A program made the translations under genes and the position numbers. The notes beneath the pieces were generated by a model. That model was not told the DNA's origin. It worked only from the letters and a program-made list of their open reading frames with translations, and did no database searches. A DNA stretch of 50,806 bases from Opitutaceae bacterium (GTDB taxonomy: Bacteria; Verrucomicrobiota; Verrucomicrobiia; Opitutales; Opitutaceae), in the NCBI GenBank assembly GCA_024711005.1, contig JANJTQ010000256.1, positions 1 through 50,806 on the forward strand, written 5' to 3'. Numbering within the stretch: the stretch's first letter is position 1; every line of letters starts with the position of its first letter. Of the stretch, positions 1 to 50,806 are shown one piece after another.

Positions 1-23
1 CGGTTTACGACAAATTCCGCTAA
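1..23 (+). CDS. 3' end of an upstream gene (partial)
   Basis: The window opens in what looks like the last codons of a gene on the + strand. Reading from base 3 gives V-Y-D-K-F-R followed by TAA at 21-23. It lies about 120 bp before a Verru_Chthon-type protein. In related genomes such proteins are often preceded by other pilin-like cassette members, so this may be the tail of one. Only seven codons are visible, so neither family nor frame can be proven. Confidence 0.3.
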
Positions 24-141
24 GCCTTACACCGGTCGCCCCCCGCCGCGCCCACCCCTTACGGCCGTCCCCCTCCTCACTCGGGGGGCGCCTCCCCCCC
101 GCGCCGGTATACAGGACACTCCGATCCGAACCCCCACCCCC

Positions 142-3100
142 ATGCCTGCCCCGCATGTTCACCCCAAGAATCGCCGGTCCGGCTTTGCGCTGCTCATTAC
201 GATCACGCTGCTGGCCTTTCTGGTGCTTCTGCTTGTTTCGCTCGCGGCGCTCACCCGCGTGGAGACCCAGGTGGCGTCCAACAACCAGCAGCTTTCGCAA
301 GCCCGTCAGAACGCGCTCCTGGCGCTCAACATCGCCCTCGGCAAACTCCAGGCCGCCGCCGGTCCCGATCAGCGGGTAACCGCGACCGCCGAACTCGATC
401 CTGCGGCCGTCATCACAAATCGCCACTGGACTGGCGTGTGGGATTCCAATCCCACGTCCCCCACTTATCGCCAGCGCGTGTCTTGGCTCGTTTCGGGCGA
501 CGCGCCCAACGTCGCGACCGCCGTCCCCGATCCGGGTCCCACCGGCGTGTCCGACATCGCCGTCCGCCTCGTCGGAGAGAACAGCACCGATCTAGCCGAC
601 GCCGCCGCCTCGAACCGCAACCGCGTCGACGTCCGTTTGGAGGACATCCGCAGCAACGATCTGCCAGGCCTCGCCAACGTGACCGACGGCCACTTGGTCG
701 GCCGCTTCGGGTACTGGGTGGGTGACGAAGGCGTGAAGGCCAAGGTGTCGCTCGACGATCCTTGGAAAAAACCTCCGCCTGCGGACACGGCCGGCACAGA
801 CGCCTTCAACGACCTGCTTGCCGACACCCATACCAGCGATATCAACGCCGCCACCTTTAGTTTCTTCGGGCTTCAACGCTCTGGCATCGAAGGCATGTCG
901 GCGTCCGGCGACAACAGCTTCACCGGCGACAAGATCGCCGCCGCCTATCCCGCCGCCTCGGACTCCGGCTTCCGGGCCGCCCTGCCCAAGGTGCTCACAC
1001 TCCCGCAACTGCCCCTCTCCCCCACGCCCGACGACACAAAGTTAAGGTCCGCGATCAAAGCCCGATTCCACGACCTCACCGCCTCATCCCGCTCTCTGTT
1101 GACCGACGTCTCCGCCGGCGGATTGAAGCGCGACCTCACCGCTTGGGCCGTGACCCCGGATGGGCCGTCAAACCTGCCACGTAATTCGGACTACATCCTG
1201 CCTCCCGGCTACACGCTCCCGACCGACCCGGCGGAGCACTATGGCCTCCCCCGCTGGGGCATCATCCGCTCTTACGCCGACATTGAGGCCGACGGCACGA
1301 TCAAGGATCCCGTTCCCCAGACGGACGAAAAGCAGGGCCTCTATCCTCTGGCAACACATGGCAGCCTCGGCATCGCCATGTCCTGCGAGGGGCCGGACCA
1401 GCCGACCAAACTCCATCTCTTCCCGCATTTGGTGCTATGGAATCCCACCAACGTGCCCATCGGGGGCCGCTATGAGTTTTGCTTTGGCTTCACCGGTAAC
1501 ATCCAAGCCTTCTTCAAACGCGGTCCCACCGTTGATACCTCCATACTCCACCTGCGGGCCAACATGAGTGAAGTTTCGACGACCGATCGTGTCGCTCCGC
1601 CCAGCCGCTATCTCCCGACGGCATATTTCCGCTTCCGGGTCGAGACGCCCGTGGAAGGCATTGCGCCAGGGCAAAGCCTCGCCTTTACCCTGAGCAGAGA
1701 TGGGCATCATCCCTACGTGCCGGCAGACCCGGACAACGTGATGCGGGCCAACGATCCCATCGCTCCGGATAATTCCGTGACCATTGAAGGCCCCTCCATG
1801 TCCGCCGATGAGCTCACGCAAACCATCCACCTCATCACCCGCTCCGGAGACTGGGGGGAAATGAGCATGCTGTTGTGCCCGCTTCCCGATCCGTCCAATC
1901 CCAACCCCACCCCGGCCGAATCGCTCGCCAGTGCCTATCAGGGCAGTCGTATCGCCAATGGTTTTGGAGCCCCCGGCACTACACCCTACTCGTCAACGCC
2001 GCAGCCTGCCGACACCGTTCTGACCCCAACCCTTCGCTACGTGGTTGGACTGAGGGGATCCCGGAAGAAAAACGGCACCGGCGAAACGCCCCGCTGGCTC
2101 GCCAACCTCAATCCACGTGCCGAAGAGTTTTCAAGACGGAGATCCCACTACACGATCACCACCGCGACCACTTATGTCGCGGTGCCCAACGTCTCGGGCA
2201 ACGAGAATTCCGCCGTCCAGGCCGACGATCCCCGCGTGATCAACAACACGGTCGTGAGGTCGACTCTGTTTGAATTTCAGCCTTCAGGCGTGCCTCTGTT
2301 TTCCTTGGCGCAGCTTCAGCACGCCAGCCTGTCGCTGCTCCACGTCAATCCCGCCTATGCCGTCGGCAACTCCGTCGCCGACTACTACACCCCGCTCGAC
2401 CAGACCTCCATCTTTGTCGGCCCCGACAGCGCCAACCCCGACTCGATACGCCGCGTTTACGATCTGTCTTTATTGCTGAACCGGACCCTGTGGGATCGTT
2501 ACTTCTTCTCAACCGTCCCGGCCTCCTTGGACGAGCCGACCGATATCACGACCGATTACCTGCCGCCCAATTCGCGCCATGAATTTCTTTGGAATTCCAG
2601 CTCCCCCACCCAAGCCGAGATTGACGAATTAAAGACCACCGTCGGTGCCGCCGCGCACCTCCTCGTCAACGGCGGCTTCAACGTCAACTCCACCTCCGTC
2701 CAGGCCTGGCGCGCGCTGCTCTACAGCCACAACACCGACACCGCCCAGCCCGTCGCCGCCGCCTTTTCCCGCTTCGCCCGTCCGGAGTCCGGAGCCACCG
2801 CCAACTCGCCTTGGCACGGCTGGCGCGTGCTCACCGAGTCCCAGCTCGACACGCTGGCGGCCAACATCGTGCAGCAGGTCAAGGCCCGCGGCCCGTTCCT
2901 CTCTCTTGCCGACTTCGTCAACCGCAGCCTAACCGACAACCCGGACACCACCGAGGATGAACGCTTCAAGGGCACGCTACAGGCCGCGCTGGACGCGCCA
3001 GTCAACGACGACAACGTCAACGCCACCTACCCTTTCCGCGTGTCGGATAGTAACAGCAGTGTCACTTACCGCATCGGTTCCTATCCCAGCGGCTCGACCG

Positions 3101-3465
3101 ATGCGCAGAAAGATCGCTACCGCGGGGGCCCTGACACGAACGCGATTTATTCGACCATGGCCGCCTTTATCCCCGGCTTCCTGAGTCAGGCGGACCTGCT
3201 CAACGCCCTGGGCCCCGTGCTCACCGCACGGTCCGACACTTTCCGCATCCGCGCCTACGGCGACGTGCTCAACCCCATCACCGGCTCCACCACACCCGAG
3301 GCCCGCGCTTGGTGCGAGGCCATCGTGCAACGCCTCCCTGACTACGTGGACGTCAACGGTGACGCCGCCACGGTCGCCCCCGCCTCAGCCAACGCCACCA
3401 ACCAAACCTTTGGCCGACGCTTCAAGGTCGTCTCCTTCCAATGGCTTTCCCCCAAAGACATCTGA
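142..3465 (+). CDS. Verru_Chthon cassette protein A-like giant pilin-like surface protein
   Basis: A 1107-aa protein that is probably exported and anchored by one N-terminal helix. Residues about 10-40 have a short basic stretch (KNRRSGFALL) followed by a long hydrophobic segment, then a polar helix starting T-R-V-E-T-Q, as in type IV pilin-like or PilX-like N-termini. The rest is a large Asp, Pro and Ser/Thr-rich ectodomain with no catalytic motif I can recognise. Size and N-terminus match the Verru_Chthon cassette A-type proteins of Verrucomicrobia, whose function is unknown. The usual B, C and D partners do not follow; a small secreted protein starts 13 bp downstream, so the two are probably co-transcribed. 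The family assignment is by resemblance. Confidence 0.8.
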   Translation: MPAPHVHPKNRRSGFALLITITLLAFLVLLLVSLAALTRVETQVASNNQQLSQARQNALLALNIALGKLQAAAGPDQRVTATAELDPAAVITNRHWTGVWDSNPTSPTYRQRVSWLVSGDAPNVATAVPDPGPTGVSDIAVRLVGENSTDLADAAASNRNRVDVRLEDIRSNDLPGLANVTDGHLVGRFGYWVGDEGVKAKVSLDDPWKKPPPADTAGTDAFNDLLADTHTSDINAATFSFFGLQRSGIEGMSASGDNSFTGDKIAAAYPAASDSGFRAALPKVLTLPQLPLSPTPDDTKLRSAIKARFHDLTASSRSLLTDVSAGGLKRDLTAWAVTPDGPSNLPRNSDYILPPGYTLPTDPAEHYGLPRWGIIRSYADIEADGTIKDPVPQTDEKQGLYPLATHGSLGIAMSCEGPDQPTKLHLFPHLVLWNPTNVPIGGRYEFCFGFTGNIQAFFKRGPTVDTSILHLRANMSEVSTTDRVAPPSRYLPTAYFRFRVETPVEGIAPGQSLAFTLSRDGHHPYVPADPDNVMRANDPIAPDNSVTIEGPSMSADELTQTIHLITRSGDWGEMSMLLCPLPDPSNPNPTPAESLASAYQGSRIANGFGAPGTTPYSSTPQPADTVLTPTLRYVVGLRGSRKKNGTGETPRWLANLNPRAEEFSRRRSHYTITTATTYVAVPNVSGNENSAVQADDPRVINNTVVRSTLFEFQPSGVPLFSLAQLQHASLSLLHVNPAYAVGNSVADYYTPLDQTSIFVGPDSANPDSIRRVYDLSLLLNRTLWDRYFFSTVPASLDEPTDITTDYLPPNSRHEFLWNSSSPTQAEIDELKTTVGAAAHLLVNGGFNVNSTSVQAWRALLYSHNTDTAQPVAAAFSRFARPESGATANSPWHGWRVLTESQLDTLAANIVQQVKARGPFLSLADFVNRSLTDNPDTTEDERFKGTLQAALDAPVNDDNVNATYPFRVSDSNSSVTYRIGSYPSGSTDAQKDRYRGGPDTNAIYSTMAAFIPGFLSQADLLNALGPVLTARSDTFRIRAYGDVLNPITGSTTPEARAWCEAIVQRLPDYVDVNGDAATVAPASANATNQTFGRRFKVVSFQWLSPKDI

Positions 3466-3478
3466 CCCCTCCCCGCCC

Positions 3479-4183
3479 ATGAATACCCGCGTCTTCATCG
3501 CCCTCTTTCTCACGATCGTCTTCATCGCACCCGCCGCACATGCCCTCGAATTTCGCCTGCTCAGCTGGGTCGGCACCATCGAGGACCTCAAATATGCCAA
3601 CGGCCAGAAACCCGTCGCCGTCGTCGCCAGGGAAGGCTCCCTCTCCCCGAAATATCAGTTCACCGGAGCCGGCCCCCTCGTCCTGTTCCGTGAAGTCCAT
3701 CGCGACGGCAAAACCGTGCGCGAACCGGTCGCCAGCCTCACGCCTCCCGCCGGTTTCACCCACGCCATCCTGATGCTGGCGCCAACCGACGCCGCCGGCA
3801 CGGCCTACACCGCCCGCTGGATCAATGACTCTCCCGAGGTGCGCCAGGCGCAAACAATCACCTACGAGAACCTCTCCAGCCATCCCGTCGCAATCAAGCT
3901 CGGCAAAGAGGAGCTCGCCCTCGAGCCCAACGCAAAACTCACCCGCCCCACTAATCCCGACGTCTATCGACTCGCACTCAAGGTGGCCGCACGCACGGAA
4001 AAGGGCTGGGAGCTGGTCATCAGTTCATCGCAACCCGTCCGTCGGGGTCTCCGCACCCTCGTGATTCTCCGCGATGGTCGCGACAATCCCTACGGTCCCA
4101 AGGAGCCTGTCGAATACCTCGCCTTCAACGACCTCCCCCCTCCGCCCGCGCCTCCCGGCGGTCCGTCCGTCGCCAGCCGCTGA
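3479..4183 (+). CDS. Small secreted protein of unknown function, partner of the pilin-like protein
   Basis: A 234-aa protein. I placed the start at 3479 because it gives a clean signal peptide (basic N-terminus, hydrophobic residues 5-18, cleavage after A-H-A near residue 22). The frame is open further upstream, but that part is Pro/Ser-rich and overlaps the previous gene. The mature part is beta-rich, with segments such as LLSWVGTIEDLKYANGQKPV and a Pro-rich tail (DLPPPPAPPGGP). It has no known domain. The 13-bp gap behind the Verru_Chthon-like gene suggests one transcript and a joint surface role, which is inference. Confidence 0.75.
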   Translation: MNTRVFIALFLTIVFIAPAAHALEFRLLSWVGTIEDLKYANGQKPVAVVAREGSLSPKYQFTGAGPLVLFREVHRDGKTVREPVASLTPPAGFTHAILMLAPTDAAGTAYTARWINDSPEVRQAQTITYENLSSHPVAIKLGKEELALEPNAKLTRPTNPDVYRLALKVAARTEKGWELVISSSQPVRRGLRTLVILRDGRDNPYGPKEPVEYLAFNDLPPPPAPPGGPSVASR

Positions 4184-4228
4184 ATACAGCCCATCTCCGC
4201 ACAACCTCTTTTCTTCCATACCACAGTA

Positions 4229-5206
4229 ATGACCTTCGTCCGCCGTCCCGCTTCCCTCGCGCTTCTTTTCCTCATCTCCTTGCCCGCCTTCGCGGCCGAT
4301 ACGGGCGTGGCGCCGCAGACCATCACCTCGCCGCTCGGCAAAAAGATGACGCTGAAATTCCACGATGAATTCAACGCCGTCACCGACACCGACGGCCGTC
4401 CCTACATCGATCGCTCGAAATGGGAAACCACCTTCTGGCAGGGCACCAAGGAGCGCACGCTCAAGGGCAATCGCGAAGCCCAGATCTACACCGACAAGGA
4501 CTACTCCGGCCCGCACGGCGCGATCAAACCCGAGCAGCGCATCAATCCGTTTTCATTCGAAAAACCCGGTGTCCTGACAATCTCGGCCACCAAGGTGCCG
4601 GAGAGCCTGTGGACCGGTTTCGGGATGAGCCAGGAGCGCCATTTCGCATCGGGGCTTTTGACGTCCGACAAATCCTTCACGTTCAAATACGGCTACGTCG
4701 AAGGGCGTTTCAAACTCCCGTCGAACCGGGGCGCGTGGCCGGCTTTGTGGCTGCTCGGCAACGATCCTTCGCTGGGCGATCCGATCAAGGCGCACGCCTG
4801 GCCGCCGGAAATCGACATCCTCGAATTCATGGGCCACTGGGACACCAAGTTCAGCAGCGCGGTCCTCGTGAAAAAGAACGCGCCCGCGGAAAAGGTGAAT
4901 CCATGGACCTTGCGCTACAACAAGGTGGGCATCGACCTGACGAAGGACTTCCACACCTGGGCGTTCGAATGGGACGAGCAGGAACTCGTGTTTGTGTTCG
5001 ACGGGGAGATCTGGCTCCGCGGCAAAACGCCTCCTTCGCTGGCCCGCCCGATGTACCTCCTCATCAACCTCGCCGTCGGTGGAAAATGGTATGCCGGAGA
5101 AGCGACCGATCTCCTCAAAAAGCCCGTGCAACCCTGGGAGGTCGATGACGCGTCGATGCCCTGGAAAATGGAATGCGACTACATCCGAGTCTACCAGCAG
5201 CCCTGA
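4229..5206 (+). CDS. Secreted glycoside hydrolase family 16 enzyme
   Basis: A 325-aa enzyme expected to hydrolyse internal beta-linkages in a glucan or galactan by a retaining mechanism. Residues 1-22 form a signal peptide ending A-F-A. The catalytic motif is clear: W-P-P-E-I-D-I-L-E-F-M-G-H, with nucleophile E194, assisting D196 and acid/base E199. The ExDxxE spacing is the beta-bulge form typical of laminarinases, agarases and carrageenases. The jelly-roll signatures W-P-A-L-W-L-L-G and C-D-Y-I-R-V-Y near the C-terminus agree. There is no extra binding module. It is the first gene of a + strand carbohydrate locus, and the agarase-like gene downstream hints at a galactan substrate, but the subfamily cannot be fixed by eye. 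Confidence 0.93.
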   Translation: MTFVRRPASLALLFLISLPAFAADTGVAPQTITSPLGKKMTLKFHDEFNAVTDTDGRPYIDRSKWETTFWQGTKERTLKGNREAQIYTDKDYSGPHGAIKPEQRINPFSFEKPGVLTISATKVPESLWTGFGMSQERHFASGLLTSDKSFTFKYGYVEGRFKLPSNRGAWPALWLLGNDPSLGDPIKAHAWPPEIDILEFMGHWDTKFSSAVLVKKNAPAEKVNPWTLRYNKVGIDLTKDFHTWAFEWDEQELVFVFDGEIWLRGKTPPSLARPMYLLINLAVGGKWYAGEATDLLKKPVQPWEVDDASMPWKMECDYIRVYQQP

Positions 5207-5248
5207 AATCCACGCTCCCGTTTTCAGCCAACAACCTTTTCTCAAATC

Positions 5249-6571
5249 ATGAAAACCTCCTATAAGATCACCGATTTCGGTGCCATTCCCGACGGCGTCC
5301 GCAACAACGCCCAAGCCATCCAAAAGGCGATCGACACGTGCACCGCGAACGGCGGCGGCACCGTCCTCGTTCCGCAGGGTGTATTTCTTTCGGGCAAAAT
5401 TTATCTCCGTTCGCGCGTTGAACTCCACTTGGAGTTCGGCGCCACCTTGCTGTGCAGCGGCAACATCGACGACGTCCATCCGCCCGGCGCCTACATCCAC
5501 GATGTCGAGGGCGCGTTCATCTGCACCGTGGACACCGAGGACGTGGCGATCACCGGTTTCGGCACGATCGACGGCAATGGTCGCGCCTACATCGCCGAGC
5601 GGCTTCCCCACATCTATGTGATGCCGGAGAAACGCCCGATCACCTTTTGTTTGCGCGGCTGCAAGCGCCTCACGATCACCGGCATCACCGTTCGCGACGG
5701 CGCCAACTGGACCTTGTGGGTCCTGGGATGCGACGACGTCATGATTCGCGGCATCCGCATCTATAACGATCTCATGCTGCCCAACAGCGACGGCATCGGC
5801 ATCGATCGTTGCCGCAACGTTCACATCAGCGATTCGCACATCGAAGCGGGTGACGATGCGATCGTCCTCAAAACCATGCGTCGGTTCGAACGCTACGGCC
5901 ACAGCGACAACATCGTCGTGCGCGGCTGCACCCTGAAGAGCACGTCCTCGGCCATCTGCATCGGCTGCGAAATCTCGGCGCCGGTTCGCAACGTGATCTT
6001 CGACGACTGCATCATCTCGTCCAGCCACCGTGGCCTTTCGATCAACCACAGCTACGAGTCCGACATCGAAAACGTCCTCTTCTCGAACATGTTTATCGAA
6101 ACGCGGATCTTCCACGATCGCTGGTGGGGACGCGGCGAGCCCATCTATGTCAAAGTGACTCCGTGGACCGAACGCGACCAGGTCGGCCAGACGCGGAACG
6201 TGCGGTTCCAAAACATCCGCGCCCGCGGCGAAAACGGCGTGCTGGTCCACGGCTACGAAGCCGAGAACCTCGACGGCATCGAATTCGAGAACGTGCACAT
6301 CCGCCTGGACAAGTGGTCCAAGTGGCCCGGCGGACAGCTCGATCTGCGTCCCTGCCCGGGCGAGGCGGATGGCTATGGTTCCGGCGTATTCAAGCACCCG
6401 ACCTACGGGTTCCTCCTGCAAAAGGCGAAGAACGTCACCTTGCGCAATTGCAGCGTCACGATGAAGGAGGGCCTGCCCGACTACTTCAAAGATCTCCTGC
6501 TCGTCGAACAAGTCGAGGGCCTGAGAATCGAAGGCGCCTCCGAACTCGGCCTCCCCGCAACCGTCGAGTGA
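5249..6571 (+). CDS. Glycoside hydrolase family 28 (polygalacturonase-like), cytoplasmic
   Basis: A 440-aa right-handed beta-helix enzyme. The N-terminus (Y-K-I-T-D-F-G-A-I-P-D-G-V) and the block G-G-G-T-V-L-V-P-Q-G are typical of GH28 and pectate-lyase-fold proteins. The catalytic aspartates are present: N-S-D at 179-181 and G-D-D at 201-203. The usual G-H-G and R-I-K motifs of endo-polygalacturonases are not seen; the matching strand reads S-A-I-C-I-G-C-E, as in exo-acting or atypical members. There is no signal peptide, so it probably trims imported oligosaccharides in the cytoplasm. It starts 42 bp after the GH16 gene and is likely in the same operon. The exact substrate (galacturonan, rhamnogalacturonan or other) is uncertain. 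Confidence 0.9.
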   Translation: MKTSYKITDFGAIPDGVRNNAQAIQKAIDTCTANGGGTVLVPQGVFLSGKIYLRSRVELHLEFGATLLCSGNIDDVHPPGAYIHDVEGAFICTVDTEDVAITGFGTIDGNGRAYIAERLPHIYVMPEKRPITFCLRGCKRLTITGITVRDGANWTLWVLGCDDVMIRGIRIYNDLMLPNSDGIGIDRCRNVHISDSHIEAGDDAIVLKTMRRFERYGHSDNIVVRGCTLKSTSSAICIGCEISAPVRNVIFDDCIISSSHRGLSINHSYESDIENVLFSNMFIETRIFHDRWWGRGEPIYVKVTPWTERDQVGQTRNVRFQNIRARGENGVLVHGYEAENLDGIEFENVHIRLDKWSKWPGGQLDLRPCPGEADGYGSGVFKHPTYGFLLQKAKNVTLRNCSVTMKEGLPDYFKDLLLVEQVEGLRIEGASELGLPATVE

Positions 6572-6579
6572 TTCTCAAA

Positions 6580-6655
6580 CCGAGGTAGGGCGGGACCGCC
6601 GCGAATGCCGGAGTCCGGTCAAACCGGCGCGCCCGGCGGTCGCGCCCTACCTCGG
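6580..6655. repeat. Intergenic palindromic repeat
   Basis: Two 22-base arms, 6580-6601 and 6634-6655, are inverted copies with 21 of 22 bases matching; they begin with CCGAGGTAGGGCG. A smaller CCGGT/ACCGG hairpin lies in the loop. It fills the gap between the GH28 and agarase-like genes. It overlaps the possible upstream ATG at 6605, one reason for starting the next gene at 6683. It resembles interspersed palindromic elements; no T-tract follows, so it is not a classical terminator. Confidence 0.75.
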
Positions 6656-6682
6656 CCACCTCCCCCTCTTCGTTTTCGCCCC

Positions 6683-9493
6683 ATGCGACTCGCCCTGCTT
6701 CTCGTTTTCCTTGGTCTCTGCGTGTCCCCGCCGCTCTCCGCGGAAACACTCAAACTCTCGCTCTCCGAAAAAGGCCCCGTCGTGCACGCCGGGGCGCTTG
6801 GCAACTTCACGTTGCCCGCACCGGAGATCAACACCACGGACAAGAAGTGGCTTAAACCCACCTATGCCATCGGCACCGATGGCAACGCACGGGCCACTTA
6901 TGCCAATGGCTTCGCACTGAAGGTCGCCGTCTCCAACGCCGACCAGGTCATCACCTACAGCTTCGACGCGCCCGCGAACGACCTGGTCGCGCTCAAGTTC
7001 ACCACGCTCTTCCCGATCAATCTGAACCAAGGCGGACGTTTCGCCCTCGGCGAGATGCACGGCGAGTTTCCCGTGTCCAAGGCCGGCCAGTTTCTCGCGC
7101 ACGGCGAAGCCGATCGCCTCGATGTCATCCACCCGCTGGGCGAGGGCATCCGCTTCGCGACGCTTCCTTCGTATCAACAACTCCAGGACAACCGCATGTG
7201 GGAGTGGACGGTCTTCGCCTGGATCTACCATCACGATCTCAGGCGTTACCCAGGCAAAACATCCGTTTCCTTCAAAGTCTCCACCCTCGCCCCCGAACGC
7301 GCCGCCGACGGCGCCCCCGCCACGCCCAAGTTCCTCGTCGACCGCTACGGCCAGTCCGCCCGCAAGGACTACCCCGGCAAGGTGACCAGCGACGACGAAC
7401 TCAAGGCCGACATCGAAAAACAAAAAACCGCCCTCGGCGCCTACGAGGGTCCCGCGCTCGATCGCTTCGGCGGACTCGCCGGCAGCGGCGAAAAACTCGG
7501 CCTCAGGAAAACCGGCTTCTTTCACACCGCTCTCATCGGCAAGGATCGCCACGTCCTCGTGACCCCGGAGGGCAACGCCTTCTTCCAACTCGGCGTCTGC
7601 GGCATCGCCAACACCGACGACTACACCACCGTCAAGGGCCGCGAAAAAATCTACGAGTGGCTTCCCTCCGCCAAAGACGCGACCTACACCACCGCATGGC
7701 GCGACAAACGCCCGGACTGGGGCATCTTCTCCTTCCAGATCGCCAACTGGATCCGCAAATACGGCCGCCCTTACACCTTCGAAGAATGGACCGGCCAGAC
7801 CATCGACCGTCTCCGCGCCTGGGGTTTCAACAGCGCCGGCGCGTTCACGCACGACTCGCGGACGCTTCGCGACCGCAACTTCCCCCATGTCTCCTTCCTG
7901 CCCGGAGGAAAGGACCACGGTGTCAAAAGCCTCCCCGACAAAATCGGCGTGGGCTACGTGATGGACCCGTTCGTTCCCGGCACCGAGGAGGCCCTCGACA
8001 AGGCTTACGCCGCCCTCGGCAAACGCGCCAACGACCCGTTGCTCATCGGCTACTTCCTCGGCAACGAACAACATTTCGAACTGCTCCCAAAGGTCATCGC
8101 GGCCTACCAGGCCAGCAAGGTTCCCGCCAAGGCCAAGCTCGTGGAAACGCTGGCGGCCACCTACGGCGACATCGCGAAGTTTAACGCCGCCTGGAAACCC
8201 GCCAAGCCGTTCGCCAGCTTCGACGACCTCAAGGAGGAGCCGCTGTTCATTCGCACCGAGAAAGCCGCCGCCGACATGCGCGCCTTCCACCAGTTGTATC
8301 TGGAAACTTACTACGGCGCGATTCGTCGAGCGTTCAAAAAGCACGACCTCAACCATCTGCTCATCGGCAGCCGCTGGACTCCGCACACCGCCAACAACGA
8401 GGACGTCGTCCGCATCGGCGGCAAATACCTCGATGTGATCAGCATCAACTACTACACCTACGGCATCGAAAAAGACTTCCTGAAGAAGGTCTACGATTGG
8501 AGCGGCGGCCGCCCGATGCTTTTCAGCGAGTGGTACTTCAGCTCCACCGACCACGGTCTCGGCGGCGGCAAGGAGGTGAAGGACCAGCACGAGCGCGGCC
8601 TTGGCTATCGCAACTACATCGAGCAGTCCGCGTCCACCGGCTTCGTCGTCGGCTCGCAATGGTTCGTCTACTCCGACCAGTCCATCACCGGTCGCTTCTT
8701 CGAGGGCTTCAACGGTGAGGGTGCGAACACCGGCTTGGTTGACGTGACCGACCGTCCCTACGAGCCGCTCGTCCAGGCCGCCCGCCTGACCCACAGCCGC
8801 ATCTACGACATCCTTCTCGGGAAAGAAAAAGCGTTCGTCTACGAGGATGCCCGCTTTTCCGGCGAGGGCGTCGGCGGCCCCAAGGTCGTCACCATCCCGC
8901 GCGCGCTTCCCGGCCTTCAGTTCAATGGCTCCACCACCGGCTGGCCCACGCGTCCCGCCGAGCCGATCGGCGCCAACCGGGTGATGCTCGGCAATCCAAA
9001 CCCGAAACTCGGCGGCGATTTCCGCCTCTGCTGGGACGAAAAAGCCCTGCACTTCCTCATCCAGGTCAAGGATCCGACCCCCGGCAAAAACAACAAGGCG
9101 CCCAAGTCCTACTGGCTGGGCGACACCATCGAGTTGTTCATTGGCTCGAAACAGCTCTCCGAAGGCGGCGGCCTCCAGTTCAGCGATCGCCATATCCTCG
9201 TCGCGGCGGGCGAAACGCCCGGCGTGTTCGTGACCGATCATCCGGACGCGGGCAAGGCGTGCCGCGTCCTCGTAGCGAAAGAGGTATCCGGCGACGGATA
9301 CACGCTCCAGGTCGAATTGCCCTGGTCCGTGCTCGGCTTCGAGCCGCAGGCGGCGATGGAGCTCCTGTTCGACGTCGCGATCGACAACAGCGACGACGGC
9401 GAGATGCGCGCGCAGCAGCTCGTGTGGAGCGGCACGGAAAAGAACTCCGGTGACCGCGGAGCCTGGGGCCGCGCCCGCCTCATTGAGAACTAA
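6683..9493 (+). CDS. Secreted agarase-like glycoside hydrolase (GH50-type) with C-terminal CBM9-like domain
   Basis: A 936-aa enzyme. The start at 6683 gives a signal peptide ending P-L-S-A; an upstream in-frame ATG lies inside a repeat. Residues about 20-230 form a beta-rich N-terminal domain. Residues about 270-740 look like a clan GH-A TIM barrel: V-T-P-E-G-N-A-F-F-Q-L-G, G-Y-F-L-G-N-E-Q with acid/base E462, and M-L-F-S-E-W-Y-F with nucleophile E616. This layout and the 154-residue spacing resemble GH50 beta-agarases. Residues about 765-936 look like a CBM9-type (DOMON-like) module, with D-T-I-E-L-F-I and L-P-W-S-V-L-G. The agarose specificity is inferred from resemblance; a new related GH family is possible. 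Confidence 0.8.
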   Translation: MRLALLLVFLGLCVSPPLSAETLKLSLSEKGPVVHAGALGNFTLPAPEINTTDKKWLKPTYAIGTDGNARATYANGFALKVAVSNADQVITYSFDAPANDLVALKFTTLFPINLNQGGRFALGEMHGEFPVSKAGQFLAHGEADRLDVIHPLGEGIRFATLPSYQQLQDNRMWEWTVFAWIYHHDLRRYPGKTSVSFKVSTLAPERAADGAPATPKFLVDRYGQSARKDYPGKVTSDDELKADIEKQKTALGAYEGPALDRFGGLAGSGEKLGLRKTGFFHTALIGKDRHVLVTPEGNAFFQLGVCGIANTDDYTTVKGREKIYEWLPSAKDATYTTAWRDKRPDWGIFSFQIANWIRKYGRPYTFEEWTGQTIDRLRAWGFNSAGAFTHDSRTLRDRNFPHVSFLPGGKDHGVKSLPDKIGVGYVMDPFVPGTEEALDKAYAALGKRANDPLLIGYFLGNEQHFELLPKVIAAYQASKVPAKAKLVETLAATYGDIAKFNAAWKPAKPFASFDDLKEEPLFIRTEKAAADMRAFHQLYLETYYGAIRRAFKKHDLNHLLIGSRWTPHTANNEDVVRIGGKYLDVISINYYTYGIEKDFLKKVYDWSGGRPMLFSEWYFSSTDHGLGGGKEVKDQHERGLGYRNYIEQSASTGFVVGSQWFVYSDQSITGRFFEGFNGEGANTGLVDVTDRPYEPLVQAARLTHSRIYDILLGKEKAFVYEDARFSGEGVGGPKVVTIPRALPGLQFNGSTTGWPTRPAEPIGANRVMLGNPNPKLGGDFRLCWDEKALHFLIQVKDPTPGKNNKAPKSYWLGDTIELFIGSKQLSEGGGLQFSDRHILVAAGETPGVFVTDHPDAGKACRVLVAKEVSGDGYTLQVELPWSVLGFEPQAAMELLFDVAIDNSDDGEMRAQQLVWSGTEKNSGDRGAWGRARLIEN

Positions 9494-9512
9494 GTCCGCA
9501 AACCCATTCCCT

Positions 9513-10286
9513 ATGTCCTCCCTGAATCGCTTCTCCTTCGCCCGCCTCGCGGGTCGCCCCCTCGCCGGCCTGCTCGGCCTCGCCGCGCTCCTGCTCGCCG
9601 CCGTTCCGGCCGCGCGTGCCGACGGCCCCACGCCCTATCCGCCCAAATCCGACGAGGCCGCCTGGCCCGGCCAGGGACCCATCCGTGTCTTCGACTGGAT
9701 GACCGACAACCGCGAACACTTCTGGACGCGCCGCGACAAGGACCAAGGCGCGGTGGTCTTCGTCGGCTCCTCCATGATCGGCAACTGGAAGAACCTCGCG
9801 GCGGCCTACCCCAACCTCAAGGTCGCCAATCGCGGCATTGGCGGCGATGTCAGCCGCGGACTACTCTTCCGCTTCAAGGAAGACGTGCTCGATCTCAACC
9901 CGCGCGCGCTGGTTCTTGCGATCGGCTCGAACGATCTCAGCGCCCACACCGACCCCGCGATCGTCGCCGACAATGTCGCCGCGATCATCGAGCTCGCCCG
10001 CGCGCAAAACCCGGAACTCCCCATCGTGCTTTGCCCGGTCGCCCCGAGGGAAAACCCCAAGGCCCCGCTCAAGCCCGGCATGCTCGAAGAGTACAACGCC
10101 CAGATCGTCGCGCTCGGCGCCGCCAAAAACGCCATCGTCCCCGACCTCACCACGCCCTTCCTCACTCCCGACGGAAAACAGAACCCGGACTACTTCGGCA
10201 AGGACCGGATGCACCTTTCCCCCGCCGGCTACGAAAAACTCGCCGTCGCGATCGGAGCCGCCCTCACGAAACTAGGCGTTCAATGA
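9513..10286 (+). CDS. Secreted SGNH/GDSL hydrolase (carbohydrate esterase-like)
   Basis: A 257-aa esterase of the SGNH fold. The start at 9513 gives a signal peptide with a hydrophobic core and A-A-R-A-D cleavage near residue 37. Block I is F-V-G-S-S-M-I, with probable nucleophile S87, as in PAF-acetylhydrolase-type enzymes. Block II glycine is in N-R-G-I-G-G-D, block III asparagine in G-S-N-D (N140), and the catalytic D-x-x-H in D-R-M-H-L-S-P-A-G-Y near the C-terminus. It starts 19 bp after the agarase-like gene, so a role in removing acyl groups from the same polysaccharide is likely but inferred. Confidence 0.88.
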   Translation: MSSLNRFSFARLAGRPLAGLLGLAALLLAAVPAARADGPTPYPPKSDEAAWPGQGPIRVFDWMTDNREHFWTRRDKDQGAVVFVGSSMIGNWKNLAAAYPNLKVANRGIGGDVSRGLLFRFKEDVLDLNPRALVLAIGSNDLSAHTDPAIVADNVAAIIELARAQNPELPIVLCPVAPRENPKAPLKPGMLEEYNAQIVALGAAKNAIVPDLTTPFLTPDGKQNPDYFGKDRMHLSPAGYEKLAVAIGAALTKLGVQ

Positions 10287-10296
10287 TCGAAAGTGG

Positions 10297-10345
10297 CATG
10301 GGCATCCTGCCCATGTTTTCGATAACCACGGGCGGGACGCCCGTG
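10297..10345. repeat. Double-hairpin intergenic repeat
   Basis: Two adjacent perfect small hairpins: CATGGGC/GCCCATG (10297-10315, 5-nt loop) and CACGGGC/GCCCGTG (10327-10345, 5-nt loop). Read through on the + strand they encode M-G-I-L-P-M...G-G-T-P-V-P, a peptide I recall from many false small genes in Verrucomicrobia and Planctomycetes. It is an interspersed element between two genes of the locus. A sequence-related palindrome sits inside the YyaL-like gene at 48107-48125. Confidence 0.75.
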
Positions 10346-10371
10346 CCGCTTCAAGTCACGAATCTCAAACA

Positions 10372-11838
10372 ATGATCACCGTATTCAATAATTGGATTCC
10401 GACATCCGGAGCCGGCCTGGCGCTCCTGTCCGTCCTCGGCTGCATGTCGTCTGCCTTCGCCGCACCTCAAGGCGGCGCACCCAATCCAACAATGATCAAC
10501 ATGCGCGACTCGGTCGTGGACGCGTCGGCCTTGAATTTCCCCACCGGCAAATACGGAACGGCCATCAACGGCCAGACCTTCCAGCAGGAGGCCGTGATCT
10601 CGTTCAAAGACCACCAGTACGCCGCGTATTTCGCCGATGGCGGCGTGCTGTGTCTCGCCCGGCGCAAACTCCCCGCCGGTGCTTGGGAGGTGATCCGCTT
10701 CCCCGACTATCGGATGGAGCCGCACAACGACGTCCACAATGTCGTGACCGTCGGACTGTGTCGCGAAGACGGAACGCTTCACCTGGCGTATGATCACCAC
10801 GTCAACGATCTCCGGTATCGCCGTTCCATCGATGGGGTTGCCTTGACCCCCGAGAAGTTCCCATGGACGCCCGACCTTTTCGGCCCAACGACCTCCCAAC
10901 TGGAACCGGGCCACACGGTCCAGGCCGTCACGTATCCGACGTTTTTTTCGACGCCCCAAGGGCGGCTTCAGCTGATCTACCGGACAGGTTCGTCCGGCGA
11001 CGGAGACTGGCATTTCGCGGAATATGAGCCGGCGGCCAAGTGGAAAAACATCGGAGTGCTGTTGTCCGGAAAAGGCACCTACGACACCAGTGCCTCACGG
11101 TGCGCCTATCCCAACCCGCTTCGCTACGGCGCAGACTCCCGTCTTCACCTCACCTGGTGCTGGCGCGAGAAACCCGCCAACGAACCGCTCGATCTGCGCA
11201 CGAACCATGATCTTTGCTACGCCTACAGCGACGACTTTGGGCGGACGTGGAAGAACAATGTCGGCGCCGAGATTGCCCGGCTGTCGCCCGAAGACGGCGC
11301 TCCATCCATCAGCATCGACTCACCCGGCACGGTTGTCCGCGACATCAAGTTCCGCTGGGGACAGATGAACACCACCACCCAATGCGTGGACGGAGAAGGA
11401 CGCGTTCATGTCGTCGGCTGGCAGAACCCGCCCGACGCTCCGGCCGGTTCCAACGACAAGAACGAGTGGCGCTATTTTCATTATTGGGGTGTGCCCGGCG
11501 GAAAATGGGCCGAGACCCAGCTGCCCTTCTTCGGACGCAAACCCCAAGTCGTCGTCGACAAGCAGGGCACGGCCTGGGTGGTGTTCACCCAAGGCGATCA
11601 GCTCAACTACAGCGGCCGACCCGATCCGGGCGGCATCCTTACCCTTGCCGCGGCCCGCGACGCCGGCACGTGGACCGATTGGCACATCGTGTGGAAGTCG
11701 GATCAAAAATTCGTGGGCGAACCCTTGCTCGATAACGACCGCTGGAGAGAGACCGGCGTGCTATCCGTCTACACCCAAGAGAAGCCCGAAAAGCCCGGCG
11801 CACCGAGCGCCCTGCACGTGCTGGATTTCAATTTGTAA
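10372..11838 (+). CDS. Secreted BNR_4 beta-propeller protein, ulvan-lyase (PL24/PL25)-like
   Basis: A 488-aa protein with a signal peptide (A-L-L-S-V-L-G-C-M-S-S-A-F-A-A, cleavage near residue 31). The rest is a BNR_4-type propeller. Key residues are grouped as in PL24/PL25 ulvan lyases: H118 and H122 in E-P-H-N-D-V-H-N, then G-T-L-H-L-A-Y-D-H-H with H142 and H143. Later conserved blocks are Y-P-N-P-L-R-Y, L-H-L-T-W-C-W-R and D-L-C-Y-A-Y-S-D-D. In that family a histidine and tyrosine or arginine drive beta-elimination at uronic acids. The propeller assignment is firm; lyase activity and ulvan specificity are inferred from these motifs and from the lyases and hydrolases around it. Confidence 0.82.
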   Translation: MITVFNNWIPTSGAGLALLSVLGCMSSAFAAPQGGAPNPTMINMRDSVVDASALNFPTGKYGTAINGQTFQQEAVISFKDHQYAAYFADGGVLCLARRKLPAGAWEVIRFPDYRMEPHNDVHNVVTVGLCREDGTLHLAYDHHVNDLRYRRSIDGVALTPEKFPWTPDLFGPTTSQLEPGHTVQAVTYPTFFSTPQGRLQLIYRTGSSGDGDWHFAEYEPAAKWKNIGVLLSGKGTYDTSASRCAYPNPLRYGADSRLHLTWCWREKPANEPLDLRTNHDLCYAYSDDFGRTWKNNVGAEIARLSPEDGAPSISIDSPGTVVRDIKFRWGQMNTTTQCVDGEGRVHVVGWQNPPDAPAGSNDKNEWRYFHYWGVPGGKWAETQLPFFGRKPQVVVDKQGTAWVVFTQGDQLNYSGRPDPGGILTLAAARDAGTWTDWHIVWKSDQKFVGEPLLDNDRWRETGVLSVYTQEKPEKPGAPSALHVLDFNL

Positions 11839-11944
11839 CCAAAGAGCCCCTCGTAGCGGGGAGCGTGAGCGACCCGATCTCCACCCGCTCGCGGCGACGG
11901 CCCAGGCCCGGCAGGCACACCATGTTTTCCGGACGAAACCCCTC

Positions 11945-13813
11945 ATGATTCCCGCCACTAATCTTATCCACGATCCGCTGCCGGTCACCACGATCGCGGC
12001 CATCCTGGAGGAAACTGCGGGACGCCCCGCACTGCCCAGGCTCGGGGCGCCCGAATGGGAAATAGCGCGGGAGAATCCGGCGATTCAGACGTGGCTCATT
12101 CCATTAAAAGAAAGGGCAATCGCCTCCGCCGACGAGCCGATGCCGGAACTTACCGACGAGCTCTATGCGCACTTCTCCCGCACGGGCATTCGCCTGCCAT
12201 TCGAAAAGCGCTACTTCAAACGCAGGAACCTGCTGTGTTACTCCGCGATCGCCATTCTCCTCGGGGACGCATCGTATCGCGTCCGCCTTGAATCCTCCTT
12301 CGTAACCAGACTCACGGCCATCATGGATGAGACTTCGTGGGCTTTGCCTGCGAGCATTCGCGAGCAACCCACCGGAAAAGATCCCGAGATGATCGACCTG
12401 TTCGCCGCGGAAACGGCGAACACGATGGCGGAGCTTCTCGTCATTTTCCACGACCTCATTCCCGCCGGTCTCGCCCGACGAATTCGGGACCGCCTTCACG
12501 CCGGCACCTTTGAAAATTACGCAAACCGGAACCCGCCCTTTCCCTGGACTGAATGGGCCATGAATTGGAATGCCGTTTGCCATCAAGGGATCGTCGGTTC
12601 GGCCCTCGCCGTCGAAACGGATCATGTTCTCGTGGCAAAAATTCTTTCGCGAGCCGCCGCGGCGCTGCAGGAGTTCCTATCCGGATTCGGCAATGATGGG
12701 TCGACCTCGGAAGGACCCGGTTACTGGGCCTATGGATTCGGATGGTTCAGCGAAATGAACTCCCAGCTCGAACATCGGACCGCCGGGCGTCTTTCGTTCT
12801 TCGAAGGCGACGAGAAAATCAAACGCATCGCTCGCTTTGCTCCGGCGTTCACATTCTCGAACGGCCATTTTGTGAATTTTTCCGATGGCAATCGGGAAGG
12901 TCGACTCAACCCTGCGCTCCTGGCCTATCTCGGACGGCGGCTAAACAGTCCGATTCTTACCGCGCACGCACATTGGATTTATCGGCACCACGCCGAGGTC
13001 GGCATCGATCTCGATGCGTCACGAAGCGACTTCTTCTATTGCTCCCGTCTCGCGCTCCGGGCCCCCACGCCCGAGCAACTCGCCAAAGCCTCCGAACCCC
13101 GACAAACCGACGAGTACTTCGACGACTACGGCGCGGTCGTCGCCCGCGGAACGGACCGCGCGGGACATTTTTGGGAGCTGGCCGCAAAAGCGGGCCACAA
13201 CGAAGAACACCACAATCACAACGACTGCGGGAGCTTTGTCCTGAATATCGACGGCCGTCCCGTCCTGATCGAAATCGGCGCCCCCGAATACACGAAAGAC
13301 TTCTTTACGCTTCCCCAGCGCTACGAGTACCTCGCCGCCCGTTCGCTCGGCCACTCCGTTCCCTTCGTCAACGGCTGTGAGCAAGGCGCCGGCCGGGAGT
13401 ACAAGACGTCCGTCATCAAAGCCGAACTTTCCGACGACCGCCTTGAATTTGTGGTGGATCTTACAGGGTGTTATCCGACACAGGCACGCTGCCGGCGGCT
13501 GATCCGCACCTGGCGGTGGGATAAACCCGCCGGGAAACTCACCCTTTCCGACACCTGTGAGTTGGCTGAACCCGGCACGATGGAGTCCATCCTGCTCTGT
13601 CAGGATGATGTGTCCCACCAGAACGGTGCGCTCCTGATCCAGGGTAAAACATTGGTCCGAATCCGGCCGGTCACCGACTCGAACGTGCAAATCGAAAGCT
13701 GCGCCTACCGCGGCCACAGAGGAACGGACGAAAAACTAAACAGGATCCGCATCACGCCTTCATCGCCGCCCTCCACATCGATCACGGTGACCTGCGAAAT
13801 CACAGTTGGATAA
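11945..13813 (+). CDS. Heparinase II/III-family polysaccharide lyase-like protein, no signal peptide
   Basis: A 622-aa protein. I chose the ATG at 11945, since the frame upstream overlaps the previous gene and is low-complexity. Residues about 1-380 are helical, consistent with an (alpha/alpha) toroid, and include P-W-T-E-W-A-M-N-W-N-A-V and E-G-P-G-Y-W-A-Y-G. The C-terminal beta-sheet domain carries the heparinase II/III hallmark: A-G-H-N-E-E-H-H-N-H-N-D at 416-427, followed by I-D-G-R-P-V-L-I-E-I-G. The histidines probably bind metal or act in catalysis. No signal peptide is seen, so it would act on oligo-uronides in the cytoplasm. It follows the PL25-like gene by 106 bp. The exact PL family is not determined. 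Confidence 0.88.
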   Translation: MIPATNLIHDPLPVTTIAAILEETAGRPALPRLGAPEWEIARENPAIQTWLIPLKERAIASADEPMPELTDELYAHFSRTGIRLPFEKRYFKRRNLLCYSAIAILLGDASYRVRLESSFVTRLTAIMDETSWALPASIREQPTGKDPEMIDLFAAETANTMAELLVIFHDLIPAGLARRIRDRLHAGTFENYANRNPPFPWTEWAMNWNAVCHQGIVGSALAVETDHVLVAKILSRAAAALQEFLSGFGNDGSTSEGPGYWAYGFGWFSEMNSQLEHRTAGRLSFFEGDEKIKRIARFAPAFTFSNGHFVNFSDGNREGRLNPALLAYLGRRLNSPILTAHAHWIYRHHAEVGIDLDASRSDFFYCSRLALRAPTPEQLAKASEPRQTDEYFDDYGAVVARGTDRAGHFWELAAKAGHNEEHHNHNDCGSFVLNIDGRPVLIEIGAPEYTKDFFTLPQRYEYLAARSLGHSVPFVNGCEQGAGREYKTSVIKAELSDDRLEFVVDLTGCYPTQARCRRLIRTWRWDKPAGKLTLSDTCELAEPGTMESILLCQDDVSHQNGALLIQGKTLVRIRPVTDSNVQIESCAYRGHRGTDEKLNRIRITPSSPPSTSITVTCEITVG

Positions 13814-13856
13814 ACCCTCGGCCCTTCCGTCCCACAGCTCGATGATCTCGTCAAAA

Positions 13857-13992
13857 ATAAATCCAAAGAAATCAGGGAACGGTCCATCGACCCCGTCGTT
13901 GCCCTCGCGTTGCCTACGCCCTCAAAAGTGCCCCCGGGTCCTCGCTTCCGCCCAATCGGGGCCACTATCGTAAATAAGTACAAAGCAATCAG
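13857..13992. repeat. Pair of AT-rich direct repeats upstream of the PEP-CTERM gene
   Basis: ATAAATCCAAAGAAATCAG (13857-13875) and ATAAGTACAAAGCAATCAG (13974-13992) match at 16 of 19 bases and are 117 bp apart. They lie in an otherwise gene-free 266-bp gap, and the second copy ends just before a putative promoter. They may be regulator binding sites or traces of a duplication. Confidence 0.5.
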
Positions 13993-14003
13993 AGGTCCCC
14001 CCA

Positions 14004-14032
14004 TTGAGGGATTTCCCCCTTTTCACTATTCT
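14004..14032 (+). promoter_or_regulatory. Putative sigma70-type promoter of the PEP-CTERM gene
   Basis: A -35-like TTGAGG at 14004-14009 and a -10-like TATTCT at 14027-14032 are separated by 17 bp. Transcription would begin about 40 bp before the ATG at 14080. Each box matches the consensus at four of six positions. Confidence 0.4.
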
Positions 14033-14079
14033 CGCCGCAACGTTAGCGGTCCCCTCAACCTCGAATAACTACATCTGTT

Positions 14080-15060
14080 ATGAAACACGCCCCATCCGTT
14101 CCTACCTTGGCCGTCACTGCGGCCATGCTCTGCTTCTCATTCGCCCCCGCGAACGCGGACACAATCAACCAGGTGCAGACTAATGATACTTCCGGCGAGA
14201 GCTGGCTGACGCCTGCCACTTGGTCGAACAATGCCGTGGCCTCAAGCGGCAACGATTACGTTTCCGGGTCCGGAATGGTTCTCCGCTCCCCCACCACGAC
14301 AAACAGCACCTTCGGAGGAGACAGTCTCACCATCAACGGCGCACAATTTAATCTCACGGGCAGCTCGACGCCAGGCACCATCACCATCGCCGATCTCCGT
14401 GTCACGAACGGAGGAGCAGTAGTCAATGGCAGCGGAACTAGCCAGACCCAGACCATCGCCGGCGGAACCGTGAACTTTACGGGTAACAGCTTTTTCCGAC
14501 TCAACGCGAACGACTCAACCGCCCGTCACATCACCCTTTCCTCGCAACTTACGGGCGACGGCAATGTCGGCCTGATGCAGAAGGGCACCCTTACGTTGAA
14601 TGGTGCCGGAAACGCGTTTTCAGGCACGTGGACCGTGGGAGGAACCAACGTCAATATCCTTGGCACCAACTACACGAACACTGCCAGCCGGATTTCCACC
14701 TTGGATGCGGTCTCATCCGGCTCGCTGGGCATCAATTCGAGCCTGGTCGCGAACGCCTACAGCATCATCAAAATCGGCTACGATTGGGAGACAACCGGCT
14801 CACTCTCCTTGGGCCTAAACAGCAAGCTGTTTTTGGAAAACAACCTGACTGTGTCGTCATTTTTCATCAACGGAGCTGATCTCGGGACCGGAGTCTTCAC
14901 TTATGATTTTCTAAACGAAAACTACGCCGGCTATTTTGATACGACCGGCTTGGAAGGCAGCATCACCGTGGGCATGATCCCCGAACCTTCCACCTACGCG
15001 GCACTCGCGGGCGCGACCCTCCTCGGCTTTGCCGCCTTGCGTCGCCGCCGTCGCTCCTGA
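14080..15060 (+). CDS. PEP-CTERM sorting-domain protein, beta-strand rich
   Basis: A 326-aa exported protein. It has a signal peptide (cleavage near A-N-A-D, residue 27) and a Ser/Thr/Asn/Gly-rich mature region with short repeated strands (G-G-T-V-N-F-T-G-N, G-T-L-T-L-N-G-A-G-N), like autotransporter-associated beta-strand proteins. The C-terminus is a full PEP-CTERM signal: I-P-E-P-S-T-Y, a hydrophobic helix and R-R-R-R-R-S. Such proteins are expected to be processed by an exosortase, which is not in this window. It ends the + strand carbohydrate locus and is followed by a strong terminator. It may display or scaffold enzymes or form matrix; this is inference. Confidence 0.92.
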   Translation: MKHAPSVPTLAVTAAMLCFSFAPANADTINQVQTNDTSGESWLTPATWSNNAVASSGNDYVSGSGMVLRSPTTTNSTFGGDSLTINGAQFNLTGSSTPGTITIADLRVTNGGAVVNGSGTSQTQTIAGGTVNFTGNSFFRLNANDSTARHITLSSQLTGDGNVGLMQKGTLTLNGAGNAFSGTWTVGGTNVNILGTNYTNTASRISTLDAVSSGSLGINSSLVANAYSIIKIGYDWETTGSLSLGLNSKLFLENNLTVSSFFINGADLGTGVFTYDFLNENYAGYFDTTGLEGSITVGMIPEPSTYAALAGATLLGFAALRRRRRS

Positions 15061-15096
15061 TCTGCCTCGCCCACGAGGCGTCCCTCTCCGCTTCTC

Positions 15097-15127
15097 AAAG
15101 CGCGGCCCATCCGGCCGCGCTTTTTTT
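15097..15127 (+). terminator. Rho-independent terminator after the PEP-CTERM gene
   Basis: An 11-bp G+C-rich stem, AAAGCGCGGCC / GGCCGCGCTTT, with a 5-nt loop runs into a T-tract at 15119-15127. It lies 37 bp after the stop codon and ends the first + strand locus. Confidence 0.9.
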
Positions 15128-15167
15128 ATTCCGACATTACACCCCTCCGGGAGCATCCACTTCTACG

Positions 15168-15770
15168 TCAGGTCCGCTGAACGACGAAGTACACGTGCGC
15201 TTCGGGATGCTGATCATACTCGAAGTGCCTTAACCGGCATCCTGCGTCGTGAACTACGGACAAAATTCGCAGCACACCGATCGAGGCATGGTACATCGGC
15301 ACACCCATATGCCGGTCTTCCCGCTCGTCCGGTGCATCCACTCCACCTGCCGTGAAAATGAAGACACCATGCTGAACAAGCATCGAACACAGCTTCGTCA
15401 ACACGGACTCCTGCTTTGCCAATGGCACGTGCCAAATACTGTCCCACGCGGTAATGAATACGTAACGCTTGGCCGGCTCCCACTCGCAGATATCCGCGTG
15501 GTAAAACACCACCTCCGGGTGACGCATCCGGGCGAGTCGTAGCATCTCGGCAGACAAGTCGATCCCTTCGGCCTCCAGACCCCGGCTCTTCAGGAGGTCA
15601 ATTATCCGACCGCTGCCGCCACAGCCAACGTCGAGAGCCAGTCCGGCGGAAGCAGACAAAAACGCCAACGCCCGTTGGTGCTGGGCAATGCCATTCTGCC
15701 GGTCGAACCGCTCACTCGACCACCGCCCGGCAATCCGGTCGTAGCTTGCCGCCACCTCGCGCGGGCTCAT
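15168..15770 (-). CDS. Class I SAM-dependent methyltransferase
   Basis: A 200-aa cytoplasmic enzyme. Motif I is L-A-L-D-V-G-C-G-G-S-G (residues about 44-54), the SAM-binding loop. The acidic end of strand 2 is in A-E-G-I-D-L-S, and motif II-like D-I appears in F-Y-H-A-D-I-C-E-W. The N-terminus (V-A-A-S-Y-D-R-I-A) is typical of UbiE/TehB-type small-molecule methyltransferases. The substrate is unknown. It stands alone between the terminator of the first locus and the gene-free structured region at 15771-16188, which would be its leader. Confidence 0.88.
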   Translation of the reverse strand: MSPREVAASYDRIAGRWSSERFDRQNGIAQHQRALAFLSASAGLALDVGCGGSGRIIDLLKSRGLEAEGIDLSAEMLRLARMRHPEVVFYHADICEWEPAKRYVFITAWDSIWHVPLAKQESVLTKLCSMLVQHGVFIFTAGGVDAPDEREDRHMGVPMYHASIGVLRILSVVHDAGCRLRHFEYDQHPEAHVYFVVQRT

Positions 15771-15893
15771 GGGCTGAAAACCAAGCTAACCGCTCCGGAT
15801 CCACGACCACTCGCGCCCGCGCGAGTCGTTGTCCGCAGAGCGCAACTAAACCAAACCGCCGCGCGGCGACTCGGCATGGACGATTGAGGTAAT

Positions 15894-16010
15894 CGAGAGG
15901 TAACCACCGTGGGCGAAAGGTGGTGGTGAGCGCGGAGTGATACAAGCCTGCGGGCACTCATGCCTTGAGGTAGCAACCTCAGCTTTTGGCTGGGTTTTCA
16001 TAACCTCTCG
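15894..16010 (-). ncRNA. Candidate structured leader RNA upstream of the methyltransferase
   Basis: In the 418-bp gap between the methyltransferase start and the GH16 stop, an 8-bp outer stem pairs 15894-15901 (CGAGAGGT) with 16003-16010 (ACCTCTCG). It encloses at least two hairpins: ACCACC/GGTGGT (15903-15908 with 15919-15924) and TGAGGT/ACCTCA (15966-15971 with 15976-15981, tetraloop). On the - strand this would be a multibranched 5' leader. I do not recognise a known riboswitch. It could also be a palindromic repeat cluster. Confidence 0.35.
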
Positions 16011-16040
16011 CCGACCAGCCTCGTTCGCCCAGGCCGCCCC

Positions 16041-16182
16041 CGGCAGGGTTGTTCTCCTGCCGCTGACGACAAGTTATGGAGCGGTGTACCTCCGGGTGAA
16101 AGTACACCGCCGTTTTATCTCTCTCCCTCAAAAACTCCCGGAAAGGTGCTCTTGAACCGATACACCCGCTCTTGAGGGAGAG
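16041..16182. repeat. Cluster of three inverted repeats between the GH16 gene and the structured leader
   Basis: Three consecutive perfect inverted repeats are visible: CGGCAGG/CCTGCCG (16041-16047 with 16056-16062), GCGGTGTAC/GTACACCGC (16081-16089 with 16102-16110) and CTCTCCCTCAA/TTGAGGGAGAG (16121-16131 with 16172-16182). The last lies just 3' of the GH16 stop on the - strand and may help end that transcript, although no clear U-tract follows. Confidence 0.6.
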
Positions 16183-16188
16183 AACTCA

Positions 16189-18447
16189 TTACTGAACCTC
16201 GATGAAAGGTTCGTAGCCGGGGTTTTCCCGGCTGCCGAACATGACCGCTTTTCCGACGTTCAGCGACTGGATCAGCACAAACGAGGCTTGCCCATTCCCG
16301 CCTATCTCGGCGTTGACGTAGCTGGTGACATCAATGCTGTGGGTCACGCCGGCCACACTGGCATCAATGGTGGCGATCAGCGTGCCGCCGAACGCCGGCT
16401 TGTTATTCCAAGTAACGCCGGTTTCGCTCCAAGAATCGTCGGCAAGTTGGCGAATCTCGATATTACGGGCCCCCGGCCCTTCGCCGCCGATGCTTGCGAC
16501 CGTCAGATTCAGCGTGGCGGAACCGACAGTGCCACCCAGCTCCGAGACCGGGAAGCGCAGGTAGGAGATGCGATCGTACCCTGCGTAGGAGGTATCCTTG
16601 ACCGTCAGGTTGACGGCGGTGCCGTAGTTGGTGGTGGGCGCGGCATCCCAGACATAGGAGTCCGCCTCCGGGAGCAGGATTGGCGGCGTGCCGGGGGTAA
16701 CGTCATACACCCGGACGTAGTCGATCTCCATCTTGCACGGCATGCCGGCATTGATGGTGCTGATCGGGATGGTGTTGCCGTTCCAGTCGTTCTGGGTGAT
16801 GGACGTGTTGAGGATCATGTATTCCGGCACGTTGGGCACGTAGAGGGGTCTCTCGCGGGTGAGCACGACCTTGCCGTCCAAATAGAAGGTCACCACTCCC
16901 GGCTCCCAGTACACGCCATAGGTATGGAAACCGGTCTCCGCGTTGGGATACCACAGGTCGGTGCCGAACCCGTCGGCGGTGAGGGCGTAGTCGCTGGTGG
17001 CGTTGCCGGTACCGCCATAGCTCCAGATCAGGCCGGAGTGGGATCGGGAAAGCTGCGTCACCGGGTCGGTCCAAGCGGCCATGTACTCCGTGATGTCGAT
17101 CTCCGAGCCACGGCCGTACCCTTGGTCCTCCACGCCCACGCGGCGGTCCAGCGGAGTCACGCCTGGACCGCGGTCCGGCATGAGCCAGAAGGCGGGCCAG
17201 GTGCCTTTGCCGGTGGGCATCTTGATCCGGGCCTCGAAATAGCCGTAGGTCTTGGTCCACTTGTTATAGGTCTGGATGGCCCCGGAGCGGTAGTCGAACG
17301 CGCCCCATTCATAATTCGTCATGTCGCGATTCTTGGCGGTGTGGATCACCTCCGCGTTGTCCGCCACGGCTGCGGAGAGCCCGGCCGTGAGGGTGATCTG
17401 GGTGGGACTGCTCCCGCCCGCGGTGGAGGCCACCCCGTAGGTGGCGCCGCCGATGCGAACGACTGCTCCATTGGGTATGGCCTCGCTGAATCCGTCCACA
17501 GCCAGCACGGTGGCGCCGGCCGCGTATCCGCCGACGTGATTGATCGCTCCGGCGTTCCGGGTGACATGGATGGTGCAGACGCCATTGCCAACCACGACGT
17601 TCTCCGGGCGCATGGCTTGGAGTTCGTTATTGATGGTGTTCGCCCAGCGATACCCCTTGCTCCAGACGCTCGTGTCCAGGGTGGTGCCGTCGAACTCATC
17701 CGCCCACACCTGGGTAAAGGTCATGGGCACATCGACCACCCAGTCATCCACATCCACCGTCAAGGAAGAACCCGCCGAGCCGGACCGGGTCAGGAAGCCA
17801 AAGCTGGGGCCGGTCAGGGCCGTGGCGGCCGTGGCGGAGAGCGATGCCGTGTTTGTGCCATCGGTGACCGCGAAGTCCAGGTCCAGCGAGTTGCCGTTGT
17901 AGGTTCCCTGCACAATAAACGTGTAGGTCGTGCCGACCGCCATTGGGCCGGGAAGATTGGTGGGCGTGCCCAAGGTCAGGCCGGTCACATCGTCCCATTT
18001 GGTGCGAATCTTGATGGCACCGCTGGAGTCCATGCAGAACCAGTAGTATGGCCCGTTGGTCGTATTGTAGGGATGAGTCGGCGCCAAGGCGACCATGCCC
18101 ACGTTGAAACCGTGGCTGGCGGATACCACCCGGATTTTGGACGACATCGTGAAGTCCTTCCGATGCACGCCACCCATGTAGGGCATGCCGCGGACGCTGT
18201 AGCTGGTAGTGCCGCCGATACCGCTGGGAGCGGTGATGACGTTGCGGTACTGGCCGGCGTTGACGGTCCAAGTGGTATAGGTGGTACTGCTGCCTCCTTT
18301 CTTAAATCCAGGGGCGGCACCGGAATCAAAGTTCTCCCCGAACTGGGTGACGGGAACTGCCTTGGCCTGCGGAGGATTGATGACCGAAGCCAGGCAGAGA
18401 ATGGCTAGGGCCGCGCCGAGGGCGCGATTGATACATGGGGGTTTCAT
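16189..18447 (-). CDS. Secreted multidomain GH16 enzyme with C-terminal DNRLRE (CBM96-like) module
   Basis: A 752-aa protein with a signal peptide (cleavage after P-Q-A-K-A near residue 30). Residues about 35-240 look like a concanavalin/LamG-type beta-sandwich. The GH16 domain follows (about 240-605), with catalytic G-S-E-I-D-I-T-E-Y-M (ExDxxE) and the jelly-roll signatures W-P-A-F-W-L-M and M-E-I-D-Y-V-R-V-Y. A stretch of about 65 residues between strands of the GH16 domain (A-A-G-A-T-V-L-A-V-D-G-F...) looks like an inserted small domain. Residues about 615-752 match DNRLRE modules (T-N-Y-G-T, Y-L-R-F, W-S-E-T-G-V-T-W-N-N-K-P). Some of these are called CBM96 and bind uronate polysaccharides. 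A LacI-type gene upstream probably regulates it. The substrate is unknown. Confidence 0.9.
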   Translation of the reverse strand: MKPPCINRALGAALAILCLASVINPPQAKAVPVTQFGENFDSGAAPGFKKGGSSTTYTTWTVNAGQYRNVITAPSGIGGTTSYSVRGMPYMGGVHRKDFTMSSKIRVVSASHGFNVGMVALAPTHPYNTTNGPYYWFCMDSSGAIKIRTKWDDVTGLTLGTPTNLPGPMAVGTTYTFIVQGTYNGNSLDLDFAVTDGTNTASLSATAATALTGPSFGFLTRSGSAGSSLTVDVDDWVVDVPMTFTQVWADEFDGTTLDTSVWSKGYRWANTINNELQAMRPENVVVGNGVCTIHVTRNAGAINHVGGYAAGATVLAVDGFSEAIPNGAVVRIGGATYGVASTAGGSSPTQITLTAGLSAAVADNAEVIHTAKNRDMTNYEWGAFDYRSGAIQTYNKWTKTYGYFEARIKMPTGKGTWPAFWLMPDRGPGVTPLDRRVGVEDQGYGRGSEIDITEYMAAWTDPVTQLSRSHSGLIWSYGGTGNATSDYALTADGFGTDLWYPNAETGFHTYGVYWEPGVVTFYLDGKVVLTRERPLYVPNVPEYMILNTSITQNDWNGNTIPISTINAGMPCKMEIDYVRVYDVTPGTPPILLPEADSYVWDAAPTTNYGTAVNLTVKDTSYAGYDRISYLRFPVSELGGTVGSATLNLTVASIGGEGPGARNIEIRQLADDSWSETGVTWNNKPAFGGTLIATIDASVAGVTHSIDVTSYVNAEIGGNGQASFVLIQSLNVGKAVMFGSRENPGYEPFIEVQ

Positions 18448-18526
18448 TCTGTTTTTTTTGTGGGGTTGGTGTGGGGTAGGACGATGCCGGCTCCGGGAAC
18501 AAACCCGTTTTGCCGACAGAAAAATC

Positions 18527-18548
18527 GAACCGAGATGAGACTCGGTTC
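18527..18548. promoter_or_regulatory. Palindrome upstream of the GH16 gene, candidate operator
   Basis: GAACCGAG (18527-18534) and CTCGGTTC (18541-18548) form a perfect inverted repeat with a 6-nt spacer, about 80-100 bp upstream of the GH16 start. The adjacent LacI-type regulator (18724-19794) is the obvious candidate ligand. LacI operators are usually tighter palindromes, so this is tentative. Confidence 0.4.
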
Positions 18549-18642
18549 ATGAGAAAAGCCCTAGATCGAAGGCGCTGGCCGGAGAAGTCACTTTCCTGCG
18601 GACACGTCCGCATCACGGTGCCGGAGGAAGCGGAGACACCTG

Positions 18643-18693
18643 AGCCTGGAAACGGCAGTCGAGCGGCCCCGATTCGACTGCCGTTTCCAGGCT
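18643..18693. repeat. Perfect 20-bp inverted repeat after the LacI-type gene
   Basis: AGCCTGGAAACGGCAGTCGA (18643-18662) is repeated in perfect inversion at 18674-18693, with an 11-nt loop. It lies 31 bp downstream of the LacI-type gene's stop on the - strand. No U-run follows, so it may be a repeat element, an RNA-stabilising hairpin or an atypical terminator. Confidence 0.7.
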
Positions 18694-18723
18694 GAATTCA
18701 CCCGGCCGGGGCATCACCCCGGA

Positions 18724-19794
18724 TCACCTCACGACCGGTAAAGAGGGGTGATCCCTCCAGACCCCCTCCACGCTGGAGAGGATGGGCATGGAGGGGATAC
18801 CTCGCTGATTGTGCAGGATCTGGGCGGAGAGCACGTCCACCATCAATTTGCCTGAATGGTAGAATTGTGGGTCGATTCCCGCGCACGGTTCATTCTCCAC
18901 CCAGTCCAGCACAGCCAAGGGGAGGCCGAGTTCCTTGAGGATATCTTCGATGCCGGGGGGGCTGCCCAAGGCATGGATGATGACCACGTCCGGCCGCTCC
19001 CGCGCGGCCCATGCTTCCACCACGCGTTTACTGAACTTCGGCATCCCCATGTAGAACGGGGCAACCCTTCCCGCATCCGGGAGCCGCGCCTGAATGTCCA
19101 GGAAGACCGAGGTCCAGAGACGATTGGAACGGGCGTTCGCCTCGTGGCTCAATACCAGTCCAATGCGTTTGTACCCCTTGCGCCGGCACATGCCGAAGGC
19201 CGTGCGAATAGCCTGAGCGTGGTTGGGCACGATCCGATGGATCGCCGGCCGGACCATGCTGTAACCAAAGGCGACGCCCGGGAACTTTGACCAATCCAGT
19301 TTTAATCGGCTCATGATGGCCATGGGCCCCACCGCAATGCCTTGCACACCGCGCGCGAGCAGCAGGCGGGTCAAGCGGGCCGAACTGGTCTCCGGCACCA
19401 TTTTGACGAGGTCCATACCATAGCCCAGCTCCCGCGCGCGCGCTTGTGCGCCCTCCAGCACCTGTAGTTGGTGCAAATACCGTACCCGTGGCGGGACAAT
19501 GAACGCCAAGTTCGACCGATAGCGCTTGGTGCCTTGGGATCGGATCTGCTGAAGGAACGCGGAGGCCGCCGGGTTCGGGGTATACCCCAGATCCCGAGCC
19601 GACTGTTGAACGCGCTGGCGCGTGGCTTCGCTGACCAGCCGACTATCCTTCAGCGCCAGCGCCACCGTGGTCTTGCCCAGATTCAACCGCCTGGCCAGCC
19701 CTCTTATGTTGAGGCCGCCGTCGGGGCCGTCGGACCGGACCGGCTCACTCTCCCGTTCAAAGAAGGCGTCGTCGTCTGAGACGGATGCGGACAT
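18724..19794 (-). CDS. LacI-type transcriptional regulator, atypical hinge
   Basis: A 356-aa DNA-binding regulator. After a 27-residue acidic extension comes a LacI-type helix-turn-helix (L-N-I-R-G-L-A-R-R-L-N-L-G-K-T-T-V-A-L-A, then L-G-Y-T-P-N-P-A). The usual hinge helix before the sugar-binding core is not recognisable; instead there is F-L-Q-Q-I-R-S-Q-G-T-K-R-Y. The core (about 90-350) has the periplasmic-binding-protein fold signatures K-G-Y-K-R-I-G-L-V-L and R-P-D-V-V-I-I-H-A-L. It is transcribed in the same direction as the GH16 gene, 276 bp upstream of it, and probably controls it. The start could be a little downstream (for example the GTG before R-S-D-G-P). Confidence 0.87.
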   Translation of the reverse strand: MSASVSDDDAFFERESEPVRSDGPDGGLNIRGLARRLNLGKTTVALALKDSRLVSEATRQRVQQSARDLGYTPNPAASAFLQQIRSQGTKRYRSNLAFIVPPRVRYLHQLQVLEGAQARARELGYGMDLVKMVPETSSARLTRLLLARGVQGIAVGPMAIMSRLKLDWSKFPGVAFGYSMVRPAIHRIVPNHAQAIRTAFGMCRRKGYKRIGLVLSHEANARSNRLWTSVFLDIQARLPDAGRVAPFYMGMPKFSKRVVEAWAARERPDVVIIHALGSPPGIEDILKELGLPLAVLDWVENEPCAGIDPQFYHSGKLMVDVLSAQILHNQRGIPSMPILSSVEGVWRDHPSLPVVR

Positions 19795-19890
19795 GTCCTT
19801 GGATATGGGGCAACGCCACTGCCGCCGTCAAACCAAGGGAGAAGCGGGCCCGGCAACGCGTCCCGGGCAGTTTTCGGGAGTGCCGCCAAC

Positions 19891-19949
19891 GCGGCCCTCG
19901 CGGGCGCAACCGTCCTCGGCTTCGCCGCTTGGCGCCGCCGCCGCCTGCG
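19891..19949 (+). pseudogene. Relic of a PEP-CTERM C-terminus
   Basis: Reading the + strand in frame from 19891 gives A-A-L-A-G-A-T-V-L-G-F-A-A-W-R-R-R-R, nearly identical to the tail of the intact PEP-CTERM protein at 14080-15060 (A-A-L-A-G-A-T-L-L-G-F-A-A-L-R-R-R-R). No P-E-P motif, signal peptide or body is left upstream, where the LacI gene begins at 19794. It therefore looks like the 3' remnant of a deleted PEP-CTERM gene. Confidence 0.6.
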
Positions 19950-19970
19950 GGCACCCATGCGTGTAGCAAT

Positions 19971-20033
19971 GCCCGTGCCGGGCGTGCTCCGGGATTCGTT
20001 GCCGATTTCGAACCGCGCGGCCGACACGGCCGC
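19971..20033. repeat. Intergenic palindromic repeat behind the PEP-CTERM relic
   Basis: Two small perfect hairpins occur in a row: GCCCG/CGGGC (19971-19983) and GCGGCCG/CGGCCGC (20017-20033, loop ACA). They fill the rest of the 303-bp gap between the LacI-type gene and the SDR gene; I see no coding gene in that gap. Confidence 0.55.
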
Positions 20034-20097
20034 GGCTACAACTGACTTGAAATCCCCTTTTTCTCCGGCTCCTCCTCACCGCCGCCCCACGCATCGT

Positions 20098-20895
20098 TCA
20101 GCGATCCTGAAGCAATGCGCTGCGTCCGCCGTCCACACAGAGCGTCGTGCCGCTGATGAAGCCGGCATGCGGGCTGACGAGGAAGGCGCACAACGCGCCG
20201 ATCTCCGCCGTCGAGCCGAGGCGGCCAACCGGGTGCAGTTGCTCCGTGCGAGCGCGTTCGGCCGCCGGATCGGGAAACGAATCGAACCACGTCTGATTGC
20301 CCGCGGTATCGATGAACCCGGGCGCGACGCCCACCGTGCGAATCGCCGGCCCCCACTCGATCGCCAGGGCCTGCACGAGCCCGAGCAGACCCGCCTTCGC
20401 CACGTTGTAGGGAAAGCAACCGGGGATCGTGCTCCACGCGTGATTGGAACCGATGACCACAATCACTCCCGGCTGGCCGGGCGTCGCCGCCAAGTGCGGA
20501 CGCGCCGCTTTGCACAGGCGCCAGTGCGAAGCCAGATCGAGTTGCATGCATTCGTCCCACGCGTCCTCCGTGCAATCGGCGGCACCTTGGAAGACGTTGC
20601 GTCCGGCGTTGGAGATCACGACATCGAGCCCACCCAGCGCGGAGACCGCGTCCGCCACGAGGGCGGCCGGTACGGCGGGATCGGCGATGTCCCCGCTCAG
20701 GTAAACAGCACGGCGACCATAAGCCTCGACGCTCGCAATGAACACGCGGGCGCCGTCGGAGTCAGGCGCGCTGCGTCCGCAACCGACGACATCGCAGCCG
20801 GCTTCGGCCAACGTGGCGGCAATGCCGGCGCCGATGCCGGAGGTGACGCCGCTGACAAACGCGCGGCGCCCGTGGAGATCGATGGCGAAGGACAT
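20098..20895 (-). CDS. Short-chain dehydrogenase/reductase (SDR), sugar-acid type
   Basis: A 265-aa NAD(P)-dependent oxidoreductase. The start at 20895 gives the normal SDR N-terminus; the frame is open upstream through a repeat element. The cofactor loop is S-G-V-T-S-G-I-G-A-G (residues 15-24), the structural motif is S-N-A-G (95-98), and the catalytic residues are S150 and Y163-x-x-x-K167. The C-terminal block F-I-S-G-T-T-L-C-V-D-G-G is typical of classical SDRs. It is the last of three - strand genes with an acid-sugar dehydratase and an RraA-like aldolase, so it may oxidise a 2-keto-3-deoxy sugar acid; this is inferred from context. Confidence 0.92.
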   Translation of the reverse strand: MSFAIDLHGRRAFVSGVTSGIGAGIAATLAEAGCDVVGCGRSAPDSDGARVFIASVEAYGRRAVYLSGDIADPAVPAALVADAVSALGGLDVVISNAGRNVFQGAADCTEDAWDECMQLDLASHWRLCKAARPHLAATPGQPGVIVVIGSNHAWSTIPGCFPYNVAKAGLLGLVQALAIEWGPAIRTVGVAPGFIDTAGNQTWFDSFPDPAAERARTEQLHPVGRLGSTAEIGALCAFLVSPHAGFISGTTLCVDGGRSALLQDR

Positions 20896-20956
20896 GACGA
20901 GAAAAATGTTTTGGAGGTAAACCTGTCCGGACGAAGTGGCCGTGCCCCGCGTTCGG

Positions 20957-21038
20957 CCTCTTTCTCTTTCCTCGTTCTCGTTCGTCAGGAATTCAGGAGC
21001 CGAGAAAACGAGAAAGAGAACGAGAACGAAGAAAGAGG
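20957..21038. repeat. Long imperfect palindrome of the CGTTCTCGTTC family, copy 1
   Basis: A pyrimidine-rich arm (20957-20985) and a purine-rich inverted arm (21008-21038) pair imperfectly around a loop with GGAATTC. It occupies the 163-bp gap between the dehydratase and SDR genes. A second copy with a similar loop lies at 46848-46933, so this is a dispersed repeat rather than a gene-specific terminator. Confidence 0.75.
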
Positions 21039-21058
21039 AGAAAAGCCGGCGATGGTTC

Positions 21059-22225
21059 TCAGACGTAGAAGTTGGCGCGCGCTCCGAGTTCGAGGATGCC
21101 GGGATGCTTTTCCATTTCCGCTTCGATAAGATCCACGCCGAGCCCGGGGCGGTCGGAGAGGTGCAGGTGTCCGTCACGTACGTCGAGCGGGTGCGTGATC
21201 ACCGAGTCGCGCCACGGCACGTCGTTGAACATGAATTCGCAGCGGAAAAAATTGGGGATGCTCGCGCACACATGCGCGCTGGCGAGGGTGCTCAACGGGC
21301 CGTTGGGGTTGTGCGGCGCGATGGGCACGCCGTAAGCCTCGGCCATGGTGGCGATGCGCTTCATCTCGCTCGGACCACCGCAACGGGTGATGTCCGGCAT
21401 GATCACATCGCACAGGTGTTTTTCCAACACCGGACGGAATCCGTGGCGGGTGTAGTGGCGCTCGCCAACGCAGATGGGCACGGCCGGATTCACGCGGTTG
21501 CGAATCGCTTCGAGCGTATTGGCGTTTTCAGGACCGACGGGCTCCTCATACCAAGTGACCCCGAGCGGAGCGAGTCGCTCGGCCATCGCCAGCGCCACCT
21601 GAGTGTTCAACATGGCGTGAGTTTCGATCATCATGTCGAACTCGGGACCGACGGCGTCGCGCACGGCCTTGGTGACTTCGAAGGCGAGGTCTTGCTGCGG
21701 TTTGGTCAGTTCGAGATTGGAGGAGAGGTCCTCGCCATAGAGATAATTGGTGTGGGCGAAGGGGTCGAACTTGAGGCCTTTGAACCCGGCGGCCTTCACC
21801 TTGGCCGCCTGGGCGGCGTAGTCGGCGGCGTTGTGGCCGCCGCCCGTGAACCAATAGTTGGCGTAGAGACGAAGCTTCGTGCGGAAGGCGCCGCCAAGCA
21901 GTTCGTAGCAGGGCACGCCGAGGACTTTGCCCTTCAGGTCGAGCAGCGCCATGTCGAGGCCGCTGATCGCGCACATCGACGCGCCGTAAGGTCCGATCCA
22001 GTTGAGATCGCGATAGAGCTTGGTCCAGATGAAATCGGTGCGCATCGGATCGAGGCCGATGACGCGCTCGCCAATATGGCGGGCGGCCGCCTCGATGATC
22101 GGGGAACCCGGCCAGTTGGTCGCTTCGCCGACGCCGGTGTGACCCGTGTCGGTGTAGACCTTGAGCAGGGTCCAGTTGTATTTGACGCCTTCGACGAGCC
22201 AGACTTTGACCGCGGTGATTTTCAT
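21059..22225 (-). CDS. Enolase-superfamily acid-sugar dehydratase (mandelate racemase/muconate lactonizing family)
   Basis: A 388-aa Mg-dependent enzyme that would remove water from a sugar acid to form a 2-keto-3-deoxy acid. Residues 1-125 are the capping domain. In the barrel, G-L-K-F-D-P (K152) is followed by metal and catalytic residues in M-I-E-T-H-A (E201, H203), Y-E-E-P (E227), G-E-R (E255), M-P-D-I-T-R-C-G-G (D278) and A-P-H-N-P-N-G-P (H305). The E-x-H plus late His pattern is that of galactonate/mannonate dehydratase-like members rather than the K-x-K racemases. It lies between the RraA-like and SDR genes in one likely operon. D-galactonate, L-fuconate or another acid could be the substrate. 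Confidence 0.92.
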   Translation of the reverse strand: MKITAVKVWLVEGVKYNWTLLKVYTDTGHTGVGEATNWPGSPIIEAAARHIGERVIGLDPMRTDFIWTKLYRDLNWIGPYGASMCAISGLDMALLDLKGKVLGVPCYELLGGAFRTKLRLYANYWFTGGGHNAADYAAQAAKVKAAGFKGLKFDPFAHTNYLYGEDLSSNLELTKPQQDLAFEVTKAVRDAVGPEFDMMIETHAMLNTQVALAMAERLAPLGVTWYEEPVGPENANTLEAIRNRVNPAVPICVGERHYTRHGFRPVLEKHLCDVIMPDITRCGGPSEMKRIATMAEAYGVPIAPHNPNGPLSTLASAHVCASIPNFFRCEFMFNDVPWRDSVITHPLDVRDGHLHLSDRPGLGVDLIEAEMEKHPGILELGARANFYV

Positions 22226-22259
22226 GGAGAGAGGAAGATGAGATGGAATGACGAGTGGC

Positions 22260-22952
22260 TCAGAGAATGCCGAAGGTGTCCCACGCGGTCTGGGCCTTCA
22301 TGCCGCCCTTGATCGCGTTGAAGACGCGTTTCTCGCCGTGCGCTTTTTCCCAGGCGCGCGTCATGACCTCGGTCTCGATCGCGCGCGGGACGATGCAGAC
22401 GCCGTCCATGTCGCCGAAGACGATGTCGCCCGGAGCGATCGTGACCGCATCGATTTTGATGGTGCAGCGGAAGTCCATGACCTTGCCGCGCGGACGCTGG
22501 TCTTGCGCGTAACGGCCGTGGGAGAACGTCGGGAAGTTGAGCGCGAGTATGCCGCGGGTGTCGCGCGAGTAGCCGTTCACCACGGCGCCGGCCGCACCCT
22601 GGTTCATCGCGCAGGTGGACATGAGTTCGCCCCACAACGCGTAGCTGGGCGAAGAGCCGGTGCAGATATAGACCTCGTCTTTGCGAAGGTCGTCGAGCGC
22701 GCGCAACATGAGTCCGAATGGACGGTTGAGAAGATCGTTAATCCGTCCGGGTCCTTCGCCGCCGGTGTCGTCGGCTTCAAGGACCGGCATGGCACGCCCG
22801 CACACGATCATGTCCTCGCGCAAGGGTTGCACCTGCGGCGGGAGAAACTGATGGGTGTAGCCCATCATATCCATGATGTCGCCAATGACGGCGCTGTAGA
22901 GCTCACGGCGGGCCAGGGCGAAAAGTTCGTCGTCGTTGTTCCAGGAGGGCAT
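22260..22952 (-). CDS. RraA-like aldolase (HMG/CHA aldolase family)
   Basis: A 230-aa protein of the RraA / 4-hydroxy-4-methyl-2-oxoglutarate aldolase fold. Key features are W-G-E-L-M-S (G108, E109) and G-Y-S-R-D (R130, D131), which in active aldolases bind pyruvate and the divalent metal, and a late G-D-I-V-F-G-D-M-D-G-V. These residues suggest a true aldolase or decarboxylase, not only an RNase E regulator. It is the first gene of the - strand operon with the dehydratase and SDR, and could cleave the keto acid they produce to pyruvate plus an aldehyde or acid. This pathway role is inference. Confidence 0.9.
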   Translation of the reverse strand: MPSWNNDDELFALARRELYSAVIGDIMDMMGYTHQFLPPQVQPLREDMIVCGRAMPVLEADDTGGEGPGRINDLLNRPFGLMLRALDDLRKDEVYICTGSSPSYALWGELMSTCAMNQGAAGAVVNGYSRDTRGILALNFPTFSHGRYAQDQRPRGKVMDFRCTIKIDAVTIAPGDIVFGDMDGVCIVPRAIETEVMTRAWEKAHGEKRVFNAIKGGMKAQTAWDTFGIL

Positions 22953-23035
22953 GGAGAAAAGGCCGTCACTCTACGAAAAACCGCAAAGAAGGAGAATGGA
23001 CGCACCGGCAGGAGCCTTGTATGAATTGGTAAATC

Positions 23036-23896
23036 ATGTCTTCGCCTTCCCAAGCCCTCACACGTTCGCGCATCGTGTTGCAAAGCTCGGCGGTCACCCC
23101 GCTCGGCGCGATCAAGCTGGCCGGCTTTATCGAGAACAGCCGGGGCGCGGAGCAAGGCGCGGGACGCCGGCTGGGTCAGTATGCGCTGGTGTATTCACTG
23201 CGTGGATCCTGCGACTATTGGGATGAACACAATGGCAGGCGGACCGTGCGACCGGGCGAGGCGTTTTTTCTCTTCCCTGAAATCGCGCATCGTTACGGCG
23301 CGAAAGACGACGCCGGTTGGGACGAGTTCTTCATCGTGTTCGAAGGGCCGCTCTTCGATCTCTGGCGAACCCAGGGATTGATCGCGCCCGAGCGGACCTT
23401 CCTGACGCTGCAACCGGTGGACCATTGGCTGCGGCGTTGGGAGAGCTGTCTGGAAACGCGCGGTCTGGTCGGACGGGACGCGGCGTTGCGACAAGTGACC
23501 GCGTTGCAGGCAACGGTGGTCGACGCGCTCGCGGCCGGCAGCGGAACGGGCAAAGGGAAAGCCACCCCGGAGTGGATCGAACTGGCATGCGCGGCGCTGA
23601 ACGCCGAAGGAGCGCAAGCACTCCGGCTGCCACGATTGGCACGCTCGCTGGGTGTGTCGTTCGAAACCTTCCGCAAGCGTTTCACCGAGGTGGTCGGCAT
23701 GTCTCCGGGAGCGTATCGAAGCGCGCGCCTGGTGGACGAAGCGGGAAGCCTGCTCGCGACGGGACGATTAACCGGCAAGGAAATCGCGGCGCGTCTGGGT
23801 TTCGCGGACGAGTATCATTTTTCGCGGCGCTTCAAGGCGTTGTCCGGCATGACGCCCACGGCCTTCCGACAGCGCGTGCAAGGCGGCAACGGCTGA
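23036..23896 (+). CDS. AraC-family transcriptional regulator
   Basis: A 286-aa regulator. Residues about 15-150 form a cupin-like ligand domain (Y-S-L-R-G-S-C-D-Y-W, R-P-G-E-A-F-F-L-F-P). Residues about 185-283 hold the two helix-turn-helix units: L-P-R-L-A-R-S-L-G-V-S-F-E-T-F-R-K-R-F and G-K-E-I-A-A-R-L-G-F-A-D-E-Y-H-F-S-R-R-F-K. It is divergent from the RraA-dehydratase-SDR operon with only 83 bp between starts, so it most likely activates that operon in response to its sugar. Confidence 0.93.
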   Translation: MSSPSQALTRSRIVLQSSAVTPLGAIKLAGFIENSRGAEQGAGRRLGQYALVYSLRGSCDYWDEHNGRRTVRPGEAFFLFPEIAHRYGAKDDAGWDEFFIVFEGPLFDLWRTQGLIAPERTFLTLQPVDHWLRRWESCLETRGLVGRDAALRQVTALQATVVDALAAGSGTGKGKATPEWIELACAALNAEGAQALRLPRLARSLGVSFETFRKRFTEVVGMSPGAYRSARLVDEAGSLLATGRLTGKEIAARLGFADEYHFSRRFKALSGMTPTAFRQRVQGGNG

Positions 23897-23912
23897 GCCG
23901 TCTCCGAATATA

Positions 23913-23930
23913 AATACAATTTATTGGATT
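23913..23930. promoter_or_regulatory. Putative LacI-type operator, site 1
   Basis: AATACAATTTATTGGATT is a near-palindrome (core CAAT-TT-ATTG) in the promoter region of the LacI-type gene, 55 bp before its ATG. An exact inverted copy lies at 25059-25076, at the far end of the same gene. Its AT-rich character stands out in this G+C-rich window. Confidence 0.7.
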
Positions 23931-23985
23931 TTAAACCGGAGGCGTTGCCTCGGAGCACGGTCCCGGACACACGGTTAAGCGCCCC

Positions 23986-25068
23986 ATGCCCCGTCGCATT
24001 ACCCTTCGCCTCATCGCCACCCAGGCGGAAGTGGATATTTCCACCGTGAGCCTGGCCCTCCGAAACAGCCCGCGGGTGCGGCCGTCGACCCGCGACCGTA
24101 TCCATAAAATAGCTACAAGTCTGGGTTACGAGCCCGACGCCGCCCTGGCCGCCCTCGTCGCCTACCGCAACGGTGTCCGCGCGTCGTCCTACCAATCAAC
24201 CCTTGCCTGGCTCGACAACTGGCCCGCGCACGGAGCGCTGCGCAAGATCGCTGCATTCAACGAATACTTTCTCGGCGCGGCCGAACGTGCGGCACAGTTC
24301 GGCTACAAACTGGACGAATTCTTCCTGAGATCCACCGGCCTTAGCCCCGCCCGCGTGGCCGACATCCTGCGCGCGCGCAACATCCAGGGGCTCATCGCCG
24401 CTCCCCAGCAGCATGACGGCGAAAAACTCAACTTCGACTTCACCGGCTTCTCCGCCGTCGCACTCGGCTACAGCCTGCGCCCGGCCTCGCTGCACGTTGT
24501 CACCAACCACCAGTTTCTTTCGGTAACACTGGCGGTGGACCGGCTCCGAGCCCTCGGCTATCGACGGATCGGTCTTTTCCTGCACGCCGACTGGGACAAC
24601 AAGGTGAACCATGGCTATAGCGCCGGGTTCATCACGGCGCAAAAGAGCTTCCCCGAAAAGGACCGCCTCGTCCCACACCTCTTCGAGGACGCTGGAGTTT
24701 CGGCCGATAAATTCCACGCCTGGGTCACGCGTGAGCGGCCCGATGCCATCATCACCCAAGGCCTTCATCCGGAACTGATCTCTTTTTTAAAAACGATCGG
24801 ACTGCGGGTGCCCCGCGACATCGGCCTGGTTGATCTGAGCGCGCCCCGCGACAAGCCCGAGATCTCCGGCGTCTATCAAAACAATCGCCTGATAGGCGCC
24901 ACCGCCGTGGACCTCATCATCGGCATGCTTCATCGCAACGAGCGCGGACTTCCCGGCACCATCGTCTACACCTTGGTGGACGGCGTCTGGCAGCCCGGCA
25001 AAAGCGTGCGCTCGCATCCGCCCGGACGAACCCGCCCCAAACCACCCGGCATCGCACGAATCCAATAA
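23986..25068 (+). CDS. LacI-type transcriptional regulator heading the second glycan locus
   Basis: A 360-aa repressor. The N-terminal helix-turn-helix reads I-T-L-R-L-I-A-T-Q-A-E-V-D-I-S-T-V-S-L-A-L-R, followed by L-G-Y-E-P-D-A. As in the regulator at 18724-19794, the classical hinge helix is replaced by A-L-V-A-Y-R-N-G-V-R. The sugar-binding core includes L-G-Y-R-R-I-G-L-F-L and R-P-D-A-I-I-T-Q-G. Perfect inverted copies of an 18-bp site lie upstream and across the stop codon, which points to autoregulation and control of the genes from 25120 on. The last codons (I-Q-stop) are part of operator site 2. Confidence 0.92.
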   Translation: MPRRITLRLIATQAEVDISTVSLALRNSPRVRPSTRDRIHKIATSLGYEPDAALAALVAYRNGVRASSYQSTLAWLDNWPAHGALRKIAAFNEYFLGAAERAAQFGYKLDEFFLRSTGLSPARVADILRARNIQGLIAAPQQHDGEKLNFDFTGFSAVALGYSLRPASLHVVTNHQFLSVTLAVDRLRALGYRRIGLFLHADWDNKVNHGYSAGFITAQKSFPEKDRLVPHLFEDAGVSADKFHAWVTRERPDAIITQGLHPELISFLKTIGLRVPRDIGLVDLSAPRDKPEISGVYQNNRLIGATAVDLIIGMLHRNERGLPGTIVYTLVDGVWQPGKSVRSHPPGRTRPKPPGIARIQ

Positions 25069-25076
25069 ATTGTATT
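25059..25076. promoter_or_regulatory. Putative LacI-type operator, site 2
   Basis: AATCCAATAAATTGTATT is the exact reverse complement of site 1 at 23913-23930. It overlaps the stop codon of the LacI-type gene and lies 44 bp before the pseudopilin gene, where a repressor could block the downstream operon. Confidence 0.7.
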
Positions 25077-25119
25077 CCGCTGCTCTTCTATCGCTCAGCG
25101 GATGCGCTAGATTTGGACC

Positions 25120-25875
25120 ATGCCTCACATACCCCCCAAGGCAGTCTCCACCGCGGATTACGGCAGCCGTGCATTCACTCTGGTCGAGCTGCTCACCGTC
25201 ATCGCCATTGTCGCGGTGCTCGCCAGCCTCGCCCTCGTCGGACTGGGCAGCATCCGCAACTCGGCCCGCAACACCAAATGCACCTCCAACCTCCGGGAGA
25301 TTGGCACCGCCTTCCAACTTTATGCCGCCGACAATCGCGGCGTGTATCCCGCCCTGCGGGGCAACGCATCGGGCATCAATCCGAATCCATCCGGCGGCAA
25401 CTGGATGCGTGAAATCAGTCCGTACGTTTTTCGCGACGTCAACGCCAGCGGACAGGTCGCCAGCACGGCCGATATCAAAAGAACCGGCGAGACGACCAAT
25501 GTAATCCACTGCCCGTCCTACGATCTCCTTTTCCCCACCATCGGAGATTTGGTTGCCACACCCTACCAAACCTCCGGTTACGGCATGAATGCCTGTCTGA
25601 ACATTCCCGGGGTCGGCGGCAGCATGACCTACGACAACCGCTACAAGGCCGCATCCTTGAGCTACCCGTCCCGCACCGTGCTAGTGGGGGACAGCGTGAA
25701 CTACCACATCGATGTGCAAACCCCCAAGTGGACGACGGTGACCAATACCGTAGAGGGTTATTATACCGGCGCGCCCACGCGGCATGGCTCCACCGCCAAC
25801 TATCTTTTCGCCGACGGCCACGTGAACGCGCTCACCCCCGATGCCGCGCTGGCGGTCTTACCGCCCCGCAAATAA
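25120..25875 (+). CDS. Type II secretion-like pseudopilin with H-X9-DG motif
   Basis: A 251-aa protein with a prepilin-type N-terminus: after G-S-R-A the mature part starts F-T-L-V-E-L-L-T-V-I-A-I-V-A-V-L (residues 19-34), including the conserved Glu at mature position 5. The C-terminal part has R-H-G-S-T-A-N-Y-L-F-A-D-G-H-V, the H-X9-DG motif common in Planctomycetes and Verrucomicrobia pseudopilins. Such proteins are surface or pseudopilus components of uncertain function. It follows operator site 2 and precedes a deacetylase-like gene by 5 bp, so it is likely the first regulated gene of the locus. Confidence 0.92.
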   Translation: MPHIPPKAVSTADYGSRAFTLVELLTVIAIVAVLASLALVGLGSIRNSARNTKCTSNLREIGTAFQLYAADNRGVYPALRGNASGINPNPSGGNWMREISPYVFRDVNASGQVASTADIKRTGETTNVIHCPSYDLLFPTIGDLVATPYQTSGYGMNACLNIPGVGGSMTYDNRYKAASLSYPSRTVLVGDSVNYHIDVQTPKWTTVTNTVEGYYTGAPTRHGSTANYLFADGHVNALTPDAALAVLPPRK

Positions 25876-25880
25876 TCCCT

Positions 25881-27230
25881 ATGAACCGCCCTCGTCTTCT
25901 TCCAGCCTGCGTTCCTTCTTTGTCCGTCCTCGTCCTGGCCGCGATCACCCACGCGGTGCCGCCGGCGGCCATCGAGTCGCAACTCCTGACCAATCCCGGC
26001 TTCGAACAGGGGTTGGTCGGCTGGACGGTTGCCGAGAACGACGTCCTCATGAGCACCGTGACAGCCTCGGCCGCCCGCCAAGGTGGATTCGGGCTCCATA
26101 TCGATGATGCCGATGGCAAACTAGGCTCCAGCGTCGAGAGCACTCCTCTGCCCGTGGTCCCCGGACGCTCCTATCGCCTCAGTTTTTATGCCCGCTCTCC
26201 CGGCCAGAGCGACGGCTGTGGTGTCTACCTCCGCTTCCGCAACGATCTTCAGCGCCTCATTCCCAGTTCCCCGGCGACGGCGTCAATCCCCGCCAATACC
26301 TCCGCCTGGAAGGCCTTCACGTTCGAAACGGTCGCTCCCGCCGATGCCGCTCTCGTCTCGGTGTGGATCCATTCCTACAGCACCACCACCGGCATCTGGG
26401 AGGTCGACGATGTCACGCTGGAAGAACTCGACGGACCCGGCGGCACCCCCGTCGCTCCGACCGCGGTCGCCACTCCCGTTGCCGCCGCCAAGCCCGCGGC
26501 CGCTCCCGCCCCGCTGCCGCCGCTACCCGCCTCGCCCCCCGCGATCGTGCTCAAACTCGACGACCTCGTCAGCACGCGCGAGGGCGACGTGGCTCCACGT
26601 TGGAAACGCATCACCGACTTCGCCCTCGAACGCAAAATCAAGCTCTCCATCGGCATCATCGCCGACTCACTCGAAGGCGATAAACCCGCCTATTTCGCCT
26701 ACATCAAGGGACTCCAGAACACGGGTCTCTTCGAATTTTGGTTTCACGGCTACGACCACAAGGCGTGGCAGGAGGGCGACCGAAAGCTGAGCGAATTCCA
26801 AGGCACCCCGTACGAGCGTCAGAAGGATCATTTCGAAAAATCCCAGGCACTCGCCCGCGAGAAATTGGGCTTCGCCTTCACCACCTTCGGCGCGCCCTTC
26901 AATGCCAGCGACGCCGTCACCAGCCGGGTGCTCTCCGAGAACGCCGACATCAAGGTCCTCCTCTACGGTAATCCCGGCGACAAGGTCTCCGGCAAGATTG
27001 TCCTCGATCGTGTCGGACCGGTGAACATCGAGGCGCCCCTCTTCGTTCCCAGTGCGGACAAATTCATCTCTGGCTACCTCCAGCATGCCAAAGGCCGCGA
27101 CTACTATGTCATCCAAGGCCACCCCGCGCAGTGGGACGACGCCCGCTGGACCGAGTTCGTGAAACTTGTCGACTACCTCTCCGCGAACCGGATCCCCGTC
27201 GTCACCCCGACCGAAGCCGCCGCGTTGTAA
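25881..27230 (+). CDS. Secreted CBM + polysaccharide deacetylase-like protein
   Basis: A 449-aa exported protein. The start at 25881, 5 bp after the pseudopilin, gives a signal peptide ending near residue 25. Residues about 30-185 form a CBM4/9-like beta-sandwich (L-L-T-N-P-G-F-E-Q-G-L-V-G-W ... I-W-E-V-D-D-V-T-L). A Pro/Ala-rich linker spans about 190-220. The C-terminal domain resembles NodB/CE4-type or DUF2334-like deacetylases: I-V-L-K-L-D-D-L with the metal-binding Asp pair, then F-H-G-Y-D-H-K-A-W with an H-x-x-x-H pair, and a late I-Q-G-H-P. It may deacetylate a bound polysaccharide; no substrate can be named. Confidence 0.85.
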   Translation: MNRPRLLPACVPSLSVLVLAAITHAVPPAAIESQLLTNPGFEQGLVGWTVAENDVLMSTVTASAARQGGFGLHIDDADGKLGSSVESTPLPVVPGRSYRLSFYARSPGQSDGCGVYLRFRNDLQRLIPSSPATASIPANTSAWKAFTFETVAPADAALVSVWIHSYSTTTGIWEVDDVTLEELDGPGGTPVAPTAVATPVAAAKPAAAPAPLPPLPASPPAIVLKLDDLVSTREGDVAPRWKRITDFALERKIKLSIGIIADSLEGDKPAYFAYIKGLQNTGLFEFWFHGYDHKAWQEGDRKLSEFQGTPYERQKDHFEKSQALAREKLGFAFTTFGAPFNASDAVTSRVLSENADIKVLLYGNPGDKVSGKIVLDRVGPVNIEAPLFVPSADKFISGYLQHAKGRDYYVIQGHPAQWDDARWTEFVKLVDYLSANRIPVVTPTEAAAL

Positions 27231-27291
27231 GGCCGGCGCTCGCGGCCCGCCTTCCGCCGCCCCGTTTCCCCGTCTTGTCACCCCTACCCCA

Positions 27292-29079
27292 ATGAAATCG
27301 CCATCCCCGACCGCCTCCCGTTTCGCCACCGCCTTCACGGCGGTGTTCCGCTCTCCGCTCCCCAAGCTGGCCCTGCTCCTCGGCCTTGTCTCCTCTAGCG
27401 CAACCGCGACGAGTTATTACGTCGATCCCGCCACCGGCCACATCAACAACCCCGGCACTAGCTCCGCCCCGTGGAGCACGCTTCAGGCGGTGTTCGCCGC
27501 CAACAAGCCCTTCGTCGCCGGCGACGTGATCTACCTGCGTAACGGCTATCACGGCGCGCCCCAAGTCAAGGGCGTCAACAGCGGCACGGTGTACATCCGG
27601 GCCCAGAGTGGCCACACGCCCACGGCCAAGCTCCTCGATGTGATCAACGCCGCGCGTTGGACGATCTCCGACCTCGCGCTCAGTCCGTTTTACGCGGGAA
27701 CGACCATGACCAACGGGGACGTGATCTGCCGCATTCGCAATACCGCCAGCTACATCACCGTCCAAAACTGCAAGATAAACTCGGTCGCGGACACCGTGGA
27801 TGTAAACTCATGGTCGGTGGCCGACTGGGCCAAAGCTGCCATCGGCGTGTATTCGGAAGCTCCCTACACCAGCATCATCGACAACACCGTGAAAAACGTG
27901 CGCCACGGCATCCACATAAGACCGACCGCGGACAACTCCACGATCAGCGGAAACATCATCGAGAATTTCAGCGCCGACGGCATGCGGGCGGAGGAGTGCG
28001 ACAACTCCGAGTTCAGCTACAACACCGTGATGAACGCCTACCTGGACGAGCCCAACGACGGCGACACCAACCATGACGATGGGTTTCAGTCGCTGGTAAA
28101 TACAGCTAGCGCGATCCTGTCGAACATCACCCTGCGCGGGAATATCTTCATCAGCTGCACCAATCCGGCCCAACCGCACAAGGGAGAGATGCAGGGCATC
28201 GGCTGTTTCAACAGCACGAACACGATCAAGTATGGCGGATGGATCGTGGAAAACAACGTGGTCGTCGCAAGCACGATTCATGGCATCACCCTTGCCGGGG
28301 CGAACAATTGTCGGATCGTCAATAACACGGTGGTTAAAAATCCGCTGACCACGGGCGGCGTCACGCCCCAAACCCGAATCGATTGGGCGGTGTCCTCGGG
28401 CAACACGATCCGAAACAATCTTTCCCCCTCCTGGATTTTCAGCGGCTCCTACACCGCCGATCACAACATCACCCTGACGGCCGCCAATTACTCCACGCAT
28501 TTCGTCGATTACCCGAACCTTGATCTGCATCTGAAAACCGGCAGCTCCGCGATCAATGCAGGCTCATCCATGCTCGCTCCCGCCATCGACTGCGACCAAC
28601 TCCCCCGCTCCGTTCCCTATGACATCGGGGCCTTTGAAGACCGGACCGCCAATGTTCACGGCGGTACCTGGTCATTGAAGAGCATCCTGACGTCGACCAA
28701 GAGCTACTCCAACGCATCGCAAGCGCCCACCGGCATCCCGACCGCGACCACTTACGTCGCCAGCATCTGGATCAAAGGCTCCGGCTCCGTCCAGTTAAAG
28801 GTTCTGGCGGGGACTTGGGGCGCCACCTTGGCGACCGTGCAGTGCAACGCCACCTCCACCTGGACCCAGGTCACCACGCCCGCTTTCAGCACCGGCGCCA
28901 ACACCCAATTGACCGTTGTCCTGCAGGACCAATACGGCACCGCCGGCACCGCCTACATCGATGACGCATTCCTCGGCGTAAGCGGCGGCGCCAACAAGCT
29001 CGCCGACCCCGGCTTCGAGAGCGGTGGCACCTCGTGGGGCATCAGCAACAGTAGCATTTGGAGCACCGGCCAGTTCTGA
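27292..29079 (+). CDS. Secreted right-handed beta-helix protein with C-terminal binding-like region
   Basis: A 595-aa protein. The start at 27292 gives a signal peptide (L-A-L-L-L-G-L-V-S-S-S-A-T-A-T). The body opens with Y-Y-V-D-P-A-T-G...P-W-S-T-L-Q, a common start of parallel beta-helix lyases and NosD-like proteins. Repeated turns follow (N-S-T-I-S-G-N-I-I-E-N-F, N-C-R-I-V-N-N-T-V-V), then a D-I-G-A-F-E block. The last 110 residues look like a CBM-type sandwich, but a second domain start (L-A-D-P-G-F-E-S-G-G-T-S-W) is cut off 25 residues later by the stop, so the end may be truncated or permuted. Possible lyase or epimerase; the catalytic residues are not identifiable. Confidence 0.8.
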   Translation: MKSPSPTASRFATAFTAVFRSPLPKLALLLGLVSSSATATSYYVDPATGHINNPGTSSAPWSTLQAVFAANKPFVAGDVIYLRNGYHGAPQVKGVNSGTVYIRAQSGHTPTAKLLDVINAARWTISDLALSPFYAGTTMTNGDVICRIRNTASYITVQNCKINSVADTVDVNSWSVADWAKAAIGVYSEAPYTSIIDNTVKNVRHGIHIRPTADNSTISGNIIENFSADGMRAEECDNSEFSYNTVMNAYLDEPNDGDTNHDDGFQSLVNTASAILSNITLRGNIFISCTNPAQPHKGEMQGIGCFNSTNTIKYGGWIVENNVVVASTIHGITLAGANNCRIVNNTVVKNPLTTGGVTPQTRIDWAVSSGNTIRNNLSPSWIFSGSYTADHNITLTAANYSTHFVDYPNLDLHLKTGSSAINAGSSMLAPAIDCDQLPRSVPYDIGAFEDRTANVHGGTWSLKSILTSTKSYSNASQAPTGIPTATTYVASIWIKGSGSVQLKVLAGTWGATLATVQCNATSTWTQVTTPAFSTGANTQLTVVLQDQYGTAGTAYIDDAFLGVSGGANKLADPGFESGGTSWGISNSSIWSTGQF

Positions 29080-29148
29080 CGAATCGTCCAGCGCCTCCAA
29101 CACTCATCCCTCCCACCTGTTCTCAACTTACTCAGATCCCGATCTCCC

Positions 29149-30453
29149 ATGAAAAACCAAGTCCCCACCGTCTCCCGCCTCGCCGCGTCTAGCGCCCTCG
29201 CCGCGCTATTGTCCGTCTCGCTTCCCTTCGCCTCCGCCGCCGACCTCACCTGGGCCACCGGCACCGCCGGCACTTGGGATACCACCAACACCTCAGCATG
29301 GAACCCCGGTCCCGTTGCGTGGAATAACGCCGGCAACGACACCGCCGTCTTCGGCGGTGCCACTTACACCGTGTCGATCGCCGCCGACACCGCCATTTCC
29401 GCGGGAGCGATCTCCTTGAATTCCGGCAGTAACATCACCATCAGCGGCGGAACCGGATCGTCGCTCACGCTCGCCGGCGCCACGCCGACCATCGGCGGAC
29501 TCGGCAACACGACCCTGTCCATCGCCCTCCAAGGCTCGAACGGTTTGACCAAGTCCGGAAGCGGAATTTTGCGACTTAACACCGCGGCCACCTACACCGG
29601 CGACACCAGCCTCTCCGCTGGTCAGCTCACCCTCGGTGTCACCAATGGCCTGTCCACCAGCACCAAACTGACCATGTCGACCGGCACGTTTTTCAGCCTT
29701 CAGAGCCACAGCCAGTCGCTCACGGGACTGGCCGGTGTTGGCACTGTTCGCACCACTTCCGGCAGCACGTCGAAGCTCACGATCACCGGCGGCACCACCG
29801 ATACGTTCAGCGGAAGCATCAACGACGGTGCCAACGTCGGCATCGCCCTCAGCCTCGAACGCGCCGGCACCGGCACCACCAACCTAAACGGCACCAATGC
29901 CTACCGCGGCACCACCACCGTCTCCGGCGGCGAGCTTCGCCTCGGTTCCAACTTGACCGGTACCAGCTCCGTCACCGTCAGCGGCGGCAGCCTCACCAGC
30001 TCCGTCGCCAGCGTGAACCTAGGCCTCGGCGCCGTCACGATGACCGGTGGTGAGATTTCGGCCAACGGCGCCTCCATTGGCACCTTCACCCTCGCCTCCG
30101 GCCAGGACTTCACCGCTTCGCTCGCCTCGCTTAACTTCACCCTCGGCGCGGCCACCTCCGACCAGATCATTGGCTCCGGCCCCGACAGTGTATTCAGTGT
30201 CTCGGGGATCACTCTCGCCCTCGACGGTGCCACCTCGGTCGCCGGTACCTACACGCTCTTCAGCGGATTCACCGGCGCCAACGTCGTATCCGGCGTCACC
30301 ATCACCGGCCTGGATGCCGGCCTCACCGGCGTGCTCGACACCAACGGCGTCCTCACCGTCACCGCCATCCCCGAACCCTCCACCTACGCCATCCTCGCCG
30401 GAGCCCTCACCCTGGGCTTCGTCTCCGTCCGCCGCCGTTCCTCTGTCCGCTGA
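29149..30453 (+). CDS. PEP-CTERM protein with autotransporter-associated beta-strand repeats
   Basis: A 434-aa exported protein. Signal peptide near residues 1-27 (S-L-P-F-A-S-A-A-D). The mature part starts L-T-W-A-T-G-T-A-G-T-W-D-T-T-N-T, the usual opening of autotransporter-associated repeat proteins, and contains strand repeats such as G-L-T-K-S-G-S-G-I-L-R-L and T-Y-T-G-D-T-S-L-S-A-G-Q-L-T-L. It ends with I-P-E-P-S-T-Y, a hydrophobic helix and V-R-R-R-S-S-V-R. It is the second full PEP-CTERM gene of the window. Its place between two beta-helix genes suggests a surface or matrix role tied to the same glycan. Confidence 0.93.
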   Translation: MKNQVPTVSRLAASSALAALLSVSLPFASAADLTWATGTAGTWDTTNTSAWNPGPVAWNNAGNDTAVFGGATYTVSIAADTAISAGAISLNSGSNITISGGTGSSLTLAGATPTIGGLGNTTLSIALQGSNGLTKSGSGILRLNTAATYTGDTSLSAGQLTLGVTNGLSTSTKLTMSTGTFFSLQSHSQSLTGLAGVGTVRTTSGSTSKLTITGGTTDTFSGSINDGANVGIALSLERAGTGTTNLNGTNAYRGTTTVSGGELRLGSNLTGTSSVTVSGGSLTSSVASVNLGLGAVTMTGGEISANGASIGTFTLASGQDFTASLASLNFTLGAATSDQIIGSGPDSVFSVSGITLALDGATSVAGTYTLFSGFTGANVVSGVTITGLDAGLTGVLDTNGVLTVTAIPEPSTYAILAGALTLGFVSVRRRSSVR

Positions 30454-30479
30454 ATCTCCCCTGCCTCGGGCTTTCTCCC

Positions 30480-30501
30480 GAAGTCGGTTCGAAGTCGGTT
30501 C
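30480..30501. repeat. Tandem duplication of an 11-mer
   Basis: GAAGTCGGTTC occurs twice head to tail (30480-30490, 30491-30501), followed by a third degenerate unit that merges into the terminator stem. It looks like slippage next to the terminator. Confidence 0.7.
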
Positions 30502-30532
30502 GAAGGCGGTCCTCCCGGGCCGCCTTCGTTTT
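30501..30532 (+). terminator. Rho-independent terminator after the second PEP-CTERM gene
   Basis: CGAAGGCGG (30501-30509) pairs with CCGCCTTCG (30520-30528) around a 10-nt loop and is followed by TTTT. It would end or attenuate the transcript from the LacI/pseudopilin operator before the second beta-helix gene. Confidence 0.85.
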
Positions 30533-30556
30533 GTTCCTCCACACCACTCGTTCCCC

Positions 30557-32188
30557 ATGCACCGGTTCCCACTCATCGCACTCCTCTCTCTCCTCTCCGC
30601 CGGAGGAGTTCAGTCGGCCCCGGCCTGGCGCTCCGCCCTCTACCCTGAGGACTGGCGACCCGGCCAGGTCGATGCCGCCGGGCGCTTCCTCCATGATTTT
30701 TCCCACGCGGGCTATCACCGCGGCGACCAGCCCATCCCCGACGTCGCCGGTCCGGTGACCGATGTCACCCAGCCTCCCTACAACGCCGACAACACCGGCG
30801 CCACCGACACCACGCGGGCCTTGCAGCAGGCCATCGACGCGGTCGGCCGCGCTGGCGGCGGCGTTGTCTATCTTCCCGCCGGCACCTACCGGATCGCCCC
30901 TCAAGACGCCGACAACTTCGCCTTGGGAATCCGCGACGATCGCGTGGTCCTGCGCGGAGCGGGCGCCGGCCGCACCTTTCTTCTCAACCACTCCACCCGG
31001 ATGCGCGACAAGTCCGTCATCAGCCTCGCGGCCCGGTCCGCCTGGTGGAACTCCGGCTCCAAGGAAGTCCCCGGCGTCCTCCTCACCGCCGACCTGTCCG
31101 GTCCCTCCAACGTCATTCCCGTGGCCGACGTCACCCCGTTTTCCGTCGGCGAACTCGTGGCCGTGCGCAACAACATCACCCAATCCTACATCGACCGGCT
31201 CGGCATGACCGGCAAGTGGACCGCCGGCCACCCGGGCAACCGACCGCTTGTCTACGCCCGCCGTATCCTGTCCATCGATACGGAGCAACGCACGCTCACC
31301 CTCGACATTCCGGTTCGCGGATTTCTTTTCACCGCCGATCAGGCCCGGGTCGTCAAGACCACCGGCCGCATGCTCTCCGAAGTCGGCCTGGAGGATTTCT
31401 CCATCGGCATGGTTCGGCATCCCGGCGCCACCTTCGCCGACGACGCCTATGGAAAAGCCGGAACCGCCGCCCACGACGTCCACGCCTCCAACGCTCTCTC
31501 GCTCACCTTCGTCGAGAACGCCTGGGTCCGCCGCGTCCATACGTACGCCCCCGCGGGCAACGACGCCAATGTCCACGTACTCTCCAATGCCCTCCGGCTC
31601 TCGAACACCCGTTTGGTCACGATCGCCGACTGCGACTTCAAGTTCCCCCAATACCGCGGCGGCGGCGGCAACGGCTATCTCTACTGTCTCAATGCCCAGG
31701 ACAATCTCGTCCGCGACTGCAAGGCCGAGGGCGCGCGGCACAACTACATCTTCGGCGCCATGCACACCAGCGGCAACGTCATCCTCGATTGCACGGCCAA
31801 GGACGGAGAACTGGCGTCCGATTTTCACATGTATCTCTCGCCGGCCAACCTCTTCGACAACCTCGTTTGCGACGGGGATTTCATCGAGGCTCGCGCACTC
31901 CGTCCCTGGGGGTATCCCATGCATGGCGTCACCACCACGCAATCGGTCTTCTGGAACACCCGCGGTCTGCGCTACGCCACCACGCGCCTCGGCGCCGCCC
32001 CCGCCCTCGTCTATTCACACCAGTTCGGTGACGGCTACGTGATCGGCACGCGCGGCCCCGCGCATGCCGTCGACTCCAGCGATTTCGTGGAGGGTGTCGG
32101 CACCGGCGACACGCTCGTTCCCCGCTCCCTTTATCTCGATCAACTCGGCCGCCGTCGCGACCGGCCCGCCTCGGCGCCTTCTCCCTGA
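30557..32188 (+). CDS. Secreted GH28-related / pectate lyase 3-type beta-helix protein
   Basis: A 543-aa protein. The start at 30557 gives a signal peptide (L-L-S-L-L-S-A-G-G-V-Q-S-A); the open frame upstream overlaps the PEP-CTERM gene. The block D-T-T-R-A-L-Q-Q-A-I-D-A-V...G-G-G-V-V-Y-L-P-A-G-T-Y is the N-terminal signature of the Pectate_lyase_3/GH28-related fold. Later turns have Asn/Asp ladders (N-A-L-R-L-S-N-T-R, N-V-I-L-D-C-T-A-K-D-G). The GH28 catalytic Asp set is not evident, so it may be a lyase or another beta-helix enzyme. It precedes the fucosidase gene by 12 bp. Confidence 0.82.
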   Translation: MHRFPLIALLSLLSAGGVQSAPAWRSALYPEDWRPGQVDAAGRFLHDFSHAGYHRGDQPIPDVAGPVTDVTQPPYNADNTGATDTTRALQQAIDAVGRAGGGVVYLPAGTYRIAPQDADNFALGIRDDRVVLRGAGAGRTFLLNHSTRMRDKSVISLAARSAWWNSGSKEVPGVLLTADLSGPSNVIPVADVTPFSVGELVAVRNNITQSYIDRLGMTGKWTAGHPGNRPLVYARRILSIDTEQRTLTLDIPVRGFLFTADQARVVKTTGRMLSEVGLEDFSIGMVRHPGATFADDAYGKAGTAAHDVHASNALSLTFVENAWVRRVHTYAPAGNDANVHVLSNALRLSNTRLVTIADCDFKFPQYRGGGGNGYLYCLNAQDNLVRDCKAEGARHNYIFGAMHTSGNVILDCTAKDGELASDFHMYLSPANLFDNLVCDGDFIEARALRPWGYPMHGVTTTQSVFWNTRGLRYATTRLGAAPALVYSHQFGDGYVIGTRGPAHAVDSSDFVEGVGTGDTLVPRSLYLDQLGRRRDRPASAPSP

Positions 32189-32200
32189 ATTCCCTCCCGA

Positions 32201-33442
32201 ATGGCAATTCGCATGAGGACTCATCACGAGTGGTTCAACGAAGCCCGCTATGGACTTCTCATCCACTGGGGGGCCCATGCCGTGGCCGGCCGGGGAGAAT
32301 GGGCGCGCAATCGCGAACGCATTCCCCGCGATGATTACTCCCGGCTCTACGCGGAGCGTTTTTCCGCGGAAAACTATGACCCGGCCGCCTGGGCCACGCT
32401 GGCAAAGGACGCCGGCATGGGCTATGTCGTGCTCACCGCGCGACATCACGACGGCTTCGCGCTGTGGCCGACGAAGACCGGCGAATTTCACGCGGGACGC
32501 ATCGGTCCCAGGCGCGACTTGGTCGGACCGTTTGTCGAAGCGATGCGCGACGCGGGATTGAAGGTGGGTCTTTATTATTCACCGGCGGACTGGAGTCATC
32601 CGGACTACCCCGGCCCGTTCTTCCGCGACTGGCCCGGAATCCACCACTGGGCCAGTGCCGAGGCGCGCGAACGCTTCATCGCCTACTACCGCGCCCAGCT
32701 GGTCGAGCTGATGACCAATTACGGGCGGATCGACTACCTTTGGTTCGACGGTTGCATTCCCCACGACCTTCACCGCCGCGAGATCAACGAGGAGTTGCTC
32801 CGCCTCCAACCGCACCTGCTCATCACCGAGCGCAACGGTCCGCCCTCGCATGTAAAGATCAGCGAGCAGGCCATCCGCGCGCCCGCCGCAGACGTGCTCT
32901 GGGAGGCTTGCGTAACGCTCAACGACAACTGGGGCTGGCATGCCGGCGACTCCCACTGGAAGGATGCCTCCGAAGTCGTCCGGATGCTGATCGAGACCGC
33001 CGCCGGTGGCGGCAACCTGCTGTTGAACGTCGGCCCGAAACCGGACGGCACGATCCCCGCGGAGTCGGCCCAAGTCCTCCGCGAGGCGGGCGCGTGGTTG
33101 CGGCGCAACCGGGAATCCATCTCCGGCTCGGAACTGTCCCCGTTCAGCTGGAACTGCTGGGGACGCGTGACCGTCCGCGGAAATCGCATCTACCTGCACA
33201 TTCGCAACGGCGTGGGCCCAGAGCTGTGCTGGGCGGAACTGAAAAACAAAGTACGCCGCGCCTGGTGGCTGAACAGCGGCGCGCCCGTGGCGTTTGAGCA
33301 AAATGGCGAGCACCTGTTCCTGCGGGGCCTGCCCGTGCCACTCCCCGACAGGCTCACGAGCACGATCGTGCTGGACGTCGTTGGAAAGCCGGGCGCGCTG
33401 ACCCCGCAAACCACGTTCTGGATTCCCGGCGAGCAGGTGTGA
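32201..33442 (+). CDS. GH29-type alpha-L-fucosidase, cytoplasmic
   Basis: A 413-aa enzyme that would release terminal alpha-L-fucose. GH29 signatures are plain: W-F-N-E-A-R-Y-G-L-L-I-H-W-G, T-A-R-H-H-D-G-F-A-L-W, the nucleophile strand Y-L-W-F-D-G with D183, L-N-D-N-W-G-W, and N-L-L-L-N-V-G-P-K-P-D-G. A small beta-sandwich follows. There is no signal peptide, so it probably acts on imported oligosaccharides. Start at 32201; a second ATG at 32213 is also possible. It sits between the beta-helix gene (12 bp) and a 2-hydroxyacid dehydrogenase (34 bp), likely one operon. Confidence 0.93.
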   Translation: MAIRMRTHHEWFNEARYGLLIHWGAHAVAGRGEWARNRERIPRDDYSRLYAERFSAENYDPAAWATLAKDAGMGYVVLTARHHDGFALWPTKTGEFHAGRIGPRRDLVGPFVEAMRDAGLKVGLYYSPADWSHPDYPGPFFRDWPGIHHWASAEARERFIAYYRAQLVELMTNYGRIDYLWFDGCIPHDLHRREINEELLRLQPHLLITERNGPPSHVKISEQAIRAPAADVLWEACVTLNDNWGWHAGDSHWKDASEVVRMLIETAAGGGNLLLNVGPKPDGTIPAESAQVLREAGAWLRRNRESISGSELSPFSWNCWGRVTVRGNRIYLHIRNGVGPELCWAELKNKVRRAWWLNSGAPVAFEQNGEHLFLRGLPVPLPDRLTSTIVLDVVGKPGALTPQTTFWIPGEQV

Positions 33443-33476
33443 TCACGCAACGCCCTCCATCCGACACCCAATTATC

Positions 33477-34529
33477 ATGAATCCGCTCACCGAAACCCAA
33501 CCGATCGCCGCCGCCGCCGATCAGGAAACCATTCTCTTTGTCCTGACTCCGAAGGAGCAGGAGCTGTTTCTGCCGCACGCCAGGCTCGACCGGATCTCCG
33601 GCCACGATTGCATCCACGCGAACCCGGAAACGCTCAACCCCGCGCGCTGGGAGGAACTCCTCCGCGAGCGCCGGCCCACCGTGCTCCTCTCGGCCTGGAA
33701 CACGCCTCCCGTGCCCACCTCCTGGATCGAGTCCGGCGACATGTCGCTGCGCTACCTTTGCCACATCACCGGCTCGGTCAGAGGAGTCGCCCCCCGCGCC
33801 CTCTTATCTCGTGGCGTGCGCATCACAAACTGGGGACCGACGATCATCCATACGGTCGCCGAGCACGCCGTGCTCATGGTTCTGGCCCTGCTACGCGGCA
33901 CCCCTGCCTGGCCGGCCGCGACGGTTTCCGGCAAATACACGGTCGAGCTCATGCCGGTCCTCCGCACCCGCTCCCTGCGCGGCAAGCGCGTCGGACTGCA
34001 TGGCTTCGGCGCGGTCGCCCGCGAAATCGTCGCGCTGCTCAAGCCCTTCCAAGTCGATTTCATCGCCTGCTCGCAAGGCGTGCCCCGCTCGCTGTTCGAG
34101 GAACACGGAGTGGAGCCCTGCGACAACCTCGACGCGCTGTTCTCACGCAGCGACGTGCTGATCGAATGCGAAAGCCTCACAACCCAGACCCAAGGCAGCG
34201 TGACAGCCCGCATTCTCAACCGCCTCCCGCATGACGCCGTCTTCGTCAACGTCGGCCGGGCGCAGGTCGTGGACGAGGACGCGCTGATCCGGATCGCCGC
34301 CGAAAAACGCCTGCGGATCGGGCTCGACGTCTATCACCAGGAGCCACTCCCACCCGATTCCCCGCTCGCCGCGATTCCCGGACTCCTGCTCTCGCCGCAC
34401 ATCGCCGGCCCCACGTGGGACACCTTCTCGTGCTGCGGCGACCACGCTCTCGAAAACCTGCGCCGCTACCTGAACAACGAACCGCTGTCGGGCCTGGTCA
34501 CCGCCGAGATCTACGACCGCTCAACCTGA
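33477..34529 (+). CDS. D-isomer-specific 2-hydroxyacid dehydrogenase
   Basis: A 350-aa NAD(P)-dependent oxidoreductase for 2-hydroxy or 2-keto acids. The dinucleotide loop is G-L-H-G-F-G-A-V-A (173-181). Catalytic residues fit the family: R261 in N-V-G-R-A, E289 in L-D-V-Y-H-Q-E-P, and H308 in L-S-P-H-I-A-G. It follows the fucosidase gene closely and could reduce or oxidise an acid formed in sugar breakdown; D-3-phosphoglycerate or glyoxylate-type substrates are not excluded. Confidence 0.92.
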   Translation: MNPLTETQPIAAAADQETILFVLTPKEQELFLPHARLDRISGHDCIHANPETLNPARWEELLRERRPTVLLSAWNTPPVPTSWIESGDMSLRYLCHITGSVRGVAPRALLSRGVRITNWGPTIIHTVAEHAVLMVLALLRGTPAWPAATVSGKYTVELMPVLRTRSLRGKRVGLHGFGAVAREIVALLKPFQVDFIACSQGVPRSLFEEHGVEPCDNLDALFSRSDVLIECESLTTQTQGSVTARILNRLPHDAVFVNVGRAQVVDEDALIRIAAEKRLRIGLDVYHQEPLPPDSPLAAIPGLLLSPHIAGPTWDTFSCCGDHALENLRRYLNNEPLSGLVTAEIYDRST

Positions 34530-34641
34530 CCCGTTCCGGTCGCGACGGAGCCCGACGACAACGCCTCCGTCCGCGCACATCCGAATCGACTTCGGCGCCA
34601 CCGGACTGGACAACCCCATCGTCGCCGGCACCATTCGCGAC

Positions 34642-36717
34642 ATGCGTTCCCTGCTGGCGGTCACGGCCGCGCTGATGTCCTGTCTCCTCGCCGTCGGAAC
34701 CACGGCAACCGACATCCCGCCGACCACGTGGGTCGACGTGACGGCCACCACTGGACGAATCGCTCGCATCCGCACGTTGACCGCCTTCGCCCTTACCGCG
34801 CCAATCCCCGACATCGAATCCGCCATCGCCACGCTCGCGCTTGAGCCCATGGGCCGCGCGAATCAGGAGCTACAACTCCTCGGTCAGGTACACGTGAACC
34901 GCGATCTGCAGGCCGCCCTCGCCTATCAACTCACCGGCCCCGGACATGACGCCCCCTACTACCGCAAAGGCTTTTTTACCGGGCTCGCTCAACACCATCC
35001 CGACCTCGTCCGCTCCGAACTTCGCCGACTGCCCGCGACGTGGGTACGCGAGTCCTCCATTCGCGATGTCATAACGGTTCTCGCAAAGACAAACCCCACC
35101 GACGCCCTCGCGCTGCTTCGCGACATGGAGACGCCGTCGCTCCTCCCGTTTCTCCTGCGCGATTGGATCAAACATGATCCCGCCGGCGCGCTCGACGCCG
35201 TCCTGGCAGAGACCGCCAACTCGCCCCCTGAGCAACGACTGGCCGTTCTTTCTCCCGTGTTTGAGCAACTCGCCGCCCACGACCTCGGCGGCATTTTGGA
35301 ATTCGCCACCCGCACCACCGACCCGACCGTACTCAACGCCATTATGCAGGCCGTTGTGAGCGAGCTAACCCAAGAATCGTCTCTGGTGTTCATAAATAGA
35401 GGTCACCTGCGCCAACACATCACCCCCGTGCGCCTGGAAACGCTCCGCCGTTTCGCCGATCGACAAACCTCCGACAACCGCCGCGCGCTCTTCGACCGCC
35501 TGCTGGCCGATTTTGGCAAGAGCCCCTCTCTGCACCTCGACCTGCTCTGGGCTTGGCATCAAACCGCGCCGGAGGAATCGCGCGACTGGGTCGCCGGACT
35601 GGCTTCCACGCCACCGGAAACCTTCGGCCTCCTCCTGGAAATTGATCCCGCGCTCGCCCTGTCCCGGATCGAGTCCGCCCCCGCCGGTCCCGCACGAGCC
35701 GACATGCTCGGACAACTCACCGCCAAACTCGCCCGCGACGATCTGCCCGACGCCCTCGGCATGATTGCAGGTCTTGCCGCCGGCCCCGAACAACAGGCCG
35801 CCATAGATGCCCTCGCCAAGACCAGCGCCATCCATGACCCCGCCACATTGGCCGTCGCCATCGCCTCGTTGCCACCCGACGCATTTGCAACCGAACTCGC
35901 CAAACGATTCGGGGCCCACTGGCTGACGCTCCACGACTCCCGTTCCGCCCTCGACTGGTTCATCGGCCTGCCTCCCGGCCCCGCCCGCACCGCCCTTGGC
36001 GAAACCATGCGAGACGCCCTCATCCAAACCGCCCCGGACAAGGCCATCGCGTTTATCCAAACCCTCGAAGATCCGCAGGAGCGCGCCACGTTCATCCATG
36101 AACTCGCGGCCAAACAAACCGCCGCCCACCCCGAAGCCGTCTTCGCGCTCATCGAAAGCCTCCCGCCCGGCACCCGTCGCAACTACGCCTTCAAAGCCGC
36201 CATCCAATCGCTGACCAAGGACGATCCCGCCTCCGCCGCCGGCCTCGTCACCTCCGGAGCCTTCGGCCCCGCCAATCCCAAACTCATCCGCATCGTCGCC
36301 GACGCGTGGACCCAAATCTCCGCCGCCGACAGCGCCCGCTGGCTCGCCGAAAAGTTCGACGATCCGACCATGCCCGAACTGCTCAAGGACCAAGACACCC
36401 TGTTCGGCACCCTCCCCGGCGTCGCCCGCCACTACGCAATACAGGACCCCGCCTCCGCGCTCGAGTGGGCCGCCAGCCTTCCCTCGGCCGACCTGCAAAC
36501 ACGCGCCACCCTCGCCGCCGCCGACACCATGGCCGAGACCTATCCCCAACGCGCGTGGGACGCCGTCATTACCACCCGCCCCACCGAGGATGCCCTCTCC
36601 GAAATCTACGCGGAAATCGAAAAACAAAATCCCCGCGAAGCCCGTCGCCTGCTCGAAAACGCCTCGCTGCCCGACGAACTCAAAAGCCGTATCCAGACCG
36701 GCACCACACGCCGATGA
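34642..36717 (+). CDS. Secreted helical-repeat protein with DPxxAL...W motifs (unknown function)
   Basis: A 691-aa protein with a signal peptide (M-R-S-L-L-A-V-T-A-A-L-M-S-C-L-L-A-V-G-T). The rest is made of alpha-helical units of about 35-45 residues, each with a D-P-x-x-A-L core and often a Trp: H-D-P-A-G-A-L-D-A-V, I-D-P-A-L-A-L-S-R-I, Q-D-P-A-S-A-L-E-W-A-A-S-L-P. This resembles TPR/HEAT-like solenoids for protein binding. No enzyme motif is seen. Its stop codon overlaps the start of the next gene (ATGA at 36714-36717), so the two are translationally coupled and probably form a complex. Confidence 0.8.
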   Translation: MRSLLAVTAALMSCLLAVGTTATDIPPTTWVDVTATTGRIARIRTLTAFALTAPIPDIESAIATLALEPMGRANQELQLLGQVHVNRDLQAALAYQLTGPGHDAPYYRKGFFTGLAQHHPDLVRSELRRLPATWVRESSIRDVITVLAKTNPTDALALLRDMETPSLLPFLLRDWIKHDPAGALDAVLAETANSPPEQRLAVLSPVFEQLAAHDLGGILEFATRTTDPTVLNAIMQAVVSELTQESSLVFINRGHLRQHITPVRLETLRRFADRQTSDNRRALFDRLLADFGKSPSLHLDLLWAWHQTAPEESRDWVAGLASTPPETFGLLLEIDPALALSRIESAPAGPARADMLGQLTAKLARDDLPDALGMIAGLAAGPEQQAAIDALAKTSAIHDPATLAVAIASLPPDAFATELAKRFGAHWLTLHDSRSALDWFIGLPPGPARTALGETMRDALIQTAPDKAIAFIQTLEDPQERATFIHELAAKQTAAHPEAVFALIESLPPGTRRNYAFKAAIQSLTKDDPASAAGLVTSGAFGPANPKLIRIVADAWTQISAADSARWLAEKFDDPTMPELLKDQDTLFGTLPGVARHYAIQDPASALEWAASLPSADLQTRATLAAADTMAETYPQRAWDAVITTRPTEDALSEIYAEIEKQNPREARRLLENASLPDELKSRIQTGTTRR

Positions 36718-38897
36718 TCCCGCGAAACCGTCAGCTTTTTTTCGCCGCGCTCATTCTCCTCGCTCTCGTCGCCACCCTCACTTGGAGGCTTCGCCAACCC
36801 TCAAGCGAACCGCTTCCGCCCGGCAACGAACTCGCCGCCACCACGCTCGCTCCGGCACACGCTGGCATCTATCACGATGTTCCGGGCGAACTCGCCACCA
36901 TCCTCAACGAAACCGACGCCGTTCGTCGGACCTACCTGCTGGCCACCTGGGTTGACCAACACACACTGGAAGAAGTCACCGCGATCTGGACCCGCATTCG
37001 CCGTCCCCCGCCGGACAGGTCCTACAATTTCGAGGAGGACGAACTACTCGCGTTGATCCACCACAAATTGGCCGACCTCAATCCCGAAGCCTCCGACATG
37101 GACCTCATGCTACTGAGCCCCGAGATCGTTCATCATCAAAAATTGGTTCCGCAGACTCCCCGCGATCTCCTCCTCAACGAAGCCAAATCCGACCCCGCAG
37201 GCGCCTTTCAAAAAACGCTCGCGATGCGCATGCCTCCGAACGAGCGGGATCACACCTTGTTTGAAATCCTCCGCTTGACCGCCTCCACCGATCCCGACCA
37301 AGCGCTCGCCCTGCTCGCCTCCACCCGGGCCATCAACCCCGCACATGCTCGCGTCGCCATAGCCGAAAGCTGGGCCGTCGCCGATCCCTCCGCCGCCCTC
37401 GCTTGGGCACTCACCCAACCCGCCTCCGGTCATTTTGGCGACCCGGTGCGCAGCGCGATCGAAACTTGGGCCAAAACCGACCTCGATGCCGCCATCGAGG
37501 CCGCCACCGGCCTGTCGGCGAATCACGACCTCGACTACACGCTCAAGGGACTCCTCGCGCAGTGGTTCGCCGCCTCCCCTGCTGCATCCGCCGAATGGAT
37601 TCGCGGCCAGCCCAATCTCGGTCCGGCCCTGCTCGAAGCCGCCTTCAACGCCCTCTCCGGCACTCATCCTCATCTCGCGGCATCGCTTCTAGAGCGCCCC
37701 ATGCCCGATGATACCCGCGTCGACCACACCGCCACTCTGGTTGGACGCTGGGCCAAAACCGATCCGCAAGCCGCCCGGCAGTGGCTCGACGGCCGCCCCC
37801 GCGACCGGGCCTACCTCGAAGCCGCCGCCGGACTGGTCGCCACCCTTGCCAAACAAGACCCGGCCGCCGCCTTCGACTTTTTCCGTTCGCTTCCCGGCGA
37901 CGCCAACCTTGGAAACATCGCCCTCTCCCTCGCCGACAATGTCGCCGACAAATCACAGGCGCTTTCCTGGCTGCTCTCCCTCCCGCCATCGACGGACACC
38001 ACTCGCGCCATCACCCGGGTCACCAACGGCATGAACCCCGCCAACGCCGTACAAATCGTAAGCGGCATTCCTGACGGCCCCCTCCGACAAGCCGCCTACG
38101 CCGGCCTCGGCGAACGCGTCTATTTTTATGATCGCCCCAACCTGATCAACTGGCTGCGCGCGCTCCCCGATGCCGAAAGCCAGGCCGCCGTGATCAAAAA
38201 AATCGGCTACTACTGGGACCAGTCCTCGCCGGATGAAATCCGGGCCTTCGCCAGCGAACTCCGCGCCGGTCCGGCCCTCGATGCCATTCTCCCCGAAGTT
38301 CTGCGCACTTGGTTAAAAACCGATCCCGCAGCCGCGACCGACTGGCTGCTGGAACGACGAGACGGCAAAACGGCCCAAACCCAATTGGTCAACAGCCTCG
38401 CCACCCTCGCCGGACATGCACCGGACGCAGCGTTGCAACGGCTCGGCTCCCTCCGCCCCGACGACCCCGCTCACGCGGATGTCCTGCGCGGCGTCGTGCA
38501 GGGCCTGACCGCCAACTCCCCCGACACCGCCGCCCGCACCCTGCTCACGCAGGGAACCTCCGCGGAACAGTTGGCCCAAGTTGGTTCTTTGACTTTGAAT
38601 TGGTCCCGACAGGACGCGTCCGCCGCCACAGCCTGGACCCGCGCGCTCCCCCCCGGCGAAGTGCGTGATCGCGGACTGCAATCCATCGCGGGAGAGCTGT
38701 CCGCTCAAGACGTCAACGCCGCCCTCGCGTTGGTGCCACTGGCCACCTCCGACGAAACCCGTTTCCAAATCCGCCGCCGCACCCTGCTGTCGCTGCAAAC
38801 CAATGATGACGCCCGGGCCCAAGCCACCCTCGACAGCATGGCGCTTTCGTCCAAGGAACGCACCCAACTGCAGGAGGAACTCGACTCCTACCGGTGA
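36714..38897 (+). CDS. Membrane-anchored helical-repeat protein, coupled partner (unknown function)
   Basis: A 727-aa protein. The start at 36714 overlaps the previous stop (ATGA) and gives an N-terminal membrane helix after basic residues (M-I-P-R-N-R-Q then L-F-F-A-A-L-I-L-L-A-L-V-A-T-L), probably a bitopic anchor. The body carries the same solenoid motif as its neighbour, for example S-D-P-A-G-A-F, A-D-P-S-A-A-L-A-W-A, Q-D-P-A-A-A-F-D-F-F-R-S-L-P and T-D-P-A-A-A-T-D-W-L-L. The pair looks like a gene duplication with one secreted and one anchored member. No known family could be named. Confidence 0.8.
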   Translation: MIPRNRQLFFAALILLALVATLTWRLRQPSSEPLPPGNELAATTLAPAHAGIYHDVPGELATILNETDAVRRTYLLATWVDQHTLEEVTAIWTRIRRPPPDRSYNFEEDELLALIHHKLADLNPEASDMDLMLLSPEIVHHQKLVPQTPRDLLLNEAKSDPAGAFQKTLAMRMPPNERDHTLFEILRLTASTDPDQALALLASTRAINPAHARVAIAESWAVADPSAALAWALTQPASGHFGDPVRSAIETWAKTDLDAAIEAATGLSANHDLDYTLKGLLAQWFAASPAASAEWIRGQPNLGPALLEAAFNALSGTHPHLAASLLERPMPDDTRVDHTATLVGRWAKTDPQAARQWLDGRPRDRAYLEAAAGLVATLAKQDPAAAFDFFRSLPGDANLGNIALSLADNVADKSQALSWLLSLPPSTDTTRAITRVTNGMNPANAVQIVSGIPDGPLRQAAYAGLGERVYFYDRPNLINWLRALPDAESQAAVIKKIGYYWDQSSPDEIRAFASELRAGPALDAILPEVLRTWLKTDPAAATDWLLERRDGKTAQTQLVNSLATLAGHAPDAALQRLGSLRPDDPAHADVLRGVVQGLTANSPDTAARTLLTQGTSAEQLAQVGSLTLNWSRQDASAATAWTRALPPGEVRDRGLQSIAGELSAQDVNAALALVPLATSDETRFQIRRRTLLSLQTNDDARAQATLDSMALSSKERTQLQEELDSYR

Positions 38898-38936
38898 GCG
38901 CCTCCTGCAGTCTCGCAAACGCACATTCCGGACTCT

Positions 38937-40799
38937 TCAGACCGAATAGGTCGGCTGACTGAATTCACCGCGCTTGATTTCCTTCGCCGAGAGATCCCGG
39001 CGGCACAGGCGCAGGAAGAAGCCCCAGGCCGCGCCTCCGTTGAGGTCCATCGCCACCGTGAGCGTGTGCTCGCCGGCGGCGATCGTCGCGGTCTTCGAAA
39101 ACTCGTCGGCCAGACACGGATTAATCCCGTCCAAGTCGGTGTAGAACGGTTCGCCATCGATCCACAGACGGAAGGGTCCGTCGTATCCGAGCAGGAATTC
39201 CAGCTCCATCGCCTCGGGCACCGAGAGCTTGGCGGAAAAATACGCGTGTCCCGAATGCTTCTCCCAACGCGGGTGTTCGTTGACGAAGCCGTCGAGGCCA
39301 TACGTCCGCATCTCGGCACCATGCGCCTCCGGATCCGGGCAGGTCAGGTCGGCGAGCGACGCAGCCGGCGCGGCAACGGGCGGAGTCACCCGCCACTTGG
39401 TGACGAAGGGCAGAAACGCGTTGGGCTTGATGAACGCCTGCGGACCAAACGCCGGCAGCGCGCACCCGCGCGCGTCGGTGATCGTGCACACCGGCATGCG
39501 ACCGTGACCGTAGGCAAGACGCGTGCCGGCCGGCAGAATGATGTTGGCCTGGAAATGCAGGCGCGCGGTGTCGCCGTGCAACGTCGTCTTAAAGATCATC
39601 GGCACTTCCTGGCCGTCGGCCTCGACGAGCGCAAAACCGCGCGGCGCCCCCGACGACCGCAGGCCCCCGGGGACGTGATCGAACACCACATTAATCTGCC
39701 CGGGAGCGTTCCGGGGATCGATGGGCAGGATTTTCTTCAGGCGTGGCATCGGCGCTTCGCGATGGTTTCCATAAACCAAACGATCGGCCGCGCGGGCGAA
39801 ACGCTCCGCGAGCGCCGGAAACGCCGTCGCGCTGATGTGGATGTTGTCATCCAGCGCGAGGTCCATGGAGGAGATGACTTCGAGGTGTTTGATTTTCGCC
39901 GCCAGCAGCCGCTGCTGTTCCTGAACGCGATTCCAGCCGGAACCACCCCAACGACCGAAAACCGTCCCGATCTGCGCCATGATCCATGGCAATGCGGGTT
40001 GCTTCAAATCACGCCTCACCGCGGCGACCAACGCGCGCATTTTTTCCGTGTAAACATCCACCGGCGGCCCGTCGGTATCGCTCTCGCCCTGATACCACAA
40101 CACGCCGGCGATCGGCTGGCCGGTGGCGCGCAGGGAAAGCAGCATCGAGCCATAGAGCGAGTCGCCGCCTTTGTTCTTCAACGCGGGATCCCACTGCGAC
40201 ATCGAGGTGCCGCCATGCGCCGTCGCGATCAGGCCTTGCGGCACGCCGGAACGCGCCAGCATCTCGCGTCCGAAAAACACGCCCGCGCCCACACCCTTTT
40301 TCGCCGTCCGACGCAGCACCTCGGCGCGTTCGGCGGACATCGATTGCCCCCCGCCGTGACATGCATCGGGAGACTCGCCGAGCAGATGCAACGGATCCTC
40401 CGCCCGTCGCCATTCGCGACGCATCGAAAACACGCGGACCAGCGGATGCGGTTTGGCCGCGCCCGTCATGTTGCCGCAGCCCTCCATGTTGCTTTGTCCG
40501 GCCATCAGCCAGACATCGCCCACGAAGAACGCTTTCACGCGCACCTCGGTTTTGCCGCAACGCAATGCCAACCGATAGGGCCCGCCGGCCGGGATGTTCG
40601 CCAACGTCGCGAAAAACTTGCCGCGCGCGGCCGTGCCCACCCGACGTTCCTTCCAACCCTTCAGTGCGCCGGCGGCAGCGGTGACGGTGGCGAAAACCGG
40701 ACCGGTTTCCGCGGAGATTCCATCGAGGCGCGCGGACGCGCCGCGGGAGCCGATACGTTGCAACACCTGACCTTCAGTGAGGCCTTGTTGGATTTTCAC
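38937..40799 (-). CDS. Sialate O-acetylesterase-like SGNH enzyme (SASA/DUF303)
   Basis: A 620-aa protein of the SASA carbohydrate-esterase family. The nucleophile block is M-A-G-Q-S-N-M-E-G with S103; the next conserved block W-Y-Q-G-E-S-D is around residue 240. An N-terminal beta domain (1-90) and a C-terminal beta-rich region (about 490-620, with P-F-R-L-W-I-D-G-E) flank the hydrolase. No signal peptide is seen, so it is probably cytoplasmic. Members deacetylate sialic acids or acetylated plant and algal sugars; the substrate here is unknown. It is convergent with the repeat-protein pair. Confidence 0.88.
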   Translation of the reverse strand: MKIQQGLTEGQVLQRIGSRGASARLDGISAETGPVFATVTAAAGALKGWKERRVGTAARGKFFATLANIPAGGPYRLALRCGKTEVRVKAFFVGDVWLMAGQSNMEGCGNMTGAAKPHPLVRVFSMRREWRRAEDPLHLLGESPDACHGGGQSMSAERAEVLRRTAKKGVGAGVFFGREMLARSGVPQGLIATAHGGTSMSQWDPALKNKGGDSLYGSMLLSLRATGQPIAGVLWYQGESDTDGPPVDVYTEKMRALVAAVRRDLKQPALPWIMAQIGTVFGRWGGSGWNRVQEQQRLLAAKIKHLEVISSMDLALDDNIHISATAFPALAERFARAADRLVYGNHREAPMPRLKKILPIDPRNAPGQINVVFDHVPGGLRSSGAPRGFALVEADGQEVPMIFKTTLHGDTARLHFQANIILPAGTRLAYGHGRMPVCTITDARGCALPAFGPQAFIKPNAFLPFVTKWRVTPPVAAPAASLADLTCPDPEAHGAEMRTYGLDGFVNEHPRWEKHSGHAYFSAKLSVPEAMELEFLLGYDGPFRLWIDGEPFYTDLDGINPCLADEFSKTATIAAGEHTLTVAMDLNGGAAWGFFLRLCRRDLSAKEIKRGEFSQPTYSV

Positions 40800-40936
40800 G
40801 AGGGGGAATTTTGTCTGGACGTTATCGTTTCTTGACCAAGTCCGGCACTCAACCGGCCGCCTGCCCCCGTGTCCAGTTCGCGCCCGTTCGCGCCTCCTTT
40901 TCGCGGCATTCGCCAGCGCCGCGGCCCAGAGACAGA

Positions 40937-41058
40937 GTAACCCAATAGGTTACTTTGGCCGTGGAGCGTCGGCCGAGCGTCGCGTCGCGAACCCGGAGGA
41001 CTTAACGGACCCGTGCCACGAAAATAACGCGGCAGTCGAACGCAGCAGCCGAGGTGCG
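40937..41058. repeat. Repeat remnants downstream of lysA
   Basis: A small perfect inverted repeat GTAACC/GGTTAC (40937-40942 with 40948-40953) and a single arm ACGCAGCAGCCGAGGTGCG (41040-41058). The arm resembles the arms of the two hairpin repeats at 43969-44041 and 44605-44677. They lie in the 269-bp gap between lysA and the esterase gene, where I see no gene. Confidence 0.5.
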
Positions 41059-41068
41059 CCGAAAACCG

Positions 41069-42376
41069 TCAGCTCTTCAAAAACGCCGGGATCTTCTCGT
41101 TGGCGATTTGTTGCTCGAAGGTCTCGCGGGCGTTGATGAGCTCGAAGGTCGCGCCCTTCACCAACACTTCGGCGGCGAGGTTGCGGGTGTTGTAGCGGCT
41201 GGCCATCGAGAAGCCGTAGGCTCCCGCGCTCATGAAGGCGATGTACTCGCCCTCGCCGACTTCCTGCAACGGACGCTGTTTGGCGAAACAGTCGCCGCTT
41301 TCGCAAATCGGTCCCACGACGTCGGCGGTGAACGCCCGGCGGGCGCTGTCGCGGTGCAACGGCACGATCTCGTGGTAGCTGTCGTACATCGCCGGACGCG
41401 CGAGGTCGTTCATCGCGGCGTCGATGATGAGAAAGTTGCGTCCTTCGCCGCGCTTCAAGTACTCGACGCGCGACAGAAGCACGCCGGCGTTGCCGACCAT
41501 GTAGCGGCCGGGCTCGAGGAGGATCTTAAGGCCGAGCGGCTTGAGCAGAGGAACGAGCGCGGCCCCGTAGGCTTCGGGCGTAATCGGACGCTGGTCCGCC
41601 GGCTGCGCGTCCCACCAGGCCTGCTGGCCGCTGGCGAGCGCGTCCTGGTAAACGATGCCGACGCCGCCGCCGATCGAGAAATAGGTGATGCCATACTTCG
41701 CCTTCAACTCCTCGACGAAGGGGACGACTTTCGTGACCGCCTCGACAAAGGGTCCGACGCTCGTGAGCTGCGAACCGATGTGCATCTGCACGCCCTTGAT
41801 GAAAATATTCGGGTACTTTGACGCGGCCTCGTAGGCGGCGGCGGCGTACTTGAGCGGAATGCCAAACTTGTTCTCGGACTTGCCCGTGGTGATCTTGGCG
41901 TGCGTCTTGGCATCGACGTCGGGGTTGATGCGGATCGCGATCGGCGCCTTCACGCCGAGTTTGCCGGCGACATGGTTGATACGGGCGATCTCGGGTTCGC
42001 TTTCGACGTGGAAGGCGAAGATCCCGTTCTCGAGCGCCAGTTTGATCTCGGGCTCGGTCTTGCCGACACCGGCGAACACGCTGCGCTTCACATCGGCGCC
42101 CGCCGCGAGCACGCGCTGGATTTCGCCCCCGCTCACCAGATCGAAGCCCGCACCGAGATTCGCGAAGTGGCGAAGGATCGCGATGTTGGCGCTGGCCTTT
42201 TGCGCGTAGCAGATCTGAACATCGAGACCGGCAAGGCCGCCGGCCAGTCGCGTGTAGTTGTCGGCCAGCGTGGTCGCGCTGTAAACGTAGGTCGGCGTGC
42301 CGTAGAGGCGGGCGATTTCGGCGAGATCAACGGATTCGCAGTGGAGGTTGGAACCGACGTAGTGGAAGTGGTGCAT
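41069..42376 (-). CDS. lysA: Diaminopimelate decarboxylase
   Basis: A 435-aa PLP enzyme that decarboxylates meso-diaminopimelate to L-lysine, the last step of the DAP pathway. The start at 42376 gives the normal N-terminus; the open frame upstream is a repeat region. The PLP lysine is K60 in C-Y-A-Q-K-A-S-A-N. Other family blocks are H-I-G-S-Q, the glycine loop S-I-G-G-G-V-G, L-E-P-G-R-Y, the cysteine in G-P-I-C-E-S-G-D, and G-A-Y-G-F-S-M-A-S-R-Y-N. Fold-type III decarboxylases of this length with these motifs are almost always LysA. Confidence 0.96.
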   Translation of the reverse strand: MHHFHYVGSNLHCESVDLAEIARLYGTPTYVYSATTLADNYTRLAGGLAGLDVQICYAQKASANIAILRHFANLGAGFDLVSGGEIQRVLAAGADVKRSVFAGVGKTEPEIKLALENGIFAFHVESEPEIARINHVAGKLGVKAPIAIRINPDVDAKTHAKITTGKSENKFGIPLKYAAAAYEAASKYPNIFIKGVQMHIGSQLTSVGPFVEAVTKVVPFVEELKAKYGITYFSIGGGVGIVYQDALASGQQAWWDAQPADQRPITPEAYGAALVPLLKPLGLKILLEPGRYMVGNAGVLLSRVEYLKRGEGRNFLIIDAAMNDLARPAMYDSYHEIVPLHRDSARRAFTADVVGPICESGDCFAKQRPLQEVGEGEYIAFMSAGAYGFSMASRYNTRNLAAEVLVKGATFELINARETFEQQIANEKIPAFLKS

Positions 42377-42465
42377 GGCAGGCGTGAAACCGCCGAAATT
42401 GCCGGTTCCGCCGGCGGAAAACCACTCCAAAGTTGTCGATGTGCCTCCCGCCGCGAGATGGAGAC

Positions 42466-42526
42466 CCGACGACCTCGTCGGTTCGGTTGGGAAGAGCGCG
42501 CCGATCAAGCCCGACGAGGTCGTCGG
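42466..42526. repeat. Perfect 16-bp inverted repeat upstream of lysA
   Basis: CCGACGACCTCGTCGG (42466-42481) and its exact inverse CCGACGAGGTCGTCGG (42511-42526) are 29 nt apart in the 199-bp gap between the EamA transporter gene and lysA. Each arm is itself almost a palindrome. It may be a repeat element or a bidirectional hairpin. Confidence 0.7.
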
Positions 42527-42575
42527 TCCTCCATGCCAAGCCCCCCGAACCGGCGAAAGCGGCCGAACTTCACCC

Positions 42576-43454
42576 TCACCTCATCCGCGGCGGAGGCGTC
42601 GGAGCCGAAAACACCACCAACGCCACCCCGGCCACCACCAACGCGGCGGCTCCGTAAAAGAGGAGTGCGGGCGATTCACCAAACAACACCCACGCCATCA
42701 GCCCGGCGAAAACAAACTGGCCGACGTTGCAAATGCTCACCAACTGCCCGCGCAACACCCGCATCGAGAGGTTCAGCAGGCTGTGCCCAAGGATCGTCGG
42801 CACCACCGCCAGTCCGACCAGCAGCCCCCATTCGCGCACCGACCCTACGTCCAGCGTGTGCGCCCAAGGCAGCGCCGCCAGCGTGCAAATGACCGCCGCC
42901 TGCCAATACACCGGCACCACATACAACCACACCGAGGGTACGTTGCGGTTGACCCGGCCAAGCGCCAGATACCACGCGAACAACAACATGGAACCGAAGC
43001 ACATCAGGTTGCCCGCCAGATCTCCACCACCCGTAAACGCATCGCGCGCACTCAGCGCCAGCACACCCGCCAAAGCCAGCACCGTGCCGAGCACTTCGCG
43101 ACCGTTGATCCGTTCACGGAGCAGCCAGTGCAGGAAAAACGGGAGCGCCACCGGTGCAAGATTCACAATCAAGCTCGCTTGGGCGGTGAGCGTCATGCGC
43201 GCGCCGTAGGCCCAGGAAATAAAGTGCGCCGCCAGCAACAACGCCGGCAACGTCGTGCAGCGCAGCCAGCCGGACGGCAGCGCGGCCCGGTGTTTGCGAC
43301 GCTCGCGCAGGAACAGCGGCGTGAGCAGCGCCGCCGCGAGGAAAAGTCGCACCGCCGACAACACGAAGGGATGCGTCGTGCTCGCTTTGATCATGACAGC
43401 CGCGGTTGAGCAGGCGAAAACCCCCAGGAGAAGCAGCAGCAGTGAACGGCCCAT
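42576..43454 (-). CDS. EamA/DMT-family transporter
   Basis: A 292-aa inner-membrane protein with about ten transmembrane helices in two EamA halves. The first helix begins right at M-G-R-S-L-L-L-L-L-L-G-V, which is why I chose the start at 43454; an ATG at 43571 would add 39 polar residues. Typical DMT blocks include A-V-R-L-F-L-A-A-A-L-L-T-P and V-L-G-T-V-L-A-L-A-G-V-L-A. Such proteins usually export or import amino acids or other metabolites; the substrate is unknown. It is upstream of lysA on the same strand, but the repeat between them makes an operon uncertain. Confidence 0.88.
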   Translation of the reverse strand: MGRSLLLLLLGVFACSTAAVMIKASTTHPFVLSAVRLFLAAALLTPLFLRERRKHRAALPSGWLRCTTLPALLLAAHFISWAYGARMTLTAQASLIVNLAPVALPFFLHWLLRERINGREVLGTVLALAGVLALSARDAFTGGGDLAGNLMCFGSMLLFAWYLALGRVNRNVPSVWLYVVPVYWQAAVICTLAALPWAHTLDVGSVREWGLLVGLAVVPTILGHSLLNLSMRVLRGQLVSICNVGQFVFAGLMAWVLFGESPALLFYGAAALVVAGVALVVFSAPTPPPRMR

Positions 43455-43673
43455 AAAACCCGCGATCACGGCAGTCGTCGGCGTCGCTGACAAGACCAGC
43501 CGCACGTCAGCCCAAAAGAGGGCTCCGGACGAAGGCTCCGAATCACCCGCGGCTCCGTCACCACCTGTCATTTTTTTCAAATACACGCGCCGGTTTGCAA
43601 AACCGCTGTGAAAATTGCCCAACGGAGGACTTCCCTCTTGAAACATCAGGCGCCTTACCGAAATGGTCATCCT

Positions 43674-43949
43674 GTGATTCGCGCCCTGCTCAAATTCCTG
43701 CGTTTTCTACGCATCCCGACCTTCATTCGAGGCCGGGGGGATGACGAGTGCGGCTGGACCACACCGGTGCGCAATGGCCAGTTCGCCAGCTTTATGTCGG
43801 TGCAAGGTTGCGCCCGCCGCCGTCACCCCGATCGCCACGACCGCCGTCTTCAGTTTCAGAAACTCACGCGGGCAGTGATGATGATCGCCGGCACCGCGGG
43901 TTTCGCCTGGATCGCCCTCGAAAGCGCCAGGGCCCTGTCGTTTTTCTAA
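43674..43949 (+). CDS. Small hypothetical protein with C-terminal membrane helix
   Basis: A possible 91-aa protein starting with GTG at 43674 (an in-frame ATG exists at 43608, but that overlaps the upstream region of the divergent EamA gene). The N-terminal half is basic (L-L-K-F-L-R-F-L-R-I-P-T-F-I-R-G-R-G) and the end is hydrophobic (A-V-M-M-I-A-G-T-A-G-F-A-W-I-A-L). No known domain. The amino-acid pattern looks natural, but it could still be a spurious frame. Confidence 0.5.
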   Translation: MIRALLKFLRFLRIPTFIRGRGDDECGWTTPVRNGQFASFMSVQGCARRRHPDRHDRRLQFQKLTRAVMMIAGTAGFAWIALESARALSFF

Positions 43950-43968
43950 GCCGTATCCCGGCAGTAAA

Positions 43969-44041
43969 ACGTAGCAGCCGAGGTAACGAGGCTGTTCGGC
44001 GGGAGGCTAAAGAACGCCCGGCGTTACCTCGGCTGCCACGT
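43969..44041. repeat. Hairpin repeat of the GCAGCCGAGGTAACG family, copy 1
   Basis: ACGTAGCAGCCGAGGTAACG (43969-43988) pairs with its inverse at 44022-44041, with 19 of 20 bases matching. A second, closely similar element lies at 44605-44677, on the other side of the lipoprotein gene. Confidence 0.8.
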
Positions 44042-44133
44042 GTATTCGAAGCGTCATGTCCGGACAGCATGCCGCCCGCCGATATCGCAACCTGCGGGTT
44101 TGCAACACCGGTTGAGAGCCGTTTCATCGCGCC

Positions 44134-44586
44134 ATGCGTTCTCTGTTTTCTGCTCTCTGCCTCCCGTTGTTTGTCTTGCTGGTCGGCTGCAGCACGCCTG
44201 CCGACCGTCGCCTGGAGTCACCCGTCATTCAGATCAGCGGACTGACGGCCACCGAAACCGGAGACAGCGGCTACGACTTGGTCTTGCGACTGGTAAACCC
44301 CAACACCGTCTCGTTGGTTGCGAGCCGCTCCACCCACACCCTTTATCTGGGTGAGAAGCGCTTGGGACGTATCGATGATCAAGAGCCCATCGGACTGCCC
44401 GCGCTGGGCAGCGTCCCGCATACGGTCAAGGTGCCTGCCGCACGGGCTGGCGAAATTCGCGCCTACCTCGCCGATCACCCCGGTAACGTCCGTGTCTCCG
44501 TCCACTCCGCGCTGGAAATCGTCCTTTCGGGTGACGAAACCCTCATCCTGAAAAGCACCGGCAGCGACTTGGTGAGCCCTCGCTGA
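44134..44586 (+). CDS. LEA14-like (WHy-domain) lipoprotein
   Basis: A 150-aa lipoprotein. The signal ends in a lipobox L-L-V-G-C with lipidated C19. The mature part has the alternating strands of LEA type 2/WHy domains (P-V-I-Q-I-S-G-L-T-A-T, Y-D-L-V-L-R-L-V-N-P-N-T-V, V-K-V-P-A-A). These domains occur in stress-related and envelope proteins. It is expected to sit in the outer or inner membrane facing the periplasm. The gene is bracketed by two copies of the same hairpin repeat. Confidence 0.85.
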   Translation: MRSLFSALCLPLFVLLVGCSTPADRRLESPVIQISGLTATETGDSGYDLVLRLVNPNTVSLVASRSTHTLYLGEKRLGRIDDQEPIGLPALGSVPHTVKVPAARAGEIRAYLADHPGNVRVSVHSALEIVLSGDETLILKSTGSDLVSPR

Positions 44587-44604
44587 GCCCGGCCGACGTT
44601 CGGA

Positions 44605-44677
44605 ACGTAGCAGCCGAGGTCACGAGGCTGGTTCGATGGTGGCCAAAAACCCAGCCTCGTTACCTCGACTGCCACGT
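44605..44677. repeat. Hairpin repeat of the GCAGCCGAGGTAACG family, copy 2
   Basis: Arms 44605-44631 and 44651-44677 are inverted copies with 24 of 27 bases matching and start ACGTAGCAGCCGAGG, as in copy 1. The element lies just after the lipoprotein stop codon. Confidence 0.8.
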
Positions 44678-44710
44678 CGACTTGGACGGCTCAACTCCCG
44701 GGCAACGGCC

Positions 44711-44914
44711 TTAATAGTGCGGCGGGCGCTCGTCGGCGGGCTCCGCTTCGGCGTTGGCCGACGAGGCTTCGGAGCGTTGCTTGAGGCGTTTCAGCTCGGC
44801 CGTCATGCGATCAAGCTGACCGGCCATCTCCAACATCGCCTTGTCCTGCTCCACGACGTGGCGTTGCAGCCAGGCAAGCCGCTCTTCCAGACGGTCAATT
44901 CGTTCGCTCGACAT
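44711..44914 (-). CDS. slyX: SlyX-family protein
   Basis: A 67-aa cytoplasmic coiled-coil protein. The SlyX pattern is clear: R-I-D-R-L-E-E-R-L-A-W-L-Q-R-H-V-V-E-Q-D, then M-L-E-M-A-G-Q-L-D-R-M, and a C-terminal P-P-H-Y. SlyX proteins are widespread and of unknown function. The start at 44914 overlaps the end of the upstream response-regulator gene by 20 bp, so the two are probably translated together. Confidence 0.88.
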   Translation of the reverse strand: MSSERIDRLEERLAWLQRHVVEQDKAMLEMAGQLDRMTAELKRLKQRSEASSANAEAEPADERPPHY

Positions 44915-45506
44915 GAGGCTTGGTCGGTGTGTTCGCACCGTCCGCGGTCAACTTTTTCAGTTCGGGCAGAACGACCCGCTGATAGCAATCCGGGCAAACG
45001 GAATGGCTGAAATCGGTACCGGTGCGCTCGTTGATGTAGCTCTCGATCTGCTGCCAGTAATTCTGGTCGTCCCTCACCTTTTTGCAGTAGCCGCAAATCG
45101 GGAGAAAAGCCTCCAATTGCCGCACCTCGGTCGCGTAACGCAGGATGCGTTCGGCCACGCGGAGGCGCATCCAGATTTCCTGAAGATCGAGCGGCTTGGT
45201 GAGAAAATCGTCCACGCCCGCCTCGATCGCCTCGCGCTGATTGTCCACGTCGGCCTGCTGACTGGTGAGCAAAATAAAGTAAACGTAGTCGGCGTTCACC
45301 CGACCGCGCACCGCCCGACACAAGTCGAGACCGTCGAGCTCCGGCATCATCCAGTCGCTCACGATCAAGCGGACGGGTTCCCGCTCCAGCAGCTTCAACG
45401 CTTGGGCTCCATCGCGTGCATCCACCACCTCATGCCCAAGATGCAGCAAGGCTTGATGGAGGACCGCACGAGCAACGGGATCATCTTCAACAGCGAGGAT
45501 TTTCAC
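44895..45506 (-). CDS. Response regulator with C-terminal Cys-rich motif
   Basis: A 203-aa protein. The start is a GTG at 45506, giving a standard receiver N-terminus (I-L-A-V-E-D-D). The receiver domain (about 1-125) has the phospho-acceptor in V-S-D-W-M-M-P, the Thr in L-L-T-S, and the Lys in F-L-T-K-P-L. The C-terminus has C-G-Y-C-K-K-V-R-D-D-Q-N-Y-W and then H-S-V-C-P-D-C, a CxxC...CxxC pattern often found at the ends of bacterial signalling proteins and probably metal-binding. No DNA-binding domain is present, so output is by protein contact. Confidence 0.9.
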   Translation of the reverse strand: MKILAVEDDPVARAVLHQALLHLGHEVVDARDGAQALKLLEREPVRLIVSDWMMPELDGLDLCRAVRGRVNADYVYFILLTSQQADVDNQREAIEAGVDDFLTKPLDLQEIWMRLRVAERILRYATEVRQLEAFLPICGYCKKVRDDQNYWQQIESYINERTGTDFSHSVCPDCYQRVVLPELKKLTADGANTPTKPHVERTN

Positions 45507-45633
45507 GACTTGGATTGGGAGAGAAACAACGGGGGAGAAAACAGGGGGATGAGTGTTATGACGGCTCCTATGCACCAAAGACAATGACGGAAGCATTCCG
45601 CCAAACCACCAATTCATGGCGTTATCAGGCCTG

Positions 45634-46017
45634 TTATCCGCTCGGCAGCGGAGCGGTCGAAAGCGCACGGGCAATCTCCTCCAACAGACCGGCACGGGAA
45701 AACGGCTTGGGCAACACCGCCAGCGCGCCCACCTCGCGGGCATGTTCGATCGTTTCCACACACGGACGCCCCGTCATCAATAGTACCGGAATGTGCATCG
45801 TGGCCGGATCCCGCTTAAGTTCCCCGCACACCGATATCCCGCACCGTTCCGGCATGTCGACGTCCAGCAGCACCAGATCCGGCTTCACCCCGCCGGCCAA
45901 ATTCAGGCCCGTAAGCCCGTCATTTGCCGTAAGCACTTCATGCCCGGCCGCCGCCAGCATCAGCTGGAGCATCGTCAGGATCGCCGGATAATCATCCACC
46001 ACCAGTATGCGCGCCAT
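45634..46017 (-). CDS. Single-domain (CheY-like) response regulator
   Basis: A 127-aa receiver domain without output domain. Landmarks: acidic pair in I-L-V-V-D-D, phospho-acceptor in L-V-L-L-D-V-D-M-P, Thr in L-L-M-T-G-R, and Lys in V-L-P-K-P-F. It starts 3 bp after the small upstream gene and lies 127 bp before the second response regulator, so the three may form one signalling operon. Its histidine kinase is not in this window. Confidence 0.92.
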   Translation of the reverse strand: MARILVVDDYPAILTMLQLMLAAAGHEVLTANDGLTGLNLAGGVKPDLVLLDVDMPERCGISVCGELKRDPATMHIPVLLMTGRPCVETIEHAREVGALAVLPKPFSRAGLLEEIARALSTAPLPSG

Positions 46018-46020
46018 GGT

Positions 46021-46263
46021 TCAGGTCTTTCTCTTTGGGTTCCGGACGCCTTCGCGACTGCGAGCCAGCTCAAGCAACTGCGCCACTTCACGGCAGGCCA
46101 GACGCGCATCCTCGGACTGCTGGGTCTGCTCGATCTTCAGACAGATCCCATGCAATACCCCGAGAATTCGCACCCGATGCATGCGGCGGCGGATGAAACC
46201 CGGGGCGTCCGAATCTGGCAGGGGAGGCATCCACTTTTCCATATGCACACGTTTTGTGTTCAT
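46021..46263 (-). CDS. Small hypothetical protein upstream of the response regulators
   Basis: An 80-aa Arg-rich protein. It has no known domain; helices such as L-H-G-I-C-L-K-I-E-Q-T-Q-Q and A-C-R-E-V-A-Q-L-L-E-L-A could form a small helical bundle. It is tightly linked to the CheY-like gene (3-bp gap) and divergent from the XRE regulator. An internal ATG at 46242 could be the true start, since a palindrome lies immediately upstream of the first one. Confidence 0.6.
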   Translation of the reverse strand: MNTKRVHMEKWMPPLPDSDAPGFIRRRMHRVRILGVLHGICLKIEQTQQSEDARLACREVAQLLELARSREGVRNPKRKT

Positions 46264-46267
46264 ACAT

Positions 46268-46280
46268 TTATTGTCAATAA
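46268..46280. promoter_or_regulatory. Palindrome between the divergent signalling genes, candidate operator
   Basis: TTATTG-T-CAATAA is a perfect palindrome in the 86-bp gap between the small - strand gene and the XRE regulator. The XRE protein is a likely ligand, controlling itself and the response-regulator genes. Confidence 0.45.
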
Positions 46281-46349
46281 CAACCCCGCAACTTCTTCAG
46301 GATCCCCGTTCGTTGACAGCGGCGCGCCCTCCGCCCTACTACCGAAGCG

Positions 46350-46838
46350 ATGCATTACACCCAGCTATTCCGCAGCCTTAGGGAAGCCAAAGGCCTCACG
46401 CTTGAGGGGCTGGCGGAATTGGCGGGCTGTCATCGGAACACCGTGACCAACGTCGAGTCGGGCCGCCCGGTGAAATTCAAAACCATCTCCGAACTCATGG
46501 AAAAAATGGGCTACACCGCCCAATCCACCGAGTTGAAAAGCATCGCGCTCCTCTGGCTCGAAGCCACCAGCGGAATCCCGTTTTCCCAGCCGCGCACGGA
46601 AGCCGCCGCCTTCAAGGCGGTCGCCGGCTACCGGCGTTCCCTCCGCGACGCCGCCGCCCAATTGCAGGCCGAGGTCGTAAACCGCAGCCTGCCCATAGCG
46701 CAAATCGACCTGCTGCTCTTCGCCGTCCGCCACCCCGAGATGCTTTCGATCCTGGAAAATGTGCGCGACCTCATGGCCTCGCTCAGCGCCTCCCCCGACC
46801 TCCCCGAACTCAAGGTCGCGGAAGATCCGAAGGAGTAA
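46350..46838 (+). CDS. XRE-family helix-turn-helix regulator
   Basis: A 162-aa protein. Residues about 5-60 are a classic XRE/Cro HTH: L-R-E-A-K-G-L-T-L-E-G-L-A-E-L-A-G-C-H-R-N-T-V-T-N-V-E-S-G. The remaining 100 residues are helical and have no known ligand motif. It is divergent from the response-regulator operon, with a perfect palindrome in the shared promoter region. Confidence 0.9.
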   Translation: MHYTQLFRSLREAKGLTLEGLAELAGCHRNTVTNVESGRPVKFKTISELMEKMGYTAQSTELKSIALLWLEATSGIPFSQPRTEAAAFKAVAGYRRSLRDAAAQLQAEVVNRSLPIAQIDLLLFAVRHPEMLSILENVRDLMASLSASPDLPELKVAEDPKE

Positions 46839-46847
46839 CCGCTCCGA

Positions 46848-46933
46848 TTCGTTCTTCGTTCTCTTACTCGTTCTCGTTCTCGTCCGTGGTCCAAGGAGTG
46901 GAGAACGAGAACGAGTAAGAGAACGAGAACGAA
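46848..46933. repeat. Long palindrome of the CGTTCTCGTTC family, copy 2
   Basis: A pyrimidine-rich arm (46848-46881) and a purine-rich arm (46901-46933) are inverted copies over about 33 bp with one bulged base and an 18-19-nt loop. It fills the 111-bp gap between the convergent XRE and YyaL-like genes. A related copy is at 20957-21038. No U-tract follows on either strand. Confidence 0.85.
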
Positions 46934-46949
46934 AAAATCGCCCCGCTCC

Positions 46950-49136
46950 TCACCCCAACAGCGCCCGCAATGCCTCCGGGGTGTTCACCGGTGCCCGACA
47001 GGTGAAATGCTGGCACACGTACGCCTGCGCACCTCCGTCCGCCAACGGTTTCATGTCTTTCAACCAAGGCGCCCGCTCCGCCAGCCAACGGTCCGCCTCG
47101 CTTTTTGCGTCAACCGGAGCCGCCAGCAGCGCGCGTCGCGGCCCCGTCTTTTCGTTTAACACCGCCGCCAAGGCACGAAAATCCGCCGCTCCCGAATCGC
47201 CTGCCAGCACCACTTGCCGCGACAGCTCCAGCGCCCGCTCGATCGCGCAAAGCATCTCCGGAAGTGCATGCGGCGCCTTCGACCACTGCGACCGCAGCGC
47301 CTCGATCGTCCGCAACGCGCGCTCACCCAACGCGTCGTCGTGAAACAACGCCGAGAGTCGCAGCAGGTTCGCCGCCGCCACCGAATTCGGCGAGGGCTCG
47401 GCGCCGTCGTAGTCTTCCTTCAACCGCAACACGATGCTCGTGTCGCCGGCCCGCGAGTTGAAATACCCGCCTTGCTCCGCATCCCAAAACAACGCGTCCA
47501 TCACCTGCTGCAACCGCTCGGCCCAACGCAGCCAGCGCGCGTCAAAGGTCGCCTCATAAAGATCGAGCAGCCCCGCGATCAGAAACGCGTAATCCTCCGC
47601 AAACCCTTCGTTCGCCCCGCGTCCGTCACGAAAATTCCGATACAACACGCCGCGCGTCTCGTCGTAGAGTTCGCGTTCAATGAACTCCGCCGCGCGCACC
47701 GCCGCGGCGCGATAACCGTCCCGCACATCGGCCAGACAACCGGCGGTCGAGACCGCCGCTCGCGCGAGCGCGGAGATCATCAGGCCGTTCCAAGCCGTGA
47801 TGATTTTGTCGTCGAGATGCGGACGCGGACGTTGTTCGCGCGCGACGCGGAGTTTTTCCAGAGCCGTCGCCAGTCGCTCGACCGCCACTTCGGGGGCGAA
47901 TCCGTGCGCACGCGCGGTTTCCACCAACGGACGCCGCTGCATGAGGATGTTTTTTCCGGTAAACTCGTTCTGCGGGTCGAGCCGCATCGGCACATTGCCT
48001 TCGGCCGCGACGCCAAAGTGATCGCAGACGAACGCCGCGTCCGCGCCGAGCACCGCTTCGACGTCCGCCCGCGTCCACACATAGAAGGCGCCTTCCGACT
48101 TCCTGTCATGGACATCCTGTCCATGATTCGTTTCCGCCGAGTCCGCGTCCTCCGCCGAATAAAACCCGCCCGCCGGGTGCGCGAGGTCACGCAGCGCATA
48201 ACCGAAGATGTCGCGCGCGATCCACGCGAAGCGCTCGTCCCCGGTGGCCAGGTGGGTGTCGAGCGCGTTCACCGCGATCTGCGCCTGGTCGTAGAGCATT
48301 TTCTCGAAGTGCGGAACGAACCAGGACTCGTCCACCGAGTAGCGATGAAACCCGCCGCCAGCATGGTCGTGAATACCGCCGCCCGCCATTTTTTGCAGTG
48401 TGGTCGCCACCATCTTGATCGCCTCGCGGCCGGCTTCCGACTCATGACCTTGGATGGAGGCCGCGCGTAACAAGAAGCCGAGATTCGACGCACGAGGAAA
48501 CTTCGGTGCACCACCGAAACCGCCATTTGTCGCATCGAAGTTTTCGTAGAAATATTGATACGCCTTCTCGAACGCCTCGCCGCCCGAATCGTGAAGATTG
48601 GGCGTCGCGCCGCCGAGTTCGTTGCGCCGTGATTCGTGATATTCGACAAGCGAGTCGATCACCCGGGCCGCTTCGGCGACGAGCCGATCGCGGTCATCGA
48701 TCCAAGCCTTCGCGATGGCCCGCAACACCGACGGAAACCCGGTGCGTCCCTGCCGGTCCTCGGGCGCAAAATACGTGCCGCCATAGAACGGTTTCAGCTC
48801 CGGCGTGAGGAACGCACTGAGCGGCCAACCGCCCTGCCCGGTCATCGCCTGCACGTAGGCCATGTAAACCTTGTCGACGTCGGGACGCTCCTCGCGGTCG
48901 ACCTTGATGGAGACAAAGTGCTCGTTGAGCAGCGCGGCGATGTCGGCGTTCTCGAACGACTCGTGCGCCATCACATGGCACCAGTGGCAGGTGGAGTAGC
49001 CGATGCTCAGGAAAACCGGTTTCTGCTCCGCTCGCGCCTTGGCAAAGGCCGCTTCGCCCCACGGCAGCCAATCGACCGGATTGTCGGCATGCTGAAGAAG
49101 GTAGGGCGATTTTTCGTTGGCAAGGGCGTTGGACAT
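46950..49136 (-). CDS. YyaL/SSP411-type thioredoxin-domain protein (DUF255)
   Basis: A 728-aa cytoplasmic protein. Residues about 1-165 form the thioredoxin-like domain, with C-x-x-C in [11 protein letters not shown] (C50, C53) and the block [18 protein letters not shown]. The rest is an (alpha/alpha)6 glycosidase-like toroid, including [14 protein letters not shown]. The start at 49136 gives the family N-terminus [15 protein letters not shown]. The loop after A-E-D-A-D-S-A-E carries an unusual insert, [10 protein letters not shown], encoded by a palindromic repeat. The family's role is unclear; it may be in carbohydrate or redox metabolism. Confidence 0.95.
48107..48125. repeat. Palindromic repeat embedded in the YyaL-like coding sequence
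   Basis: CATGGACATCCTGTCCATG is a 7-bp stem with a 5-nt loop. It matches the intergenic hairpin at 10297-10315 except for one base pair changed on both sides (G to A, C to T), so pairing is kept. On the coding strand it gives H-G-Q-D-V-H in a surface loop of the protein. Confidence 0.7.
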
Positions 49137-49256
49137 GAGACGGCGAACGTTCACGCAAAACTTCGGCGAGGCAAAGCCCTGAAACCGAAAAACGCGCCAC
49201 TTCCGCCCGATGCAGCCCGCCCTCCTTCGCCTCCGTTATGGAGTGCGGAGACCTGT

Positions 49257-49273
49257 CGCCGCTTTGGACGGCG
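49257..49273. repeat. Small hairpin within an intergenic repeat-like stretch
   Basis: CGCCG/CGGCG pair around a 7-nt loop, within a stretch (about 49228-49400) that has no gene and resembles dispersed G+C-rich repeats (GGAGTGCGGAGAC...). It lies in the 550-bp gap between the YyaL-like and deoxyhypusine-synthase-like genes. Confidence 0.45.
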
Positions 49274-49451
49274 GGACTCGTCACGCCGCCTCCGGCGCAA
49301 CGGGCAGGCATTAGGCGCGTGCCGGAGCGCTTGTCGACAGCGGCGGGCTTCTCGCGTTGGCGGTGCGCTACTGCGGGTTGACGCCGGCCAAGTGAATCGC
49401 TGCCCACCCGACGCAGTCAGCAGCCCCTGGCGATTCAAGGCACCAGGAGAT

Positions 49452-49544
49452 GCGCACAACCGTGTTCCGATCAGAACAGACTTGTGCACATGTAATCGGG
49501 GGAAACCACTCTGGTGAGTGCACAACTTTGTTCCGGCCGTAACA
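49452..49544. repeat. Direct repeat pair GxGCACAAC..TGTTCCG..
   Basis: Two 27-base units, 49452-49478 and 49518-49544, share GCACAAC-nn-TGTTCCG-nn-C and a final ACA. They are 66 bp apart (start to start). They lie about 320 bp upstream of the YyaL-like start on the - strand and may be regulator sites or a repeat. No coding gene is visible here. Confidence 0.6.
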
Positions 49545-49613
49545 TTGTTGTCCACGGACGTCCTCTCACAGGCCCGTGGTCAGCCGGGTCGAACCCGTCC
49601 TTCGGTGCGTAAG

Positions 49614-49642
49614 AAAGCCGCGCCCTTTCGGGACGCGGCTTT
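49614..49642 (-). terminator. Terminator hairpin after the deoxyhypusine-synthase-like gene
   Basis: AAAGCCGCG (49614-49622) pairs with CGCGGCTTT (49634-49642), extended inward by CCC/GGG. The T-runs are part of the stem, so it can work on either strand. It is 44 bp after the stop of the - strand gene. Confidence 0.75.
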
Positions 49643-49686
49643 CGCTTGAAACACTACAAATAAAAACCCCTGAAGAACCGCTCCGC

Positions 49687-50739
49687 TTACTTCCCGAGCA
49701 CCCAAGAAAAAATCAACGGAGCCACGATGGTCGCGTCGCTTTCGACGATGAACTTCGGGGTCTTCTGGCCGAGCTTGCCCCAGGTGATCTTCTCGTTCGG
49801 CACCGCGCCGGAGTAGCTGCCGTAGGACGTGGTCGAGTCGCTGATCTGCGAAAAATAACCCCAGAGCGGCACGCTGGTGCGGCCGAGATCCTGGTGCAGC
49901 ATCGGCACGACGCAGATCGGGAAGTCGCCCGCGATACCGCCGCCGATCTGGAAGAAGCCGATCGATCCTTCGCCGTTTTTGAGCAGCTTGGCGGTCTTCG
50001 TATACCACTCGGCCAGCCAGGTCATGTATTCGATGCCGGTGCGGACCGTGTGGACGTTCTTAATTTCCCCGGTGATCACGCGGCCGGCATACATATTGCC
50101 CAGCGTCGCGTCTTCCCAACCGGGAACGATGATCGGGAGGTTCTTCTCGCAGGCGGCGAGCATCCACGAGTTCTTCGGGTCAATCTGGTACATCTTCTTC
50201 AGCTTACCCGAGCGGAGAATCTTATACATGAACTCATGCGGGAAGAAGCGCTGGCCGGCCTGGTCGGCGGCGACCCACTCCTCGGCGACAGCCGCCTCGA
50301 TGCGACGCATCGCCTCGCCTTCGGGAATGCAGGTGTCGGTCACGCGGTTCATGTGGCGGTCGAGCAACGCTTGCTCGTCGGCGGCCGTGAGATCGCGATA
50401 GCCGGGGACACGCTCGTAGTAGTCGTGGGCGACGAGGTTGAAGATGTCCTCTTCGAGATTCGCACCGGTGCAGACGATCGCGTGGACCTTGTCGGCGCGG
50501 ATCATCTCGGCGAGCGTCAGGCCGAGTTCGGCGGTGGACATCGCGCCGGCGATGGTGACGAGCATCTTGCCGCCGGCCTTGAGGTGGTCCTCGTAGCCCT
50601 TGGCGGAATCGAGCAGCGCGGCCGCGTTAAAATGGCGGTAATTGTGCGCGATGAACTGGGAGATCGGGCCCTTCTTGGCCGCGAGCTTGGCGTTGATATC
50701 CTCGGGGCGCTTGGTCTGGCGTTTTGCTTTGGCTTTCAT
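49687..50739 (-). CDS. Deoxyhypusine synthase-family protein
   Basis: A 350-aa NAD-dependent enzyme of the deoxyhypusine synthase fold. The start at 50739 (M-K-A-K-A-K-R-Q) gives the usual basic N-terminus. Family blocks include T-I-A-G-A-M-S-T-A-E-L-G, C-T-G-A-N-L-E-E-D, the G-G-G-I-A-G-D-F stretch, and near the end N-E-K-I-T-W-G-K, where the Lys corresponds to the one that carries the aminobutyl group. In bacteria such proteins probably make homospermidine or modify another amine, since eIF5A is absent; the exact reaction is not known from sequence. Confidence 0.92.
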   Translation of the reverse strand: MKAKAKRQTKRPEDINAKLAAKKGPISQFIAHNYRHFNAAALLDSAKGYEDHLKAGGKMLVTIAGAMSTAELGLTLAEMIRADKVHAIVCTGANLEEDIFNLVAHDYYERVPGYRDLTAADEQALLDRHMNRVTDTCIPEGEAMRRIEAAVAEEWVAADQAGQRFFPHEFMYKILRSGKLKKMYQIDPKNSWMLAACEKNLPIIVPGWEDATLGNMYAGRVITGEIKNVHTVRTGIEYMTWLAEWYTKTAKLLKNGEGSIGFFQIGGGIAGDFPICVVPMLHQDLGRTSVPLWGYFSQISDSTTSYGSYSGAVPNEKITWGKLGQKTPKFIVESDATIVAPLIFSWVLGK

Positions 50740-50806
50740 GGGTTCGATAAAAATGATTGCGGTGAGCAAAGCCCCCGGCCCGCCCACGCCAACACAAAAC
50801 CCGCGA

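Follow-up and report, generated by a model that had tools for sequence, protein, structure and literature searches.

Among the systems described so far, those closest to the locus analyzed here are the local regulators of the LacI/GalR set of RegPrecise, the Bacillus subtilis regulator CcpA, and the LacI-family proteins from which a recognition code has been derived. The present locus resembles the RegPrecise set (Ravcheev et al., 2014; PMC4052901) in several respects: the regulator combines an HTH with a Peripla_BP_3 domain, its predicted operator is an even palindrome located within 140–30 bp of a start codon, the neighbouring carbohydrate operon is under presumed local control, and autoregulation is probable. 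It differs from the set in that the centre of the operator is not CG, the dinucleotide reported in 1173 of the 1251 even LacI motifs (PMC4052901), in that the site next to the pseudopilin gene is fixed to within ±1 bp and lies mostly in one orientation, and in that the recognition helix reads TVSL. In the work by Camas, Alm and Poyatos (2010; PMC2978694), residues AA-15 and AA-16 are tied to operator positions NT-5 and NT-4 in the TVSR group (TVSR at AA-17 to AA-20) only. A comparable relationship is observed here, as Ser or Thr at AA-16 goes with A or T at NT-4; unlike the TVSR group, however, the protein in the window has a TVSL helix, and at NT-6 the two sides carry A and C in place of G. 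A LacI-family site upstream of a –35 box is also known from B. subtilis ackA/pta, where CcpA activates (PMC3463425); CcpA is a global regulator binding together with HPr-Ser-P, whereas the regulator in the window appears to be local.

In the open-licence literature, we found no paper joining the LacI family, an operator and Opitutaceae, none on DUF1559 and LacI, and none on the LacI family, Verrucomicrobia, a binding site and a regulon. The locus appears to be a familiar kind of local switch, the distinctive feature of which is a second site whose fixed position is repeated in relatives.

The Regulator Gene and Its Neighbourhood

The window, i.e., the whole stretch of DNA analyzed, consists of 50,806 nucleotides from an Opitutaceae bacterium (contig JANJTQ010000256.1). 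The gene at 23986..25068 (+) encodes a LacI-family regulator of 360 aa carrying a LacI-type HTH (PF00356, 42.6 bits vs. a cut-off of 27) and a periplasmic-binding-protein-like sensor domain (PF13377, 45.1 bits vs. a cut-off of 26.5). Its recognition helix is VDISTVSLAL and its hinge is YEPDAALAALVAYR. The hinge-helix leucine, which in this family inserts at the centre of the operator, is present in the segment PDAALAALV; we take the hinge Leu of this segment to be in the register of LacI Leu56, and a hinge Leu presumably stands here where LacI has Ala53.

An AraC-type regulator gene (23036..23896, +; PF12833, PF00165, PF02311) lies upstream of the lacI-type gene. Downstream, the first gene of a presumed operon (25120..25875, +) encodes a pseudopilin-like protein with an N-methylation motif (PF07963) and a DUF1559 domain (PF07596). 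The second ORF, which carries CBM_4_9 and DUF2334 domains, extends over 25728..27230 (+), although its true start, judging by reading, is probably near 25883. The run then continues on the same strand with beta-helix and PATR domains, a pectate-lyase/rhamnogalacturonase-like ORF (30047..32188, +), an alpha-L-fucosidase-like ORF (32201..33442, +) and a 2-hydroxyacid dehydrogenase-like ORF (33477..34529, +).

The window also contains a second, divergent LacI-type gene (18724-19794, –; PF00356), beside which a core-site scan detected no operator pair of the C(A/T)A-N4-T(A/T)G type. Just downstream of this minus-strand gene, a perfect 20-bp inverted repeat with an 11-base spacer (AGCCTGGAAACGGCAGTCGA) occupies positions 18643-18693; with two mismatches allowed it is unique in the genome, and with three it has one further copy. 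It is perhaps a terminator, though long and perfect for one.

The Inverted Pair of 18-mers

Site 1, the predicted operator in front of the lacI-type gene, is the sequence AATACAATTTATTGGATT at 23913-23930 on the plus strand; site 2, likewise a predicted operator, is its exact reverse complement (25059-25076, minus strand), the centres of the two identical sites being 1146 bp apart. The exact inverted pair bracketing the regulator, as described in the earlier note, was confirmed at both coordinates, and site 1 does end 55 bp before the lacI ATG. Site 2 overlaps the lacI stop codon TAA (25066-25068), as had been reported, but the gap separating it from the pseudopilin ATG is 43 bp, not 44. The 14-mer cores of the two sites are TACAATTTATTGGA at 23915-23928 and its counterpart at 25061-25074, which is separated by 45 bp from the pseudopilin ATG.

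Each copy of the 18-mer is itself an imperfect palindrome (AATnCAATnnATTGnATT), shaped like an even LacI-type operator. Taken as one site, either copy corresponds to AATnCAAT-nn-ATTGnATT, with seven of nine pairs symmetric, and the central bases are TT and AA, not CG. Since the 18-mers are nearly palindromic, an exact inverted pair is one possible appearance of two operators of a single dimeric regulator.

When up to three mismatches were allowed, the 18-mer matched nothing apart from the two known sites, either in the window, where 0/100 dinucleotide-shuffled versions contained a match, or in the whole genome (5,010,372 bases, 351 contigs, 96.56% complete; control 0). The palindromic consensus with up to two mismatches was found at four places, two of which were the known sites, vs. 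two places in the control. Assuming independent bases, the expected number of inverted 18-mer pairs in the window is about 0.002 within 1.2 kb and about 0.05 anywhere. The view that a match of this kind is very unlikely to occur by chance stands, and the genome check that had been proposed shows that the 18-mer, with only two copies, is not a dispersed repeat.

The Orthologous Locus and the Sample of Relatives

The window LacI protein was sought in 94 genomes, including its own, 70 of which gave a match at 1e-20, and in 252 genomes of the family, nine of which gave a match at 1e-85. The closest regulator among the named genomes, from an Opitutaceae bacterium, was 56% identical. The nearest orthologue (L037, in genome G010) is 67% identical and carries the recognition helix VDISTVS, as in the window; among the loci in which the helix was inspected, this helix is common to these two only. 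On the lacI side of the orthologue, GATCCAATTTATTGTAAT starts 122 bp before lacI, and on the pseudopilin side, AATCCAATTGTTTGGATT starts 20 bp past the lacI stop. In G010, lacI is followed by pseudopilin, DUF2334/CBM, PATR/PEP-CTERM, pectate-lyase-like and 2-hydroxyacid dehydrogenase genes. This is the order observed in the window, which has additional beta-helix and fucosidase ORFs in between; none of the ORFs scanned in G010 corresponds to the fucosidase-like one. This synteny supports the earlier proposal that a downstream glycan-type operon is under control of the regulator.

A scan of the G010 genome with a degenerate consensus recovered the two expected places, the remaining matches being close to background (11 forward and 17 reverse vs. 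10 and 11 in the controls), so that no further place stood out in that genome with this consensus. In the same genome, the stretch G010:C1:1921500-1941400 (L221) contains two consecutive lacI–pseudopilin–DUF2334 units, as if the module had been duplicated.

From 140 stretches taken by place, together with the loci obtained in the searches, 158 distinct lacI loci were examined.

Half-Sites and the Recognition Helix

The half-site was found to track residue AA-16, Ser occurring with CAA/TTG and Thr with CTA/TAG. The covariation was counted in 157 loci, AA-15 being classed as hydrophobic when it was F, I, V, L, Y or A. Among the loci with a hydrophobic AA-15, CAA was present in 11 of the 30 Ser loci and CTA in none of them, while CTA was present in 20 of the 47 Thr loci and CAA in two (Fisher test on these four counts, 4e-7, a value which overstates the independence of the loci, as they are related). 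With a non-hydrophobic AA-15, neither half-site was found in the 13 Ser loci, and the 12 Thr loci included two with CAA and none with CTA; with other residues at AA-16, CAA was present in 10/55 loci and CTA in 2/55. The majority of the loci, in the Ser and Thr classes alike, have no site, and none was found at L127, L141, L156, L169, L199, and L200, where the helix is of the right type.

The Ser/Thr rule was first noticed in the first set of loci, and was confined to loci with a hydrophobic AA-15 after a hold-out of 63 loci, which was nearly uninformative (Ser: CAA 3/20, CTA 0; Thr: CAA 1/9, CTA 1/9) because most of the proteins there differ at the residue preceding the Ser or Thr. The later loci in agreement with the rule are L177, L139, and L154 (Ser with CAA) and L197, L204, L202, and L150 (Thr with CTA), all of which are included in the counts; L226 and L227, from two genomes of one genus, also agree (Ser with CAA) and are outside the Fisher counts. 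L049/L188, where Thr goes with a CAA site, is an exception.

Position of the Site Upstream of the Pseudopilin Gene

A pseudopilin motif was found within 700 bp downstream of lacI in 16 of the 158 loci. These 16 pairs come from eight genomes, three belonging to the window's own genus, three to other genera of the family and two to other families of the order. In 13 of them, the operator core C(A/T)A-N4-T(A/T)G starts at –61 to –59 and the operator ends 45–47 bp before the pseudopilin start codon. The palindromy score, calculated for 14-mers in which the four central bases were left free, is highest 46 bp before the start, at a level reached by 0/2000 random shifts. The conservation of both sites around related regulators, which the earlier note had proposed to check, divides in two: the pseudopilin-side site is present in these 13/16 pairs, and a counterpart of site 1 within 400 bp before lacI in four of the 13 (L005, L037, L044, and L057).

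The pseudopilin loci L054, L097, and L158 have no operator at the 45–47 bp spacing. The start codon of L047 was chosen by hand (the second in-frame ATG, at 62 and not 53), and GTG was the only start available in L044 and L048; in L043, L046, and L047, the symmetry covers the six core bases only, without the flanks. Similar spacing also occurs before different genes: at L197, the operator is 47 bp from one of two possible starts of a Laminin_G_3 gene, the other being an earlier in-frame ATG 5 bp past the operator, and at L063 it is 48 bp before a non-pseudopilin gene. No such spacing was found before the non-pseudopilin genes of L073, L102, and L106.

The most highly conserved of the 140 columns compared in the 16 loci are –1 C (16/16), –11 A (13/16), –7 T (12/16), and –34 T (12/16), the operator columns ranking next, while in region –44..–1 only one pair of sequences exceeds 55% identity. 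The C at –1 is weak evidence, as it also precedes the lacI start in 100 of 156 cases. Leaderless genes of bacteria have been described as recognizable by a TANNNT box some 12 bp ahead of the start codon (PMC3160421), and the conserved columns downstream of the operator look like a leaderless promoter of the pseudopilin gene. Since this signal is absent from the lacI genes taken together (–11 A in 33 and –7 T in 37 of 156), the leaderless claim is limited to the pseudopilin gene.

In the window, these columns correspond to a putative –35 element CTTCTA (25085..25090, +; columns –36..–32, conserved over the 16 loci; 2/6 matches to TTGACA) and a putative –10 element TAGATT (25108..25113, +; columns –11 A and –7 T) located 6 bp before the ATG. 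The resulting reading, CTTCTA-17-TAGATT-6-ATG, is a weak match to the consensus. A sigma-70 consensus scan of 23850-25150 returned no plus-strand promoter anywhere, including at the putative –35/–10 elements, so that the promoter is placed by column conservation only. At site 1, the same scan gave two overlapping minus-strand promoter-like matches and none for lacI itself.

Proposed Mode of Regulation

Palindromy, genome-wide uniqueness, retention around the orthologous regulator, constant spacing from the pseudopilin gene and half-site/helix covariation all bear out the operator reading put forward earlier, and the 18-mers are very likely to be operators of the local LacI-type regulator. We assign a probability of about 0.8 to the reading as a whole, in which the LacI-family protein encoded between the 18-mers has these as its operators, site 1 serving autoregulation and site 2 the control of the operon. 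Control of the downstream operon from site 2 is well supported by the comparative data, and autoregulation via site 1, which recurs in the orthologue, is plausible. A dimer would bind to site 1 before its own gene and thereby regulate itself, and would bind to site 2 to control the pseudopilin-led, glycan-type operon. Site 2 would then be situated just upstream of the apparent –35 region, with the operator centre near –53, and transcription may start at or beside the pseudopilin ATG, which would make the transcript leaderless. By analogy with the family, a sugar or oligosaccharide derived from the target glycan presumably alters the binding. The regulator appears to be strictly local, as the genome search gave no third site.

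Most LacI-family regulators are repressors, and the two sites might act as independent repression sites with no loop, RNA polymerase being hindered at each promoter until the sugar relieves the block; we consider this possible, at slightly less than even odds. Among the LacI-family regulators surveyed, nearly 90% act locally and 72% are autoregulated (PMC4052901), and repression from upstream of a promoter does exist at the B. subtilis lev operon, which is given as an exception to the upstream-site activation by CcpA (PMC3463425). However, the putative –35 hexamer lies 10 bp downstream of the core of site 2 and 8 bp downstream of the 18-mer, and CcpA acts as an activator at sites upstream of –35 and as a repressor at sites that overlap the promoter or follow it (PMC3463425). 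Since site 2 lies upstream of the –35 region, activation is as open as repression. If the placement of the promoter is right, activation by contact with RNA polymerase would be slightly better as an explanation for site 2 than simple blocking.

Orientation of the Sites and the Proposed DNA Loop

Core sites are generally enriched before lacI, being found 37 times in the 31.3 kb upstream of lacI vs. seven times in 134.5 kb of lacI coding sequence (composition unmatched). L226 and L227, conversely, carry a site on the lacI side but showed no pseudopilin motif over 900 bp. The two central bases of the pseudopilin-side sites are purine-purine (RR) in 12/13 and pyrimidine-pyrimidine (YY) in 0/13, and 12 of these 13 sites have a pyrimidine-purine step displaced by one base from the dyad. 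On the lacI side (n = 37), 18 centres are YY, three are RR and 16 are mixed; the difference between the two sides, calculated on the unmixed sites, gives a Fisher value of 1.3e-6. RR centres running against this tendency on the lacI side are those of L035b, L134, and L165, as well as that of L057 (at –209). The exact inversion in the window accords with the tendency, but among the four two-site loci, the pair is cleanly inverted in the window only, the centres being YY + YR in L037, RY + RR in L044, and RR + RR, in the same orientation, in L057. At L041 (G004:C100), two operator-like sites 57 bp apart are present before one pseudopilin gene, at –117 (YY) and –60 (RR).

A more far-reaching reading is that a branch of the LacI family in this order may have become local activators of leaderless promoters, acting from directional, off-centre operators at about –53, with the pyrimidine-purine step next to the dyad and the purine-purine centre facing the target gene, and that the opposite copy before lacI may repress the regulator; this we regard as unlikely. 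The negative promoter scan and the same-orientation site of L057 slightly lower our confidence in the operator explanation as well as in the activator/orientation reading.

The earlier note favoured a loop of about 1.15 kb that would enclose lacI and couple autoregulation with control of the operon; such a loop would be formed by one LacI-type tetramer or two dimers bound to both sites. Two identical sites 1146 bp apart fit such a loop, as do the two sites of the orthologue L037, the exact inverse pair TTCTAACTGTAGAA/TTCTACAGTTAGAA around the lacI gene of L197 in another genome, and the opposite central asymmetries of the two sides. Leucine heptads are the criterion for a C-terminal tetramerisation helix of the E. 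coli LacI type. The C-terminal tail of the window LacI protein, like the other C-terminal tails inspected by eye, shows no such helix, in nine of the 13 pseudopilin-side loci the 400 bp preceding lacI contain no partner site, and the other two-site loci lack the clean inversion. The loop is not supported by these data and seems improbable.

When upstream and downstream palindromes were paired in an unbiased manner at 88 loci, a score of at least 24 was obtained in 6/88 true pairings vs. 0/434 mispaired controls, and the figures at a cut-off of 20 were 13/88 and 11/434. A simpler ungapped score gave 7/88 vs. 11/346 at 25 and 1/88 vs. 3/346 at 40, so that the window pair is equalled by some of the controls. 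Inverse pairs that are exact or nearly so, with quite different half-sites, were also seen around the lacI paralogues of L096, L098, L088, L053, L099, and L101; some of these may have arisen by chance, mispaired controls reaching up to 11/346.

Pairing of the ends of the lacI transcript as RNA, or terminal repeats of a small mobile unit, could likewise be read into exact inverse copies on both sides of one gene, but these readings were set aside as very improbable, as the pseudopilin-side site is partnerless in 9/13 loci, the half-site covaries with the recognition helix, no target-site duplication was found by reading and the genome holds no other copies. A chance repeat, which the short length of the sites alone would favour, is practically discounted by the shuffles, by the pair frequency expected within 1.2 kb and by the conservation in the orthologue.

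Implications for the LacI Family in Opitutaceae

Genomes of this family can hold many LacI-type paralogues: G017 gave 191 first-look candidates, not all of which were confirmed. The tendency of Ser and Thr to go with CAA and CTA, combined with the fixed spacing, provides a way of assigning these regulators to glycan operons. The same two features also allow a direct test of whether the position and orientation of the operator set the sign of control, and if the activator reading were true, the orientation of an operator would mark activation as opposed to repression.
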